Shown here one piece after another: positions 1 to 64,000 of a stretch of 64,000 nt of DNA. The notes under the pieces are model-generated. The model was given only the letters and a program-made list of their open reading frames with translations. It was not told the DNA's origin and did not search any database. Source of the stretch: Chrysosporum bergii ANA360D (GTDB lineage Bacteria > Cyanobacteriota > Cyanobacteriia > Cyanobacteriales > Nostocaceae). Where the stretch lies: assembly GCF_029891735.1 (NCBI RefSeq), contig NZ_JANQDH010000051.1, forward strand, positions 1 to 64,000, given 5' to 3'. The position numbers were made by a program, and so were the translations under genes. Position 1 is the first letter of the stretch; each line of letters begins with the position of its first letter.

Positions 1-250
1 CTTCAGCTTTGAGACGGGGAATTTATTCCCCGGTTGCCCCGGATGGATTCCCCGACTACATGAATAATTAATGGTTTCATTTATTATTGACCAATAGATT
101 TGTGATTTTCATAATATATTTTGTGATTTTTTGCTAATGTCATATGAGTCCGTTTTAACGGACTTCAGCTTTGAGACGGGGAATTTATTCCCCGGCTGGA
201 TTCCCGGTATAGATGAATAATTAATGGTTTCATTTATTATTGACTAATAG
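1..250. repeat. Two direct copies of an IS200/IS605-like end sequence
   Basis: Positions 1-97 and 163-250 are two related copies. Each begins CTTCAGCTTTGAGACGGGG and ends in an AT-rich tail that includes ATGAATAATTAATGG. Each copy holds a hairpin with 8-bp arms CGGGGAAT and ATTCCCCG (15-32 and 177-194). A further hairpin, AGTCCGTT/AACGGACT, lies at 147-164 just before the second copy. Paired hairpins like these are typical of the ends of IS200/IS605 elements in cyanobacteria. No transposase is readable here, so this is an inferred remnant; the first copy may continue to the left of the window. Confidence 0.5.
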
Positions 251-555
251 AAATGAAAATGTGAGGAAACGGAATAAATCCAAATCCTCACTGCGGAATA
301 AATCCAAACACATAATCTTTATTTAGTGGAGAAACAAAACCATGAAAAAGTAAACAACCTACCTTTGGGTTTTAAGAGTTGCCGAACAACGCTTATTGGT
401 TGGCAGCTTTCGCAGCTTTGCACTAAAGATGGATCAATGGATCAATGCACTTCTTGAAAAATCAGCTTACAAGGAGGGATGGTAAATTGTCAACCATTTT
501 TTAGATAAATCTTTCCAAACTGATAACTGCTAGATGTACAAGCATCCTGCCGGCA
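251..555. other. Gene-free stretch with a short direct repeat
   Basis: No credible gene is visible. CGGAATAAATCCAAA occurs twice with a 24-bp period (270-284 and 294-308). An open stretch after a stop codon at about 351 could encode roughly 45 residues, but it has no recognisable motif and no good start. The helicase gene ends at 556 on the minus strand. No GC-rich terminator is obvious here. Confidence 0.4.
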
Positions 556-3500
556 CTACAATAAGATGTTATCTGTTCCCTGTTCCCATAGTTTTGACCA
601 GCTGTAGTTAACACTGGTGACCGCAAAACCTGGTTCTGTGTCGAAGGGTCGCTGGAGATATCGAATAACACATTTATGATCTTGTTTGACTTGATGGCTG
701 TTTTGTGGATCCTTCAGTTTCCATGGCTCCCCTGGGGTGAGTTCCGGAGTCTGGGGGACTTGCACTAAGGCTAAAATAAAGTTATCTGGTTTATTTAAAG
801 CAGTGATAATTTCGTTTTTGGTGACTGTGATTGTATCTGCTCCTGCTATCCTGCCTTTAACTTCTATAAATCTCAGTTTGCCGGTGCTGGGGATGCGTGA
901 TTCTATATCATAGCCGCATTTGTCGGCGCTTACGTCTTTTGGTTCATAACCTAACTGCTGTTCGGTGTTCATGACCGCCTGCATGGCTAATATTTCTATT
1001 CTTCGCTTTTCTTGGGCAAAAGTGCTGGGGTTTTGGTGTGGGCTTTTGTCTTCCAGTCGTTGTATTAAACCTATGGGAATTATTAACGCCCCACCAATGA
1101 CTACCGGGGGGAGGGGAGAAATACGCCGTTCTTGCTTTAGGTCTTCCTCCCGTTTTTTTAACCGAGCTTCGAGTTCGTCTGCTCTGGTTCTAGCTTTGGC
1201 GGAGTTGATTTTGGCGTTGATTTTTCCTGCTGTTTCTTGAGCCTTTAGCTCTGAGGCTCGATGGTCCCAGTAGTTAATTTCTTTTCCTAGTCGGTCTTTG
1301 ACTGCTGCTATGGTTTTATCTATCAGTTCTTCTTTGTGCTGTTTGACTTCTTCTAGATGCTGGGGGACAATGTGGGCTATGGCGTATTTTGCCGCTTCTG
1401 CTTCGATGTCGTTGAGTAACCAGGATTGTGATAAAGTAGGCTCTATTAATGCTTGGTCTGCTTCTGGTAGTGGTTCATAGTTTAAATAAGGTGCATGACC
1501 CGCATTACGGGCTTGTCCTGTGTCGTCAATCTCTACATACTGCATCCGTCGAGATACCACATGACGATGACCCTCTTTGTTTGTGGAGCCATCTTGTATG
1601 CAGTGTTCTAGATATACTAAAACCCGCACCTGTTCGCTGGGGTCGTTTCTGTCTAACAAAATACCGCCTTGTTTAAGGACGTTTCTGTGTCGTTCTAATA
1701 TTAAGTCAATGGTGGCTTCCAGTAGAGGATGACCAGGACAAATTAAGGCTGCTAATGGTTTACCTGCAATGCTGATTAATTGCTTATCAAAGCAAACGCG
1801 CTCATACCTGGGTAATATTGCAGCGCTTTTGCCTAAAATTCGCCCCCGGTTGCGAATGACGCTGGGAACATGGGTAACTTCGTAGCGGCGGGGTTCTCGC
1901 TCTCTGACTGTTCCTCCTAATTTTTCCAGGGCTTCTTGAAAAAAAGCCGCTATAAAATGGGGCTGTAGTTTCCTGGCTTCCGCTCGTTCCATTTCTGCCC
2001 GAATTTCCTGTACTCTGGATATATCCATGGTGTTCTGGACTAGGGCTTTTTCTGCTAATAAATGTTGTAGTTTTTGCCGATCTAGGTATTGTGCTACTAC
2101 TTGGCTGAGTTTGGCTTTAACCTCTGCTGAGTCGCCGTAGCGAATAGCGTCAATTAGTAGCTTTCGTAACTGCGCTCCATCAATGGCTTTACCCAATACG
2201 TCAAATACCTTACCCCCCAAGGCGTTTTGCTCAATTTCTAGCTTTTTCAATAGTCCTAAATAAACATCTCCTTCTCTGGTTTCTTTCGCTACTAAGTTCC
2301 ATAAGTGACAAACTTCTGTTTGTCCGATGCGGTGAATACGCCCAAAACGCTGTTCTAAACGGTTCGGGTTCCAAGGTAGGTCATAGTTAACCATCAGGTG
2401 CGCCCGTTGTAGGTTGATTCCTTCCCCGGCGGCATCGGTGGCAATTAATACTTGTACCTCCGGGTCTTGGGTAAATGCTTCTTGAGATTTTCGCCTTTCT
2501 TCGCGGCCCATAGCACCGTGAATTGTGACTATGGCTGTGGGGTTGCCTAATAATGTGGTGATTTGCTGTTGTAAGTAATTTAACGTGTCCCGATGTTCTG
2601 TAAAAATTACCAGTTTACGGCGATAACCCTGGGTATCAAACAGTTCTCCCTGGTTTTGCAAAATTTGAGATAGTTCTTCCCATTTTTTATCTGTCCCACT
2701 GCGTCGCACTTGTAAGGCTAATTGCTCTAGTTTTTGTAACTGGGTAATTTCGGTTTTGAGTTCGGTAATGGTGCGGGCTGCTGATGCTTGGTCTACTACT
2801 TCTTGTTCTGTTGCTTCTCGTTCTTCGCTGGGGATATCGTCTTCTAGTTCGTCTACATCTTCTATGAGAATAGAGAAACATTCAATTTCTGCTTCCTTAC
2901 CTCGTTTGGCTATTTCCTCTTCTCTCAGGCGTTTTTGTAATCTTTCCCGTCGTCGTAGTAGTGATTGATAAATGGCTTCCGGGGAAGATGCTAAACGGCG
3001 TTGTAATATGGTTAGGGCAAAGCCTACAGTTCCTTTACGTCCTTGATTATCTAAACCCTCAGCCCGGTTAAATTCTTCCCGCACATATTCTGTTACTTGT
3101 TTATAAAGAATGGACTCTAGCTGAGAAAGTTTATAATCTACTGTATAAGCCCGGCGCTCTGGAAACAAGGGTGTACCGTCAAATTTTAATAAGTCTTCTT
3201 TGACTAGCCGACGCATTAAGTCGGAGGTATCACAAACGTGAACTCCGTCCCTAAATTTGCCTTCAAAACGATCTCCGTCTAGTAAGGCCATGAATAATTG
3301 GTAATCTTCTTCTTTACCGTTGTGGGGTGTAGCCGTCATCAGCAAAAAGTGGCGGGTGATACTAGATAGCAGTTTCCCTAATTTGTAGCGTTTGGTTTCT
3401 CGGATATCGCCGCCAAAAAAAGAAGCAGACATTTTGTGGGCTTCGTCGCAAATAATTAAATCCCAGTCGGTTTGTGTGAGTTTGGCTTGCAGGTCTTGGT

Positions 3501-4131
3501 TACGACTTAATTTATCTAACCTGGCTATGGCTAGGGGTATTTCTGCTAAAGCGTTACCCGTTCGGGCTGTTTCTATGCGGTCATTGGTGAGGATTTCAAA
3601 TTCTAAATGAAATCTTTGGTATAATTCATCTTGCCATTGAGCCGCTAAACTGCCGGGGCAAACTACAAGACAACGATGTAAATCACCCCGCAGATGAAGT
3701 TCTGCTATCAGCAGTCCCGCCATGATGGTTTTACCTGCTCCTGGGTCATCGGCAAGTAAAAAACGTAACGGTTGACGGTTGAGCATTTCCCCATACACCG
3801 CGGTGATTTGGTGCGGTAGGGGTTCTACTAAGGAACTGTGTACTGCTAGTAAGGGATCAAATAAATGGGCTAATTGGATGCGCTGGGCTTCTGACACCAG
3901 GCGCAATAAGTAGCCGTCGCCGTTAAAACTCCAGGGGCGTTCTTTGGTGACTATTTCTAATGTAGATTCGCGATCGCGGTATAATAATTTTTGCCCTGTA
4001 TGTCCTTTGGAGTCTTTGTAGGTTAGTTCCATGACGTTATCGGCGTACCATTGCACGTCAATAACTGTAACTAATTGGTTATCTAAAATACCTTTTACCC
4101 ATGCTCCTTTGGTGATTTCTTCTAGTCGCAT
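556..4131 (-). CDS. SNF2/RapA-type helicase fused to a DUF3883 nuclease-like domain
   Basis: The 1191-residue product looks like a double-stranded DNA translocase. A Walker A motif (GAGKT, residues 131-135), DEAH box (229-232) and TATPH motif (266-270) form the first RecA-like lobe. The second lobe carries ATDAAGEGINLQ and a QRFGRIHRIGQ motif, the SNF2-family motif VI. A long charged region is followed by a C-terminal DUF3883 domain in which D1075, E1090 and K1092 (context EVKGR) fit a PD-(D/E)XK nuclease core. The same type of architecture is known from DISARM-like and other phage-defence helicases, but no methylase, PLD or DUF1998 partner lies beside it. The gene stands alone next to IS remnants. 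The helicase call is firm; a role in defence is inference. Confidence 0.85.
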   Translation of the reverse strand: MRLEEITKGAWVKGILDNQLVTVIDVQWYADNVMELTYKDSKGHTGQKLLYRDRESTLEIVTKERPWSFNGDGYLLRLVSEAQRIQLAHLFDPLLAVHSSLVEPLPHQITAVYGEMLNRQPLRFLLADDPGAGKTIMAGLLIAELHLRGDLHRCLVVCPGSLAAQWQDELYQRFHLEFEILTNDRIETARTGNALAEIPLAIARLDKLSRNQDLQAKLTQTDWDLIICDEAHKMSASFFGGDIRETKRYKLGKLLSSITRHFLLMTATPHNGKEEDYQLFMALLDGDRFEGKFRDGVHVCDTSDLMRRLVKEDLLKFDGTPLFPERRAYTVDYKLSQLESILYKQVTEYVREEFNRAEGLDNQGRKGTVGFALTILQRRLASSPEAIYQSLLRRRERLQKRLREEEIAKRGKEAEIECFSILIEDVDELEDDIPSEEREATEQEVVDQASAARTITELKTEITQLQKLEQLALQVRRSGTDKKWEELSQILQNQGELFDTQGYRRKLVIFTEHRDTLNYLQQQITTLLGNPTAIVTIHGAMGREERRKSQEAFTQDPEVQVLIATDAAGEGINLQRAHLMVNYDLPWNPNRLEQRFGRIHRIGQTEVCHLWNLVAKETREGDVYLGLLKKLEIEQNALGGKVFDVLGKAIDGAQLRKLLIDAIRYGDSAEVKAKLSQVVAQYLDRQKLQHLLAEKALVQNTMDISRVQEIRAEMERAEARKLQPHFIAAFFQEALEKLGGTVREREPRRYEVTHVPSVIRNRGRILGKSAAILPRYERVCFDKQLISIAGKPLAALICPGHPLLEATIDLILERHRNVLKQGGILLDRNDPSEQVRVLVYLEHCIQDGSTNKEGHRHVVSRRMQYVEIDDTGQARNAGHAPYLNYEPLPEADQALIEPTLSQSWLLNDIEAEAAKYAIAHIVPQHLEEVKQHKEELIDKTIAAVKDRLGKEINYWDHRASELKAQETAGKINAKINSAKARTRADELEARLKKREEDLKQERRISPLPPVVIGGALIIPIGLIQRLEDKSPHQNPSTFAQEKRRIEILAMQAVMNTEQQLGYEPKDVSADKCGYDIESRIPSTGKLRFIEVKGRIAGADTITVTKNEIITALNKPDNFILALVQVPQTPELTPGEPWKLKDPQNSHQVKQDHKCVIRYLQRPFDTEPGFAVTSVNYSWSKLWEQGTDNILL

Positions 4132-4166
4132 CCACTTTATGTATTCTATTTGCTTAATTATATATT

Positions 4167-4196
4167 AAAACTTTTAATACCAAAACTTTTAATACC
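4167..4196. repeat. Two tandem copies of a 15-bp unit upstream of the helicase
   Basis: AAAACTTTTAATACC is repeated perfectly twice (4167-4181 and 4182-4196), about 35 bp upstream of the minus-strand helicase start. It may lie in that gene's promoter region, though no function is shown. Nothing else is identifiable between 4132 and 4361. Confidence 0.6.
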
Positions 4197-4361
4197 AGCA
4201 AGTATTTTTTTTGTATTTTTTTGACGCAGCGAGCGGGATGCTCACAATACAACATGATCATTATTATGATTCGCTTTTCGCTGAATCGTTTTGATGATAG
4301 TGACCTATGATAATAGGTAGCCACTGCTCACCCTGTTAATCCTCGTAATACCAATATCAAA

Positions 4362-4730
4362 ATGACAGACTTTAGAGAGCTGCAAGAATGGGAAAAAGCA
4401 CATGAACTGACAATTGCAGTTTATGAGATTACTAAAACCTTTCCAGAGGAAGAACTATTGGGGCTAACTCAACAAATCCGTCTAGCTTGTGCTTCCATAC
4501 CTATTAAAATAGCCCAGGGATGCGATCGCGATGACTGTGAAATTGAATTAGAATTCCTGGAAATGGCTAGGGAAGCAGTGATTGAAGTAGAATATTACCT
4601 CTTACTTTCCTGCGAGTTACACTTGATGGAGTCATCTGATTATGACCGATTAATCAAAGATGTAGTCCAGGTCAAGGAACTATTAGCCTCTTACATTGTT
4701 GACATACTCACCGACCTTGAAGGTCGGTGA
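4362..4730 (+). CDS. Four-helix-bundle protein (TIGR02436/S23-like)
   Basis: The 122-residue product begins MTDFRELQEWEKAHELT and contains LTQQIRLACASIPIKIAQGC, characteristic of the small helical family named after proteins inserted in 23S rRNA intervening sequences. These proteins are often linked to mobile DNA, and their cellular role is unknown. The last residues (TDLEGR) and the TGA stop lie inside a palindrome belonging to the adjacent tnpB remnant, CACCGACCTT and AAGGTCGGTG around one base. The natural C-terminus has therefore probably been replaced by a few IS-encoded residues. The length is still normal for the family, so the protein may be functional. Confidence 0.75.
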   Translation: MTDFRELQEWEKAHELTIAVYEITKTFPEEELLGLTQQIRLACASIPIKIAQGCDRDDCEIELEFLEMAREAVIEVEYYLLLSCELHLMESSDYDRLIKDVVQVKELLASYIVDILTDLEGR

Positions 4731-4989
4731 TTCTTGACAAGTCATAGTAACTCGCAGCCGAAACAGTCTTACAGTCACTCCCTGTGGATTTTAGGTCCTG
4801 CCGATGCCCCATGCCGACCATTTTTATATTCTTAGCAGCATTCTCATCTTTGTCTGCAAGAGTATTGCAACTTAAACATAACACTGAGCGAACAGACAAA
4901 TCAATCTTGCCCCAACCATACCCACAGCCAGAGCAAATCTGGCGAGTAGGTTCCCATCTGTCAATTACTCGGAAATCCCTTTTAATATG
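4708..4989 (-). pseudogene. tnpB: TnpB C-terminal fragment (IS200/IS605 family)
   Basis: About 93 codons read KRDFRVIDRWEPTRQICSGC, then a CxxC pair (CLSC), then ADKDENAAKNI, which is the zinc finger and final RuvC aspartate block of TnpB. An in-frame TAG at 4990-4992 closes the frame just upstream, and no more tnpB sequence follows. The fragment ends TDLQGR-stop inside the palindrome at 4709-4729. It overlaps the convergent four-helix gene by 23 bp. It cannot be a working nuclease because most of RuvC is absent. Confidence 0.85.
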
Positions 4990-4994
4990 CTACC

Positions 4995-5254
4995 GCCCCC
5001 ATGGTAGTACTACAAGCCCAAACAGCAGCACGCGATCGCGCCCTGAATATTATTCATTCCTGATTATTGGCATTTACCACTCTCACCCTGATCATTGTGC
5101 TACGCCTTCAAAATGCGATCGCCTCTATGCTTGGGCAGAATACTCATATATAATAGTAGCCATTCACCATGGACAAGCTGGTAATATTGGGAGTTGGACT
5201 CTTGATGAGCAGCAGCAGTTCCAACCAGAGTCAATAACCATAATTCCAAGCTGA
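4995..5254 (+). pseudogene. Broken JAMM/M67-family metalloprotease gene
   Basis: The 3' part of a Mov34/MPN/PAD-1 (JAMM) gene is readable in two frames. Frame one (to 5048) gives VVLQAQTAARDRALN. The second (from 5063) gives IIGIYHSHPDHCATPSKCDR and onward to the stop at 5252-5254. HSHPDH plus the following D is the metal-binding core. Removing the 14 bases at 5049-5062 joins the frames as LNIIGIYHSHPDH. The 5' half, with the catalytic glutamate, is missing and abuts the tnpB fragment. In many cyanobacteria an M67 gene lies directly before moeB, as here (51-bp gap), so this is the decayed partner of moeB. Confidence 0.8.
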
Positions 5255-5305
5255 TAACTAGGCATTAATTCCCCCGCCAATATTGATCTACCTTACCTCA
5301 ACTCT

Positions 5306-6478
5306 ATGCTTAATCCCGATCTGGATCAAATCCAGTTAACTAAAGATGATTATGAACGCTACTCCCGCCATTTGATTTTGCCAGAGGTGGGGCTAGAGGG
5401 ACAGAAGCGTTTAAAAGCAGCTAGTGTATTATGTATTGGTACTGGTGGACTAGGTTCGCCATTACTGTTATACTTAGCCGCAGCCGGCATTGGACGCATT
5501 GGTATTGTTGATTTTGATGTTGTAGACACCTCCAACCTGCAACGGCAAATCATTCACGGTACATCTTGGGTAGGTAAACCCAAGATAGTATCAGCTAAAA
5601 ACCGCATTCATGAAATTAACCCCTATTGTCAGGTTGATTTGTATGAAACCCGCCTCAGTTCTGAAAATGCCCTAGATATCATTCAACCTTATGATATTGT
5701 AGTCGATGGTACTGACAATTTCCCTACTAGATATCTAGTCAATGACGCTTGTGTATTGCTGAATAAGCCCAACGTCTACGGTTCTATTTTCCGCTTTGAA
5801 GGGCAAGCCACAGTATTTAACTACGAAGGCGGACCAAACTATCGTGATTTATACCCAGAACCACCACCACCAGGCATGGTTCCTTCCTGTGCTGAAGGGG
5901 GAGTACTAGGTATTTTACCGGGGATGATTGGCATTATTCAAGCTACAGAAACAGTAAAAATCGTGATTCAACAAGGTAATACCTTAAGTGGGCGATTACT
6001 GTTGTATAATGCCCTAGAAATGAAATTCCGGGAATTAAAACTGCGTCCTAATCCCATTCGCCCGGTGATTTCCAAGCTGATAGATTATGAGCAATTCTGC
6101 GGAATACCCCAAGCTAAGGCAGAGGAGGAAAGACAAAAAATGGCCTTATCAGAAATGACAGTCCAGGAATTAAAGCAATTAATAGATAGTAATGCCCAGG
6201 ATTTTGTATTATTAGATGTTCGCAATCCTCATGAATACGAAATTGCCAAAATTCCCGGTTCTGTGTTAATTCCCTTACCGGAAATTGAAAACGGGTCAGG
6301 AGTAGCCAAGGTGAAAGAAATACTCAATGGTCACCGCTTAATTGCTCATTGTAAGTTAGGGGGACGCTCTGCCAAAGCCTTGGCTATCCTCAAAGAAGCT
6401 GGAATTGAAGGAACCAACGTTAAAGGAGGAATTAACGCTTGGAGTAAAGAAGTTGACCCGACAGTACCAGAATACTAA
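5306..6478 (+). CDS. moeB: MoeB/ThiF adenylyltransferase fused to rhodanese
   Basis: This 390-residue enzyme activates the C-terminus of a ubiquitin-like sulfur carrier (MoaD/ThiS type) by adenylation. The nucleotide loop GTGGLG is at 45-50, followed by DFDVVDTSNLQRQ and DGTDNFPTR. A rhodanese domain (about 283-390) carries the catalytic Cys349 in HCKLGGRS and probably supplies sulfur. E. coli MoeB uses two CxxC pairs to bind zinc; neither is visible here (YRDLYPEPPPPG and YEQFCG lie in the corresponding places). The upstream JAMM gene, which would process the carrier, is a pseudogene. Function in molybdopterin or a related thiolation pathway is inferred from the family. Confidence 0.9.
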   Translation: MLNPDLDQIQLTKDDYERYSRHLILPEVGLEGQKRLKAASVLCIGTGGLGSPLLLYLAAAGIGRIGIVDFDVVDTSNLQRQIIHGTSWVGKPKIVSAKNRIHEINPYCQVDLYETRLSSENALDIIQPYDIVVDGTDNFPTRYLVNDACVLLNKPNVYGSIFRFEGQATVFNYEGGPNYRDLYPEPPPPGMVPSCAEGGVLGILPGMIGIIQATETVKIVIQQGNTLSGRLLLYNALEMKFRELKLRPNPIRPVISKLIDYEQFCGIPQAKAEEERQKMALSEMTVQELKQLIDSNAQDFVLLDVRNPHEYEIAKIPGSVLIPLPEIENGSGVAKVKEILNGHRLIAHCKLGGRSAKALAILKEAGIEGTNVKGGINAWSKEVDPTVPEY

Positions 6479-6500
6479 CACTTGCCAAGCCCTATAAATA

Positions 6501-6537
6501 GAGGGACGCAGAGGTAAAAGTGACATCTCTGCGCCTC
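6501..6537. terminator. Hairpin between convergent moeB and DUF4231 genes
   Basis: CGCAGAG (6507-6513) pairs with CTCTGCG (6527-6533), and GAGG/CCTC extends the stem. It lies between two converging genes and may stop transcription from both sides. The T-tract is weak. Confidence 0.4.
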
Positions 6538-6554
6538 TCACAATAACTCAAAAG

Positions 6555-6596
6555 CAGCTAAAATTAATCAGCTAAAATTAATCAGCTAAAATTAAG
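6555..6596. repeat. Three tandem 14-bp repeats at the DUF4231 stop codon
   Basis: CAGCTAAAATTAAT occurs at 6555-6568 and 6569-6582, with a third copy differing at its last base (6583-6596). The third copy contains the TAA stop of the minus-strand gene, so the repeat reaches into the coding end. Confidence 0.75.
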
Positions 6597-7461
6597 CACT
6601 TTGTTGAGACTGGGCTGATTCTTGCTGCTTATCTTCTTTCTTGTCGCCCTTTTGCTGCTTATCTTCCGCAGCTTCCTGGACTTGCTGGAGGTGAATAGTA
6701 TTCACCTGTCTAATAAAATATTCTAATGCTTGGCTGGCTTTTTGTTGCTGTTCCGCTTCGTCAGCAGTATCAAAGAGGCGATAGGGTTGTGTGACTCCCA
6801 GGATAAATTTTTCTACTTCTGCTTCTAATAATTCCACTACAGTATTAGCCGCTACCCAGTTCTTTTGAAATGGGAAGGAAGTAACTATACTAGCCAGTAT
6901 GGAAGCAATAGCAGGACAAATAACAGGTAACCATTTTAACCAAGTTTGCCCAGCTTCGATTTTATCCACCAGGACTAAAATAGGGGTAATTCCCGAAAAA
7001 ACCACGGTGGTAATTTGCAGAATGTAGTAAATGGTTCTGGATAAATTCCTGACATTTTTATAGTCGTTGATCAAATCTTGGCAATATTGTAAAGCTTTGG
7101 CTTTGACAGGAGTAAAGTTATTGACTTGCCAAGACCTTTTATCCAGCAAATAAGTTGATATTTCTGCCTTTCTGTTGGCTTCGTACTCACTAGCAGCTTT
7201 TTTGAAGTCTTGAAATACTTGTCTGTTAATGATCAGTAACACAAGTGATATAGCAATTGAGATCACACCATAAAGAACCAGGGTTTGGTTTTCTTTAGCA
7301 ACAATTACAACAACACTACCTAAGAGTAATATTGTAATTAACAAACTCTCGACGATCTTTAAGGTGAGCAATTTTTTCTCTGGACTGGAAGATAATTTAC
7401 CCGCACCTACAATGGTGCTACTTGCTGTCAACTCATCAATGGTGAAATCTGGTGTAGTCAT
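6592..7461 (-). CDS. DUF4231 membrane protein
   Basis: The 289-residue protein has four hydrophobic segments in two pairs (about 34-54 and 60-78; 145-166 and 177-195), separated by a soluble helical region. The last 28 residues are rich in K, Q, D and E. This matches DUF4231, a family related to SLATT-type membrane proteins that are suspected of forming pores next to nucleotide-sensing effectors. No sensor or effector partner is adjacent, so its role here is unknown. It stands alone, convergent with moeB. Confidence 0.7.
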   Translation of the reverse strand: MTTPDFTIDELTASSTIVGAGKLSSSPEKKLLTLKIVESLLITILLLGSVVVIVAKENQTLVLYGVISIAISLVLLIINRQVFQDFKKAASEYEANRKAEISTYLLDKRSWQVNNFTPVKAKALQYCQDLINDYKNVRNLSRTIYYILQITTVVFSGITPILVLVDKIEAGQTWLKWLPVICPAIASILASIVTSFPFQKNWVAANTVVELLEAEVEKFILGVTQPYRLFDTADEAEQQQKASQALEYFIRQVNTIHLQQVQEAAEDKQQKGDKKEDKQQESAQSQQSA

Positions 7462-7617
7462 TGCTTGATGTCTCTATAGTATGCTTAAGCGTTTGTAAGG
7501 GTTTTTTGTATCAATGTCGAGTATAATTTAACCCTGAGTCAACAGCAATGATAACTTGAGATAATTAAGCTTTTTTTCATAAATTGCTCATCACCATAGA
7601 GGAATAATCTAAAATTA

Positions 7618-8358
7618 TCAATTCAAATCAGAATGCTGCTTACCAGCACCTAAATACAATTGACCTACTTGAGGATCATGTAATAATTCTTGGCCAGGTC
7701 CGGAAATAGCATCTCGTCCAGACTCCAATACATAACCACGGTCAGCCATTTCTAAAGCTTTACGGGCGTTTTGTTCCACTAAGATAATTGCAGTACCTGT
7801 TTGATTGATTTGTTTAATTTGCTCAAATACCTGCGTTACTAAAATGGGGGATAAAGCCGCGGAAGGTTCATCTAATAGCAGTAAACTCGGTTGTAACATC
7901 AAAGCTTTGCCCATGGCCAGCATTTGACGTTCCCCTCCTGATAGAGTACCAGCACGTTGACCACGGCGATCGCCTAATCTGGGAAACATAGTAAAAATCT
8001 GATCTTTAAGGGGTTTAAGGGGGACATTACGCACAAAAGCCCCCATTTCTAGGTTTTCTTCCACAGTGAGAGAAGGGAAAACATTAGCAATTTGTGGTAC
8101 ATAGGATATTCCCTTGTTAACGATTTGATTGGACTTTAACCCCACAATATTTTCATTTTTAAAGGTAATAGTACCAGTGTGAGGAGTTAACAGCCCAAAG
8201 ATAGTTTTAGCTAAAGTAGACTTACCCGCACCGTTCGGGCCAATTACTGTGACTAATTCACCTGGTGATACAAAAAAATTTATCCCTTGGAGAATATCTA
8301 CATCTTTTATATATCCTGCGTGGACGTTTTTAACTTCTACTAAATATTCATTAGTCAT
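7618..8358 (-). CDS. LivF-type ABC transporter ATP-binding protein
   Basis: The 246-residue ATPase has Walker A GPNGAGKST (40-48), the signature LSGGERQ (139-145) and Walker B LLLLDEP (159-165). Overall similarity is to LivF, one of two ATPases of branched-chain or hydrophobic amino acid importers. No permease, LivG partner or binding protein is next to it. In Anabaena the Nat-I amino acid transporter genes are scattered, and this gene could be the NatE equivalent; that is inference. It is the last gene of a minus-strand series running from 12800. Confidence 0.85.
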   Translation of the reverse strand: MTNEYLVEVKNVHAGYIKDVDILQGINFFVSPGELVTVIGPNGAGKSTLAKTIFGLLTPHTGTITFKNENIVGLKSNQIVNKGISYVPQIANVFPSLTVEENLEMGAFVRNVPLKPLKDQIFTMFPRLGDRRGQRAGTLSGGERQMLAMGKALMLQPSLLLLDEPSAALSPILVTQVFEQIKQINQTGTAIILVEQNARKALEMADRGYVLESGRDAISGPGQELLHDPQVGQLYLGAGKQHSDLN

Positions 8359-8437
8359 TGGTCAAGGGAGAGACAAGTAACTTGGTTATTAGTCAACAGC
8401 TAAGTTAACCATAACATAGACTGCTGACTGTAAAATT

Positions 8438-8662
8438 TTACGGTGTTTTTTGTAAATCCGGTCGTTCTTGGGGGATGATGGCACCTTCTACCGGGCAAAC
8501 TGCGATACATATACCACAATCTATACAAGTGGCAAAGTCAATCCAATACCAATCAGTTCCTTGGACATTTTTACCAGGACCGGGATGGATGCAGGCTACT
8601 GGACAAGCATCTACGCAGTCAGCTACACCTTGACAAACATCTGTGACAATCGTGTGGGGCAT
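8438..8662 (-). CDS. Small bacterial-type [4Fe-4S]/[3Fe-4S] ferredoxin
   Basis: The 74-residue protein has eight cysteines at 10, 16, 20, 24, 46, 49, 52 and 56. The second motif (CIDCGICIAVCP) is a normal 4Fe-4S signature. The first (C10-x5-C16-x3-C20) lacks one cysteine of the usual CxxCxxC and resembles the seven-iron ferredoxin pattern. It probably carries two clusters of unlike type and transfers single electrons in the cytoplasm. The redox partner is unknown; the neighbours (hisZ and an amino acid ATPase) do not suggest one. Confidence 0.85.
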   Translation of the reverse strand: MPHTIVTDVCQGVADCVDACPVACIHPGPGKNVQGTDWYWIDFATCIDCGICIAVCPVEGAIIPQERPDLQKTP

Positions 8663-8751
8663 TTCTTGATTCCCTTTCTTGCAGATCAGCTATTTCTAGC
8701 CTAGCAGGGGAGTAGTGACAATTATAGTTGTGAATACTCCCCACCCACTCA

Positions 8752-9963
8752 TTAAACCAATGGTTCACAAATTACAGAACCATCAGCTTTAATCCAGGCG
8801 ATTTGAGCAATACCGCGATCGCTCGCGTATTGTTTCACAGTTGCTGCATCTTTGCCGCCTAAATCCATTTCTACCCTCACCAATTCTGTAGAATCGCGGA
8901 GTTTTTGGGCGTAGGCAAAAGCCGCAGCTTGAGCCTCGGCTGTTTGCGGTACTACTAACCAGTCACTAGCTGCCGTTGATTGTGGTAGTTGCTGGTTATA
9001 TAAAAGAACTTGGTGTAAATCTTCGATATTCAGCACAAAACCAATACCGGGAATATCTTCGGCTTGAGGATGATATAGTCCTAACAGCCGGTCGTAGCGA
9101 CCACCGCGCCCTAAAACTCTGGCTTGTGAATTATTATTAGTGACAATTTCAAACACTATGCCGGTGTAGTAGTCTATGGTTTCGATTAAACTGAGGTCAA
9201 GAATTAAAGAAACCCCCCCAACGGATTGTAATAACTCTACCATAGATTTGAGATTATGCACCATTTCTTGTTGCTGGGGATTTAAATCCAAACTACTGAC
9301 CTTTTGCAGTACATCAGCACTGTCACCACGCAGATCCATCATGATGATGGCGCGATGGCGTAGTTCATCGCTCAAAGGTAGATTATCTATGGCGATGTGA
9401 TCAAGATGAGCAATGGCGCTGCGGACTTGGGGTTGTATCTTCACCGGGAAAGCATCCAGGAGAGATGTTGTAATTCCCGCTTCCCCCAAGATTAAATGCC
9501 AATCTTGTAAACCCAAAGCCGCGAGACAATTTCTCACCAAAAGCAGCACTTCCACATTAGCCAATAGTCCCCCCACACCCAACAACTCAACCCCAGCTTG
9601 ATAAAATTCTTGCTGGCGGTTGTGCTTGTTTTCCCAGTTCCGGCGGAAAACATTAGCGTTGTAGTATAGGCGTTTGGGATAGGTGACACCTGCCATGCGC
9701 GTAACCACTGCACGAGCGATGGAAGCTGTCAACTCCGGGCGCAATCCTAGTTCTTCATCTTGACCGTTTTGTAGTTGAATCACCATCTGGCGTTGAATTG
9801 CTTCTCCCGCCATTAGAGTATCCATCCGTTCCAAGGTTGAAGTGATAATCCTGTGATATCCCCAACCATGAAACACTTGTTGTAATCTATCTTCAATCCA
9901 GTGTTTTTGAGCCACATCTAAGGGTAATAAATCCCTGGCTCCAGATGCTGGTTGATACACCAT
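8752..9963 (-). CDS. hisZ: ATP phosphoribosyltransferase regulatory subunit HisZ
   Basis: The 403-residue protein is a HisRS paralogue that pairs with short-form HisG in the first step of histidine synthesis. Class II synthetase-like motifs are seen (LRPELTASIARAV, LYYNANVFRR, LGRGGRYDRL). In the place of the HisRS motif LDYYTRTVFE it has IDYYTGIVFE, and it lacks the anticodon-binding end of a synthetase, which favours HisZ over HisS. The start codon overlaps the stop of the upstream J-domain gene by one base (TAATG), suggesting coupled translation. Confidence 0.85.
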   Translation of the reverse strand: MVYQPASGARDLLPLDVAQKHWIEDRLQQVFHGWGYHRIITSTLERMDTLMAGEAIQRQMVIQLQNGQDEELGLRPELTASIARAVVTRMAGVTYPKRLYYNANVFRRNWENKHNRQQEFYQAGVELLGVGGLLANVEVLLLVRNCLAALGLQDWHLILGEAGITTSLLDAFPVKIQPQVRSAIAHLDHIAIDNLPLSDELRHRAIIMMDLRGDSADVLQKVSSLDLNPQQQEMVHNLKSMVELLQSVGGVSLILDLSLIETIDYYTGIVFEIVTNNNSQARVLGRGGRYDRLLGLYHPQAEDIPGIGFVLNIEDLHQVLLYNQQLPQSTAASDWLVVPQTAEAQAAAFAYAQKLRDSTELVRVEMDLGGKDAATVKQYASDRGIAQIAWIKADGSVICEPLV

Positions 9964-10901
9964 TATTTTTTATTCCCACCAAACAAGCCACCAAACAAAC
10001 CCCCACCTCCAGATTTATCTGGTTGATTAGTTTCATCATCATGAGGTGGAGTCACTCTCGAGCCACTGGACTGTCGCCCTAAAGCTTTTTCTATTTTAGG
10101 TTTCCATGTCAATGCTATTTCATTAGTGGGATCTAATTTCAAAGCATTATCAAAATGAATTTTGGCCATTTTAATCTGATTTTGCCTTAAATACACTAAC
10201 GCTATTAAACTATGACAGAGACTATTTTTAGGTTCTAACTTCAAAGCATCTTGTAACTCTACCTTAGCTCGACCCAGTTGGTTGTTGTTGATCAAAGTTT
10301 GAGCGCGACGCACATACTGGTCTACTGGGGAATCTTCTGGGACTGGTGGGAGTGTTTCTGTGTTTGATCTGGCTTTACCTGAGTTAGTTGGGAATTGACC
10401 AGACAACTCAGAGGAAGTGGAACCTGTGGCTGCACTCCGCATCAGGTATACTAAGTTTAACTCGCTAACTTGGGAGATGATTTCAGTTGACTTCTCTAAT
10501 GATTGATATTGAGTAGTGGCAATTTTGGCGATCGCTGTCTTGTAAGCATGATCATAATTAGTCTCAGTCAGTAGTTTTTTAGCCAAGTCAGTGCTTAATT
10601 CTAACTCAGCTGATTCTCGTAATAGGCGTTTGCCCATTTGAGATAAAACTATCAGGTGTTCTGTGTGACTGGTTTCCTTGCCCAGATGTTCATAGGCTGG
10701 ATTAACGAACGTTGATAACAATTTATGAGCCTGTTGTTTTTCAGCTGAGGTCAGGGCGTTGCTATCTGGGTGTAAGCGCCGGGCAATTTCTAGGTAACGT
10801 TTACGTATCTTCTTTCCATCTGCGTCAACTGGAACACACAAAATTGCGTGATAGTCCATCAAGTCATATTTAAACAATCCCACATTTATTTTTATAAACA
10901 T
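9963..10901 (-). CDS. J-domain and TPR protein
   Basis: An N-terminal J domain (about 15-85) has the HPD motif at 44-46, which stimulates DnaK-type ATPases. A middle linker is followed by two TPR-like repeats (about 193-275) and a glycine/phenylalanine-rich tail ending GGLFGGLFGGNKK. It is probably a specialised cochaperone that selects clients through the TPRs. The start could be Met15 (10859), where the J domain begins; neither start has a strong ribosome-binding site. It is coupled to hisZ through a one-base overlap. Confidence 0.75.
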   Translation of the reverse strand: MFIKINVGLFKYDLMDYHAILCVPVDADGKKIRKRYLEIARRLHPDSNALTSAEKQQAHKLLSTFVNPAYEHLGKETSHTEHLIVLSQMGKRLLRESAELELSTDLAKKLLTETNYDHAYKTAIAKIATTQYQSLEKSTEIISQVSELNLVYLMRSAATGSTSSELSGQFPTNSGKARSNTETLPPVPEDSPVDQYVRRAQTLINNNQLGRAKVELQDALKLEPKNSLCHSLIALVYLRQNQIKMAKIHFDNALKLDPTNEIALTWKPKIEKALGRQSSGSRVTPPHDDETNQPDKSGGGGLFGGLFGGNKK

Positions 10902-10975
10902 ATATTACTTAGTGTTTTTTTTAGCTAGCTTGATTTTATAAGTAATTCTACAGTAGCAAATCCTCAGTTATCCTG

Positions 10976-11788
10976 TCATTTCCAACTCGACAACGGGGGA
11001 ACTGTTACCAATTCATTACTTAGTTGGTGGTGAATTTTACCGTTTGTAGCTAAAATTCTCCCTGATGCAATTTTAAAAGCAGTGCCATCATAGGCAGTAA
11101 CTTTACCCCCAGCTTCTCGCAATAAAACCACACCAGCCACCACATCCCAAGGAGAAATTCCCCTTTCCCAGTAACCATCTACACGCCCACAAGCAACAGC
11201 AGCCAAATCTAAAGCAGCAGAACCGCTACGCCTAACCCCCTGAGTGAGATGAGTTAGGTGACAAAATTCTGCATAGTTATTATCCGCAGTTTCCCGGCGA
11301 TCATAGGCAAATCCTGTTACCAACAAGCTTTTACTTAGTTCAGATATTTCTGAAACCTTGATGTTCTGGCGGTTGCGGGTGGCACCCAAGCCAGTGGCTG
11401 CTCGAAATAGCTCCTCACGTAAAGGGTCATAAATTACACCTACAGAAGGGACACCATGAACCAATAAGCCAATAGAAACAGCAAAAGCGGAATATTGATG
11501 AGCGTAATTAGTTGTACCATCTAAAGGGTCAACTGCCCAGAGATACTGATTATCTTGATTGCCTAACTGTCCTGATTCCTCAGCCAGGATAGAATGTTGG
11601 GGAAAGTGGCGGCGCAAAATTGAGAGAATTTCCGCCTCTGAGGCTTGATCCGCAGCGGTGACTAAATCACCAGGGCGACCTTTTTCGGTAATAGCATTTT
11701 CTAACTTACCCAAATACCCTTGTAAAACTGCACCCGCAGCCAAAGCTGCTTCTGTGGCAATATCTAGAAAAATTTGTAAATTAGTCAT
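10976..11788 (-). CDS. suhB: Inositol monophosphatase family protein (SuhB-like)
   Basis: The 270-residue Mg-dependent phosphatase has LAEESG (69-73), the metal motif DPLDGTTN (87-94) and the C-terminal motif ISPWDVVAGVVLLREAGG. The family hydrolyses inositol-1-phosphate; bacterial members also act on other sugar phosphates, and in some bacteria histidinol phosphate. The neighbourhood of hisZ makes histidinol-phosphatase activity worth considering, but the sequence alone does not decide it. Confidence 0.85.
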   Translation of the reverse strand: MTNLQIFLDIATEAALAAGAVLQGYLGKLENAITEKGRPGDLVTAADQASEAEILSILRRHFPQHSILAEESGQLGNQDNQYLWAVDPLDGTTNYAHQYSAFAVSIGLLVHGVPSVGVIYDPLREELFRAATGLGATRNRQNIKVSEISELSKSLLVTGFAYDRRETADNNYAEFCHLTHLTQGVRRSGSAALDLAAVACGRVDGYWERGISPWDVVAGVVLLREAGGKVTAYDGTAFKIASGRILATNGKIHHQLSNELVTVPPLSSWK

Positions 11789-11869
11789 TGTTTTTTTTCA
11801 AAAGGGAACAGGTCATTGGTGATTGTGTACGAATACAACAACTAAACTATCTTGTATACTTAAAATTGG

Positions 11870-12409
11870 TTACAATTTTTGGCGGCGAAACTCACTAGGA
11901 GAGAGACGCATGGGTTTTTCAGGGTTCCAAATGCCTTTTCCCATGAGTCTAGCCCATTGTTGGGCTTGCTCCAAGCGTCGGTCATATTTGTGATTAGGCG
12001 ATCGCCCTACAAATAGAGCATATCCTTTTTTAACAATTTCCTCATTCAGTAACCGATTATCTTTCCACACATAAGCTAAAGTTCGCCCTGTTTTATCCTT
12101 AGCTTCCAAATCAAATTCCAGGATTACGGATTTTTCTGGCTCACCAATCAACTCTGCTAAAACTTCTTTAGACTCATCCGCCCAGGGAAGTTGGCGAAAA
12201 TCCGGAGCATCAATACCAATTAACCGGACACGAGCGGCCAAGTTGGGTTGGGGAGGTATACCTAAAACTTCTAAAGTTTGCCCACTCACCACCCGCGTTA
12301 CCTTCACCTCCACCTGATTACCGACAGTGTAATCATTGGCTTGACAACTGCTCAACAACAGCAAGCACAGGAAACAAATCAAATGTGTGGGCTTGTGGGC
12401 GAACAGCAT
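11870..12409 (-). CDS. Thermonuclease (SNase) family lipoprotein
   Basis: The 179-residue protein begins with a lipoprotein signal (lipobox LSSC, Cys22). An SNase OB-fold follows, with RLIGIDAP (Arg62), KTGRTLAYVW (Arg109) and the LNEEIVKKGYA block. In staphylococcal nuclease the position after DTP is the catalytic Glu43; here it is Asp70 (DAPD). Activity may therefore be reduced or altered. Expected location is the periplasmic face of a membrane. It follows the ferredoxin gene by one base. Confidence 0.85.
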   Translation of the reverse strand: MLFAHKPTHLICFLCLLLLSSCQANDYTVGNQVEVKVTRVVSGQTLEVLGIPPQPNLAARVRLIGIDAPDFRQLPWADESKEVLAELIGEPEKSVILEFDLEAKDKTGRTLAYVWKDNRLLNEEIVKKGYALFVGRSPNHKYDRRLEQAQQWARLMGKGIWNPEKPMRLSPSEFRRQKL

Positions 12410-12410
12410 T

Positions 12411-12800
12411 TTAATCCTCGTCTAACGGTAAACCCGCTTTTACCCTACCCTTGGCAAAATAGCGGCCAAACTGTAGTTCATATACTTCGTCCTCATCTTG
12501 GGTTTCTACCTCCAAATCAGAACGAGCATAACTGACGCATAACAAAGCATAACCCCGTCGGCGCAGTGCCGGCGATAGTCCAATAGCCTCCGGTTGGTAA
12601 ACTTCTCCAGATATTACCCTCACAGCACAAGTTGTACAAGCCCCATTGCGACAAGAAAACGGCAGATTCTGTCCTTCTTGTTCGATGCTGTGGAGAATAT
12701 AGCGGTCTTCCGGGACTTGTAGACTGTATTCTTGACCAGAAGCGCGATCGCGGACTTTAATGGTGTGTGTAGAGGACATTTTGCTGTTTGGATTTCCCAT
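12411..12800 (-). CDS. Plant-type [2Fe-2S] ferredoxin with C-terminal extension (FdC2-like)
   Basis: Cluster ligands are Cys50, Cys55, Cys58 and Cys88 in the CxxxxCxxC-x29-C arrangement of photosynthetic ferredoxins. After the normal end of such proteins there is an extension of about 20 residues starting ELQFGRYFAKG, which resembles the FdC2 group conserved in cyanobacteria and plastids. A second start, Met8 (12779), is possible. The SNase lipoprotein follows one base downstream, so the two are probably cotranscribed. Confidence 0.85.
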   Translation of the reverse strand: MGNPNSKMSSTHTIKVRDRASGQEYSLQVPEDRYILHSIEQEGQNLPFSCRNGACTTCAVRVISGEVYQPEAIGLSPALRRRGYALLCVSYARSDLEVETQDEDEVYELQFGRYFAKGRVKAGLPLDED

Positions 12801-12893
12801 CAGAACTTTTAGTTTTAATTTTTAGTTTTAATTTAATATGTCTAGACTTGCAATTTCCAAAATTTTATAGTATAGTTATAAATCGTTGCCCCT

Positions 12894-12980
12894 GGAGAGG
12901 TGGCCGAGTGGTTTAAGGCGCAGACCTGGAAAGTCTGTTATGCGGAAACGTATACGAGGGTTCGAATCCCTCCCTCTCCG
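12894..12980 (+). tRNA. tRNA-Ser (GGA)
   Basis: An 87-nt class II tRNA. Acceptor arms GGAGAGG and CCTCTCC close the molecule. The anticodon stem CAGAC/GTCTG holds loop CTGGAAA with anticodon GGA at 12928-12930. A long variable arm and the T arm GGTTCGAATCC follow. CCA is not encoded. Confidence 0.95.
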
Positions 12981-13010
12981 TTAAATAATAATCTGGTCGG
13001 TGGCTAATTT

Positions 13011-13922
13011 ATGTCTGTCAATTGGATATTGGTCAAACAGCGACTAACGCCCTACTTATTTTTGCTCCCGGCCCTAATTATCTTGTTTCTAACGGTCTTT
13101 TGGCCGGCAATACAAGCATTTTACCTCAGCTTTACCACTTACCAGGACCTGTCCCAGCCACCGCAATGGATAGGTTTTAGCAACTTTCTCCGTTTGTGGA
13201 AGGATGCAGTTTTTTGGCAAACTTTAGAAAACACTTTTTTGTATCTGCTGGGTGTAGTACCAATTTTAGTCATGGCTCCCTTATTGCTGGCAATTTTGGT
13301 AAATCAGAAATTGCGAGGAATGAACTGGTTTAGAGCAGCTTACTACACTCCTGTGGTTATATCAATGGTGGTTGCTGGTATAGCTTGGAAATGGCTATAT
13401 GCAGAAAACGGCTTACTCAATCAATTACTGGCCAGTGTGAATATTTCTCCTACAGGAATTCCTTGGCTAACCAGTCCAGAAAAATTGCTAAACATTGTCC
13501 CCATTTCCCTAATGAGTGTCATGCTTGTCACCATTTGGAAAGGACTCGGCTATTACATGGTAATTTATTTAGCCGGCTTGCAATCAATTCCTGATGATGT
13601 ATATGAAGCCGCAGCCATTGACGGTTCCGATGGTATCCGCAAACACTGGGATATTACCATACCTTTGATGAAACCCTATTTAGCCTTGGTGGCAGTCATT
13701 TCCGCCATTTCCGCCACTAAAGTATTTGAGGAAGTATTTGTTATGACCCAAGGCGGTCCACTCAATAGCTCAAAAACCATTGTTTACTATTTATATGAAC
13801 AGGCGTTTAGTAATTTAGAAATTAGCTATGCTTGTACAATTGGGTTAGTATTATTTTTGATGATTTTAGCCTTATCAGCCTTGAGACTATTTCTAAATCA
13901 ACAGCAAGACATGGGGATTTAA
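13011..13922 (+). CDS. Sugar ABC transporter permease (MalF/UgpA type)
   Basis: The 303-residue protein has six hydrophobic segments and the cytoplasmic EAA loop (YEAAAIDGSDGIRKHWDITI, about 198-217) of binding-protein-dependent transporters. It would form half of an inner-membrane channel for a carbohydrate. No second permease, binding protein or ATPase is adjacent, so the substrate cannot be read from context. It begins 30 bp after tRNA-Ser. The next gene converges on it. Confidence 0.85.
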   Translation: MSVNWILVKQRLTPYLFLLPALIILFLTVFWPAIQAFYLSFTTYQDLSQPPQWIGFSNFLRLWKDAVFWQTLENTFLYLLGVVPILVMAPLLLAILVNQKLRGMNWFRAAYYTPVVISMVVAGIAWKWLYAENGLLNQLLASVNISPTGIPWLTSPEKLLNIVPISLMSVMLVTIWKGLGYYMVIYLAGLQSIPDDVYEAAAIDGSDGIRKHWDITIPLMKPYLALVAVISAISATKVFEEVFVMTQGGPLNSSKTIVYYLYEQAFSNLEISYACTIGLVLFLMILALSALRLFLNQQQDMGI

Positions 13923-13992
13923 TGAACATTCTATCGTCACCAATACCCTGTTCCCTGTGTCCCATCCTTACAATTGACTTTTTCAGCCAACC

Positions 13993-14763
13993 CTAAATAA
14001 ATAAAACTTGTAACTCATCTTGCCAATTCATCTGCAACTGTGAGGAAGCGTTACCGCCATTAATGGCAATTTCTACCCAGCCATGACTACCAACTAAAGC
14101 GGCTACTTCCCCCACCTTAACATCACCATAAGTCACACAGCCGGGTATGGTCAGCCCAGAAGCCTGTACACACCAATTTTTACCCTGGATATATTTTCCA
14201 GGAATATTACTGATTAAGTTGCCAAAATGATCAATATATTGAATAGAACCTGTTACCCCAGAACTTGTAGGGCTACATTCCGCCATATCTAACTGTACTA
14301 AACCGGCTGGGTTGATTTGTCGTCCTAGCCGTTGTAAAGGAATACCACTGGACAGATGAGCGCCCACAGGTGCAAAGATATCCCTACCGTGAAAAGTTTT
14401 ACTAGGTTCCCTTGTGCGCCAATATTGGGGGTTAGTTAGTTCAACAGCGTTAATTGCTGGGGTTTGACTAAGTACCCCGCTAAATATGCCATTGTCCGGA
14501 CCGACTAAATACCCCTGAGCAAATTCTACCGCGATCGCTTTTCGTCTCCCCCCTACTCCCGGATCTACCACAGCCACATACACTGTACCCACAGGAAAAT
14601 AAGGGTAAGCATTCATCAAACAAAATCTAGCTGCTGCCTTGTTTTGGGCGGGAATTTGGTGTGTCAAGTCCACTACCCTAATTTGGGAGTTGATTTGAGC
14701 CATCACTCCTTTCATCACACTAACATAAATATCGCAGTGGCCAAAATCGCTCAGTAATGCCAC
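13993..14763 (-). CDS. SAM hydroxide adenosyltransferase family (DUF62)
   Basis: The 256-residue protein begins ALLSDFGHCDIYVSVMKG and has the family blocks VVDPGVGGRRKAI, LVGPDNGIF, FHGRDIFAPVGAHL and IDHFGNLISN. Enzymes of this family split S-adenosylmethionine using water; relatives use fluoride or chloride. The start is GTG at 14763. A good AAGGAG site sits too far upstream (about 30 bp), and an IS-like repeat begins at 14794, so the original leader may have been altered by insertion. Confidence 0.85.
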   Translation of the reverse strand: MALLSDFGHCDIYVSVMKGVMAQINSQIRVVDLTHQIPAQNKAAARFCLMNAYPYFPVGTVYVAVVDPGVGGRRKAIAVEFAQGYLVGPDNGIFSGVLSQTPAINAVELTNPQYWRTREPSKTFHGRDIFAPVGAHLSSGIPLQRLGRQINPAGLVQLDMAECSPTSSGVTGSIQYIDHFGNLISNIPGKYIQGKNWCVQASGLTIPGCVTYGDVKVGEVAALVGSHGWVEIAINGGNASSQLQMNWQDELQVLFI

Positions 14764-14793
14764 CAGTGCTGGTTGATTGATTGGTTTTTTCTC

Positions 14794-14897
14794 CTTGACA
14801 TCTCCCCTGGTTTCAACACAGGGGATTCTAAACTCATGTTGCTACGCGGTCATCAGACACGCTAGGCAGCTTTTACAACATAACTTATTAAATCATA
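14794..14897. repeat. IS200/IS605-like end, copy 1
   Basis: The copy begins CTTGACATCTCCCCTGG and forms a hairpin TCCCCTG/CAGGGGA. It continues with a block including CGGTCATCAGACACGCTA. A second copy is at 29755-29857. Read on the minus strand it could encode MSLESPVLKPGEMS, which resembles TnpB C-terminal tails. It sits directly 5' of the DUF62 gene. Confidence 0.6.
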
Positions 14898-15022
14898 ATG
14901 AAGACAGATTTTTCTGTAACGAAAAATACTACAACTATGATATCTTAGTCACATAAGACATACTACAGCAGTCTTGATCAGCATAAACACAGATTTCTTT
15001 GTTAATCAAAAGGAGCATAATC

Positions 15023-15178
15023 ATGAGTTGGCATAGACTAAAAGCGCCCAGTCTAGCAGAACAAACTCACAGAATGAATATTCACAAAAGCCTAGAGCAT
15101 CGCTTGGAGGTGGCTAAGGCTAAGAATGACCAGCAGTTGATACATCAACTGGAAGCAGAAATGAAGTATTTTAGCTAG
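15023..15178 (+). CDS. Small conserved-looking protein of 51 residues
   Basis: The product starts MSWHRLKAPSLAEQTHRMN and ends ETMKYFS-like (EAEMKYFS); it is helical and charged, without cysteines or membrane segments. An excellent ribosome-binding site (AAAAGGAG) lies seven bases before the ATG. A terminator-like hairpin follows at 15220. These signals support real expression. I do not recognise a function. The promoter would lie just downstream of the IS-like repeat at 14794-14897. Confidence 0.75.
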   Translation: MSWHRLKAPSLAEQTHRMNIHKSLEHRLEVAKAKNDQQLIHQLEAEMKYFS

Positions 15179-15219
15179 ATTGAGAGTTTGTAGTTAATTT
15201 TTTTATTTTGTAAAAAACA

Positions 15220-15251
15220 CATGGGTTGTCAACACCAATTAACAACCCATG
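15220..15251. terminator. Bidirectional terminator
   Basis: CATGGGTTGT (15220-15229) pairs with ACAACCCATG (15242-15251). It lies between the 51-residue gene and the convergent PRC-barrel gene. Confidence 0.65.
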
Positions 15252-15270
15252 AAATCACCCTAAAAATTGC

Positions 15271-16146
15271 TTAACTTTTTCTCCTCCGGGGGCGTTCGCT
15301 ATCTTTCTTAACGTCTAATTCTTCCCGGCGTAGATTTTCTTCAGCCTGAACAGTATGTTCCTCCACAACCTTCCTCACTTCCACCTCTTCACGCACCACA
15401 GCTTCCTTACGAATTTCCGGCTTTTCTTCGTAAACATCCATATGTATTACCTCACCTTCCCGGAAATTAACTTCACCAGGGGCTGCTGTGCGTCCCGCGT
15501 CGGGTGGTGTAGTGCGTTCAATAACTACACGCTCTTTTTCTACAGGTACTGAAACTGCGGCTTTTTCCGTTTCAACGTGCTTACCAACCACCACCTCTCC
15601 TGTTTTCACCCTGGACTTATCAGCAATTAACCGTTCTTCGTACAGTTTTAGGTTTTGATGATTTGCTTTGGTGGTACTATATAGTTCTGGCTCTTCCTCG
15701 TAATATCTAGCCCTAGCTGTCCTCTCAATATCTAAAGGTGCTGTGGCCTCCACAGGTGTTGCAGTTTCTAAGGGTGACTCAACCAAGGGTCGGCGATACA
15801 CCCCGCGCACTTGTTCCTCATAATCATCATCAACCCGTTCTAGATCCTTAAAATCAGGCAAGTTTTCTACTTGCTCTCGGGTAAGTCCTGCTGCATAAAC
15901 TCGTCGTTCCGAATAACTAATGCGGGAACGCCCAATTGGTAATAAAACCTGCTTACCAAAAATCCAAAACCCTGTATCAACAACTAAATAACGAAAATGT
16001 CCAGTATCGTCTACTAAAATATCTTTGACAGTGCCAACTCTTTCATTATTGATGTCTGAGTAAACATCAAAGTCTCTGATGGCATAATTATCAAAATCAG
16101 TAGCCGTATAATCACCAGAAAAATCTTCAAGTTTATAAAGAACCAT
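15271..16146 (-). CDS. PRC-barrel and DUF2382 stress protein
   Basis: The 291-residue protein has a PRC-barrel (about 22-95; DFDVYSDINNERVGTVKDIL and WIFGKQVLLPIG) followed by a DUF2382 region (about 165-270) rich in E, K, R and V, including LYEERLIADKSRVKTGEVVV. Such YsnF-like proteins are linked to general stress. The tail ends in an arginine- and lysine-rich stretch (RRRKS). The protein appears soluble and strongly charged. No operon partner. Confidence 0.85.
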   Translation of the reverse strand: MVLYKLEDFSGDYTATDFDNYAIRDFDVYSDINNERVGTVKDILVDDTGHFRYLVVDTGFWIFGKQVLLPIGRSRISYSERRVYAAGLTREQVENLPDFKDLERVDDDYEEQVRGVYRRPLVESPLETATPVEATAPLDIERTARARYYEEEPELYSTTKANHQNLKLYEERLIADKSRVKTGEVVVGKHVETEKAAVSVPVEKERVVIERTTPPDAGRTAAPGEVNFREGEVIHMDVYEEKPEIRKEAVVREEVEVRKVVEEHTVQAEENLRREELDVKKDSERPRRRKS

Positions 16147-16416
16147 ATTAACACTTGCCCAAATCTACATCTTTGAGCCTAAAACATATGTTATCTTGGT
16201 ACTTCTTGCTTGCGATTGAATTGCATTCACTTATTATTTAATACTTTTGGGGGATTTATGAGTAGTTATATTTAAAGTAATTGTAATATTTAATACTATA
16301 AAAATAATTATCTAACCTGAGATATAACCGTGATCATCGGCGGGTAGATAACTATTTAAATAACCACCAAATATTATAGAAGTACATTTATTTGTATTGT
16401 ATGGAGGTATATTTAA
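16147..16416. promoter_or_regulatory. Divergent promoter region of PRC-barrel and SLH genes
   Basis: This AT-rich region separates two divergent genes. A strong ribosome-binding site GGAGGT (16401-16406) lies eight bases before the SLH ATG at 16417 and fixes that start. No operator is recognised. Confidence 0.5.
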
Positions 16417-17247
16417 ATGCCTAGCTTATCCCGTTCTTGTAAATTAACTGCTTCTTTGGTAACTCTAGGGGTAGCAGCAAGTGTAACTGGCGCGGCTTTA
16501 GCACAGAGTACCTTTCCTGATGTTCCTATTGATTATTGGGCGCAACCATTTATTGAGCGTTTAGCTGCCAGAAATATTGTTGTGGGATATCCAGATGGTA
16601 CATTTCGACCAGAACAGGCGGTACAACGTGATGAATTTGCGGCCATGATTCGTAAAGCTTTTGAAAAAGAACCAGTGCGGCAAATCAAAGATGCCAGCGT
16701 TTATCAAGATATTCCTCAAGGACATTGGGCAGCCCCAGCCATTGAGGAAGCATATCAACAAGGATTTATGAGCGGTTATCCAGATGGTTTTTTTCGCCCA
16801 AATCAGCCAGTTTCTAGAATAGATGCCATAGTTACCCTAACTAGGGGCTTAAATTTAACACCAGAACCCCAAAAAATCACCCGTCGAATGGTGAAAAGGC
16901 CGATATATTTGCCCCTAGCAATGACTTCTTTAATGCAGCCCTTAGTGTCTGCACCCCAAACAACTACAGATGTGACGGCAGTGGCTAAAAATTATTATGC
17001 CGATGCCCAACAAATCCCCCAGTATGCTATTAATGATGTGGGCATAGCAACACAAAAAAATATTGTGGTCAATTATCCAAATCCTAGGGAGCTAAATCCT
17101 AACCTGCCCCTCAGACGCTCCACTGCTGCTGCTTTTATCCATCAAACTTTAGTAGCCCGGAACCAAATGGAACCCCTGCCGAGTAATGTAGAAGCTTATA
17201 ACTATATTGTGCGTCCTCAAGTGAACATGGTTGCCGAAGGAAATTAG
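16417..17247 (+). CDS. S-layer homology (SLH) domain protein
   Basis: The 276-residue exported protein has a signal peptide cut near AALAQS (about residue 30). Two clear SLH domains follow: FPDVPIDYWAQPFIERLA with GYPDGTFRPEQ, then YQDIPQGHWAAPAIEEA with GYPDGFFRPNQ. A third, weaker one covers about 190-245. SLH domains attach proteins to cell-wall polymers. There is no porin barrel, unlike the large cyanobacterial SLH porins, so this is a short wall-associated protein. Confidence 0.9.
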   Translation: MPSLSRSCKLTASLVTLGVAASVTGAALAQSTFPDVPIDYWAQPFIERLAARNIVVGYPDGTFRPEQAVQRDEFAAMIRKAFEKEPVRQIKDASVYQDIPQGHWAAPAIEEAYQQGFMSGYPDGFFRPNQPVSRIDAIVTLTRGLNLTPEPQKITRRMVKRPIYLPLAMTSLMQPLVSAPQTTTDVTAVAKNYYADAQQIPQYAINDVGIATQKNIVVNYPNPRELNPNLPLRRSTAAAFIHQTLVARNQMEPLPSNVEAYNYIVRPQVNMVAEGN

Positions 17248-17361
17248 CTGTGAAAACCGATAATGTGGGATTTTTGACTTGTCTCCTGGATGGAATCCCA
17301 GGTAGTGCCAGCATCCTGCTCGTTGCTTAATACATCTTACCCGCTAAGGATGCAGATTACT

Positions 17362-17375
17362 CCCCCCAAGGGGGG
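17362..17375. terminator. Hairpin between SLH gene and aspS
   Basis: CCCCCC and GGGGGG arms (17362-17367 and 17370-17375) lie within a larger ACTC...GAGT arrangement. The position between convergent genes suggests a shared terminator. Confidence 0.5.
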
Positions 17376-17410
17376 CTTTGAGTAATTCATCCCCCCTGAG
17401 AAAACAGCCT

Positions 17411-19198
17411 CTAAGACTTAGGCCGGTAAGTTGAACTAACCTGCAACTCTTTTAACTGCTTGGGATCTACCTGGGAAGGCGCATCTGTGAGCAAACAACG
17501 GGCTTGTTGCGTCTTGGGAAAAGCGATGACATCCCGAATTGATTCTTCTCCAGCCAGCAACATAACTAAACGGTCTAAACCATAGGCAATGCCACCATGG
17601 GGGGGTGTACCATATTCAAAAGCCTCTAAGAGAAAACCAAATTTATTTTGTGCTTCCTCTGGAGACAAACCAATGGCTTCAAATACCTGTTGTTGAATAT
17701 CCCTTTGATAAATTCGCAGGCTTCCGCCACCAATTTCTAAACCGTTTAGCACTAAATCATATGCTTGGGCGCGGGCAGTTTTTAAATCTCTCACATCTTC
17801 CGGATGGGGAGCAGTAAAGGGGTGGTGCAGTGCTTCTAGGCGTTTTTCGTCAGCATTCCACTCAAACATGGGGAAGTCTGTAATCCAGAGTAAATTGATT
17901 TTTTCTGGATTAATTAACTTAAACTCTCTAGCCACTACTTGCCGCAATCTGTCTAAAGTTTTATTAACTGTGGCTATGTCACCAGCGCCAAATAATAACA
18001 AATGACCGGCTTGTGCGCCTGTAAGTTGCAATATTTCTTGTTTTTGCTCTGGGGTGAGATTGTCTTTAATTGCGCCGATGGTGTCAATTTCACCATTTTC
18101 TCGCACACGGATAAAAGCCAAACCTTTTGCACCGGCTTCGCTGGCTTCTTTAAATAAGTCGCCGCCCGGTTTAATGCGGACATTAGAAATGGCATCATTA
18201 CCCTGGGGAATTGGCAAAATCTTAACGGTACCACCATGAGCGATCGCATCACGAAAAACTTTAAAACCACAGTCTTTTAAGACATGGGAAACATCCACCA
18301 ATTCTAAACCATAGCGAGTATCTGGTTTATCACTACCGTAGCGTGCCATGGCTTCGGCATAGGTCAGACGAGGGAATGGTAAGTTTAACTCAATACCTTT
18401 AACTGTTTTGAAGATATGAAGCACTAACTTTTCATTCAGGGCGATAATTTCTTCCTGGGACATGAAACTCATTTCCATATCCAACTGAGTAAATTCTGGT
18501 TGTCTGTCGGCGCGTAAATCCTCATCACGGAAGCAACGGGCAATTTGATAATATCTATCCATACCCGATACCATGAGGATTTGTTTAAATAATTGGGGTG
18601 ATTGCGGCAAAGCAAACCACTCTCCAGGATTCACGCGACTGGGTAAGATGTAATCCCTAGCACCTTCTGGGGTGGAACGGGTCAAGATGGGGGTTTCGAC
18701 CTCTATAAAACCTTCCAGGTCTTCTAAGTAACGACGCATGGCTTTAACGACTTGATGACGCAATTGCATATTCTGCGCCATGCGTTCTCGTCGCAAATCC
18801 AAGTAACGATACTTAAGCCGCAAATCTTCCCGCACTGCTTCTGTATCAGCTGTGGAAACTTGGAATGGTAGTTGTTTGCGAACTCCGTTGAGGAGTGCAA
18901 TTTGATCAGCGTAGATTTCTACTTCGCCTGTAGGGAGGCGGGGGTTCAAAGATTCGTCCGGGCGCTGGGTTACTCTGCCGGTGATTTGGACAACGTATTC
19001 ATTCCGGAGGCTGTTGGCCTGTTGGTATGAATCTGGGGTGCGTTGGGGATCACTGACAATTTGGACAATCCCTGAGCGATCGCGCAAATCCAAGAAGATC
19101 ACGCCCCCATGATCGCGGCGACGGTCTACCCATCCATACAAGGTAACAGTTGCTCCCATATCTTGTTTTCGGAGTGCGCCGCAATAGTGAGTTCGCAT
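17411..19198 (-). CDS. aspS: Aspartyl-tRNA synthetase
   Basis: The 595-residue class IIb synthetase charges tRNA-Asp. An N-terminal OB-fold (about 1-105; [20 protein letters not shown]) precedes the catalytic core, with motif 2 [20 protein letters not shown] and motif 3 [16 protein letters not shown] near the end. A bacterial-type GAD insertion lies between. Length and motif order fit the bacterial or nondiscriminating type. Monocistronic by appearance. Confidence 0.97.
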
Positions 19199-19391
19199 AG
19201 GTGTTAGTTTGATTCTGTCGGGCTAGATGGGCTAAGTTATTGTCAAAGCTTTCCCATTATCTAGCATCAATAGTAATTGTAGTAGTTTCAGTTCCAGAAA
19301 AAAACAGTTATGGGGGCTTAAACTTATATTTTGTACCCGCCGGCGGTGAGTGGCGGCCATGAAGAGTTTTAATTTCCCTAGATCACAAACC

Positions 19392-20072
19392 TTAGACTTT
19401 TAATAAAGTTACAGCGATATTACCTGAAAAACACACATCAACATCAGTCCCAGGAGTGCGATGGCGTTTAGCATATTCACCTACGTAATAAAAATTATCG
19501 CCGTCAATACGATAGTTGATGGGTAAAGGTTTAGTACAAGGGTGGCAAAACACGATGTGAGGGTCAGGATCACCCGGTTGCAGATGTGGTAAATTCACAT
19601 TCCAGAAACTTCCCGGCCCTAAAGAACGCTGGAATAAGTCGGCTAAAACCTCAGCAGTCAATTTAGTAGCCAGATCCCAATCTACAGTTTGTGTACCTTT
19701 GCGATATTGAGAAATAGCAATTCCGGGAATATCTTGTGTTGCGGCTTCCCGCACAGCCGCCACAGTACCGGAAATATAAGCATCTACTCCTAAGTTTCCT
19801 CCTGCATTAATACCTGAAAGCACAAATTTGATATCTTGGCAAATTTGGGAAGTAGCGATTCTCACACAATCTGCGGGAGTACCTGCGATGGCATATTCAT
19901 TTTTAGAACGTTGTTGCAGATTAATAGCGCGGGAAGTAGTGACCTGATGACCACATCCTGATTGATGGTCTCTAGGAGCCGCAATAATTGTTTTTTTAGT
20001 ATTTACAGCCTTCAACAGGGCTTGAATACCAGGAGCATCAATTCCGTCATCATTTGTCAAAATTATAGTCAT
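19392..20072 (-). CDS. surE: 5'/3'-nucleotidase SurE
   Basis: The 226-residue enzyme has the metal-binding start ILTNDDGIDAPGIQAL, the loop APRDHQSGCG and the SGINAGGNLGVDAYISGTVA block. SurE dephosphorylates nucleoside monophosphates and survival-related substrates, using a divalent metal. The gene is separate from its neighbours by more than 100 bp on each side. Confidence 0.95.
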   Translation of the reverse strand: MTIILTNDDGIDAPGIQALLKAVNTKKTIIAAPRDHQSGCGHQVTTSRAINLQQRSKNEYAIAGTPADCVRIATSQICQDIKFVLSGINAGGNLGVDAYISGTVAAVREAATQDIPGIAISQYRKGTQTVDWDLATKLTAEVLADLFQRSLGPGSFWNVNLPHLQPGDPDPHIVFCHPCTKPLPINYRIDGDNFYYVGEYAKRHRTPGTDVDVCFSGNIAVTLLKV

Positions 20073-20146
20073 ATATCGCCCATCTTTCCAGAAAACATAG
20101 ATACTATTGTGCTATGTTGATGATGATTTTGGCAAAACTGAATATG

Positions 20147-20172
20147 AACCACAGATGAACCTATCTGTGGTT
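20147..20172. terminator. Perfect 10-bp hairpin between surE and the DUF1995 gene
   Basis: AACCACAGAT (20147-20156) pairs with ATCTGTGGTT (20163-20172), with a six-base loop. It lies downstream of the minus-strand DUF1995 gene. The T-run follows on the plus strand, so its role for the minus strand is uncertain. Confidence 0.45.
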
Positions 20173-20191
20173 GATTTTTCTAATATTCAAC

Positions 20192-20929
20192 TTAGCTACT
20201 TAAGGCCTTGAAAAACCGTTGTAAACTCTTAAACACACTGGGCTGTTTGGCAGGTGCTGCATCTGTTCCAGTTTGTGGTTGTCCTTGCATCAGAATTAAA
20301 TCTAATTCATCACCGCTAGGTTTTTTAGGTAATTCGGCAATTTTTTCATACTGGCCGTTGGTTTGCTCCACCCATACTTCCCATAATCCCGGATAGCAGC
20401 GAAACACAGCACTTGTGTCATCTACAGGACGCAGGTAGTAACAAGATTCAATAGTGCTGATGAAACGCTGGCGGGTTTGCCTAGCTGTATAACCAATACC
20501 CACAACGCCAGAATCTTCTAAGCGGGGATTTAACATCACAAAAGGGCGATCGCCCATATTTTCACACAGCCTTTCTAGTTGGGGAACTTCTACGGAAGTC
20601 GGGGCAATAAACAGGAAAATTTCATCTTCTGGCTGAATTTTCGACTGTAGGGAAGCCGCTCTACCAGTACCGATATCCAAAATTTTAAATGGTGTATTCG
20701 CCCAATCACGGTTAGCTAGTGCAGCAGCCCCAGCATCAGCAAAAAAAACTTTCAAGCGGGAATCATATTCGGCAAACAAAGGTAAAAATTGTGCCGCTAC
20801 CGGCATGAGTTTCAGTTCTGGGAACAGAAAATCAACTTGTAAGCGAGTATAGCCATCTGTAAGAGCGGCTTGGGTAGCGATGCGAGATTGGGCAATGGCT
20901 TCTTCAAGACTGTTGGGCAGTTCAGACAT
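20192..20929 (-). CDS. DUF1995 family protein
   Basis: The 245-residue protein starts LPNSLEEAIAQSRIATQAAL and contains TRLQVDFLFPELK, IAPTSVEVPQLERLCE and FRCYPGLWEVW, the pattern of the DUF1995 family shared by cyanobacteria and plastids. Plant members include a factor affecting photosystem II accumulation, but the biochemical role is unknown. The last 25 residues are less conserved. It is soluble with no signal peptide. Confidence 0.8.
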   Translation of the reverse strand: MSELPNSLEEAIAQSRIATQAALTDGYTRLQVDFLFPELKLMPVAAQFLPLFAEYDSRLKVFFADAGAAALANRDWANTPFKILDIGTGRAASLQSKIQPEDEIFLFIAPTSVEVPQLERLCENMGDRPFVMLNPRLEDSGVVGIGYTARQTRQRFISTIESCYYLRPVDDTSAVFRCYPGLWEVWVEQTNGQYEKIAELPKKPSGDELDLILMQGQPQTGTDAAPAKQPSVFKSLQRFFKALSS

Positions 20930-21001
20930 AGTTTATGTTATCAATCTAGTTTCTACAGTTTATTAAAGCAAGTGGCAAGGTAGAATCAATTCACCATCTC
21001 A

Positions 21002-22681
21002 CTAACCTTGGGGTATATGCGTGTATATCCCTTGACCTTTAGTATCATAAATAAATACTGGCATCCGGGCATTATCACCAATTGCACTTAGGGCTTCTTG
21101 TAAAATATACCAGTGGTTGGTGGTTTGCAAGTCCGACTCAGATAATGTGGTTTCAAGCACTCGTTCATAATCAGGGGTCAAGGAGACGGCAATGCCGCTA
21201 TTATTAATAGTAAAAGTGCAAACCCGAATTTCTCGAACACAGGTTTTATCCAAGTCTTGACCAACCTTTTGCCAATTAATAATGCTTTGCAGCTGTTCTT
21301 GTGCTTGCTCGAGGGCGGTAGAGTAAGTTACCACCAGATTTTGAGATTGATTGTAATAAAAAGTATTTTTAGCAACTTGTTTGGCACTTTGTAAAGCCTG
21401 TTCCCAGTATGTAACTGCTATCTGCCACTGGTTGTTTTGCTCGTAGGTTTTGGCTTGATCAGCAGTGTTCATGGCTTGTTGATAGCTTCTAGCTGCTATT
21501 TCTTCTGTGGTGGCGCGATCGCGTGTCCTTGCTAGTTGGAGTTGGTAGTTTAACAACAATTTTTGTGCCTCTGGGTATGCTGGGCTATTGGGGGGAATCA
21601 TATTTAACCCATTAATCACCACTTGCCAGGTAGATCGTGCTTTTTGCCAATCGTTTACAGACTTAGCGGTGGCTGCTCGCTCCTGGGCTACAATGGCTAC
21701 AGCTTCGGCATCATTAAGTTTTTTCAGCCATTTTTCCTCGGTAAGTAACTGTTGATTTACAGTTTGCAAACTCACCCGAAATTTTGACAATCTCGGTTTG
21801 ACTAGCCCATAGAGTTCGTCGGTGGGGGGTATAGCTTCTAGTGGTGCGATGGCTTGTCGCCATGAATGCTGGATACTTGTTAGTTCCTCTGTACTAGTGA
21901 CAGGAGTTTGCATTTTTTTCTCTGCCACATTTGCCACTTGTAATGCTGTGATCACCTGGTTAATTTTGTCTGAGTGCATAGACAAACTAGTTTTTAATTC
22001 CTCAGCCTGTCGGTAACGGGGTGACCAACGGGGAATATTACCCAGATTGGTGCTAACTGTTTTGAGTTGCTGTTGTATTGCTACTAGTTGATTTTCCTCT
22101 TTAATACTACCGATGAGTTGTCTATATTTCCAGTTTATGCTTAGGGCTGTTTGCATTTCTTGGCACTCCAACATGACACAAGGACGAGTGAGGAAGTAAA
22201 AACCACTACCAAAAACACAAATTCCTAACAAAATTATTCCTAGCAGCAGAGACTTAACAGGGCGTTGTGGTGGGGTAGTCCACAAATCTGGTGGATCTGG
22301 GAAACAATCAAATATTTCTTCTGGTTCGTTTTCTATGGTAGATGGAATATGGATCAAAGAAGAAGAAGTTATTTCTTCCTGTGGCTGGATAATATAGGAA
22401 CATCTAGCATAAGGCAGTTCTTGCCCAAGTATTCTGATAAAGCATTGCACTTGCTGGTCTCTGTAGGTGGGTAATGATTGGAGTGCTTGTTTAAGCACCA
22501 CAAAGATATTTTGACCATCAACAGTCACTTCCTCTGGATGTTGAGTTAAAATCATAAGCTGGTCTTTTTTGACAGCACATTTAATTTGGAAGACTTCACC
22601 AGAGGGAACCTTGGCAAGAACCTGTTCTTGCAAAGTTATTGCTAAAAGTTGTAAGTCTTCCTGCTGAACTGCTACTTTCAT
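21002..22681 (-). CDS. Large protein with one membrane segment and helical repeats, unknown
   Basis: The 559-residue protein has an N-terminal globular region (about 1-115), a single membrane segment (about 146-166; LLLGIILLGICVFGSGFYFL) and a long helical region with TPR-like modules (for example WQKARSTWQVVINGLNMIPP and WQIAVTYWEQALQSAKQVA). The C-terminus (about 470-559) is globular. Placement suggests a cytoplasmic head and an exported, or oppositely placed, helical scaffold. I do not recognise a named family. It is separated from the divergent SCS-like genes by 480 bp. Confidence 0.65.
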   Translation of the reverse strand: MKVAVQQEDLQLLAITLQEQVLAKVPSGEVFQIKCAVKKDQLMILTQHPEEVTVDGQNIFVVLKQALQSLPTYRDQQVQCFIRILGQELPYARCSYIIQPQEEITSSSLIHIPSTIENEPEEIFDCFPDPPDLWTTPPQRPVKSLLLGIILLGICVFGSGFYFLTRPCVMLECQEMQTALSINWKYRQLIGSIKEENQLVAIQQQLKTVSTNLGNIPRWSPRYRQAEELKTSLSMHSDKINQVITALQVANVAEKKMQTPVTSTEELTSIQHSWRQAIAPLEAIPPTDELYGLVKPRLSKFRVSLQTVNQQLLTEEKWLKKLNDAEAVAIVAQERAATAKSVNDWQKARSTWQVVINGLNMIPPNSPAYPEAQKLLLNYQLQLARTRDRATTEEIAARSYQQAMNTADQAKTYEQNNQWQIAVTYWEQALQSAKQVAKNTFYYNQSQNLVVTYSTALEQAQEQLQSIINWQKVGQDLDKTCVREIRVCTFTINNSGIAVSLTPDYERVLETTLSESDLQTTNHWYILQEALSAIGDNARMPVFIYDTKGQGIYTHIPQG

Positions 22682-23161
22682 AGAGCCTACTTAATTCTAT
22701 AGAAAAACTTTTTAACACAAATTTTGACTTTTTACTTTTACAGGACTTACACAACTGGCACATTAGTAGGCTGGTTTAGACCCTAGATATGATATTTCGT
22801 GAGTAAGGGCAGTTGTACCGTTTCCTAATTCTCCGTAAATTAAGTTGTTCTAGTAACAAATTATATTCCGTTAGTAAATAGTTATGTTTTCATAGTTAAT
22901 TGGCATCGTTGACCAAATCCGATAGAATTAATACATAAAAAATCAATTATTTATTAGAGGTTGTTTGTCAAGTATCAAATTGTATCAATACTTCTGACTA
23001 AGCATGGTTCAAAGTATCAAAAGAAATTGATACAAACTGAGGTATTTTCCAAACATACTGTAATAAAGGAAAAAAGGTAAACTATTAATTCTAGTGCTAG
23101 AAAAAGTTACAAACAGCGCCAAATAAATGCCTTTAGAAGTGGAAATACAAGGTGCAAGTAA
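22682..23161. other. Long divergent intergenic region
   Basis: 480 bp without a gene. A motif AGGACTTACACAACTGG (22742-22758) matches a dispersed element seen again near 61434. A cluster of GTATCAA boxes lies at 22970-23035. Start of the SCS-like beta gene follows an AAGGTG ribosome-binding sequence. Confidence 0.5.
22970..23035. promoter_or_regulatory. Cluster of GTATCAA boxes upstream of the SCS-like pair
   Basis: GTATCAA occurs at 22972-22978, 22982-22988 and 23014-23020, with the inverted form TTGATAC at 23027-23033. The last two form a perfect 7-6-7 dyad. The array lies 125-190 bp before the SCS-like beta gene and looks like a repressor or activator site. The binding factor is unknown. 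Confidence 0.4.
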
Positions 23162-24412
23162 ATGGATTTATTGGAGTATCAAGTTAAGGAATGGTTGAGG
23201 ATAATAGGCATTCCTGTATTGCCTTGCCAAAGAATTGACCATCCTACAGATTTGAAACGTTTAACAATTCGCTATCCCATTGTTCTCAAGTCACAAGTAT
23301 ATGGCGGGGAAAGAGCAAAAGCCGGTGGAGTCAGGTTTGTAGAAACAACAATTGATGCGATCGCTACGGCACAAATGATGTTTAATCTGCCAATTTGGGG
23401 CGAATTACCCGAAGTTTTACTGGCAGAATCTAAATATATTCCTGAGCAAGAATTTTATCTGGCAGTAGTTTTAGACACTGCCGTTTGCCGACCAGTGCTT
23501 TTAGGCTGCACAGAAGCTAATATTGATTGGGAATCCCCAGGGGCAAAAATGCAGCACGTTGTGGTTGAACAAGAATTTTCTCCGTTCTATGCAAGGCGAC
23601 TGGCATTAAACATGGGTCTGCAAGGTAGATTAATGCAGTCTGTTAGCTGCATTGTGGAGAAGATGTACCAATTATTTGTACAAAAAGATTTAGATTTGTT
23701 AGAAATCAATCCTTTGGGGGTGAGTGCATCTGGTGAAGTGATGGCTCTTAATGGTAAAGTCAGTATCAATGAACGCGCCATTGGTCGCCACCCGGAATTA
23801 GGGGAAATAGCAGTAAAAATAGCTAACCGTCATAGTAGAAATTCAAGCAATGGTAAGTTAAGGAATGACGATGAGTTAAAACTGCAAGGTAAAATTGGCA
23901 TTCTGGGCAATGGTACTGGTTCAATTATGGCTACCTTAGATTTAGTCACTAACGCTGGGGGTAAGCCGGGTAGTTGTTTAAACCTACGCCATGCTTTTAT
24001 CACGGATGTTGTCCCTACCACCTTCTGCCATCGTCTGAGGAAAGGCCTAAAAATTTTAGCTGCTGATAAAAGTATTCAGGTTATCCTGCTCAACCTCATC
24101 GGTAGCATACCTCAGACTGAGGAAGTAGCGGAAATTATTAGCAATTTTGCCCAACATGAAAAAAGCAGAATTAACTCAGCAACTATCAAACCCAGCAGCA
24201 AAAGTCTTACAGAGTCTCATTGTCCGCGATTGGTTGTGCGAATTGTTGGTTCTGAGTTCAATGTGACTCAGAATATTTTAGCTACTTTAAACAGTCAAAC
24301 CGATGCTCTGACAGTATTAGAAAATTTAGATGAAGCAGTAGCAGTAGCCGTTCGTCTGAGCAAAATTATCACAAGGAACTGCAAAGTCAACTCAAACGAG
24401 AAACTTATATGA
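23162..24412 (+). CDS. Succinyl-CoA synthetase beta-like (ATP-grasp) subunit, divergent
   Basis: The 416-residue protein starts MDLLEYQVKEWLRIIGIPVL, the usual SucC beginning, and has YGGERAKAGGV and LDLLEINPLGV in the ATP-grasp domain. The C-terminal CoA-ligase part is altered: where E. coli SucC has FLDVGGGAT, this protein has CLNLRHAFI. It overlaps the alpha-like gene by four bases (ATGA), so the two should be translated together. The role is uncertain because the partner lacks the phosphohistidine. It could be a divergent succinyl- or other acyl-CoA ligase, or a non-catalytic paralogue. Confidence 0.75.
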   Translation: MDLLEYQVKEWLRIIGIPVLPCQRIDHPTDLKRLTIRYPIVLKSQVYGGERAKAGGVRFVETTIDAIATAQMMFNLPIWGELPEVLLAESKYIPEQEFYLAVVLDTAVCRPVLLGCTEANIDWESPGAKMQHVVVEQEFSPFYARRLALNMGLQGRLMQSVSCIVEKMYQLFVQKDLDLLEINPLGVSASGEVMALNGKVSINERAIGRHPELGEIAVKIANRHSRNSSNGKLRNDDELKLQGKIGILGNGTGSIMATLDLVTNAGGKPGSCLNLRHAFITDVVPTTFCHRLRKGLKILAADKSIQVILLNLIGSIPQTEEVAEIISNFAQHEKSRINSATIKPSSKSLTESHCPRLVVRIVGSEFNVTQNILATLNSQTDALTVLENLDEAVAVAVRLSKIITRNCKVNSNEKLI

Positions 24413-25287
24413 ATTTAACCCCAGATAGCAAAGTATTAATTTACGGATTTTCTGAATTCATCACAGCAACTCATGTTACTCAAATGAAGGCTTATGGGAC
24501 AAATTTAGTTGCTGGTGTCAATCCTGGATATGGTGGACAGCAACTATATAACTTACCAATCTTCGATTTGGTTGAAGAGGTAGTGGCAAAATTTGGAGCA
24601 ATTGATACAGCGATTATATGCGTACATCCCTATGAAGTTTTAGACGCAGCATTAGAAACAATGGCCTCCAAGATTAACCAAATTATCATCATTTCTGGTG
24701 GTGTGCCACCGTTGGATATGGTGAAATTACTTCGTAAAACTGAAGCCACAGAGACTTTGATAGTCGGTCCCAACAGTCCAGGAATTATTGTACCAGGAAA
24801 GATTCTTTTGGGTACTCAACCCAGGGAATTGTATACACCGGGTGGCGTAGGAATTGTTAGCCGTAGCAGTACCCTCACTTATGAAGTTGCTTGGGAACTA
24901 ACTAAAGCTGGTTTGGGGCAATCAATTAGTGTCAGTATTGGTAGTGATACCATTGTTGGATCATCGTTTTTGCAATGGCTGCAAATTCTGGATGAAGATG
25001 AAACCACAGAAGCGATCGTTTTAGTCGGTCAACCCGGCGGCGATAGCGAAGAAGCCGCAGCGCGATATATTACTGAAGCAATTGATAAACCAGTAGTTGC
25101 TTACATTGCAGGTAGACACGCAACAACCGCAAAAAATTGGGGACAAAGTGGCACTTTAGCCACAGTGATTGGACGTAAACCGAATTTTGGCACAGCACAA
25201 AGTAAATTAACTGCTTTTAAAAAAGCCAAAGTTCCAGTAGCTGATCGTCCTTCTGCAATTCCAGAATTACTGAAACTCCCCGCTTGA
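24409..25287 (+). CDS. Succinyl-CoA synthetase alpha-like subunit lacking the active-site histidine
   Basis: The 292-residue protein matches SucD along its length (GPNSPGIIVPGKILLG, GVGIVSRSSTLTYE, PVVAYIAG). In E. coli SucD, His246 (MGHAGA) carries the phosphoryl group and Glu208 (GEIGG) supports it. Here the same positions are Gln246 (WGQSGT) and Gln208 (GQPGG). Both changes were read directly. Normal phosphoryl transfer through this subunit is therefore unlikely. It is coupled to the beta-like gene by an ATGA overlap. What reaction remains, if any, is unknown. Confidence 0.75.
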   Translation: MNLTPDSKVLIYGFSEFITATHVTQMKAYGTNLVAGVNPGYGGQQLYNLPIFDLVEEVVAKFGAIDTAIICVHPYEVLDAALETMASKINQIIIISGGVPPLDMVKLLRKTEATETLIVGPNSPGIIVPGKILLGTQPRELYTPGGVGIVSRSSTLTYEVAWELTKAGLGQSISVSIGSDTIVGSSFLQWLQILDEDETTEAIVLVGQPGGDSEEAAARYITEAIDKPVVAYIAGRHATTAKNWGQSGTLATVIGRKPNFGTAQSKLTAFKKAKVPVADRPSAIPELLKLPA

Positions 25288-25349
25288 ATTTGTTTAATAA
25301 TCAAGTTAATATTATGCTATTGTACGTGAATTGATTGGTTTGGTTGGTC

Positions 25350-26510
25350 TCATGATGATGAACTTTTTTTAATTAATAAATAAACTCCTGCGCCAGTGCC
25401 AACTAGATTTGGTAGCCAGATCCAATAAAATGAGATAATTTCTGATATGATCAGGATATTAGTAATTAATTGAACAGCATCATATAAAAGAATAATCGCT
25501 AAAGTTAAACTGAAGCTGTTATATCTTACCCTTGGTTGTAGATTGATTCCGATCGCTGAACCCAACAAAGCAAATACAGCACAGGACACGGGTAAGGTAA
25601 ATCTTTTTTGTAGATGAACTTGTAGACTCCGAAAATTTCTGCGATCGCCTGCTTTTTGGAAAACCAACAATCGTTGATAAACTTGAAATATATTCATTTC
25701 TCTGTTATCAAGTGTTTCTTGATCTATTTGCAATTGTAAAGCTATATTAGGTAGATATAAAGGCATGGTATCAAACTTAATTCTTTCACCATAAGAGCCA
25801 TCTGCATTAATTATATTTTTCACACCCTCATAAAAATAGCAAAATTTCTGCTGTCCATAGCATTCAGCAAACCTGGATTTGATAATTACTTTTAACTTTT
25901 CTGAATCTCTCATTAATAAAGTGACTTGTTGCATCTGCCCATCAGCAAATCTCTCGGCATATAATAGATGTTTGAGATAATTCTGTTGAGCTAATGAATC
26001 CAGGGTATTTTCATCATCTATTTGTTGGTAAAAAATATCATTTTTTTGAAAATATAATCTATTTATATTCATAGCTTTTTCTAGGGTAATTGCAGCTTTA
26101 TAGTTAGCAGGAATCACAATCACTTCATTAAATATAAATAATACAGGTATTAACAAAGCAGCGACCATGACCGCAGGATAAACTAATTTATCTAAACTGA
26201 CTCCACAGCTGTGGATGGCAATAATTTCACTGGTATTTGATAATTTTTTATAAGTAAATATAGTAGCTAGTAAAACAGCAATAGGCGCAGCAAAAACAAT
26301 AAACTCAGGTAGTTTAAGTAAATGAAGATATATTAATCTTTCAAAGGTTAACTGTCTTTCTATGAGAAATTTGAATTGTTCAAATGATATCCCAATTGAT
26401 TCGGCAACAATGGTAACGATAGCAATGCTAAATAATAAAGGTGGAATTAGCTCTGAGATTAAATAACGCTCTAGTAATGAGAGTTGAGGAAAAATATTAA
26501 TTTTTTTCAT
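25350..26510 (-). CDS. LptF/LptG-family permease
   Basis: The 386-residue membrane protein has the YjgP/YjgQ pattern: ERYLISELIPPLLFSIAIV at the start, three N-terminal membrane segments, a periplasmic domain (about 130-290) and three C-terminal segments. LptF/G permeases extract lipopolysaccharide from the inner membrane with LptB. Many cyanobacteria have a single such gene, which would then work as a homodimer. LptB is not in this window. Confidence 0.85.
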   Translation of the reverse strand: MKKINIFPQLSLLERYLISELIPPLLFSIAIVTIVAESIGISFEQFKFLIERQLTFERLIYLHLLKLPEFIVFAAPIAVLLATIFTYKKLSNTSEIIAIHSCGVSLDKLVYPAVMVAALLIPVLFIFNEVIVIPANYKAAITLEKAMNINRLYFQKNDIFYQQIDDENTLDSLAQQNYLKHLLYAERFADGQMQQVTLLMRDSEKLKVIIKSRFAECYGQQKFCYFYEGVKNIINADGSYGERIKFDTMPLYLPNIALQLQIDQETLDNREMNIFQVYQRLLVFQKAGDRRNFRSLQVHLQKRFTLPVSCAVFALLGSAIGINLQPRVRYNSFSLTLAIILLYDAVQLITNILIISEIISFYWIWLPNLVGTGAGVYLLIKKSSSS

Positions 26511-26525
26511 TGATCATTGATTTAA

Positions 26526-26542
26526 GCGGGCAAAATGCCCGC
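26526..26542. terminator. Hairpin after the first small lipoprotein
   Basis: GCGGGCA (26526-26532) pairs with TGCCCGC (26536-26542). It lies downstream of the minus-strand lipoprotein gene and before the LptF/G start. The motif resembles the core of a dispersed repeat seen elsewhere in the window. Confidence 0.5.
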
Positions 26543-26568
26543 AATGTTGGACCAAAAATGTATTTTCC

Positions 26569-26940
26569 CTAATTAGCCTGGTTGATGAACCTAACCGCCT
26601 CTCTTTGTGCTGTTTGTACCTCAGCCCGGCAAGTTGTACCTTGTTGACTCAAACCAAATCTGTCTACACACTGACCAGTTAAATCTGTGGCTACGCTATT
26701 AATTTCTCCAAAAGTTGTATTTCTATCAATTGTTGTAGTAAAACCTAATGAGGGGACTCTGAGAGTCAAAGTACTAGGACTAGGACTAGGACTAGGGGAA
26801 CTCCCTCCCCCAAAAGTAGGAGTAGGGGTAGGAATAGGTCTATCAGACGTATTACTTGATGTACCACCACTACAAGAACTAATCATTACACAGATCATCA
26901 AAATTCCCACAAGCTCACGGGAGGCTAAATTTTTTGACAT
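26569..26940 (-). CDS. Small lipoprotein A with Pro-Ser/Thr linker
   Basis: The 123-residue product has a lipoprotein signal (MSKNLASRELVGILMI, lipobox ISSC at about Cys23), then a linker of P-T and P-S repeats (about 36-56), then a small domain (about 57-123). That domain has two cysteines in GQCVDRFGLSQQGTTCRAEV, which may form a disulfide. Its leader and 5' DNA are nearly identical to lipoprotein B 504 bp away, but the C-terminal domains are unrelated. Function is unknown; it is probably anchored in a membrane and exposed. Confidence 0.75.
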   Translation of the reverse strand: MSKNLASRELVGILMICVMISSCSGGTSSNTSDRPIPTPTPTFGGGSSPSPSPSPSTLTLRVPSLGFTTTIDRNTTFGEINSVATDLTGQCVDRFGLSQQGTTCRAEVQTAQREAVRFINQAN

Positions 26941-27497
26941 AAACTTAATCTCACAACGTTATATTTATTACAGGGGGCTGAAACAGAGTTTTCCCAGTAA
27001 GACTCCTATTTGATTTTTGAAAAAAACTCAATGTGCTGTTACTGATTTTTTCGTGTTCGTTCCCTGTTTCCTGTCTCTACGAGTAATTTCAGTAATCAAA
27101 CGTGATTTGTAAATTGATTATCTATCTCTAAAAGCAACTGGGATACTAGAGCCATCTGGCCGTCTCCTCGGACCAAATTCACATCTTCCTCTTGAACCAT
27201 CACTAAAAGTTCTCCGAGGAATCGGGGTCGAGGAATCTTGACAATCACTCCTGTATTGTTGCCATTCTAGTTCTGCTCTTTCAGAAGGACTAGGACTAGG
27301 ACTGGGACTAGGACTAGGAGTAGGACTAGGACTGGGACTAGGTCTATTAGACGTATTACTTGATGTACCGCCACTACAAGAACTAATCATTACACAGATC
27401 ATCAAAATTCCCACAAGCTGACGGGGGGCTAAATTTTTTGACATAAACTTAATCTCACAACGTTATATTTATTACAGGAGGCTGAAAGAGAGTTTTC
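26837..27497. repeat. Direct duplication covering two lipoprotein leaders
   Basis: About 155 bp at 26837-26992 recur at 27341-27497 (offset 504 bp) with roughly seven mismatches. The repeat holds about 65 bp of 5' sequence and the first 35 codons of each gene. Outside it, the two genes share only the hexamer-encoded Pro-Ser linker (units like GGACTA on the plus strand). Confidence 0.8.
27118..27444 (-). CDS. Small lipoprotein B with Pro-Ser linker
   Basis: The 108-residue product shares its lipoprotein leader with gene A (MSKNLAPRQLVGILMI, lipobox ISSC). A Pro-Ser repeat of about 20 residues leads to a different, basic C-terminal domain (about 55-108) with two cysteines (RSDCQD and RGRCEFG). 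The linker is encoded by degenerate 6-bp repeats, so gain or loss of units stays in frame. Function is unknown; it is probably exported and lipid-anchored. Confidence 0.75.
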   Translation of the reverse strand: MSKNLAPRQLVGILMICVMISSCSGGTSSNTSNRPSPSPSPTPSPSPSPSPSPSERAELEWQQYRSDCQDSSTPIPRRTFSDGSRGRCEFGPRRRPDGSSIPVAFRDR

Positions 27498-27514
27498 GCA
27501 GGTAAATAAAAAAA

Positions 27515-27588
27515 CATGAGACATAGTGGGAAAAATGGGTTTTAGCATCTTGCCTGCTAAGAATGCACCTTACTTGGTTAAAATTCCC
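27515..27588. repeat. Dispersed repeat, copy D
   Basis: This contains GCATCTTGCCTGCTAA followed by a block like GTACCTCACTTGGGCAAAA, shared with copies at 34497, 41415 and 43888. It lies just upstream of the HTH gene. Confidence 0.55.
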
Positions 27589-27632
27589 TTTTATTGCCTA
27601 TACTATGCTTAGTATATATAATGGACTAATTT

Positions 27633-28361
27633 ATGACAACATCACAACAACAAGAAATTCTTAACTTACGGGAATTGAATTTAACTCCCAAACAAATAGC
27701 TCGAAAACTAGGTATCAAAGTATCAGAAGTCAATGAAGTGCTTCAAAATCAAGCACAGCAAACCGCATTAAATAGATTAGCAAAAGGAGAATTAGATCCC
27801 ATATATCAGTGTTTAGCCAACGATTTTCTGGTTCGATTGATACATACAATACCAAGAGAAAACCACACCAACAATCCACTCGCAACAATCGACCCTGTGG
27901 AAAATAGTGATGATATTGATGTAGGGTTGGGATTGGTGATTATTGCCAGGGAAGCTAGATATAATCGCATCTCGTTTTGTAGTTATCTTTTAGATGTATG
28001 GTGCTTGGGTGTTAAGGATACCATACCACCACGTACAGTAGACAGGATAGATTTTAAAAGAGTTGTAGAACAATTATTCGATATGTTTCCCGGAAAACCC
28101 CAAGAAGTTACCCTTGAAGTTGCCCAAGGAATCATATTTAGTGCTTGCGAATACTCAGAAAGTTTAGGATTTCAACCACACAAAGACTTTGAACAATCGC
28201 GATCGCATATTGGAGAATGGGATGGGATAATACGTATTAAATGTGGTCGTAACGGGAAACCATGCTATGTGGGCGGTCCCCACGATGATTCCCAACAAAT
28301 AATAGAAACATTACGGCAAACCATGGGCGAGGGGAATTTTGATTTTATACAGGATATTTGA
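27633..28361 (+). CDS. N-terminal HTH protein of unknown function
   Basis: The 242-residue protein starts with a helix-turn-helix (about 8-38; NLTPKQIARKLGIKVSEVNE). A middle region includes ISFCSYLLDVWCLGVKD, and a conserved-looking C-terminal block includes HKDFEQSRSHIGEWDG and KCGRNGKPCYVGGPHDD. The cysteine and histidine/aspartate pattern could bind a metal, but I know no proof. It converges on a truncated DOMON-like gene, and the DNA between looks like a rearrangement junction. Regulator or DNA-associated enzyme: undecided. Confidence 0.65.
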   Translation: MTTSQQQEILNLRELNLTPKQIARKLGIKVSEVNEVLQNQAQQTALNRLAKGELDPIYQCLANDFLVRLIHTIPRENHTNNPLATIDPVENSDDIDVGLGLVIIAREARYNRISFCSYLLDVWCLGVKDTIPPRTVDRIDFKRVVEQLFDMFPGKPQEVTLEVAQGIIFSACEYSESLGFQPHKDFEQSRSHIGEWDGIIRIKCGRNGKPCYVGGPHDDSQQIIETLRQTMGEGNFDFIQDI

Positions 28362-28411
28362 TATTTATTAAGTACAGTTTCCAATTCAACCTCCAAAATT
28401 TACAACCCACC

Positions 28412-28573
28412 TTACAAATCTGATAACCGGGGAATTGTCACTGGTTTTAAGTCACCGACAAGCTGATAGTGGAGGCTAAGTTGATTTGAACATCGGGCGA
28501 TACTAGCCGTAATTTGCAAATTAGGCAGAGATTCAGCATAAAATGGTTGTAGGGAAAATGTGCGTTGTCTCAT
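28412..28573 (-). pseudogene. Truncated DOMON-like gene (N-terminal 53 codons)
   Basis: An ATG six bases after bioF opens a frame beginning MRQRTFSLQPFYAESLPNLQ and containing IARCSNQLSLHYQLVGDLK, the start of the cyanobacterial DOMON-like family, whose members are about 190 residues or more. The frame stops at TAA (28412-28414) right after IPRLSDL, where full-length relatives continue into a conserved TRxxxLWEExCFE-like block. The remainder is absent up to the HTH gene. This is therefore a 3'-deleted remnant. Family assignment rests on memory of its N-terminal pattern. Confidence 0.65.
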
Positions 28574-28578
28574 CAATC

Positions 28579-29745
28579 TTATAAAATCTCACTGAGAACT
28601 GATACCAATTTTTCGATATGTGCTGCTTGGTGAGTAGCCATCATAGATATGCGTATCCGACTGGTGGGAACCGTGGGGGGACGAATCGCAGGGGCAAAAA
28701 TGCCCTTACTAATTAGCTGTTGACCAACTCTGAGGGCTTCTGCTGCACTGGGTAACTGTAAACATAGTATAGATGATTGTGTAGGTAATAATTTTAGGTG
28801 GGGTAGTTGTTCTTGAATTAACCTTTTTAAATATTCCACATTCCGCCACAGTTGGACTAGACGTTGCGGTTCTTGTTGTACTATTTGAATTGCTGCTAAA
28901 GCCGCCCCCGTGTCTGCGGGTGACAGTGCGGTAGTATAAATCCAACTGGGCGCACGATTACGCAAATAATCAATGAGGTTAGCACTTCCTGCTACATAGC
29001 CCCCTAAACTGCCCAGAGCTTTGCTCAAAGTACCGACTTGAATTATAGTCCTGCCGGTACATTGAAAATGTTCCATACAACCAGCACCAGTTTTTCCTAG
29101 CACTGCGGTACTGTGGGCTTCATCTATCAGCAGCATACAGCTAAAGTCATCAGCTAGATTTAACAGTTCTGGTAAGGGACATAAATCCCCATCCATACTG
29201 AAAACGCTATCAGTAATTATCAAACAACGGCGATAGTTTTGGCGATACTGACTCAACAAATTTCTTAATCCAGCAACATGACAGTGGGGATATGAAATTA
29301 ACTCCGCACCGCTCAGAATTGCCCCATTTTTCAAACTAGAATGATTGTATTCGTCCGATAAAATTAAATCACGCTTACCTACCAAAGCGGCGATCGCCCC
29401 CAAATTAGCCAAATACCCAGAACTAAACACCACAGCATCTTCTGTTTGTTTCCAAGATGCTATGGACTCTTCCAATTCCCGATGTAATTCCCGGTGTCCG
29501 CTAAGTAATCGAGAACCAGTGCTACCAGTACCCAACTTTTCAACAGCAGTAATTGCCCCTTGTATCAAGCGTTCATCCCCAGCCAACCCCAAATAGTCGT
29601 TACTGGCAAAATTAATTACCTCTTTACCGGACAAAAGCACAGTTGCGCCGGGTCGTCCGTGGATTGGTAGTACTGAACGATACCAATTAGCTCGCTGAAT
29701 AGTGGCTAAAGATGCTTGTATCCAACTATAGGGGTCTTGAGGCAT
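28579..29745 (-). CDS. bioF: 8-amino-7-oxononanoate synthase
   Basis: The 388-residue PLP enzyme joins pimeloyl thioester and alanine in biotin synthesis. It shows the SNDYLGL start, [13 protein letters not shown], the PLP-contacting D208 and H211 in IDEAHST, and the Schiff-base Lys242 in [13 protein letters not shown]. Serine palmitoyltransferase and KBL share the fold, but overall features fit BioF. An IS-like repeat lies just upstream of the ATG (from 29755). A truncated DOMON-like gene follows six bases later. Confidence 0.92.
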
Positions 29746-29754
29746 ATGATTATT

Positions 29755-29857
29755 CTTGACATCTCCCCTGGTTGAAACACAGGGTATTCTAAACTGATAT
29801 TGCTACACGGTCATCAGACACGCTACGCAACGTTTACGATTTAATTTATTAAATAAT
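29755..29857. repeat. IS200/IS605-like end, copy 2
   Basis: Second copy of the element at 14794-14897, in the same orientation, again just upstream of a minus-strand gene (bioF). The hairpin arms carry one mismatch (CCCTG/CAGGG remain paired). Confidence 0.6.
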
Positions 29858-29905
29858 ATCGTCTTGGGGGTGTCATAGATGCAAACCTGAAAACTGAGAC
29901 ACCAA

Positions 29906-30550
29906 TTACAAATGACTAACCTCTTCATTGCTACTCAGGTAAGCGATCGCTTGTTTAATCCAATCTTCCACATAAGCATCTTTCGGTAGTCCAACATCTT
30001 CACTAACCACGTGTAAAGCGTGACTAACTTCATTAGCAGTATATCCCAAAGCGAAAAGAGTCATTTGCACTTCTTCTAAAATTCCTGGTGCCGGTCCCCC
30101 CGTAGCCACAAAGAACCCTGCTGATTTGCGCCACTCCACTAATTTAGTTTTCAATTCCAAACAGATCCGTTCGGCTGTTTTTTTACCCACACCAGGAGCT
30201 TGAATTAAAATTTGGGTATTGCCAGTAATAATAGCTTGGACTAAATCTGGTAATTCCAAAGTATCCAAAAGCGTGATGGCTAAAGCAGCCCCAATACCGC
30301 TAACAGTTAGCAGGTGGCGGAACAAATCACGTTCTGCGGGCGAAGAAAAACCGTAGAGAAACGGCACTTCCTCGCGAATTTGCAGATGGGTAAAAATTTG
30401 TGTCACTCCTCCGGAATTTGGCAACTGCTGTGTCAACCGTTGGGGAATTTGCAAATCATAACCCAAATTATTAACTTCGAGAGTCAAAATCACCCGACTC
30501 CCGCCCATTGTTTGAATACCAGCGACAATCCCTTTAAGATAGCTAATCAT
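29906..30550 (-). CDS. ruvA: Holliday junction helicase subunit RuvA
   Basis: The 214-residue protein begins [13 protein letters not shown], the normal RuvA start; upstream in-frame codons are not needed. It has the OB-fold, helix-hairpin-helix motifs ([15 protein letters not shown] and [14 protein letters not shown]) and a C-terminal domain III that contacts RuvB. It binds four-way junctions. The ATG overlaps the stop of spp by four bases (ATGA), so the pair is probably translated together. RuvB is not in this window. Confidence 0.95.
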
Positions 30551-31305
30551 TCTAAAAAACCGAAATGTTTTAATCCTTCGAGAATTCCACCAGCACAAAC
30601 AGCCTGCGCGAGGTAACGATAGTTAGCGGGATACTCCTCGTGCCACTGTAGTAACTCTGGACGGGCATTTCCCACTATAATTCCTCGTTCGTTGCCTACA
30701 GCAAACAAAGCAATATCATTACCCGAATCACCGCAGACAACTGTTTGTTCTGCTGCAAAATTCCACTTTTGACGGAGGAACTGCATTGCCTGACCTTTAT
30801 CGCTGGTACGAGGCACAATGTCAAGGTCAACACCGCTACTATAAATTAACTTTATATTCAATTTCGATGCCAGCAACCGCGCTTCTAGTTGGGGTAAAAC
30901 ATTTACAGCTAATTCTTGATGTAAGAAAAAACTGACTTTAAAACTACGTTGTTCTGAATCTGGTTGCAGCGCTAACTCAGGAAAAGACTGAGCAATTTTT
31001 AACACCAATTCTCTATCCCACCCAGAGGAGAGAATGGCTGACCAACTCCCATCCGGGGTATCCTGACTATCTAAATAAATTTCCGTACCCACAGACAGAA
31101 CTAAAGCATCCGGTTGCATCAATTTTTTTTCTTGCTGGAGTTCACGGTACAGAATGGGCGATCGCCCTGTGGCATAAACAATTTTAGTGCCGTATTCTTG
31201 GCGATGTTGACTCAGGTATTGGCTGAGTTCCTTTAACGCTGTATCATTACCCACAAAAGTGTGATCTAGGTCAGTGACAAACAGAAATGGTTTCATAGTC
31301 TTCAT
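30547..31305 (-). CDS. spp: Sucrose-phosphate phosphatase
   Basis: The 252-residue HAD hydrolase has the nucleophile motif [12 protein letters not shown] (Asp12, Asp14), YATGRSP, and the acidic motif [10 protein letters not shown] near the C-terminus. The cap and motif spacing match cyanobacterial SPP, which releases sucrose from sucrose-6-phosphate. Start could be Met1 or Met4. It overlaps ruvA by four bases, an unrelated function, so the overlap reflects genome packing. Confidence 0.85.
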
Positions 31306-31366
31306 ATACTCGCGGTTATTAGTGGCCTAAATACCTAACAATTATGTAAAAAATGGGTTGAAAACC

Positions 31367-31389
31367 CCGTCCTTCTACGACGGCTTTTT
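31367..31389. terminator. Bidirectional terminator after xseB
   Basis: CCGTC (31367-31371) pairs with GACGG (31379-31383), with a T-run on each side. It lies downstream of minus-strand xseB. The sequence TTGAAAACCCCGTCC...TAGTGT also resembles the end hairpins of IS200/IS605 elements. Confidence 0.55.
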
Positions 31390-31481
31390 AGTGTGTTATG
31401 ATGCAGGAGTAATCTGCATAGGGCATCTAGATTTGTATGGTATCCACATCCCTAACACCGGGGATATATATGCTGATCATT

Positions 31482-31715
31482 TCACTCATCGCTCAAAGTT
31501 TCAATTAATAAATCTACCTGTTGTTGTCGCTGCTGCAAAAAACTTTCACACTGATGTAGAGACTCAACAGCAGTAGAAAACTGCTCAAACACTTCCTCTA
31601 ACTCCAACTCACCCCCCTCAATGCGAGAAATAATTTCTTCTATCTCCACAACCTTGTCCTCAAAACTCCAACCAGGCATAGAATTAATACTAAAACCATC
31701 CTTACTTTTAACCAT
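31482..31715 (-). CDS. xseB: Exodeoxyribonuclease VII small subunit
   Basis: The 77-residue helical protein has [20 protein letters not shown] and [15 protein letters not shown], the family signature. It binds the long coiled arm of XseA and completes exonuclease VII, which degrades single-stranded DNA to acid-soluble oligonucleotides. It overlaps xseA by eight bases. Confidence 0.93.
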
Positions 31716-32958
31716 TTAATTCTCCTTTTCCTAGTGGCTCTGTGTTAGTAACCTTCACCTTAACCTCTCCTTGCCCCAACTGAATCAACAAACTTTGGCC
31801 CACCGCTAAGTCAGAAGCAGAACGAGCGATCGCCCCATTTTCCCCCCTCACCACAGCATAACCACGTCGCAATACCGCCTTGGGGTCAAGACTAGCCAAT
31901 TTTTCCTGTAACAATTGTAAGTGCTGCTTTGCCTGGTTACCTCGTCCGAGGGTCACTTGTACCAAATGCCGCTTTTTCCAGATTAGCTGCTGCATCTCCT
32001 GTTGCAGCTGTTGATCTAACCCCAAACGCCGCAAACGATACCGTAAACTCTGCAGTTGATTCTCAGCAGTCGTCTCCTGTTTCCTTACCGCTTGACTCAA
32101 GGTAGCTATTCTTTGCCGATGCAGGTTATACAACTCGGAGAGTGAGGGGACAGCAGTTTCTGCTGCTGCCGTTGGTGTATGTACATAGACATCTGCAACT
32201 AAATCTACTAAAGACTCATCCCGTTCATGACCAATACCAGTAATTACTGGTACTGCACAACCAGCAACAGCCCTGACTACCCGTTCATCGTTAAAACAAG
32301 CCAATTCTTCAACTGCCCCGCCTCCCCGTGATAAAATCAACACCTCTGACCTACCGTCACGATTGACCCGATTAATAGCCTTAACTATAGAATCTGCTGC
32401 TTGCTCACCCTGCACTGTAGCTGGAGAAAATAAAACCTGTAAACCTGGATATCTTTGCTTCAAAGTTTTTTGAATATCTCCCCAAGCCGCAGCAGTGGGA
32501 GAAGTCACCACAGCAATAGTTTGGGGGTGTTGTGGTAGGGGACGTTTCCGTTGTGCATCAAACAATCCCTCAGCCAGCAAGCGATTTTTTAGTTGTTGAT
32601 AGCGTAGCGCCTGTAACCCAGCACCAGCAGGTATAATTTGGTAAACAGTTAACTGGTACTCTCCCCGTTGCTTGTAAACTCGAATGCTCCCCATGACAAT
32701 CAACTGCTCACCATAAATTGGTATTTGCGCCAACTTGGGTAATTGATTTTTCCATACCACACACTTAATTACAGCAGTACCACCAGGGTCTTGCAGAGTA
32801 AAAAATAACCCCTTATGATGATTGTTGGCGCTGGAAACTTCCCCAGTTACCCAAACTTGCTGTAATTGATCATCTTGCTCTAATAAGAAGCAAATATAGT
32901 CACTTAACCCAGCTACTGAAAGGGCTGTATCGGCAATCAGAGAGTTAAAATTCATCAC
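31708..32958 (-). CDS. xseA: Exodeoxyribonuclease VII large subunit
   Basis: The 416-residue protein has the N-terminal OB-fold ([20 protein letters not shown]), then the catalytic domain with [33 protein letters not shown] and [16 protein letters not shown], and a long coiled-coil region (about 275-345) that holds XseB. The order and length match the family. Transcribed with xseB toward the terminator at 31367. Confidence 0.96.
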
Positions 32959-33256
32959 ACTGTGTTAGCATTGGTGCTGGAAAGATTTTAGCATTTTTCC
33001 CATTCCCCAGTCCCCTGGGCATAGTCCCCAACTTTTATTTGATTTGATCATTGTTGCCTGTAAACTGGAGTTAGTCCCATATAAATGGCCAAATCTGACT
33101 ACAACTTTCCGAGCGATCGCGTTACCATGTGGTGACCCTTCCCAACTTCAAATTTGTATTTGAGAATTTTCTGGTTAAAATAATATATCTGTTCTACTCA
33201 AACTTCTGCCCCAAGAGTTCAGCACATCCGTATAATTCATATATTTAGAGGCAAGA

Positions 33257-34327
33257 ATGGCTATAAACACAGATACTTCTGGCAAACAAAAGGCATTGAA
33301 TGCAGTACTCACTCAAATTGAGCGCAGTTTCGGTAAAGGAGCAATTATGCGCCTCGGGGATGCCACCCGGATGCGAGTAGAAACAATTTCTACTGGGGCG
33401 CTCACCTTAGATTTAGCATTGGGCGGAGGTTTACCCAAAGGACGGGTAATTGAAATTTACGGACCAGAAAGTTCTGGTAAAACCACAATAGCCTTACACG
33501 CTTTAGCAGAAGTGCAAAAAAATGGTGGTGTTGCCGCCTTTGTTGATGCTGAACACGCCCTAGATCCCACCTATGCTGCGGCTTTAGGTGTGGACATCGA
33601 TAACTTACTAGTTTCCCAACCAGACACAGGCGAATCAGCATTAGAAATTGTGGATCAACTGGTACGTTCGGCGGCAGTTGATATTGTCATAGTTGACTCA
33701 GTAGCAGCACTAGTTCCTCGCGCTGAAATTGAAGGCGATATGGGTGACACCCACGTTGGTCTTCAAGCCCGGTTAATGAGCCAAGCCCTCCGCAAAATTA
33801 CTGGCAACATAGGTAAATCTGGCTGCACAGTTATTTTCATCAACCAGTTGCGGCAAAAAATCGGTGTTACCTACGGTAGCCCAGAAACCACCACTGGTGG
33901 TAATGCGTTGAAATTTTACTCCTCGGTACGTCTGGATATTCGCCGGATTCAAACTTTGAAAAAAGGTACTGAAGAATTTGGTAATCGGGTAAAAGTCAAA
34001 GTCGCTAAAAATAAAGTTGCACCACCTTTTAGAGTCGCCGAATTTGATATTATTTTTGGTAAAGGAGTTTCCACTTTGGGTTGCCTGGTTGACTTAGCAG
34101 AAGAAACAGGCGTTATTGTCCGCAAAGGAGCCTGGTACAGTTTCAACGGTGATAACATTTCCCAAGGTCGAGACAACGCCATCAAATATCTAGAAGAAAA
34201 GCCGGAGTTTACAGAACAAATTAAGGAACTGGTACGTCAAAAGCTGGATATGGGGGCTGTTGTTTCCGCCAATTCAGTCTCAAAAGTTAATGAAGATGAT
34301 GAAGAGTTTGAACAAGAAGAAGAGTAA
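33257..34327 (+). CDS. recA: RecA recombinase
   Basis: The 356-residue protein has Walker A GPESSGKT (69-76), the DNA-binding loop region [20 protein letters not shown] and the C-terminal acidic tail ([11 protein letters not shown]). It forms filaments on single-stranded DNA for strand exchange and for SOS co-protease activity. The 298-bp upstream region has no LexA box I can identify with confidence. A good terminator follows at 34356. Confidence 0.98.
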
Positions 34328-34355
34328 ATAATTTAAATAATTTAAATTATTTTAT

Positions 34356-34388
34356 AAGACTGAACCTTGTATAAGTTCAGTCTTTTCT
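34356..34388 (+). terminator. recA terminator
   Basis: AAGACTGAAC (34356-34365) pairs with GTTCAGTCTT (34375-34384), followed by TTCT. It is a clear rho-independent structure 28 bp after the recA stop. Confidence 0.8.
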
Positions 34389-34390
34389 AT

Positions 34391-34501
34391 AACAATATTT
34401 CTCTAAGTGGCAGTCCATCTTTCATCACTCTTGAAAACAGTATTAATTATAATTGGGGGACTGGTGGACTCGGTAATGCTATAAACAATGATAACTTATA
34501 G
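34391..34501 (+). pseudogene. Probable PA14-domain fragment
   Basis: A 36-codon open stretch reads NNISLSGSPSFITLENSINY, then NWGTGGLGNAINNDN, then stops at TAG (34499-34501). PA14 carbohydrate-binding domains carry a similar run (INFNWGTG...IGNDNFSVRW). There is no start codon or remaining domain, so this looks like a relic of a large exoprotein gene. A dispersed repeat begins at its stop. Confidence 0.4.
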
Positions 34502-34606
34502 CATTTCTTAAACACGTAAGATACAAATGCAAATGATATAAGTTTTGTAATGCGGGCATCTTGCCTGCTAAATGTGTACCTCACTTGGGCAAAATTCGCT
34601 ATATCA
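34497..34606. repeat. Dispersed repeat, copy A (fullest)
   Basis: The copy begins TATAGCATTTCTTAAACACG and ends with TACCTCACTTGGGCAAAA plus TTCGC. Copies B (43888-43960), C (41415-41500) and D (27515-27588) match parts of it. No coding content; no terminal inverted repeats found by eye. Confidence 0.65.
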
Positions 34607-34736
34607 GTTATCTGTGTTTGACATCAACGAGGGAATGCGATCGCTAGATTTACGTTGGTCGATGAGTAATGGTCAAAAAGCAGTAAGTCCAGATTACTCG
34701 AAACGTTCAATACTGTGCTTAAATTAGCGAAAGCTA

Positions 34737-34928
34737 TTACGCCTTTTCCAACCAATCATAAATTTGTTCTAACTGTTCTAAAGTAATTAACCCATACTGC
34801 CAAAGAATCATCGGTAACGGACCTGGATCTTGCTCCCGATGTCGTAAAGCAACAGCCAGGGAAGCCGCAGAAATTGACAAATCTTCCTGTAGAAAATGAA
34901 TCAGTCGCGAATATGTTGATGGTGGCAT
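34737..34928 (-). CDS. DUF2949 family small protein
   Basis: The 63-residue product starts MPPSTYSRLIHFLQEDLSIS and contains ALRHREQDPGPLPMILWQYG, the DUF2949 pattern found only in cyanobacteria. The start is set by a strong AAGGAGG (34939-34945) ten bases before this ATG; upstream in-frame ATGs lack such a site. It is helical and soluble. The function is unknown. Confidence 0.8.
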   Translation of the reverse strand: MPPSTYSRLIHFLQEDLSISAASLAVALRHREQDPGPLPMILWQYGLITLEQLEQIYDWLEKA

Positions 34929-34979
34929 TTGTAACGCACCTCCTTTGATTAAATGTATTGTCATGTAACCATTTACCAT

Positions 34980-35405
34980 TTCTCAGTAACCAGCAGCTAA
35001 ATATTTCATTGGTAAGTGGTAATTACCGGATAAACGCTGGAAAACATTTGGCTTGAACTTATCCAACAGAGGATTTTACAGATACAACTAGAAGATTCCT
35101 AGTTTAGAGCATCACTGATCTGCTCAATTCTCAGGCTGCAAAATACTCAGGTATAGTTTGGGTTAGTCCTTTTAACCATCATGTTGGCTTGAATCAGCAA
35201 TTTAGTAACAGAGATTCCATAGCTAATACTCCCTTATGAGGGTACATTTACACTTACGTCAAAAGGAATATTTTTAGTATCCAGAGCGTATAAATATTAT
35301 TTGGCCTGGAAAATGAAAATCCTATTCTTGTTGGTACTTTACTTTTTTATACTAAGATACTCATTGAGGATGAGCGGTAGCTGACGGAAGCGAGTATGGT
35401 AAAAT
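34980..35405. other. Gene-free stretch upstream of DUF2949
   Basis: No credible gene. Short open frames, such as one with KYSGIVWVSPFNHHVGLNQQ (about 35140-35240), have no recognised family and may be decayed coding DNA. No strong hairpin was seen. Confidence 0.3.
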
Positions 35406-35927
35406 TTATAACTGTAGACTTTCTTGATCTAAAAACTCAATTTTGACTAGTTCACCCTCCTGCAAATTTAACTCCGCAGCCCGTCCCGATCGCAATTCAA
35501 TGACCATATCAATTGGTACGTCTGGTCCATAAGTAGGACAAGGTTCACTAGGACAGGGGGGTGCAGCAGCCTGAATATACTTGACTACCCCATTTTGTAA
35601 AAACACCATATCCAGAGGAACTGGGACATTTTTCATCCAAAATCTCACGGGTTGGGGAGAAGAGAACAGGAATAACATACCGCGATTATCTGGTAAAGGT
35701 GGGCGATACATCAAACCTTTGGACTGCTCTTCCGGTGTTCGTGCCACTTCTAATTCAATTTTCCTCCCATTAGAGACAATTGCCTCTGCAGAAATGGAGA
35801 GCAATTGACCATTGCTTGCTTGGATTTGATTGCTAGGGGTGGGTGTAGTAGATTTTGCTGTTGTTTCCATAGAACAGCCCATCAGAAAAAGACTCAACAG
35901 CACGGGGATTAAACTTAACCAAGGCAT
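35406..35927 (-). CDS. DUF192 lipoprotein
   Basis: The 173-residue protein has a lipoprotein signal (lipobox LMGC, Cys18) and a DUF192 domain (about 50-168), with EVARTPEEQSKGLMYRPPLP, FWMKNVPVPLDMVF and GRAAELNLQEGELV. An insertion, PPCPSEPCPTYGP, carries two cysteines. DUF192 proteins are small beta-barrels of unknown role; this one is probably exported and lipid-anchored. Confidence 0.85.
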   Translation of the reverse strand: MPWLSLIPVLLSLFLMGCSMETTAKSTTPTPSNQIQASNGQLLSISAEAIVSNGRKIELEVARTPEEQSKGLMYRPPLPDNRGMLFLFSSPQPVRFWMKNVPVPLDMVFLQNGVVKYIQAAAPPCPSEPCPTYGPDVPIDMVIELRSGRAAELNLQEGELVKIEFLDQESLQL

Positions 35928-36385
35928 GATATAATAGCTAGGATTGTGATCTAAATTTCAATTTTACAGAATTTGAGCCAAAAAGCACACAAAATTTGGT
36001 CTGTTCTTATGTGGTGAATACAGTGATGGATCAGATTAATACTGGTACTGTGAACAGCAGTACAAATCAATAATTATACTTAGAAGCTGTTAGCACCAGG
36101 TTAACAGAGGACACAATTACCCAAGTGGGCAAAATCCTCAACCCACTAGAGTTTTTTACTCCGCCATGAAGCAGATATTAAATTGTTGCCCCTAATTTAT
36201 GAGGTTATTGATCAAACTAAGAAAATTATAACCAGAGATTTTTAAAACAGGTATAGAAAATGTAGCATATGAAAGTATTGTTTCGCCGCAAGAAGAAAAT
36301 TTTTTTTTAGAAACTTATTCTGGAATATTGATAACTAGCGAATACCTAGAGAAAATGTCCCATATTTTCCCAAGCACAGCACACC
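35928..36385. other. Possible decayed coding region between DUF192 and treS
   Basis: 458 bp with no intact gene. Short open stretches in different plus-strand frames (HEADIKLLPLIYEVIDQTKK, then GIENVAYESIVSPQEENFF) run one after another, as in a frameshifted relic. I do not recognise the family. Confidence 0.3.
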
Positions 36386-39300
36386 TCAACCCTCAAATAA
36401 CAATTGCAAAATCAGTCGCAGGGGTATTTCTACATAATCTGGACGATACTTGAGTTCATAATCTAGTGCCTCGATGGTCTTTTGCAAAACATAAGCAAAC
36501 AGCAGCAGTTGTAGTTGTGGTTGAGTGTTTGGTAAAAAAGCGTTTTTACTAGCAGTTGCTAGATAAGAATTACAGAAAGCAGCACTCACCCAGATATACC
36601 AAAACTGCGCCCATTGTTCCATCACAGGCAAGTTTTCCCAGCGCACCATGCCAGTTTCTATTTCATAGCGCAAAGCCTCAGTCACAGCATAATTGAAGGA
36701 TACCAGCATTCCCGCCACATCTCGCAAAGGCGATCGCTTGCGGCGACGTTCACTCAAACTTCGGGCTGCTTTGCCTTCAAAATGAGTGATAATAAAATCT
36801 CTGCCAGTGTATAGCACTTGCCCCAGATGATAGTCGCCATGATAACGAGTCCGCAAGGCGATAATTTTCTGATTTACAAGTAACTGGAAACGCGCCAGAA
36901 TCTCCTGTTGGTTGTTGAGAACATCTGCTGCCAATTCTTGGGTTTGAGATGGTAAATCTTCTGTTCTTTCTCTAAGCAACCGGAAAACCCGGCCGGTAAG
37001 GTTGCGGGCATCTTGATATATTGAACGTTGGTAAAGGGAGGAAAAAGGTTCTGGGGCAAAGTCGGGGTTATCTGTATCTGTAGCCAAGGCAATATGAAGT
37101 TCAGCTGTGGACTTACCCAAAATTTCCGCATTGGGAAGGTAGGAGTTGATGGTTTGAATAGCCAGGTCAGGAATATCAGTTCTTTGTAAATCCAGTAATG
37201 AACCTGACGGAATGGGAACTTCGCTAATGCTTGCTTGTTGTGTAGTCACCACATCAAAATAATGGCGCAGGCTATCCAGGGTGTAGTCCCAGCCACTGCG
37301 GGTATCCAAAATCAACTCTTGTAATATGCCTACTGTCATTGGTAACGCTTGACTATCCCTAAATCTACTTAAGGGACGGTACTCTATAGCACCTGCTACT
37401 GGTAAAAAATGTTGTAAGTGTTTTTTCTGCCCCAGAAATCGGCGAATTTCTAAATCTGGGTGCATACCTTCCTCAAATTTCCGGAAGAGTTTTAAACAGA
37501 GGTGTTCACCATAAACTATATAAGTGTTAGTTTGTTCTTCTTCTTTGAGGATATTTGCTTCTTGGTCTGTGTTTGGTGAGTAAACTAAGGAAAATAAATC
37601 AGTGGTGGTGGCAAATAATTCTCCTGTTGTTCCCTTGTATAAACGATGATTTGCCATTGCTTCTAACAATTCAGTGAGAAAGTTCTTATCTAGTAAGGCA
37701 TCAAATAAAATTCCCACTTCTGGAGTTTGGGGGGAAGTTTCTCTCTGCACTTGCAGGCGAGAAATCACACCTTGGGGCATTTCTGTTAACAGGTGCATTG
37801 CTTGATTGCCTTCGGCATAACCGAGAAATAATAGATAAGTTTCCCGCTTTCTCTCGATATAATCTACCTGTAACCACACCATCTCGGCTATATGCTGATG
37901 GTAGGGTATGGCAACACTTTCTACAATTTGTACTGACTGCAAAGGTTGGGTTTTACCACCAAACCATTTACAGGTATAAAGGTAATCCCTTAGTGTTGAT
38001 TCCAGAATACCTTTTAACTCCCGTTGGGAAATCACATTTTGCCACTGTTCATGAACAATTAATGTGGGTAACTCGGCTTGGGGTTTGGGTGGCTGAGTCA
38101 AGCTAGGTTTAAGTTTGAGGATAAACCAGTAAAATCCGTAGGGACTCAGACTGAGAAAATAAGGCGATTCTCCAATGGCGGGAAATTCTGTGTAACCAAA
38201 GATTTCCACTGGTACTAGTCCATTGAAGTTGGATAAATCTAATTCTGCTGTCTGCACATAATGAGATAAATTTGCTACTATAAGTATGTGTTCTTCACCG
38301 TAGGTGCGGCGGAAAGCAAAAACTTTGCGGTTATTGGGGTGTAAAATTTCAAAGTTGCCTTTGCCCAAGGACTGAAGCCGGTTACGAGTAGCAATTAACC
38401 GTTTCATCCAATACCAGAGAGAATTAAAATTAGCCCGTTGTGCCTCAACGTTTACTGCTTCATAGTGATATTCTGAGTCGATAACTACAGGTAAATATAA
38501 GCGGTGGGGATTACTGCGACTAAAACCAGCGTTACGGTCAGAACTCCACTGCATGGGAGTACGTACACCATTGCGATCGCCTAAATAAACATTATCGCCC
38601 ATGCCAATTTCATCACCATAATATAGTACAGGTGTTCCTGGCAGAGATAACAACAAACTATTGAGTAACTCAATTTGGCGACGGTCATTGCCTAATAATG
38701 GTGCTAATCGGCGACGGATACCTAAATTTAATCTCATTACTGGGTCCTGGGCATAAACCCGATACATAAAATCCCGGTCTTCATCTGTCACCATTTCTAA
38801 AGTCAATTCGTCATGATTACGCAAAAATAACGCCCACTGACAGTTATCTGGGATATGTGGAGTTTGTTGCAGAATATCCACAATAGGGAAGTTGTCTTCC
38901 ATCTGTAGAGCGATAAATAAGCGCGGCATCAGGGGAAAATGAAAATTCATGTGACATTCATTCCCATCTCCAAAATATTGGGCTGCATCCTCCGGCCATT
39001 GATTGGCTTCAGCCAGAAGCATTTTGTCAGGGTATTTTCCGTCAATATGCGATCGCAATTGTTTCAAAAAAGCATGAGTTTCTGGTAAATTTTCGCAGTT
39101 TGTCCCTTCCCGTTCATATAAATAAGGCACTGCATCCATTCTTAATCCATCTACACCCATTTCTAACCAGAAATCTAAAACATTAAATACCGCTTCCCTC
39201 ACCAAAGGATTATCATAATTTAAATCTGGCTGATGGGAGTAAAAACGATGCCAGTAATAAGCCTTTGCTACTGCATCCCAAGCCCAATTAGAGGTTTCAA

Positions 39301-39757
39301 AATCTTGGAAAATAATCCGCGCTTCTTCATATTTTTCCGGCGTATCACTCCACACATAAAAATCACGTTCTGGACTGCCTTTAGGGGCACGGCGTGCCCG
39401 TTGAAACCAAGGGTGTTGGTCGGAAGTATGATTAATAATTAACTCAATAATTACTCGGATACCGCGCTGATGGGCTGCTATTAATAACTTTTTAAACTCT
39501 TCTAATGTGCCATAAATCGGGTTCACACTAGTATAATCAGCAATATCATAACCATCATCTTTCAATGGTGAAGGAAAAAACGGCAGTAACCATATAGCAG
39601 TAATCCCTAAATCTTGTAGGTAATCCAGTTTTTCTATTAACCCTCGCAAGTCACCAACACCATCAGCATTACTATCAGCGAATGCGCGAATAGGTACTTC
39701 GTAAATAATGGCATTCTTAAACCATAATGGGTCATTTTTTACAATTACGTTAGGCAT
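36386..39757 (-). CDS. treS: Trehalose synthase-maltokinase fusion, kinase motif altered
   Basis: The 1123-residue protein joins a GH13 trehalose synthase (about 1-550) to a maltokinase-like domain (about 575-1120). GH13 residues are intact: Asp208 (GLRMDAV), Glu250 (LLAEANQW) and Asp316 (FLRNHDE). This half interconverts maltose and trehalose. The kinase half keeps YGEHLCLKLFRK and HGDYHLGQVL (Asp975), but the usual DFEGEP metal motif reads THFEGKA, with His992 in place of Asp. Maltose-1-phosphate formation may thus be lost or weak. No GlgE or other trehalose gene is adjacent. Confidence 0.9.
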   Translation of the reverse strand: MPNVIVKNDPLWFKNAIIYEVPIRAFADSNADGVGDLRGLIEKLDYLQDLGITAIWLLPFFPSPLKDDGYDIADYTSVNPIYGTLEEFKKLLIAAHQRGIRVIIELIINHTSDQHPWFQRARRAPKGSPERDFYVWSDTPEKYEEARIIFQDFETSNWAWDAVAKAYYWHRFYSHQPDLNYDNPLVREAVFNVLDFWLEMGVDGLRMDAVPYLYEREGTNCENLPETHAFLKQLRSHIDGKYPDKMLLAEANQWPEDAAQYFGDGNECHMNFHFPLMPRLFIALQMEDNFPIVDILQQTPHIPDNCQWALFLRNHDELTLEMVTDEDRDFMYRVYAQDPVMRLNLGIRRRLAPLLGNDRRQIELLNSLLLSLPGTPVLYYGDEIGMGDNVYLGDRNGVRTPMQWSSDRNAGFSRSNPHRLYLPVVIDSEYHYEAVNVEAQRANFNSLWYWMKRLIATRNRLQSLGKGNFEILHPNNRKVFAFRRTYGEEHILIVANLSHYVQTAELDLSNFNGLVPVEIFGYTEFPAIGESPYFLSLSPYGFYWFILKLKPSLTQPPKPQAELPTLIVHEQWQNVISQRELKGILESTLRDYLYTCKWFGGKTQPLQSVQIVESVAIPYHQHIAEMVWLQVDYIERKRETYLLFLGYAEGNQAMHLLTEMPQGVISRLQVQRETSPQTPEVGILFDALLDKNFLTELLEAMANHRLYKGTTGELFATTTDLFSLVYSPNTDQEANILKEEEQTNTYIVYGEHLCLKLFRKFEEGMHPDLEIRRFLGQKKHLQHFLPVAGAIEYRPLSRFRDSQALPMTVGILQELILDTRSGWDYTLDSLRHYFDVVTTQQASISEVPIPSGSLLDLQRTDIPDLAIQTINSYLPNAEILGKSTAELHIALATDTDNPDFAPEPFSSLYQRSIYQDARNLTGRVFRLLRERTEDLPSQTQELAADVLNNQQEILARFQLLVNQKIIALRTRYHGDYHLGQVLYTGRDFIITHFEGKAARSLSERRRKRSPLRDVAGMLVSFNYAVTEALRYEIETGMVRWENLPVMEQWAQFWYIWVSAAFCNSYLATASKNAFLPNTQPQLQLLLFAYVLQKTIEALDYELKYRPDYVEIPLRLILQLLFEG

Positions 39758-39927
39758 TGCATCTATTTAAAATTACATAATAGCCAAAATGACAAATTTA
39801 TTCATCTAACTTATGTTAGATGAATCAGTTACATCCAGATTACTGCCAATGACGTATGGAACGACCTAGTACATCTACTTGGCCCACTTAGGTAAAACAG
39901 GCTATAAATCTTGGCTACCACAAATTA

Positions 39928-40641
39928 CTATCTAGTTTGATTTGGCGTGAGACAGGTTTGATTCACAAAATCACACTGATAAATATAAGGTTCTTGCCAA
40001 CTCAAAGGAATTTCTAATAAGTCTCTTGTTCCCGTCATTCCTTGCCCCATAAATAGTAATAAAGCAATGCAGTTTAATATAATGTGAATCAGCCGCCAAC
40101 GATTAGACCTATCTTGATAAATATCTTGGACAATAGCAACAGCAAATATCATCAGCAATGAAGCGGCAATTCCCAGATAGTAATGTGACCAATACCACTC
40201 ATTTGTTCGCCGAAATACTCCATCCTGGCAACCAAGAATTACTAACCCTGCACCGCTTAAGGTGGCAAAAACTCCCCGCCATAAACGCTGCTTTGCCCGG
40301 TAAAGCAATACTAAAGAAGCAAGAGTTACAACAAACATCAATAAAATGAATATCACTAATAAAGGTGACTGATTCCATAATTGTTTCTTAATAATATTTT
40401 TGCCAATTGAGTAAGCTATTGCTATTAAGGATAAACCCACAACTGAACTTGTTAACCAGTCGCCAAACTCTTTATGTTCTTTACCAACTACAGGCGGAAT
40501 TTTGCTTTTATTTCCTGCTAAAGTTTGCAAGCGACGCTGGCGAGTTTGCCAAGCAAAATTAACAACAATCCCTATCAAGGGAAAAACAAACATAACCGCC
40601 AGCGCTGGATGTATAAGCCTGAAAAAATCTGCTGTTTCCAT
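39928..40641 (-). CDS. DUF4079 membrane protein
   Basis: The 237-residue protein has about six hydrophobic segments and starts FFRLIHPALAVMFVFPLIGI. Conserved features include HPALA, an HYYLG segment and IHIILNCIALLLFMGQGMTG. The histidines inside membrane helices resemble heme-binding b-type cytochromes of the b561 or ferric-reductase kind, an inference. DUF4079 occurs in cyanobacteria and plants; its role is unknown. Confidence 0.8.
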   Translation of the reverse strand: METADFFRLIHPALAVMFVFPLIGIVVNFAWQTRQRRLQTLAGNKSKIPPVVGKEHKEFGDWLTSSVVGLSLIAIAYSIGKNIIKKQLWNQSPLLVIFILLMFVVTLASLVLLYRAKQRLWRGVFATLSGAGLVILGCQDGVFRRTNEWYWSHYYLGIAASLLMIFAVAIVQDIYQDRSNRWRLIHIILNCIALLLFMGQGMTGTRDLLEIPLSWQEPYIYQCDFVNQTCLTPNQTR

Positions 40642-40778
40642 AAGAGGGTGTCTGAAAAGTTTTTAATGGTGATGTTAGACAATGATTGACACCCCAAAAC
40701 CCTTAATAAGAAGCATATAAATTACTCAAATTTACCTGGTAAAGGGAGGGGTATCGAAAAGTTTATGAGAAAAATAGC

Positions 40779-40797
40779 AGGATTTTTGAAAAATCCT
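40779..40797 (-). terminator. Terminator of the DM13 gene
   Basis: AGGATTTTT and AAAAATCCT arms (40779-40787 and 40789-40797) lie just after the DM13 stop, followed on the minus strand by a T-rich tract. Confidence 0.65.
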
Positions 40798-40801
40798 ACA
40801 T

Positions 40802-41257
40802 TTATAAAACCGCATAGCCAAAAGTAGCGTTAAACTTGCGACACCATATAGCCACAGATTTAAATTCTGCTAAATTCAGATTATCAGGTAAAGCATAACG
40901 TTGAGTACCACTTGTTTTTTCTAACGCTGCAATGCTGACATAATCTTTTTCTTGAACACGATAGATGGGTGGTTTTTCAGAACGATGTAAAATCACAAAT
41001 AAATCAGGTCCGTTATCCGTTTTGAAATCTTGAGCAAACTCTAGGTAACGTTTACCGTTTTCTGTAATTACACTTACTTTTCCTTGAGTTGGATGTTCCC
41101 CGTCCTGAAAACTTCCCGCCTCAGCAACAGCAACAGGATTGGCTATATTTGTTGCAGATGGCGTTTGAGTTTCTAGTTGATTTGAAGTTCCCTCTGTGGC
41201 ACAGCCTAGGGTAACCATGGCAGTAATAACCGCAACTAGTAAATACTTAAGTTTCAT
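40802..41257 (-). CDS. DM13-domain lipoprotein
   Basis: Starting at the ATG for MKLKYLLVAVITAMVTLGC, the product has 151 residues with a lipobox cysteine at about residue 20. A GTG seven codons upstream is an alternative, but the signal peptide favours this ATG. A DM13 domain (about 50-151) contains GSFQDGEHPTQGKVSV, DFKTDNGPDLFVILHRS and a conserved cysteine in VAIWCRKFNATFGYA. DM13 is thought to bind heme or another redox cofactor through that cysteine. Exported and lipid-anchored by inference. Confidence 0.82.
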   Translation of the reverse strand: MKLKYLLVAVITAMVTLGCATEGTSNQLETQTPSATNIANPVAVAEAGSFQDGEHPTQGKVSVITENGKRYLEFAQDFKTDNGPDLFVILHRSEKPPIYRVQEKDYVSIAALEKTSGTQRYALPDNLNLAEFKSVAIWCRKFNATFGYAVL

Positions 41258-41414
41258 ATCTTTAATATCTTTAGACACAAATCCAAGGATAATTTATACC
41301 TTTATATTTCAGCTAAGAACTTAGTAAAAATTTACAAATTACTAGTTTAAGTATTTTTATTTAGTTTATTTAAAAGCAATTAAATTTATTATACAAATAT
41401 AGCCTTTTTCAATC

Positions 41415-41500
41415 AGCGTGAGACACAAAGGTAAATGACCGTCTTGTAGCGCGAGCATCCTGCTTACTAAAAATGTACCTCACTTGGGCAAACTTCGCCA
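41415..41500. repeat. Dispersed repeat, copy C
   Basis: Holds GCGAGCATCCTGCT and then ATGTACCTCACTTGGGCAAA, as in copy A at 34497. It lies in the leader region of the BcsA-like gene. Confidence 0.6.
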
Positions 41501-41572
41501 TAAACGAAAGTGTTTACTGGCTAGTTGACCTTGTAATAATTATTTAAAATACGTCACAATAAGCAAAGAAAA

Positions 41573-43855
41573 TTGTATGTATTTTTTGAGGAGATTTATC
41601 AAGTGCATAAGCGTGGAGTTCGCGTTTCTAAATTTCTTGGGCGAAACTTTCAACTTTGTGTTGCTCAGAGAATTTATAAGTCACAAGTCCCAACGCTGAT
41701 TTTTTTGGGAATTATTGTTTTTTGCAGCATTGTAGTGGTAGGGTGGTTTGCAGGTCATGAGGACATTAGTAGAATTTTCGCTCAAATCCATATTTGGCAA
41801 GCCAACCCACCAATGTGGTTAGATGTACCAATGGTGGAGAGTAAATATTTGTTGTTCCCCACTTTCGGTTTATTATTTGGTGTGTTTTTGATTATGAAAG
41901 TGTCACCTCAACCCCGCAACTGGTCACGGCGTTTGGTTGTGGTGATTTTAACTATATTAACTTTACGGTATTTTCTCTGGCGATCGCACTCTACTTTGAA
42001 TCTTGCAGATCCGTTAAATGGGGTATTTAGCCTCGGCTTATTTTTAGCAGAAGTATTAGTGCTACTCAATAGCACCATGCAGTTATTATTCATCTTCAAC
42101 ATCAAAGAGCGTCATCAGGAAGCAGATATCAAATCTGTTGCTGTAATTGATGGCAGGTTTAATCCCTCTGTGGATATCTTAATACCAACTTATAACGAAC
42201 CTGTTTTTATTTTGCGCCGCACTATTATCGGTTGTCAAGCTCTCGACTATGCTAATAAGAAAATTTATCTCTTAGATGACACTAAGCGACCAGAAATGAA
42301 ATCCTTAGCTAAAGAATTAGGATGTGAATATATAACCCGACCTGATAATAGTCATGCTAAAGCTGGGAATTTGAATCATGCCATTGCCAAAACTAACGGA
42401 GAATTAATAGTAGTTTTTGATGCCGATTTTGTCCCAACTAAAAATTTTTTAACTCGTACCGTTGGCTTTTTTCAAGATGCAAAAGTTGCCCTGGTACAAA
42501 CTCCCCAATACTTTTATAATGCTGACCCCATAGCCCGTAACCTGGGTTTAGAAAACATTCTCACCCATGAGTCAGAAGTATTTCATAGACAAGTTCAAAC
42601 TGGCCGAGATGCTTCAGGTAGTGCAATTTGTTCTGGTACTTCTTTTGTAGTTAAAAGGAGTACTTTAGAGGAAAGTGGAGGTTTTGTCGTTGAATCTTTG
42701 AGTGAAGATTATTTTACAGGAATTCGCTTATGTGGTCAAGGACACTGCCTAATTTATTTGAATGAAAAATTAAGTGCTGGTTTAGCAGCCGAGAATATTG
42801 CAGCTTATGCGATTCAAAGATTAAGGTGGGAACAAGGTACACTGCAAGGATTATTTATTAAATCTAATCCTTTCACACTTCCTGGAATATCAATGTTTCT
42901 AAGATTAGCCTATTTTGCTGGCTTGTTATATTGGTGTAGTAATATTTCCCGCGTCTGTTTTCTACTGATGCCATTGGCATATGTATTTTTAAATGTAATT
43001 CCTCTGCAAGCCAATCTAGCAGAATTAACATATTTTTTACTACCTTACTATTTGGTCAATTTTGCAGTTTTTTCTTGGTTAAGTTATCGTTCAAATTCAG
43101 CATTATTAGCTGATATTTACGCATTAATCATCTGTTTTCCCTTAGCAATTAATTTTATAAAAGTAATGCTAAAACCTTTTGCTAAAGGATTTCAAGTTAC
43201 ACCCAAGGGTATACAGAAAAACCACTACACTTTTAATTTTAACTTAGCCCTACCTTTGATAATTCTGTTTATTGCTACAGCCGTTAGTTTATGGCTAATT
43301 ATCACTGTGCCAGAAACTACACAACAAATCAAAGGTATAAGTTTAGCTTGGCTGTGGAGTGTTTATAATTTAGTGATGATTGGTGTTACACTGTTAGCTT
43401 TGCTAGATGCACCCAAAGCGGATATGTATGAATGGTTTGATTTGCGGCGAGTGGTGCAATTAAGAATTGGTGAACAAATGTATTGGGGTGTTACCACAAT
43501 GATTTCAGAACTAGGTGTAGAAATTGCTTTAACTCAAAAGCCACATTTCCAATTACTAATAAATCAGCAAATAAATATAGAAATTGTCGAGGAAAACCTA
43601 CAGCTAAGTGGAGAAATTGTTGGTACTGGATTTAGCGATGATTTTCAAACATATAGAGTGCGGTTTACATCAGTCAGTTTGAGTCAGCATCGCCGTCTTA
43701 TAGAAATGTTATTCTGTCGTCCAGGACAATGGAAAAATGAGAACACACCAGGGGAGTTAAAGTCATTGTTTCTATTATTAAAAGTCTTGTTAAAACCGCC
43801 AATTTTATTTAATAAAAAAGTAGACGTAACTCCCATGTCAGTTGCCAAGTTTTAA
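41573..43855 (+). CDS. BcsA-like processive glycosyltransferase with degenerate PilZ
   Basis: The 760-residue membrane enzyme resembles cellulose synthase. GT2 motifs are present: VDILIPTYNEP, LLDDTKRPE, HAKAGNLNHA, FDADF, SEDYFTG and QRLRW. Hydrophobic segments flank the catalytic domain. The C-terminus (about 620-730) aligns with a PilZ domain, but the RxxxR and DxSxxG motifs are imperfect (LRRVVQLR and MISELG), so c-di-GMP control is doubtful. No bcsB, bcsC or cellulase gene is adjacent. The product may be cellulose or another beta-glucan used in sheath or motility polysaccharide; inference. Confidence 0.85.
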   Translation: MYVFFEEIYQVHKRGVRVSKFLGRNFQLCVAQRIYKSQVPTLIFLGIIVFCSIVVVGWFAGHEDISRIFAQIHIWQANPPMWLDVPMVESKYLLFPTFGLLFGVFLIMKVSPQPRNWSRRLVVVILTILTLRYFLWRSHSTLNLADPLNGVFSLGLFLAEVLVLLNSTMQLLFIFNIKERHQEADIKSVAVIDGRFNPSVDILIPTYNEPVFILRRTIIGCQALDYANKKIYLLDDTKRPEMKSLAKELGCEYITRPDNSHAKAGNLNHAIAKTNGELIVVFDADFVPTKNFLTRTVGFFQDAKVALVQTPQYFYNADPIARNLGLENILTHESEVFHRQVQTGRDASGSAICSGTSFVVKRSTLEESGGFVVESLSEDYFTGIRLCGQGHCLIYLNEKLSAGLAAENIAAYAIQRLRWEQGTLQGLFIKSNPFTLPGISMFLRLAYFAGLLYWCSNISRVCFLLMPLAYVFLNVIPLQANLAELTYFLLPYYLVNFAVFSWLSYRSNSALLADIYALIICFPLAINFIKVMLKPFAKGFQVTPKGIQKNHYTFNFNLALPLIILFIATAVSLWLIITVPETTQQIKGISLAWLWSVYNLVMIGVTLLALLDAPKADMYEWFDLRRVVQLRIGEQMYWGVTTMISELGVEIALTQKPHFQLLINQQINIEIVEENLQLSGEIVGTGFSDDFQTYRVRFTSVSLSQHRRLIEMLFCRPGQWKNENTPGELKSLFLLLKVLLKPPILFNKKVDVTPMSVAKF

Positions 43856-43887
43856 AACGCGGTCACATTTTGCCAGGTTTTAGAAAA

Positions 43888-43960
43888 TATAGCATTTGTT
43901 AAACACGTGAGATACAAATGTAAATAATCAAAGTATTGTAGTGCGAACATCTTGTTACCC
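43888..43960. repeat. Dispersed repeat, copy B
   Basis: Starts like copy A (TATAGCATTTGTTAAACACG) and continues through GATACAAATG to GAACATCTTG. The 3' half is missing. Confidence 0.6.
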
Positions 43961-44013
43961 TACGGATCTCCCTCAGTAGTCTGAGAAAGTTTATAGAGAT
44001 AACTGTTGAAAAA

Positions 44014-44033
44014 CCCCCGAATATATCCGGGGG
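44014..44033 (-). terminator. Terminator of the ndhAIGE-nadK unit
   Basis: CCCCCG (44014-44019) pairs with CGGGGG (44028-44033). On the minus strand the stem is followed by TTTTT. It lies about 50 bp after the nadK stop. Confidence 0.75.
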
Positions 44034-44082
44034 CTAGTGTATGACAACTTAAAACAAAAGCGCTTAGTACAAACCTCATCCA

Positions 44083-45003
44083 TCAATTACGGTGATTATT
44101 ACTGTAGCGAACCCTTGTACCTGCCCAAAGCAGCTTTTCTCGCAGTGTCTGATAATATGAATTGTTCTCGCGTAAAATAATAAATTTCGCCCGACAATCA
44201 GCCATTCGCACATTAACGTGATGTCCAGGCCAAATTGAGGTAGATAACACCCCATCCATCCACAATTTTGTACTTAGGTCATAGTCTCCCAAAGGCCAGA
44301 TGCTGACCACAGAACCAGGAGGTAAAACTAGGGGACGACTAGATAGACTCATGGGACAAATGGGAGTGATGGTAATGGCCTCCATAGCATCGTGGATAAT
44401 GGGTCCATTGGCGGAAACGGTGTAACCAGTAGAACCAGTGGGAGTGGAAATAATCAAACCATCCCCCACATATTGGTCAACTACCTCACCATCAATTTCC
44501 ATTTCCAGAATAGAAGTGATCATGCGGTCAGCAGAAGCGGGTTTAACACAAAATTCATTTAAAGCCAGGAAACACTCAGTCACAGGTTGTAAATTCGTGC
44601 GATGACCCTCATAAACTGCGGCTTTTAACATCATCCGCCTCTGGATAGCATAGCGATCCTCAAATAGCCGATCCCAAATTTTCTCTGTATCTTGAAACTC
44701 ATCCACTGACTCGGTTAAAAAACCCAGATGACCTCCAACATTCACGCCCAAAATGGGTATACCGGCTGGAGCTAAATGTCTAGCACTGGTTAGAACAGTG
44801 CCATCACCACCGAGTACCAAAGCTAAATCAATTGGTTGACTAGCAGAAGCCAAAAACACCGGGTAGGGGTTATCTTTCGGACCACTAGGTCCCATTAACA
44901 CCTGACACTGGCGATTTTCTAGTTGTTCAGCACAGAGTTCTGCCCAGCGTTTACTCTGGGAATCTCGTGCTTTATAAGCAATGATGATCTGCTTGAGTTG
45001 CAC
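44083..45003 (-). CDS. nadK: NAD kinase
   Basis: The 306-residue kinase makes NADP from NAD and ATP. It has GGDG at 65-68 (LVLGGDGTVLTSA), GVNVGGHLGFLTE and the NAD-binding block TGSTGYTVSANGPIIHD. It starts six bases after the ndhE stop, so it probably shares the ndh transcript. Many cyanobacteria carry two NAD kinases; only one is seen here. Confidence 0.95.
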   Translation of the reverse strand: MQLKQIIIAYKARDSQSKRWAELCAEQLENRQCQVLMGPSGPKDNPYPVFLASASQPIDLALVLGGDGTVLTSARHLAPAGIPILGVNVGGHLGFLTESVDEFQDTEKIWDRLFEDRYAIQRRMMLKAAVYEGHRTNLQPVTECFLALNEFCVKPASADRMITSILEMEIDGEVVDQYVGDGLIISTPTGSTGYTVSANGPIIHDAMEAITITPICPMSLSSRPLVLPPGSVVSIWPLGDYDLSTKLWMDGVLSTSIWPGHHVNVRMADCRAKFIILRENNSYYQTLREKLLWAGTRVRYSNNHRN

Positions 45004-45009
45004 GCAAAA

Positions 45010-45315
45010 TTACCACTTCAGGAGATTAAACTGCTCCATATCAACAGTATCACGGTTGCGATAAATGGCCAGCACAATGGCTAAACCAACCGCTGCCTCA
45101 GCAGCAGCCACAGTAATCACAAACACGGTGAATACCTGACCCTTAATTAAAGTTGAATCCAGAAAGTTGGAAAATGCCATTAAATTCAGATTAACAGCAT
45201 TGAGCAGTAACTCAATTGACATCAACACCCGCACGGCGTTACGACTGGTAATTAGGCCATAAATGCCAATACAAAATAAAGCTGCTGCTAGTAATAAAAA
45301 GTACTGAAGTTGCAT
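45010..45315 (-). CDS. ndhE: NDH-1 subunit NdhE (NuoK-like)
   Basis: The 101-residue protein has three membrane helices and includes [20 protein letters not shown], with the conserved membrane glutamates typical of NuoK/NdhE, and [20 protein letters not shown]. It is part of the proton-pumping arm of the cyanobacterial NDH-1 complex in the thylakoid membrane. It lies 45 bp after ndhG and six before nadK. Confidence 0.96.
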
Positions 45316-45360
45316 GGATTCTTGTATCCCTTACCAAAAAAATGGCTTTTTACTCTTGGT

Positions 45361-45975
45361 TTACTCTGTGGTTTCCTTGCCTGCCGATACCAATTCTCTA
45401 GGGCGTTCTGGCAAGGTTAAAACTGTTTGTGGCAGTTCTGATGGTGTGGGTTGGTCAGGCAAATACTCGCGACGGGCCAAAATGATTGCCCCCACCATTG
45501 CTATCAGTAACAATATAGAAGCGAGTTCAAAAGGTAGTAAAAAGTCTGTGAAGAAATGTTGACCAATTACAACTATAGAACTTTCCCCACCCGCAGGACC
45601 GGGTGTTGAATATGCCCAAGGAGTCCCCAATACCATGGTACTCAACAAGGCAAATAATCCTACACTGACTACCCCTGTGAGTACTTTACGCAGTCCAGCA
45701 CTGGGAAATGGTACAAAATCTTGGCGTTTGTTCACTAACATAATGGCAAATAAAATCAGCACGTTAACTGCACCAACATAAATTAGTACCTGTGCTGCTG
45801 CCACAAAGTCACCATTAAGTAACAGGTAAAACCCCGCCATGCTGATAAACACGCCCCCCAGCATAAAGGCAGAATAGACGACGTTAGAAAACAGCACTAC
45901 GCCTAAAGCTGCCCCAACCATCATCACGCCTAGTATGCCTAACGAAACAAACTGTACTCCTTCGGCTAAATTCAC
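45361..45975 (-). CDS. ndhG: NDH-1 subunit NdhG (NuoJ-like)
   Basis: With GTG at 45975 as start (VNLAEGVQFVSLGILGVM) the product is 204 residues, the usual length; an AAAGGAT ribosome-binding sequence precedes it. A longer in-frame start 18 codons upstream is less likely. Five membrane helices are seen, with YVGAVNVLILFAIMLVNKRQ as family signature. It is part of the NDH-1 membrane arm. Lies between ndhI and ndhE. Confidence 0.93.
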   Translation of the reverse strand: MNLAEGVQFVSLGILGVMMVGAALGVVLFSNVVYSAFMLGGVFISMAGFYLLLNGDFVAAAQVLIYVGAVNVLILFAIMLVNKRQDFVPFPSAGLRKVLTGVVSVGLFALLSTMVLGTPWAYSTPGPAGGESSIVVIGQHFFTDFLLPFELASILLLIAMVGAIILARREYLPDQPTPSELPQTVLTLPERPRELVSAGKETTE

Positions 45976-46064
45976 TTTTTCCGATCCTTTTTGATTTCCA
46001 ATATAACGATTACCCACCAGCAGAGCCAAGGCGAAGGAAAAATATAATTTTCCGCATCAGGGCT

Positions 46065-46658
46065 TTAGCTGCTGGTTGTTTCTGTTTGTTCTACCAGGTC
46101 TTCTGGACGAGAACCAGCACGAGGTGCATCAGTTGGTAGGTCGTGGGGGTCCATTACACCCTTGGGTAAATAAGCTAGTTCCCGCAGTGGTGTAACCATG
46201 GGGTCGTTTGTGACTTTATAAGGCAGACGACCTAAAGCTACGTTGTCATAGTTCAATTCATGGCGATCATAAGTAGATAGCTCATATTCTTCGGTCATGG
46301 ATAGACAGTTAGTGGGGCAATATTCCACACAGTTACCACAGAAAATACAAACCCCAAAGTCAATACTGTAGTGCTTGAGCTTTTTCTTTTTACTGACTTT
46401 TTCAAATTCCCAGTCCACTACAGGCAGATTAATGGGACAAACCCTAACACAGACTTCACAAGCGATACATTTATCAAACTCAAAGTGAATCCTGCCGCGA
46501 AATCTTTCCCCAGGAATCAGTTTTTCGTAAGGATACTGTACCGTAACTGGGCGACGCTGCATATGGTCGAAAGTTACAGCTAACCCTTGACCAATGTAAC
46601 GTCCGGCTTGTACTGCTTCTTTGGCGTAATCACCAACTTGTTTGAGGAACTTGAGCAT
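46065..46658 (-). CDS. ndhI: NDH-1 subunit NdhI (two [4Fe-4S] clusters)
   Basis: The 197-residue iron-sulfur subunit has two cluster motifs, [12 protein letters not shown] and [12 protein letters not shown], in the middle. It passes electrons within the connecting part of NDH-1, where ferredoxin is the likely donor in cyanobacteria. The C-terminus ends in a variable acidic and serine/threonine-rich tail. It lies 70 bp after ndhA. Confidence 0.97.
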
Positions 46659-46728
46659 TTTTAGTGTTTCTCTCTCTTTTTAATTCTGAACTTAAGGTTT
46701 TAGATGACATCTAAAACCTTAAATTGAT

Positions 46729-47847
46729 TTATCCGCCAAAAGCGACGGGAAAGGCAAGTTTCAGGGCTGCGGTGACGAGAAGATTAACCAAAGCAATTGG
46801 TAACAAAAACTTCCATCCTAAGTCTAGCAATTGGTCAATCCGTACCCGTGGTACTGTCCAACGTATCAATATGGCGATAAATACCAGCACATAGGCTTTG
46901 ATGAGGGTCATGACAATACCCAAAGAGGCAGTTGCTACCTGTAACACTGGATTAAATTCACTGACTCCCAACCAATTAGCTATGACATTAACGGGAATGG
47001 GAAAGTCCCAGCCACCCAGATATAAAACCGCTACTAACAGAGCAGAAAGCACTAGGTTGACATAGGAACTGAGGTAAAATAAGGCGAATTTCATGCCGGA
47101 GTATTCGGTTTGATAACCAGCAACAATTTCTTCTTCTGCTTCTGGTAAGTCAAAGGGCAAGCGTTCGCATTCTGCCAGGGCTGCTATCCAAAAAATTAGT
47201 AACCCCACTGGTTGCCGCCAAATGTTCCAGCCGAGGATACCATAACCTGATTGCTGGTTAACAATATCAATGGTGCTGAGACTGTTAGACATCATGACCA
47301 CTGCCAACACGCTCAAGGATAAAGGAATTTCGTAGCTAATGGACTGGGCAGCAGCCCGCAAGCCCCCTATGAGGGAGTATTTATTATTGGATGCGTAACC
47401 AGCCATTAACAACCCAATGGGGGCAATGCTAGAAAAGGCAATCCACAAGAAGATTCCCATGCCCACGTTGGTAATCACAATATTTTGTCCAAAGGGGACA
47501 ATCAAATAGGACAAAAATACTGGTAGTACTACTAAAATGGGTCCGATGGTAAATAGCCAAGGGTCTGCTTTAGCTGGTACTACATCTTCTTTGAAGATCA
47601 GCTTGATGCCATCGGCCACTGGGGCTAGTAAGCCAAAGGGTCCAATAAATTCTGGGCCGATGCGCTGCTGTGCTGATGCGGAAATCTTCCGTTCTAGCCA
47701 AACACAGACTAGTACCCCCACTGTTGCGCCAATGAGCATTAGTATCATTGGCAAGGGCATCCAAATGGCTTTGGCTACCCCTGCTGGTATCCCTAAATCC
47801 ATGACGGATTTAATAAACGTTCCTTGGAGGTCAATTCCTGAATTCAT
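46729..47847 (-). CDS. ndhA: NDH-1 subunit NdhA (NuoH-like)
   Basis: The 372-residue protein has about eight membrane helices. Signatures include [37 protein letters not shown] and [20 protein letters not shown], the quinone-site loops. It anchors the peripheral arm to the membrane arm of NDH-1. It is the first gene of the ndhAIGE-nadK series, with gltA upstream in the same orientation. Confidence 0.97.
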
Positions 47848-47868
47848 GTTTACGCTGTTTAACTCCAG

Positions 47869-47928
47869 TGAAGTATGAAGTGTGAAGTTATGAAGTATAA
47901 AATTTCAGCCTTCATCCTTCATCCTTTT
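47869..47928. repeat. Short heptamer-type tandem repeats
   Basis: Variants of TGAAGTA (47870-47897) are followed by CTTCATC units (47910-47925), which are partly complementary. Such short tandem repeats are common in heterocystous cyanobacteria. They lie in the ndhA leader. The rest of 47929-48175 shows no gene. Confidence 0.55.
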
Positions 47929-48175
47929 GTGCTTTGATGAAGATGCTTGATTGATTACTAGTTCCCATGCCTAGTATATCCTTCTATCGCCGGAGTGGCG
48001 TAGCCATTGGTGATTAGCCCCGGCTATACAAGGATTTGTGCCAGACATAAACCGCTGAATCAACTGTTATCTCCCGACCCCCTGACAAAGCAATGGCAAG
48101 CTTCCGTTCACCTACTGGCAACGGTTATCTACTTTGAGCGGTGGTGGTGGGTTTGGGTGACAATCAAACCGCTAG

Positions 48176-49312
48176 TTAACGTTGATCAATGGGGATATAA
48201 GTAACTTCATGCTTGCCGTTATAAATCTGGGTTGGTCGGAAGATGCGGTTTTCTGCCAGTTGTTCCTTCCAGTGAGCTAACCAACCTGCGACACGGGCGA
48301 TGGCAAATATTGGTGTAAACAAGTCTGTAGGAATCCCCATTTTTCTGTAGACCAAACCAGAATAAAAGTCTACATTGGGATAAATGCCTTTACCAGCCAG
48401 TTTTTCTGCTACCACTTTTTCCATTTCTACGGCAATGTCATAGTACTTATCATGCCCAAACTTGGCAAATAATTTTTCTGCCAGGTTTTGTAGGACTGTG
48501 GCTCGTGGATCTTTCACTTTATAGACACGATGCCCAAAGCCCATGATCTTGGCTTTGCGTTCCAGTAGTTCTTCTACATAGGGGCGCACATTTTCAACTG
48601 TGCCAATTTGTTCCAACATCTGAATCACTTCTTCGTTAGCTCCGCCGTGCAGTGGCCCTCCTAAGGTTCCTACGGCACTAGCAACTACAGCATAAGGGTC
48701 AGTTAAGGTTGAAGCTGTTACCCTAGCACTGAAGGTCGAGGCGTTCATTGTATGCTCGACGTGAAGAATTAAGCAGATGTCAAAAATTTTTGCTGCTAAA
48801 GGATCTGGTTCTTTCTCGTTGAGCATATAGAGAAAGTTGGCGGCATAATCTAAGTCATCCCTAGGCTTTACGGGGTCATTACCTTTTCGCATTAACTGAA
48901 ATGCCGCTACCATTGTGGGAATGGTTGCTAACAAGCGCACTACAGCATCCCGAATGTAGACTGGGTTGTGTAGATCCCGGCGGGAATAAAACAGGCCTAA
49001 AGCAGCAGCAGAGGCTTGTAGAGCATCCATGGGGTGACCGCTTTCGGGAAAGCATTTCATCATGTCCCGAATCCGATATTTTATCCGCCTATGGTAGCGA
49101 ATCTCATTCTCAAACCCTTGCAATTGTTCTTTAGTTGGCAGTTCACCCCAGATTAAGAGATAAGCAGTTTCCAGAAAGGAACTTTTTTCTGCTAGTTCCT
49201 CAACCCGGATGCCACGATATTCTAGAATCCCTTTTTGCCCATCAACATGACTAATACTCGATTGGGCTGCGGGAATGCCTTCTAAACCAGGCTTGTATTC
49301 GCACACCATCAT
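48176..49312 (-). CDS. gltA: Citrate synthase
   Basis: The 378-residue enzyme condenses acetyl-CoA and oxaloacetate. Active-site blocks are GGPLHGGANEEV, MGFGHRVYKVKDPRA and NVDFYSGLVYRKMGIP; HVEHTMNASTFSARV is also conserved. The length fits the short bacterial type rather than the NADH-inhibited long E. coli type. The start could be either of two adjacent ATGs. Same orientation as ndhA with a 328-bp gap, so probably a separate transcript. Confidence 0.95.
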   Translation of the reverse strand: MMVCEYKPGLEGIPAAQSSISHVDGQKGILEYRGIRVEELAEKSSFLETAYLLIWGELPTKEQLQGFENEIRYHRRIKYRIRDMMKCFPESGHPMDALQASAAALGLFYSRRDLHNPVYIRDAVVRLLATIPTMVAAFQLMRKGNDPVKPRDDLDYAANFLYMLNEKEPDPLAAKIFDICLILHVEHTMNASTFSARVTASTLTDPYAVVASAVGTLGGPLHGGANEEVIQMLEQIGTVENVRPYVEELLERKAKIMGFGHRVYKVKDPRATVLQNLAEKLFAKFGHDKYYDIAVEMEKVVAEKLAGKGIYPNVDFYSGLVYRKMGIPTDLFTPIFAIARVAGWLAHWKEQLAENRIFRPTQIYNGKHEVTYIPIDQR

Positions 49313-49423
49313 GGCAACACCATTTGCTTTTTGAAATATCTGATGACGCTAACTTACCAGAAATTATTGTCGCGATAACAGTGGCCGACATGACAATATT
49401 TCTTTTTTAATGTTGAAAAGCTG

Positions 49424-49918
49424 TTACAGCAGGTACTTGGGGGGGGTCAACCAAAACATTTGACTGCGACCCACAGGTGAACCTCTTTCTGGTAGTTTTA
49501 TTCCAATCATACCTGTTTTTTTCAAGACTAAACTGTTTTTGACTTCACCCCACAGCAGGATTTCTGCCCAGTTGCTCAGACAAGGTTCATGTCCTACTAG
49601 GGCAATTTGGGTTTTTTGGGGATAATTTTTAGCTGCTAACCATTCTTCTAGCCAACGGTGGATATGACCAGTAGGGGCAAGATGGTCAGATTCTTCCCAT
49701 TTGCTACTAAGTTTATTTGCTACCAGAATTTCAGCTGTTTGTCTCGCCCTGACTAAGGGACTGGTGAGGATTATATCAAACTCCAAACCCAGTTTTTTAA
49801 TTTTCTCGGCAACTTTCTCGGCTTTTTGCCGCCCTTCTTTTGTGAGCGATCGCTGTTCATCTTTGATGTCTGGTTGCTTTTCTTCAGCGATACCGTGACG
49901 AATTAAATATAATTCCAT
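49424..49918 (-). CDS. sixA: Phosphohistidine phosphatase SixA
   Basis: The 164-residue histidine phosphatase has the RHG motif with catalytic His8 (LIRHGIAEE), SPLVRARQTAEIL and the second histidine in LVGHEPCLS. SixA-type enzymes remove phosphate from phosphohistidine proteins. The length matches. No histidine kinase is adjacent. Confidence 0.88.
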   Translation of the reverse strand: MELYLIRHGIAEEKQPDIKDEQRSLTKEGRQKAEKVAEKIKKLGLEFDIILTSPLVRARQTAEILVANKLSSKWEESDHLAPTGHIHRWLEEWLAAKNYPQKTQIALVGHEPCLSNWAEILLWGEVKNSLVLKKTGMIGIKLPERGSPVGRSQMFWLTPPKYLL

Positions 49919-50069
49919 AGGTTTTCTGTAATATCAGTCCCTTTTTTATTTAAAAATTTACAGCTAAAAAGCTTATTTCTTAGCTTTCAGCTGAATTTAT
50001 GGGTAGGGGTCTTGCAATGTTATGTTTTTGCTTCCCTAACGGAGATTTTTCTGGCGGCAAATACTGGGC

Positions 50070-51350
50070 TTATTCAGACTGAATTGGGTTGTCCTTGGGA
50101 TTAACTAACTTGAGTAGCTTTTGCTTGATTTGAGAATCATATACTTCCCATTTCATTTTTGCATAGGCGGAATTTTCGTTACTACCGGATAAGAAACCCA
50201 TGGGAATTTCAAAACCGCCTGCTCCTGTACGTCCACCACCAAAAAATCGCCCGGTGCTGTCTTGCCCAAAGGCTTCTTTAATAAACTCATCGGGGTCAAG
50301 GGTGAGTTTAGCAGTTCTCAGGGAACCAATCACCACCTCTAACTCCTCTTCGTCGTGAACAATGCCGTAAACTACTGCGGTGTGTACGTTTTCCTCTGTG
50401 ACCAGAAAATCAGCTGCTTGGGGAATAGCATCCCGATCTTCGTAGCGAAGATAACCAACGCCAGCAATGGAAAAGTTATTCTGTACGATGCGGTTTTTGA
50501 GCGATCGCTCGATCACGTCCATCACTCGCTTAGAACGATTTGCCTGTAAAATGGCGTTGAGCAGTTGAGCATCATAAAATCGGCTCAGATAAGCTGCGGC
50601 CATAAAATCTTCTTCTTGGGCTTGCATCAGCCGATTGGTATCTGATCGCAAGCCGTGCATCAAAGCAGTGGCACATTTGACGTGTTGAGCGATGCCGCTA
50701 TCTAAGGTTAGTAAACCTGATTGCAGATATTGAGTAACAATTGTTGATGTTGCTCGTACATGAGGACGAACATCAATAAATTCTGATTTGTATTCGCCTT
50801 GTAAGCTGTGATGGTCAATGACTGCAATTAACGGAATTCCCGCTTGTTGCACTGCTGTGAGTAGTTGACTTGTAGTTCCTTGGTTATCAATTAAAATGCA
50901 GCCTTGATAAGATGACAAGTCTTTGCTTTTCAGGATTTGGGATGTCCAGCGCTGGGCTGGTAATCCAGTCAGTTTAACTAGGGCAATATTTTCTTGATGA
51001 CTCAGGGTACCAGCATAAATAATTTCGCATTTTATATCATATTGCTCAACTATTAACTGGTAAGCCCAAGCGCAAGAAAGGGCATCAGGGTCAGGGAAAT
51101 CTTGTAGAATTACTAAGTGACGCTCGTTTCGGTGTGCTAAAAGCGTCTTTTGCAGTTCCTCAGACTTTTGAAAAGCTAAGGCATTTCCTCTTTGACCTAA
51201 ATATTTTCTATTTTTTCCTTCGCCATGGGATGATGGTAAGGGTGAACTGGTAAGTGAAATTTCAACATCAGCATCCTCTCGGCTAGGTTCTGTGGTTAAT
51301 AAAAAACCATTTGATTGCTTTGAGGCAGAATTCAATTGTATAGGGGACAT
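50070..51350 (-). CDS. DHH-family phosphoesterase
   Basis: The 426-residue protein has an unconserved N-terminal extension (about 1-70). A DHH domain follows with DFPDPDALSCAWAY, CILIDNQG and VIDHH, then a DHHA1 domain with the nucleic-acid or nucleotide-binding GGGRTGAGGFEIP. The family includes oligoribonucleases (NrnA), pAp phosphatases and RecJ. Missing RecJ features favour a NrnA-like or dinucleotide phosphodiesterase role; the substrate is not certain. Confidence 0.85.
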   Translation of the reverse strand: MSPIQLNSASKQSNGFLLTTEPSREDADVEISLTSSPLPSSHGEGKNRKYLGQRGNALAFQKSEELQKTLLAHRNERHLVILQDFPDPDALSCAWAYQLIVEQYDIKCEIIYAGTLSHQENIALVKLTGLPAQRWTSQILKSKDLSSYQGCILIDNQGTTSQLLTAVQQAGIPLIAVIDHHSLQGEYKSEFIDVRPHVRATSTIVTQYLQSGLLTLDSGIAQHVKCATALMHGLRSDTNRLMQAQEEDFMAAAYLSRFYDAQLLNAILQANRSKRVMDVIERSLKNRIVQNNFSIAGVGYLRYEDRDAIPQAADFLVTEENVHTAVVYGIVHDEEELEVVIGSLRTAKLTLDPDEFIKEAFGQDSTGRFFGGGRTGAGGFEIPMGFLSGSNENSAYAKMKWEVYDSQIKQKLLKLVNPKDNPIQSE

Positions 51351-51644
51351 CTTGATAAGAGCGAGCCTCCATTGATTTGTTAAGAACTACTACAACCAAC
51401 ACTCTACTGTTTTAGATACACATTCTGATCTTCGCAAAAATCTAGGATTGTTGGCATACTGATCTGGCTCTATTTTTTGTAACTTAAATTTGCCAGCAAT
51501 TTGCTAAAATTTACCAAATTACACCAATAAACCTGAATATAAGTAATAATAGCTGTAAATAAGACTTTAAAATCAACTTGCTCCCCATTTTCAACGGTGG
51601 AGACAGTAAAGTATATTCCTGATTTTATTTACAAATTTTGTGCT
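51351..51644. other. AT-rich gene-free stretch
   Basis: Upstream region of the DHH gene on the minus strand. I see no gene and no strong structure in this part. Confidence 0.3.
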
Positions 51645-51650
51645 ATGATG
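51645..51650 (+). promoter_or_regulatory. Candidate -10 element for a plus-strand RNA
   Basis: TATGAT in the context GTGCTATGATG, with TGATTT 18 bp upstream as a weak -35 candidate. It would start transcription near 51657, toward the structured region. Confidence 0.35.
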
Positions 51651-51656
51651 TTTACT

Positions 51657-51930
51657 TTGTGCGTCGTCTCGATATATATTATTATTTAATATGATTGATT
51701 GATGTCCATGGGAGCAGATGCGACAAAAAGTAGTCCCTGCTCTGTAAGGGACTGGTTGCCTTGGACTAAACCAACCTAGACCATCTGTGAAAACCTCTGG
51801 CTGATGCAGGGCTATTTACACAGGACAATCTAACACCTACAACAGGTGACAATTCTTTGAGGTTTTGAAAATTTGGGACTAAAGTCGCTATCGACTTATC
51901 CCCACGTCTGAAGCCAGGGTCTTGGGTCTC
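51657..51930 (+). ncRNA. Candidate structured noncoding RNA
   Basis: Inverted repeats fit one multibranched fold: CAGATG (51715-51720) with CATCTG (51782-51787) encloses hairpin AGTCCCT/AGGGACT (51732-51738 and 51747-51753) and hairpin GGTTG/CAACC (51754-51758 and 51772-51776). Further hairpins lie 3' (CACCT/AGGTG near 51829-51849, GTCG/CGAC near 51884). A 6S-type or other regulatory RNA is possible, as is a 5' leader of the minus-strand DHH gene or IS debris. I cannot match it to a known family. Confidence 0.35.
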
Positions 51931-51939
51931 GTTTTATGG

Positions 51940-52437
51940 TCAGAGACCAATTACATATTTTTGCCACTCGTTGTGTAGTCCGCTCTTGAGATGTTTACTC
52001 ACCTCGAAATAAAGACTACTGTAAGGCCGCCTGGGAGGATGACGTAAAGGCATATGAGCCTCGTATGGTGTGCGGTTACCTTTTTTCACATTGCAACGGA
52101 CGCAAGCTGTAACAATGTTTTCCCAGGTATCGCCACCGCCGCGCGATCGCGGTATTACGTGGTCTAATGTCAATTCATCCCCGGTGTAGCCGCAGTATTG
52201 ACAAGAGTGACTGTCACGGTGCAGGATATTTCGGCGAGTGAGAGGAATTTCCTTGTACGGGACACGTACATAGTGACGCAAACGAATTACAGTCGGCAAG
52301 GGAAAATCTGATGATAAGAATCTCCCGTTGTGTTCAATGCGTTCTGCTTTGCCTTTCAGCAACAGAATCACAGCGCGACGCCAGCTCGTGATGTTGAGCG
52401 GTTCGTAAGAGGCATTAAGGACTAAGACCTTCCCCAT
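51940..52437 (-). CDS. HNH endonuclease
   Basis: The 165-residue protein has a zinc-supported HNH fold: CQYCG, LTLDHVIPRSRGGGDTWENI and CVRCN. The N-terminal region (VLVLNASYEPLNITSWRRAV) is shared by a cyanobacterial and actinobacterial HNH family of unknown target. It is not obviously linked to a mobile element. The end of the gene forms an inverted repeat (GGTCTC/GAGACC). Confidence 0.88.
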   Translation of the reverse strand: MGKVLVLNASYEPLNITSWRRAVILLLKGKAERIEHNGRFLSSDFPLPTVIRLRHYVRVPYKEIPLTRRNILHRDSHSCQYCGYTGDELTLDHVIPRSRGGGDTWENIVTACVRCNVKKGNRTPYEAHMPLRHPPRRPYSSLYFEVSKHLKSGLHNEWQKYVIGL

Positions 52438-52851
52438 TGGTTAGCGCTCGAGGTATTAGTTTTACATATATTAACACAAAAATATTCTTCTTGGAAGATG
52501 AGAAGAAATGATACTTCCCAAATAATTTAAAAATCAATATGAGTTACGGGAGATGATTCCTGGAAAATCCTCACAGTAGCAAGAGTTAAGCTAACTTTCC
52601 AAACGACAAAAGTAAATAGGCTCAAAGTGGCTATAGCCCCTCGGTGGTAAACAGAATTTTTAACCCCATAACCCAGAATAATGCCTAATACTGCCAAATT
52701 GGCAGTATTAGCCCAACTAATTTAAAGATCAGCAACTCTCGCACATCAGTATCTTGTGTTAATTCCATGTTCAAAGGTAAACTTCCTGATTATCTCTGAT
52801 GTTGCTTATCTAAAGTGAATGCCCAAGAGTGGTGTGAGAGGAGTAGAAAAA
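52438..52851. other. Intergenic region between HNH gene and alr
   Basis: Contains the perfect palindrome at 52685-52711 and, just before alr, the ribosome-binding sequence GAGGAG. No gene is evident. Confidence 0.4.
52685..52711. promoter_or_regulatory. Perfect 13-bp inverted repeat
   Basis: CTAATACTGCCAA and TTGGCAGTATTAG are separated by one base. There is no T-tract, so an operator or an IS target or end is more likely than a terminator. It lies 141 bp upstream of alr. Confidence 0.45.
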
Positions 52852-54039
52852 ATGTTAAATCGCCAACAAAACCCTAGTTTTACCGATGAACAGGAGTGTA
52901 ATACTTACGCTTGGTTATCCCAACGGGCTTGGGTGGAAATTGATTTAGGGGCTTTATCTCACAATGTCGGGCAGTTGGTGCAGTTTTTGTCCCCAGGTAC
53001 TCAGTTAATGGCAGTGGTAAAAGCCGATGCCTATGGACATGGATCTGTCACAGTTGCTCAAACAGCACTACAATCAGGAGCTAGTTGGTTGGGAGTGGCT
53101 ACGGTTCCAGAGGGTATTCAATTAAGGGAAGCTGGAATCAAAGCTCCAATTTTGATTTTAGGTGCAACTAACACACCAGAACAAATTCAGGCGATCGCTC
53201 ACTGGAATTTACAGGCGACTTTGTGCAGTCCGAAACAAGCCTTGATTTTTTCCAATACTTTAGAAACCATTAATTATACTTCACCTCTACCTGTACACAT
53301 TAAATTAGACACGGGAATGTCCAGGTTAGGAACTAACTGGCAAGAAGCTGTTGAATTTGTCCAGTTAATTCAAAACTTACCTCACCTTGATATTGCCAGT
53401 ATTTATTCCCATCTAGCAACAGCAGATCATCCCGACACCACAGTCATGCAAGAACAGCAGAGACGATTTGACCAGGCCATCGCCCAAGTCAAAGCAATGG
53501 GGATCAATCCACGTTGCTTGCATTTGGCTAACTCAGCAGCGACTCTCACCAATCCTGCTTTACATTACGACATTGTGCGGGTGGGTTTAGCTATCTACGG
53601 ACTGTATCCTGCGCCTCATTTACAAAATGTAATTAACCTCAAGCCTGTGTTACAGCTAAGAGCGCGAATTACTCACGTTAAAACAATAGCTGCAGGTACT
53701 GGGGTTAGTTACGGTCACAAATTTATCGCCCCCCACGAACTCCGCCTGGCAGTGGTGGGCATCGGTTACGCTGATGGAGTTTCCCGTGGTCTTTCCCAAA
53801 AAATCCAAGTGTTAATTCGCGGACAACGCGTGCCGCAAATTGGCACAATTACTATGGATCAATTAATGCTGGATGTCAGTGCTATTCCGGATTTACAAGA
53901 AGGGGAAGTAGTCACACTCCTCGGCACACAAGGAACACAAACCATCTCACCAGAGGATTGGGCGGGAACATTAAACACTATTTCTTGGGAAATTCTCTGC
54001 GGGTTTAAGCATCGTTTACCTCGTGTAGCCGTGATGTAG
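52852..54039 (+). CDS. alr: Alanine racemase
   Basis: Starting at the ATG with a good AGGAG site eight bases before it, the product has 395 residues; an ATG 11 codons upstream is weaker. The PLP lysine is in MAVVKADAYGHG (about Lys57). IKLDTGMSRLG and the catalytic tyrosine region GVSYGHKFIA follow, with the second domain DGVSRGLSQK and TMDQLMLDVS. It makes D-alanine for peptidoglycan. Confidence 0.95.
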   Translation: MLNRQQNPSFTDEQECNTYAWLSQRAWVEIDLGALSHNVGQLVQFLSPGTQLMAVVKADAYGHGSVTVAQTALQSGASWLGVATVPEGIQLREAGIKAPILILGATNTPEQIQAIAHWNLQATLCSPKQALIFSNTLETINYTSPLPVHIKLDTGMSRLGTNWQEAVEFVQLIQNLPHLDIASIYSHLATADHPDTTVMQEQQRRFDQAIAQVKAMGINPRCLHLANSAATLTNPALHYDIVRVGLAIYGLYPAPHLQNVINLKPVLQLRARITHVKTIAAGTGVSYGHKFIAPHELRLAVVGIGYADGVSRGLSQKIQVLIRGQRVPQIGTITMDQLMLDVSAIPDLQEGEVVTLLGTQGTQTISPEDWAGTLNTISWEILCGFKHRLPRVAVM

Positions 54040-54117
54040 GGGAAGGGGACATGGGGAAAATTATTTTCCCATGTCTATTGCCATAAAATATTTTGTATGC
54101 TATTGTGAGTTATTAAT

Positions 54118-54199
54118 GCGGATGTGGCGGAATTGGCAGACGCGCTAGATTTAGGTTCTAGTTCCGACAGGAGTGAAGGTTCAAGTCCTTTCATCCGCA
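54118..54199 (+). tRNA. tRNA-Leu (TAG)
   Basis: An 82-nt class II tRNA. Acceptor arms GCGGATG and CATCCGC close it. The anticodon stem CTAGA/TCTAG holds loop TTTAGGT with anticodon TAG at 54152-54154. A variable arm and T arm (GGTTCAAGTCC) follow. CCA is not encoded. Confidence 0.95.
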
Positions 54200-54443
54200 C
54201 TTGTAAAAATGTGATGGCTAATCCGGTAAATATATTTAACGGTATTAGTATAAGTGAGTAAGTTAAAGTTAAATTAATAATTGATGAGGTTTAATCGTGG
54301 TCGAAACTTGGTTTTGATCCGATTTAACCATAGATACCGTTGTGTAAATTTTGTATTTGCTAATACACACAGCTATTAATTAAAATGAATTGGGAACAGT
54401 GGCACGGCTACTGTACAAATTGAGGTGAAGAAATAAAAGCAAC
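54200..54443 (+). promoter_or_regulatory. Leader region of the hmp-type operon
   Basis: A 244-bp AT-rich region. AACGGTAT near 54239 and ATACCGTT near 54336 are inverted copies. GTGTA and TACAC arms lie near 54343-54371. Both could be regulatory. I do not identify a sigma-factor box with confidence. Confidence 0.35.
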
Positions 54444-55418
54444 ATGAGTACCACTCCTCTAAGTGGTTACTGGTTACCCCAGAAACTACATCCCTTGTCC
54501 CTACTGGTGCAACTAAGTAGCCGCCATGCTACTGGCTGCTTACGTGTATTTACAAAAACAGCTTCTTGGTCTATTAATATAGAGGATGGTAGACTGACTT
54601 ACGCCTCTTGTTCTCATAGACTCTTTGACCGTCTTGATCATCATTTACAGCGATTGAGTCAAGAAGTCCCTACGCTTAACAGCGCCACTCGTGTGCAAAT
54701 GCGACTGATGTTTGAAGCAAAGGATGAACATCAGTCGATGCCATATGCAGATTACCAAGGTATTTGCTGGTTAGTTAATGAGAAACATATCACATCTAGT
54801 CAAGCAGAAACCTTGATATGTGAATTAGCGAAAGAAGTTTTACAAACTTTTCTACCCTTAAAAGAGGGAAACTATGAGTTTTCTGCTGAGAGTTCCTGGG
54901 AGGAGTTACCCAAGTTTTGTTATTTAGACTTGCGGTCACTGGCTGAATATTGTCAAAAGCAGTTACGAAGTCGGCAAAATACCCAGTCAGGTCAAAAATT
55001 TACTCCAGCCGTCAATAAAAATCAACAAAATTATCAGCCCAGCGTTCAAAAAAATCTATATACCATTGCTTGTATTGATGATAGTCAGACTGTCTTAGAT
55101 GCTATCAAACTTTTTTTGGATGGTAATACATTTTCAGTGGTGACCATCAATGATCCTGTTAAGGCTTTAATGCAAATTATGCGTAGTAAACCAGACCTGG
55201 TTTTGCTGGATGTGGAAATGCCTAATTTAGATGGCTATGAATTGTGTTCCCTCTTAAGGAGGCATTCAGATTTTAAAAAAACTCCCATTATTATGGTGAC
55301 TGGTAGAACGGGATTTATCGACAGAGCAAAAGCAAAAATGGTGAGATCATCAGGGTACCTGACCAAACCTTTTACACAACCTGAGTTGTTGAAGATGGTG
55401 TTTAAATACCTTGATTAA
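54444..55418 (+). CDS. hmpA: PatA-type response regulator (HmpA-like)
   Basis: The 324-residue protein has a PATAN-like N-terminal domain (about 1-175; LVQLSSRHATGCLRVFT), a polar linker and a C-terminal receiver (about 205-324). The receiver keeps IDDSQ (Asp212, Asp213), phospho-acceptor Asp256 (VLLDVEMPNLDG) and the lysine in LTKPF. In Nostoc punctiforme the equivalent gene starts the hmp locus for hormogonium motility and polysaccharide release. It probably receives phosphate from the CheA at 58650. Confidence 0.88.
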   Translation: MSTTPLSGYWLPQKLHPLSLLVQLSSRHATGCLRVFTKTASWSINIEDGRLTYASCSHRLFDRLDHHLQRLSQEVPTLNSATRVQMRLMFEAKDEHQSMPYADYQGICWLVNEKHITSSQAETLICELAKEVLQTFLPLKEGNYEFSAESSWEELPKFCYLDLRSLAEYCQKQLRSRQNTQSGQKFTPAVNKNQQNYQPSVQKNLYTIACIDDSQTVLDAIKLFLDGNTFSVVTINDPVKALMQIMRSKPDLVLLDVEMPNLDGYELCSLLRRHSDFKKTPIIMVTGRTGFIDRAKAKMVRSSGYLTKPFTQPELLKMVFKYLD

Positions 55419-55461
55419 TTTAGTCTTGTCTGGTATAACGTTTTTTTGAGGAGTTGGAACG

Positions 55462-55839
55462 ATGAGTGTTATCTTGGTTGGCAAAATTTTGATTGTAGAA
55501 GATTCACCCAGCGAATTAGAACTGATGAGCTATTACCTCAAAGATAGTGGTTGCGATGTCATTAAAGCTAGCAGTGCAAAAGAAGCTTTAGAAAAAGTTG
55601 TATCAGAACAGCCAGATGCAATTGTTACCGATGTGGTCATGCCGGGAATGAGTGGATTTGAGTTGTGCCGTTCACTGAAAAAAAATCCCACAACTCAAAA
55701 ATTACCAATAGTTATCTGCAGTTCCAAAAATCAAGAAATTGATAAGTTCTGGGCAATGAAACAAGGTGCAGATGTTTACCTAACTAAGCCATATACAAGG
55801 GAACAGCTGTTGGGTGCTATTAAATCAGTGGTGCTTTAA
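55462..55839 (+). CDS. hmpB: CheY-like response regulator (HmpB-like)
   Basis: A single receiver domain of 125 residues: Glu13 and Asp14 (IVEDSP), phospho-acceptor Asp57 (IVTDVVMPGMSG) and Lys109 (YLTKPY). No output domain, so it works by protein contact like CheY or PilH. It starts after a GAGGAGT site. It lies 43 bp after hmpA and 12 bp before the CheW gene. Confidence 0.9.
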   Translation: MSVILVGKILIVEDSPSELELMSYYLKDSGCDVIKASSAKEALEKVVSEQPDAIVTDVVMPGMSGFELCRSLKKNPTTQKLPIVICSSKNQEIDKFWAMKQGADVYLTKPYTREQLLGAIKSVVL

Positions 55840-55851
55840 AGTAATATACCA

Positions 55852-56349
55852 ATGAAGAATTATAAGATTTTGGTTGATAAACAAGCAAGTAAAAATAACT
55901 GGGAAAACAGCTATCTCAAGTTTGAACTAAATCAACAAACTCCTGCTATTATGCCCATAAATTACACCCAGGAAGCGGTAAGTTTAGCAGTTGAGTCGGT
56001 AACTTCGATGCCCAATATGCCGCCTTGTATACTAGGGTTAATGAATTGGCGGAGTCATATAATTTGGGCGGTTGATCTACCAAGAATGCTTAATTTAGAA
56101 TCTTTAGACGGTAGATTAAGGCAATATAATATCATTGTGATTGAGGTAGAATCACTGATGTTAGGGTTGGTTGTTCACGAGATTAAAGGTATAACTAAAT
56201 TTATGTCTGATGATATTCGGTCTCCATGGGGACAAGTAGCATCTAGTTTAGTACCTTATTTAAGTGGGTGTGTTGTCAAGGAGGAAGAAATATTGCTGGT
56301 TTTAGATGCAAAGTGTCTGGCGTTTTCCCCTGTTCTTCGCAATAATTAG
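55852..56349 (+). CDS. hmpC: CheW-like adaptor (HmpC-like)
   Basis: The 165-residue protein is a CheW fold (about 20-160). [20 protein letters not shown] fits the strand that contacts CheA and receptors; [19 protein letters not shown] follows. It should link the MCP and CheA into one array. Similar to PilI of pilus-linked systems. Confidence 0.87.
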
Positions 56350-56378
56350 ATGCTAGGAAAAATCAAATAAAATTAAAT

Positions 56379-58631
56379 ATGTTTAATGGTGATAAAAAGG
56401 CTAAATCTGGTCAGAGTAAAAAGGAAACATCTTTTATTTTACGTGGAAAAGTTACTAAAATTAAGGTAGAGTTACTAGGTAATAATCAGAAGCAAACAGC
56501 TAACAATTATCATGGTGATTATGTGGTGGGATATATTCAACGGTTAAGTTTAAGTAAAAAAATGGCAATATTAGCGATCGCCATCACGATTTTACCAACC
56601 CTAGCTATGGGGGCGATCGCCTACGGTTTAGCTCATAAATCAATGACTAAACAAATTAATCAATCTCATCAAGCAACTGCTACCAAATTAACAGAACAAA
56701 TTAACCGCTTGATATTGGGGGGATATAAAGATGTTCAAATCATCTCCCAATCACCATTTTTTACCAATACCTTAGTTAAGACGAATACAACTATTGCCGA
56801 TCAGCAGTCATTTTTAGATAATTTTGTCAAGACTCACAAAGCTTATGACAGCATTGCCATTTTTGATAATGGACAGAAATTGATTGTCAAATCCACAGGC
56901 ACACCTGTAAATAACCATAGTAAAATAGCTGCACTAATTAAAGAAACTCGACAAAAAGATACTCCTGTCATTAGTCAGCCAGAAAAAGCAGCAATTAATA
57001 TCACAGCACCTGTTAAAGATGCAGTGACAGGTCAAACCATAGCTGTGGTCATAGCTACTATGCCTTTAAAGTACTTGACAGAGGCGACTAAGAACTATAG
57101 CAGTAGTGGCAGTCAATATTATTTGCTTGATAGTTCCGGCCAAGTTTTCCTGAGTTCAGAAACAGAATTGTTAGATGGAGGATATCCGGATTTAGGTAAA
57201 TTAATACCAGCAAAGCAATTTGATGCTTTCACCAAAATTGAGAAAATTAATCATAATCTACGCCTGATTAGCTATGTTCCATCTGGGAAAATACAAGGCT
57301 TACCTGATCTCAACTGGCAATTAGTTTTAACTACGGACACAGCAATTGCGTTTACACCTGAAAAACAACTCTGGCAAACAATAACCATAGTGACTGTAAT
57401 ATTAGCATTGGTTGCAGCTGCGATGGCAGTTTGGTTAGCCAAGGCTATTACACAACCAATTTTAAATGTGGGGTTGGCTTTATCAAAGCTTGCTGAGGGT
57501 GAACTTGATACCCGTTGGCACACTTCCAGACAAGATGAGTTTAAAGTTATAAGTAATAAATTTAATCAAATAGCCGCCCAATTACAGGTTTTAACTGAAC
57601 AGCAAGCACTCAAGAATATTGGAGAAAAAGACTCTGACGAAACATTGCAAAAGCAACTTACAGAACTACTCAATCAAGTAGAAACGGCTGCCAATGGTGA
57701 CTTGACGGTGCGTGCTGAAGTGACATCTGGGGTAATTGGTACGGTAGCCGACTTTTTTAATTCCATAGTAGAAGGCCTCAGAGATATTGTCACCCAAGTT
57801 AAAGAAACTGCTACCGAAGTAAACACAGCAATTGGTGATAATGAATCAGCAATTAGCCAATTAGCAGAAGATGCAGTCACCCAAGCTGCTGAAATCAACC
57901 GTACCCTAGATGCTGTTGACCAAATGACTAATTTTATCAAAAGCATAGCGGAAAACGCCCAAGAAGCTGCAATTATTGCCAATAATGCAGCCCACACTGC
58001 CACCAAGACCGGAGAAGCTATGGATTTGACAGTGCAAAATATTCTTGGTTTGCGGGAAACCGTCGGTGATACAGCTAAGAAAGTCAAACGCCTAGGAGAA
58101 TCTTCTCAACAAATTTCTCGTGTAGTGTCCTTAATTAACCAAATCGCCACCCAAACCAACTTACTGGCCATCAACGCCAGTATTGAAGCAGCCCGGGCTG
58201 GTGAAGAAGGACAAGGTTTTGCTGTAGTTGCGGAAGAAGTAGGTGAATTAGCGATCCGTAGTGCTTCTGCTACTCAAGAAATTGAGCAAATTGTCGCCAA
58301 TATTCAACGAGAAACCAATACAGTGGTTCTGGCTATGGAAGTAGGTAATTCCCAAGTTATGGAAGGTACTCAGATTGTCGAAGAAGCGAAGCAAAGCCTG
58401 AGTCAAATTTTGGAGGTATCCCGAAAAATAGATTTTTTACTACAGTCTATTTCCACTGCAACCGCATCTCAGTTACAAACATCCCAAGCTGTTAGTGAAT
58501 TGATGCAAGATATCGGCGCTATTGCACAACGTACCAGCGAATCTTCTCATGTAGTTTCTAAATCTCTCCATCAAACTGTGGAGATTTCCCAGCAGTTACA
58601 AAAAACCATCACAACTTTTAAGGTCAGTTAA
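56379..58631 (+). CDS. hmpD: Methyl-accepting chemotaxis protein (HmpD-like)
   Basis: The 750-residue receptor has a polar N-terminal stretch, membrane segment 1 (about 62-84), a Cache-like sensor (about 85-325), membrane segment 2 (about 331-355), a HAMP domain (about 356-410) and a long coiled signalling region. The hairpin tip ([20 protein letters not shown] then GFAVVAEEV) is conserved. The extra 60 residues before the first membrane helix are unusual for an MCP. In the hmp system the receptor locates near cell junctions; here only membrane placement can be inferred. Confidence 0.9.
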
Positions 58632-58649
58632 GACTCAATCATAAAAACT

Positions 58650-61418
58650 ATGTGGAAAAACAAAGAATTGGAAATCCAGATGCAATTTCTGGAGGAAGCA
58701 AGAGACTATTTGAATATCCTAGAAACAGTCTTGCTACAAATCGACAGCAGTAACCGCATTGATATAGATAGAATTAACGCTGCACTGCGGGCGGCTCATT
58801 CTATCAAAGGCGGGGCTGGTATGATGGGATTTGCCACTCTCAGTGATTTAGCCCACCGTCTCGAAGACTGTTTGAAAGTGTTAAAAACCCTGAGAAATTC
58901 AGGAAATATTGACACAGAATTACCAAGTTTACTACTTTCAGGAATTGACTGCTTGCGGCAGATAGTAGAGTTACTATCACAAAGCAATGAGATAGAAGAA
59001 GAGTGGTTAAATAGCTTTTGTTATCCAGTATTTGACCAACTACGCCGGCGCTTGGGTGAACCCACCCCTGAAGATGCTAACACCATGTTATCGCCAGAAG
59101 AGGGGCAAGATATTATCCTTTTGCTGTTTGAAACTGAAGTGGAAGGATGTTTGCAGCGTCTAGAGTCTGTATTGACAGATAGTCCCCAGCCGGGTTTACA
59201 AGCACAAGTAGCCACTATGGCGGCTGAATTGGGCGGTTTAGGAGAAATGCTGCAATTGTCGGCTTTTACCAGTCTTTGTCAGTCCATAGGGTATCACATA
59301 GCCACGGTTACCAGCGATCGCCTTCCCGAAATTGCCCAGTTAGCATTACAATCATGGCGGCGATCGCAGGCTTTGATATTAACAAATCAACGGGACAGTT
59401 TACCCACACAACTTGAGCTAAATACAGTCATCAATGATACAGCAAATCAACGATTGATTGAGGAGGAAAGTACAGTATTTTATCCAGAAATTACGACCAC
59501 CAATGAACGGGAAAATTATGACAATACTGTGCGCGTTCCCAGTAAAAAACTGGAGGAAATTAACGACTTATTCGGGGAACTGACTATCCAGCGCAATGGG
59601 TTAAATTCTCAACTGGAAAAATTACGTAAACTAGCGCGTAACCTCAATGAGAGGGTGCAAAGACTTGACGGAGAAAACCACGAATTACGTACGGCATTTG
59701 CTAAATTTAGCAAGATCACAAACTTACAATTTATAGGAGATAATCATCAAGATAATACAGGAGAAGTTGATCACAAAATCAACCTGCGATCGCAGGAAGT
59801 TATGGAAACTATAGTCCAAGTGCAAGAAGTGGCGACAGATATTCAATTAAGTATAGACGATACAGACCAAATAGGGCGTAAACTAAATAAGATATCTAAA
59901 CAACTACAAACAAAACTTACTCACATTCGCATGCGTCCATTATCTGATATATTGGATCGCTTTCCTCGGGCTTTGCGGGACTTAAATCTGGCGTATGGAA
60001 AAAATGTTCATTTGCAAGTTTCCGGGGAAAATACATTAATTGAACGCAGTATTTTAGCAGCTTTAAATGAGTCTCTCATGCACTTATTAAGAAATGCCTT
60101 TGATCATGGTATTGAAGACCCTACTACTCGCCGTCAACTAGGTAAACCAGAACAAGGGTTAGTTGAAATTACAGCTTCTCAACGCGACAATCACACCATC
60201 ATTACTATGCGTGATGATGGTAGGGGTATTTCTTTACAAAAAATTCGCTCTCGTGCCTTAGCTATGGGTTTAGATGCTACTTTAGTTAATAATGCCAGCG
60301 ATGAAGACCTATTATCACTAATTTTTGAACCAGGCTTTACTACCTCCGAGCAAATAACCGCTTTATCTGGTCGCGGTGTGGGTATGGATGTAGTGCGTAG
60401 TAACCTAAAATCAATTAGGGGAGATGTTGCAGTTAACAGTGAGTTAGGGGTTGGTACTACCTTTACTTTATCACTACCGTTTACACTCTCCGTAGGGCGA
60501 GTTCTGTTAGTAGAAAGCAATAAAATGTTATTGGCATTTCCTACAGAAGTAATTGAGGAAATATTTTTACTATCCAAGGAGCAAATATCCTCAATAGCAG
60601 ATAGAGAAGTGATTAATTGGCAAAATACCACTATACCATTAATTCCTCTCGGTCGTTACTTTCAGTTTAATTGCCCGCGCTACGACAACTCAGAACTAGA
60701 AACTCCCCCGGTCATAAATGTTAGCAGTGTTTTAATAGTTAAAGGCAATAATCAATTAGTCGCCATCCAACTAGACCGTTGCTGGGGTGAACAAGAAGTA
60801 GCTATCCGCCCAGTGGAGGGTAATATACCTCTACCGCCAGGTTTTAGTAACTGCACAATTCTAGGTGACGGTCGGGTTTTAGCATTAGTTAACACCAACG
60901 ACTTATTATATTGGATTGCTACCAATCAAAGCACTCCCAAACATCAGCAATTACCATCAGTTCGTTTAAAAACCCCCTTTCTGTTGTTTGATAACACAAA
61001 ACTCTCACCCACGCCGAATCATCATAAAAGCACAATTTTAATCGTTGATGATTCAATTAATGTGCGCCGCTTCTTAGCCCTGACCTTGGAAAAAGGAGGG
61101 TATCAAGTAGAACAAGCCAAAGATGGTCAAGATGCCTTAGAAAAACTAGAAAGTGGCTTAAAAGTTGCAGCTGTGATTTGTGATATTGAAATGCCTCGCC
61201 TTGATGGTTACGGCTTCTTGGGTCGCATCAACTCCAGCTTGGATCTGAAGCATATCCCAGTTGTGATGCTCACTTCTCGTAGTGGTAATAAACATCGACA
61301 ATTAGCAATGCAGTTAGGAGCGCGGGCATATTTTTCTAAACCCTACAACGAGCAGGAATTATTGCAAGCTGTGGGGGAAATTATTAGTAACCTTACGAAA
61401 ACAGCAACATCTGATTAA
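58650..61418 (+). CDS. hmpE: Hybrid CheA histidine kinase (HmpE-like)
   Basis: The 922-residue kinase has an N-terminal HPt domain with His50 (RAAHSIKGGAG), a coiled dimerisation region, the ATPase (HLLRNAFDHGIEDP, DDGRGIS and GRGVGMDVV), a CheW-like regulatory domain (about 615-745) and a C-terminal receiver with the acceptor Asp in VICDIEMPRLDG. It is the last gene of the five-gene cluster; gaps are 43 bp or less throughout. It would phosphorylate HmpA and HmpB, with its own receiver as sink or switch. Confidence 0.92.
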   Translation: MWKNKELEIQMQFLEEARDYLNILETVLLQIDSSNRIDIDRINAALRAAHSIKGGAGMMGFATLSDLAHRLEDCLKVLKTLRNSGNIDTELPSLLLSGIDCLRQIVELLSQSNEIEEEWLNSFCYPVFDQLRRRLGEPTPEDANTMLSPEEGQDIILLLFETEVEGCLQRLESVLTDSPQPGLQAQVATMAAELGGLGEMLQLSAFTSLCQSIGYHIATVTSDRLPEIAQLALQSWRRSQALILTNQRDSLPTQLELNTVINDTANQRLIEEESTVFYPEITTTNERENYDNTVRVPSKKLEEINDLFGELTIQRNGLNSQLEKLRKLARNLNERVQRLDGENHELRTAFAKFSKITNLQFIGDNHQDNTGEVDHKINLRSQEVMETIVQVQEVATDIQLSIDDTDQIGRKLNKISKQLQTKLTHIRMRPLSDILDRFPRALRDLNLAYGKNVHLQVSGENTLIERSILAALNESLMHLLRNAFDHGIEDPTTRRQLGKPEQGLVEITASQRDNHTIITMRDDGRGISLQKIRSRALAMGLDATLVNNASDEDLLSLIFEPGFTTSEQITALSGRGVGMDVVRSNLKSIRGDVAVNSELGVGTTFTLSLPFTLSVGRVLLVESNKMLLAFPTEVIEEIFLLSKEQISSIADREVINWQNTTIPLIPLGRYFQFNCPRYDNSELETPPVINVSSVLIVKGNNQLVAIQLDRCWGEQEVAIRPVEGNIPLPPGFSNCTILGDGRVLALVNTNDLLYWIATNQSTPKHQQLPSVRLKTPFLLFDNTKLSPTPNHHKSTILIVDDSINVRRFLALTLEKGGYQVEQAKDGQDALEKLESGLKVAAVICDIEMPRLDGYGFLGRINSSLDLKHIPVVMLTSRSGNKHRQLAMQLGARAYFSKPYNEQELLQAVGEIISNLTKTATSD

Positions 61419-61434
61419 AAATTTAAATAATTAG

Positions 61435-61529
61435 GACTTACCCAACTGGAAATTTACTAGTATTATTTAGCATAAATCATGTAACTAGATTTATATTTCA
61501 TGTCTGACTTACCCAAGTTTGGGTAAGTC
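61435..61529. repeat. MITE-like element with terminal inverted repeats
   Basis: GACTTACCCA (61435-61444) is inverted as TGGGTAAGTC (61520-61529), bounding 95 bp without coding potential. A half-site AGGACTTACACAACTGG occurs near 22742. The right end also forms its own 10-bp hairpin (61506-61529). Confidence 0.5.
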
Positions 61530-61534
61530 ACGGT

Positions 61535-61559
61535 GTTTTTACTCATTGTGAGTAAAAAC
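61535..61559. terminator. Bidirectional terminator after hmpE
   Basis: GTTTTTACTCA (61535-61545) pairs with TGAGTAAAAAC (61549-61559). It lies between hmpE and the convergent DUF427 gene. Confidence 0.7.
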
Positions 61560-61843
61560 TAAGCCTCTATTTTTACACCTTTCCAAAAAGCGACATAGCC
61601 TTCTATATTTTTAGCTTTTTCCTTAGCACTGGGATAGTACCATGCAGCATCTTGGTTGGTTTGTCCATTAACGTTGATGGTATAGTAACTAGCAACACCT
61701 TTCCAAGGGCAAGTAGTGTGGGTGTTACTTTCTTGGAAGTATTCCTGTTTGATAGTATCAGATGGGAAATAATGGTTCCCTTCTACCACAACTGTGTTGT
61801 CGCTTTCGGCTAACACAGTGTCATTCCAAATAGCTTTGGGCAT
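61559..61843 (-). CDS. DUF427 family protein
   Basis: With the ATG at 61843 (MPKAIWNDTVLAESDNTVVV) the product has 94 residues, the usual length. It contains EGNHYFPSDTIKQEYF and HTTCPWKGVASYYTI, the family signature. An in-frame ATG 20 codons upstream is less likely. DUF427 is a small beta-fold of unknown function, widespread in bacteria and fungi. Confidence 0.88.
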   Translation of the reverse strand: MPKAIWNDTVLAESDNTVVVEGNHYFPSDTIKQEYFQESNTHTTCPWKGVASYYTINVNGQTNQDAAWYYPSAKEKAKNIEGYVAFWKGVKIEA

Positions 61844-61996
61844 AACTGACGGGAGCAAATACACTTTACACTTAACATTTTGACACTCAACCGGCTCAAA
61901 CAACAGTAATTCTCAAAAATTGCAGCCACAAGAAAAAATTACCAACTACCAATTACAAAACTCTCTACAATTGCTATATAAAGTGTTTCTCGAACT

Positions 61997-62833
61997 ATGA
62001 CGAATCAAGCTCCTATCCCTGTTATTGTTAACGGTGCTGCTGGCAAAATGGGCCGCGAAGTGATTAAAGCCGTAACCCAAGCACGAGACTTAAAATTAGT
62101 GGGTGCAATTGACATCAGCCCAGAATATCAAGATCAAGATGCTGGAGAATTGGCGGGTTTAAGCGAACCCTTAGAAGTGCCGATTACTAACCAATTAGAA
62201 GCCCTGCTGGGTTATGTCGCTGGTGATAGACAGTCTCCTCCAGGGGTAATGGTAGACTTTACCCACCCGGATGGAGTTTATGACAATATTCGTAGTGCGA
62301 TCGCTTATGGTATTCGTCCAGTGGTAGGTACTACAGGCTTAAGTCCAGAACAAATCAATGACTTAGCAGATTTTGCCGAAAAAGCCAGTACGGGTTGTCT
62401 CATTATTCCCAACTTCTCCATTGGCATGGTACTGTTACAACAGGCCGCAGTCACAGCTTCCCAATATTTCGACTATGTAGAAATTATTGAACTCCATCAC
62501 AACCAAAAAGCTGATGCTCCCAGTGGCACTGCTATTCAAACTGCACAATTACTAGGAGAAATGGGTAAAGCTTTTAATAGTCCCATTGTTAAGGAGACAG
62601 AAAAATTACCAGGTGCTAGGGGGAGTTTAGCAGAAGAAGGTATTAGAATTCATAGTGTGCGTCTGCCGGGACTGATAGCCCATCAAGAGGTGATTTTTGG
62701 CGCACCCGGTCAAGTTTATACATTAAGACATGATACAAGCGATCGCTCCTGTTATATGCCAGGAGTGCTGCTGGCAATTCGCCAAGTCTCTCAGCTAAAG
62801 TCGTTAGTGTACGGATTAGACAAAATACTTTAA
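61997..62833 (+). CDS. dapB: 4-hydroxy-tetrahydrodipicolinate reductase
   Basis: The 278-residue enzyme has [11 protein letters not shown] at the nucleotide-binding start, VGTTGLS, the substrate block [15 protein letters not shown] with catalytic His and Lys, and [18 protein letters not shown]. It reduces the DapA product in lysine and diaminopimelate synthesis. It is 18 bp before the next gene, so they are probably cotranscribed. Confidence 0.96.
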
Positions 62834-62851
62834 ATAACAAACTCACCACTT

Positions 62852-63541
62852 ATGTTAGTCCCTCTAACTCGAAAAAAATTTGAGCAACTCATTCCCCTGA
62901 TTGCCACTGGCTCACAATACCAGTACTACGCGGGGAAATTTGCAAATTTTTTGCAGCGACTCTTAATTTCTGTAATTGCCATAGCTGTAATTCTTTTAGG
63001 GGAAGTCCTGCTCAAGTTAGAATTTGGCCCCATTACATTTTTCATTGGGGTAATGGGTGCCTTTTTTTGGCTGTGGTATCCCGTATTTCAGGCAAGTATA
63101 CGTAACGCAAAATGCCGACGTTATAAATACAGTGGCTTTTTTCGGGGTCGAATTTTAGATTGGTGGATCACAGACAAATTGGTCGGCAAACAAGAAACAG
63201 TTAACAGCAAAGGTGAGTTAGTCATTGTTGAAAATCGAGAAAACCGGATTAATTTAGAGATTGGTGACAGTACAGGATTTGCCCTGGAGTTACAAGCACC
63301 ACTACGTAATGCTCACAAAGTTATTGCTCGCGGTCAAGTTGCAGAAATGATTGTTATGTCCAACCGTCCTGATTTGAGCATTATTGAAGAGTTCAGTGAT
63401 GTATACATCCCCAGCCATGACTTGTGGGTGAATGACTATCCTTATCTAAGAAGGGACTTCTTTAATGAAGTTAGTCGCCGTTTGCGTAGAAAGCAACCAG
63501 AAAGACCAATCCGTCGCCGCCGAAGAATAGAAGAGGACTAA
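62852..63541 (+). CDS. Cyanobacterial membrane protein of unknown function
   Basis: The 229-residue protein has two hydrophobic segments (about 36-53 and 58-76), then a soluble domain with ENRINLEIGDSTGFALELQA and DVYIPSHDLWVNDYPYLRRD. It ends in an arginine-rich tail (RRRRRIEED). Some databases call relatives phosphate ABC transporter permeases, but nothing here supports that. It is directly behind dapB. Confidence 0.7.
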   Translation: MLVPLTRKKFEQLIPLIATGSQYQYYAGKFANFLQRLLISVIAIAVILLGEVLLKLEFGPITFFIGVMGAFFWLWYPVFQASIRNAKCRRYKYSGFFRGRILDWWITDKLVGKQETVNSKGELVIVENRENRINLEIGDSTGFALELQAPLRNAHKVIARGQVAEMIVMSNRPDLSIIEEFSDVYIPSHDLWVNDYPYLRRDFFNEVSRRLRRKQPERPIRRRRRIEED

Positions 63542-63555
63542 AAAAAATTAAATCT

Positions 63556-64000
63556 TTAACTTTGAGTCCTCTCCTGTCCATAAGCTTGCCAAGCTAAATC
63601 AACCAGTCCATCAACAATGGCAGATGCTACAACCGCATTACCTTTGCGACTGTTAATTGTGATGTGAGGGACTAGAGAGTCGTGCAAGCGCTCTTTAGTT
63701 GTATCCCCATTCACAAATCCCACTGGAGTAGCAATTATCAAAGCCGGCTGAATTTCTTCACAGGTAATTAGGTCTACTAATGTGGTCAAGGCTGTTTGCG
63801 CTTGACCCACGACAAAGATTCCCTCTGGGTAACGCTTGGCTAAAGTTTCAATTCCCCAGGCTGCACGAGTTTTTTCTTTTTGCGGACGTGTTAAGGCTTC
63901 CAAGCTGCAATAAACCGGATTAGCAAAAGTGTTTTGAATATTCTGAGCAATTCCTACCTGTACCATAGGCACATCTACCACAATTGTGGTGCGTGCCGCT
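63556..64000 (-). CDS. cobH: Precorrin-8X methylmutase, 3' part
   Basis: About 148 C-terminal codons are visible; the N-terminus lies beyond the window edge. VVDVPMVQVGIA, ALIIATPVGFVNGDTTKERL and RKGNAVVASAIVDGLVDLAW match CobH/CbiC, which moves a methyl group to form hydrogenobyrinic or cobyrinic acid in cobalamin synthesis. It converges on the dapB unit. Confidence 0.93.
   Translation of the reverse strand, partial: AARTTIVVDVPMVQVGIAQNIQNTFANPVYCSLEALTRPQKEKTRAAWGIETLAKRYPEGIFVVGQAQTALTTLVDLITCEEIQPALIIATPVGFVNGDTTKERLHDSLVPHITINSRKGNAVVASAIVDGLVDLAWQAYGQERTQS

Follow-up and report, generated by a model that had tools for sequence, protein, structure and literature searches.

In ADP-forming succinyl-CoA synthetase, His246 of the alpha subunit (SucD, E. 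coli numbering) carries phosphate from the ATP site in the beta subunit (SucC) to the CoA site in the alpha subunit. The positions discussed below as binding CoA, succinate and Mg2+ are those that we take to have these roles from the E. coli enzyme and UniProt annotation. ATP-citrate lyase and citryl-CoA synthetase belong to the same superfamily as the pair described here, at 23–29% identity only, and differ from it in that the wild types use a phosphohistidine. FdrA-type proteins (3dmy) share an alpha-like fold and a distant sequence match, but are very distant and have another architecture and other partners.

Most of the open papers that we found annotate cyanobacterial SucCD as active. When sucCD was deleted in Synechococcus PCC 7002, the mutant failed to grow under sparging with 2% CO2, and succinate and malate fell to ~60% in the light and 40% in the dark; the authors attributed this phenotype to the missing succinyl-CoA synthetase (Zhang et al. 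2016, PMC5160925). SucCD "probably" carries out the reaction according to Mills et al. 2020 (PMC7133116), and two reviews describe the succinyl-CoA ligase as replaced or absent, leaving the genes undiscussed (PMC11546870, PMC7582838). In Synechocystis, the SucC and SucD proteins are detected at levels that change with trophic state (PMC9175036), and their transcripts drop under nitrogen depletion (PMC4295605). The open-access literature searched yielded neither an assay of a cyanobacterial pair nor a mention of the missing histidine.

A SucC–SucD pair with an altered active site

The window, the whole 64,000-nucleotide stretch that was analyzed, is cyanobacterial. It encodes a SucC-like beta subunit of 416 amino acids (23162–24412, + strand) followed by a SucD-like alpha subunit of 292 amino acids that lacks Glu208 and His246 (24409–25287, +). 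The beta stop and the alpha start share the 4 bp ATGA (24409–24412, +), making this a coupled two-gene unit, and the adjacency and overlap suggest an alpha–beta heteromer. The initial annotation had proposed looking for a second, canonical pair; none was found by a PF00549 search of the whole genome (3.9 Mb in 120 contigs).

Against NCBIfam SucD the alpha subunit scores 271 bits (E = 1e-80), below the cut-offs of 353 and 336 (TIGR01019 and NF004230), and against SucC the beta subunit scores 187 and 180 bits (E = 6e-55), below 370 and 376 (TIGR01016 and NF001913). Pfam scores for beta are 93 bits for PF08442 and 20.9 bits for PF00549, the latter under its 24.5 cut-off; the ATP-grasp_2 domain is kept and the CoA-ligase domain is degraded. 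Despite these sub-cut-off scores both proteins are unmistakable SucC/SucD homologues, and by descent they certainly belong to the succinyl-CoA synthetase superfamily. Both subunits are also predicted to have the SucC/SucD fold. The AlphaFold model of alpha (pLDDT 89.5, with residues 241–253 below 50) matches Thermus (3ufx_A) and E. coli SucD with a TM of 0.91. The beta model (pLDDT 85, pTM 0.56) is SucC-like in pieces, its best matches all being SucC at a TM of ~0.5 with a domain placement that differs or is uncertain; both are single-chain models.

With the ADP-forming enzymes of E. coli (1JKJ, 2SCU) and Thermus (3UFX) the pair shares fold, subunit pairing, the sucC–sucD gene order and alpha Tyr159, and in the beta ATP-grasp domain Lys46, Arg54, Glu99, Glu107, Glu197 and Asn199 are all kept. 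Only Asp213, a Mg2+ ligand in E. coli, is changed there, to Asn (Asn197 of the window protein; codon 23750–23752, +). Alignment to E. coli SucD places LVGQPGG opposite MIGEIGG and KNWGQSGT opposite KRMGHAGA, so that Glu208 is Gln208 (codon 25030–25032, +) and phospho-His246 is Gln246 (codon 25144–25146, +), the latter within the poorly modeled loop 241–253. The two glutamines are thus where, and what, the initial annotation had said. The CoA-phosphate loop reads SEFI (GFSEFITATH) instead of TGSQ and so departs from the T17-G18-x-Q20 pattern, Lys43 is Tyr (NPGYGG) and Thr97-Glu98 is Ser-Gly (ISGG). In beta, the GGGA run (E. coli 290–293) is missing, as had also been noted: a loop, LRHAFITDVVP (23984–24016, +), takes its place, giving LNLRHAFITDVV instead of LDVGGGATK. 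The loop G320-G321-I322-V323-R324 (GGIVR) has become GSIPQ, and Asn264 is kept. An earlier statement that the surrounding motifs are preserved holds only for SxTLTYE and GPNxPG, not for the CoA loop, Lys43, Glu98, beta GGIVR or Asp213.

Substitute histidines were considered at H237 (in GRHATT), H22 and H73, none of which is fully conserved or at the active site. H237, raised at the outset as a possible stand-in, is present in 46% of the family and lies nine residues away. Sequencing error is ruled out by 56 concordant relatives. Judged by these residues, the pair would fall outside succinyl-CoA synthetase as an enzyme. Because Gln246, Gln208, the changed CoA loop and beta D213N cut the phosphate chain at several points, the pair very probably has no succinyl-CoA synthetase activity of the known mechanism.

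Divergent from sucC, at 21002–22681 (−), lies a gene for a 559-amino-acid protein with one apparent membrane stretch, a long and probably helical part, and no Pfam match. Its homologues are found divergent beside sucC in seven families (f1, f4, f7, f8, f15, f21 and f22) and near alpha in two (f9 and f12), and it is a possible functional partner of the pair. It does not serve as a marker of histidine loss, since the linkage is also seen in a His-keeping family. Further downstream, two adjacent short lipoprotein-like ORFs (26569–26940 and 27118–27444, −) are almost the same at their N-termini (MSKNLA.R.LVGILMICVMISSCSGGTSSNTS), contain low-complexity Ser-Pro stretches, and look like a recent tandem duplication.

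Distribution and independent losses across cyanobacteria

Some 135 loci were fetched from across the phylum, and in these the loss of Glu208 and His246 is widespread, extending well beyond the window. In the window's family (f1), residue 208 is Gln in 56/56 members and residue 246 is His in none of the 56 (52 Gln and one each of Lys, Glu, Thr and Asn), while beta D213N is found in 52/52. Outside this family, residue 213 is Asp in nearly all cyanobacteria, and D213N could weaken ATP binding specifically here. The alpha gene is present in 57 of the 59 genomes of the family, with frames open throughout; the other two (G001 and G013) have no full-length alpha, and one of them, 89% complete, is the only sampled congener. 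Scytonema NIES-4073 has Gln at both positions, as in the window.

A second clade (f4, f7, f8, f13, f15, f16 and f19–f23) carries Gln, Arg, His or Pro at 208; residue 246 is usually Asp or Asn, also Glu, with Asp the commonest, and the betas of this clade have nearly the full ATP-grasp set (K46, R54, E99, E107, E197, N199 and D213). It includes Synechocystis, Picosynechococcus, Crocosphaera watsonii WH 8501 and the endosymbionts of the diatoms Epithemia and Rhopalodia. Alignment to Synechocystis had been suggested as a check on the window, but the contrast this implies does not exist, as the Synechocystis relatives, among them PCC 6714 (G411) and PCC 7338 (G100), are also without the residues. 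For PCC 6803, the published qPCR primers for sucD (sll1557; PMC4295605) lie on either side of residue 246 and fit Synechocystis loci reading GAKIKRHFGDSLTIVANQ, with FGDS at the site and Asp246. The Picosynechococcus genus group has Arg208 and Asp or Asn246 in 6/6 genomes (including PCC 7117, G084, and PCC 7003, G107), and it is from these six congener genomes that PCC 7002 itself is presumed to be His-less. Identical plasmids link G411, G100, G084 and G107 to their strain names. Three diatom endosymbionts (L141–L143) with reduced genomes and chromosomes of 2.8–3.1 Mb keep a His-less alpha with beta adjacent, which hints at a function not tied to photosynthetic growth.

Many cyanobacteria keep both residues (f2, f5, f6, f9, f10, f18 and f24–f28), and some members may therefore be active. 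Their CoA loop, Lys43 and beta GGGA/GGIVR loops are mostly changed nonetheless. Such His-retaining pairs (f2, f5, f10, f18, f28 and others) are orthologous to the window's and show similar alterations of the CoA loop and the beta C-domain, but differ in keeping Glu208, His246 and Asp213. Families f36–f47 have canonical alpha residues and the canonical ATP-grasp set; as they lie outside the class and their proteins are canonical, we infer that these are the non-photosynthetic members. In these relatives T17, G18, K43 and the beta GGGA and GGIVR loops are canonical, with minor exceptions at R324, whereas in photosynthetic cyanobacteria, including most His keepers, they are altered.

The beta residues K46, R54, E99, E107, E197 and N199 are near-invariant, even beside a barely recognizable alpha. 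The alphas of one family (f14, L113–L118) have 26–38% identity to the window's, are degenerate at nearly every site and are unlinked from beta; the f14 betas retain the whole ATP-grasp set. In the small-genome families f30 and f31, full-length alpha is absent. The two genes are adjacent in most loci and unlinked in Synechocystis PCC 6714 and PCC 7338 and in f14; linked or not, both subunits were present in 20/20 genomes checked.

A tree was built from the alpha and beta ATP-grasp alignment with columns 208 and 246 excluded. The window's family forms a joint clade with its sister family f18 (100/100 support), and since f18 keeps Glu208 and His246, the residues were lost on the stem of the window's family. 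The second His-less clade is placed elsewhere (100/99 support), and the minimum number of changes on the tree is four for His and two for Glu. Constraining all 43 His-less rows, including the singletons L081 and L126, to one clade was rejected (p-AU 2.8e-6), as was uniting the two main His-less groups without these singletons (p-AU 5.5e-10). The loss of Glu208 and His246 was independent in at least two large groups. His246 is also missing from the singletons L081, L126 and L030, but L126 has an insertion at this place and none of the three was counted as firm. L031 (f12), which lies at the base of the second clade, combines His208 with an intact His246, suggesting that in this clade Glu208 was lost before His246.

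In the window's family, pairwise dN/dS values are 0.045–0.13 for alpha and 0.07–0.23 for beta, similar to the His-keeping lineages (0.06–0.11 and 0.10–0.16, respectively). Within alpha, the segment around residue 246 (236–262) has a conservation of 0.67, compared to 0.80–0.91 for the core; a lower value is seen in the C-terminal tail alone (0.62). Residues 1–120 of beta are the best-conserved part of the pair across clades. This pattern points to the beta ATP-grasp pocket as the site that has been retained.

The metabolic setting is the same for both states. Above the cut-offs, the 2-oxoglutarate:ferredoxin oxidoreductase subunit KorA was found in 0/56 genomes and the 2-oxoglutarate dehydrogenase (2-OGDH) E1 in 0/52. 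A methylmalonyl-CoA mutase (MCM) domain match was seen in 1/56; the usual sources of succinyl-CoA are thus essentially absent, in His keepers and losers alike. A tie between histidine state and any of these sources gave no signal. Their absence is consistent with a weaker demand for the reaction, although it leaves the retention of His in some lineages unexplained.

Possible functions of the His-less pair

With its residues lost at least twice and the genes still under strong selection, this cyanobacterial gene pair, labeled succinyl-CoA synthetase, probably does a different job. The initial annotation had suggested a new reaction or a structural or regulatory role, and the conservation of the pair, purifying selection and repeated loss of the residues agree with that direction; the choice among the three is beyond what sequence can decide. 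We consider it fairly likely that the SucCD-derived complex is either a nucleotide-dependent regulator or a new ATP-dependent enzyme, arising after at least two losses of the phosphohistidine. The preferred reading, a nucleotide-binding regulatory or scaffold role, is given roughly an even chance. The pair would be a former ADP-forming succinyl-CoA synthetase in which the phosphohistidine reaction is presumably no longer possible. The alpha–beta complex would bind ATP or ADP in the ATP-grasp pocket that beta has kept, and may act as a non-catalytic regulator or scaffold in carbon and nitrogen metabolism. It would have been released from its former function when the 2-oxoglutarate dehydrogenase route to succinyl-CoA was gone.

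The main rival, new catalysis, is possible but rather unlikely. The intact ATP-grasp domain would drive some other ATP-dependent reaction, on an acid, an amine or a protein, with alpha as the remodeled acceptor site. Outside the window's family E197, N199 and D213 are essentially invariant, beyond the obvious needs of ATP sensing, and in the second clade Asp246, as the commonest residue, could itself be the phosphoacceptor. The alpha-like homologue FdrA, whose function we presume to be a different one, would be an earlier example of this fold with another reaction. However, in the window's family Gln246 and Gln208 cannot accept phosphate and D213N removes a Mg ligand, and segment 236–262 is poorly conserved compared with most of alpha, with 241–253 modeled at low confidence. 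Joint action of the subunits may not even be needed if they are kept as moonlighting partners of unrelated complexes, for example alpha alone. The genomes with unlinked genes and a GatB–SucD crosslinking model in the PDB (9a6e) are consistent with this, but both subunits persist together in every genome checked and are adjacent in most loci, and we regard it as improbable.

The nucleotide-binding complex must also be weighed against two further readings. A succinyl-CoA synthetase that works through another phosphoacceptor or by direct transfer would account for the retained fold and pairing, but no conserved replacement histidine is found at the site, and the CoA loop and Lys43 are lost too. 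In E. coli, E208Q reportedly stops phosphorylation from the succinyl-CoA side. We take Glu599 of ATP-citrate lyase to be equivalent to SucD Glu208. The PDB contains an engineered lyase with the counterpart of E208Q, the laboratory mutant E599Q (6uuw). The PCC 7002 deletion does lower succinate and malate (PMC5160925), which is equally expected from losing an active synthetase; even so, residual activity of this kind is hardly to be expected. Still less probable is a functionless relic in slow decay. Active-site residues have been lost progressively, and alpha is missing from G001, G013, f30 and f31, but the alpha dN/dS of 0.05–0.13 indicates that the genes are not decaying. The frames are open throughout, 57 of the 59 genomes in the family carry the gene, as do the reduced endosymbionts, and the PCC 7002 deletion has a phenotype (PMC5160925).

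Papers and proteome studies on Synechocystis and PCC 7002 take SucCD to be the synthetase between succinyl-CoA and succinate (PMC5160925, PMC7133116, PMC9175036). If the His-less SucCD is inactive in that reaction, their flux models include an absent step, and something else must account for the effects of the PCC 7002 deletion on growth and metabolites. The pair offers a clean natural case of catalytic residues repeatedly lost from a conserved enzyme complex, with close residue-keeping relatives for comparison. If the complex has indeed become a regulator or a new enzyme, the textbook SucCD step of cyanobacterial TCA models would be nonexistent in the His-less lineages.
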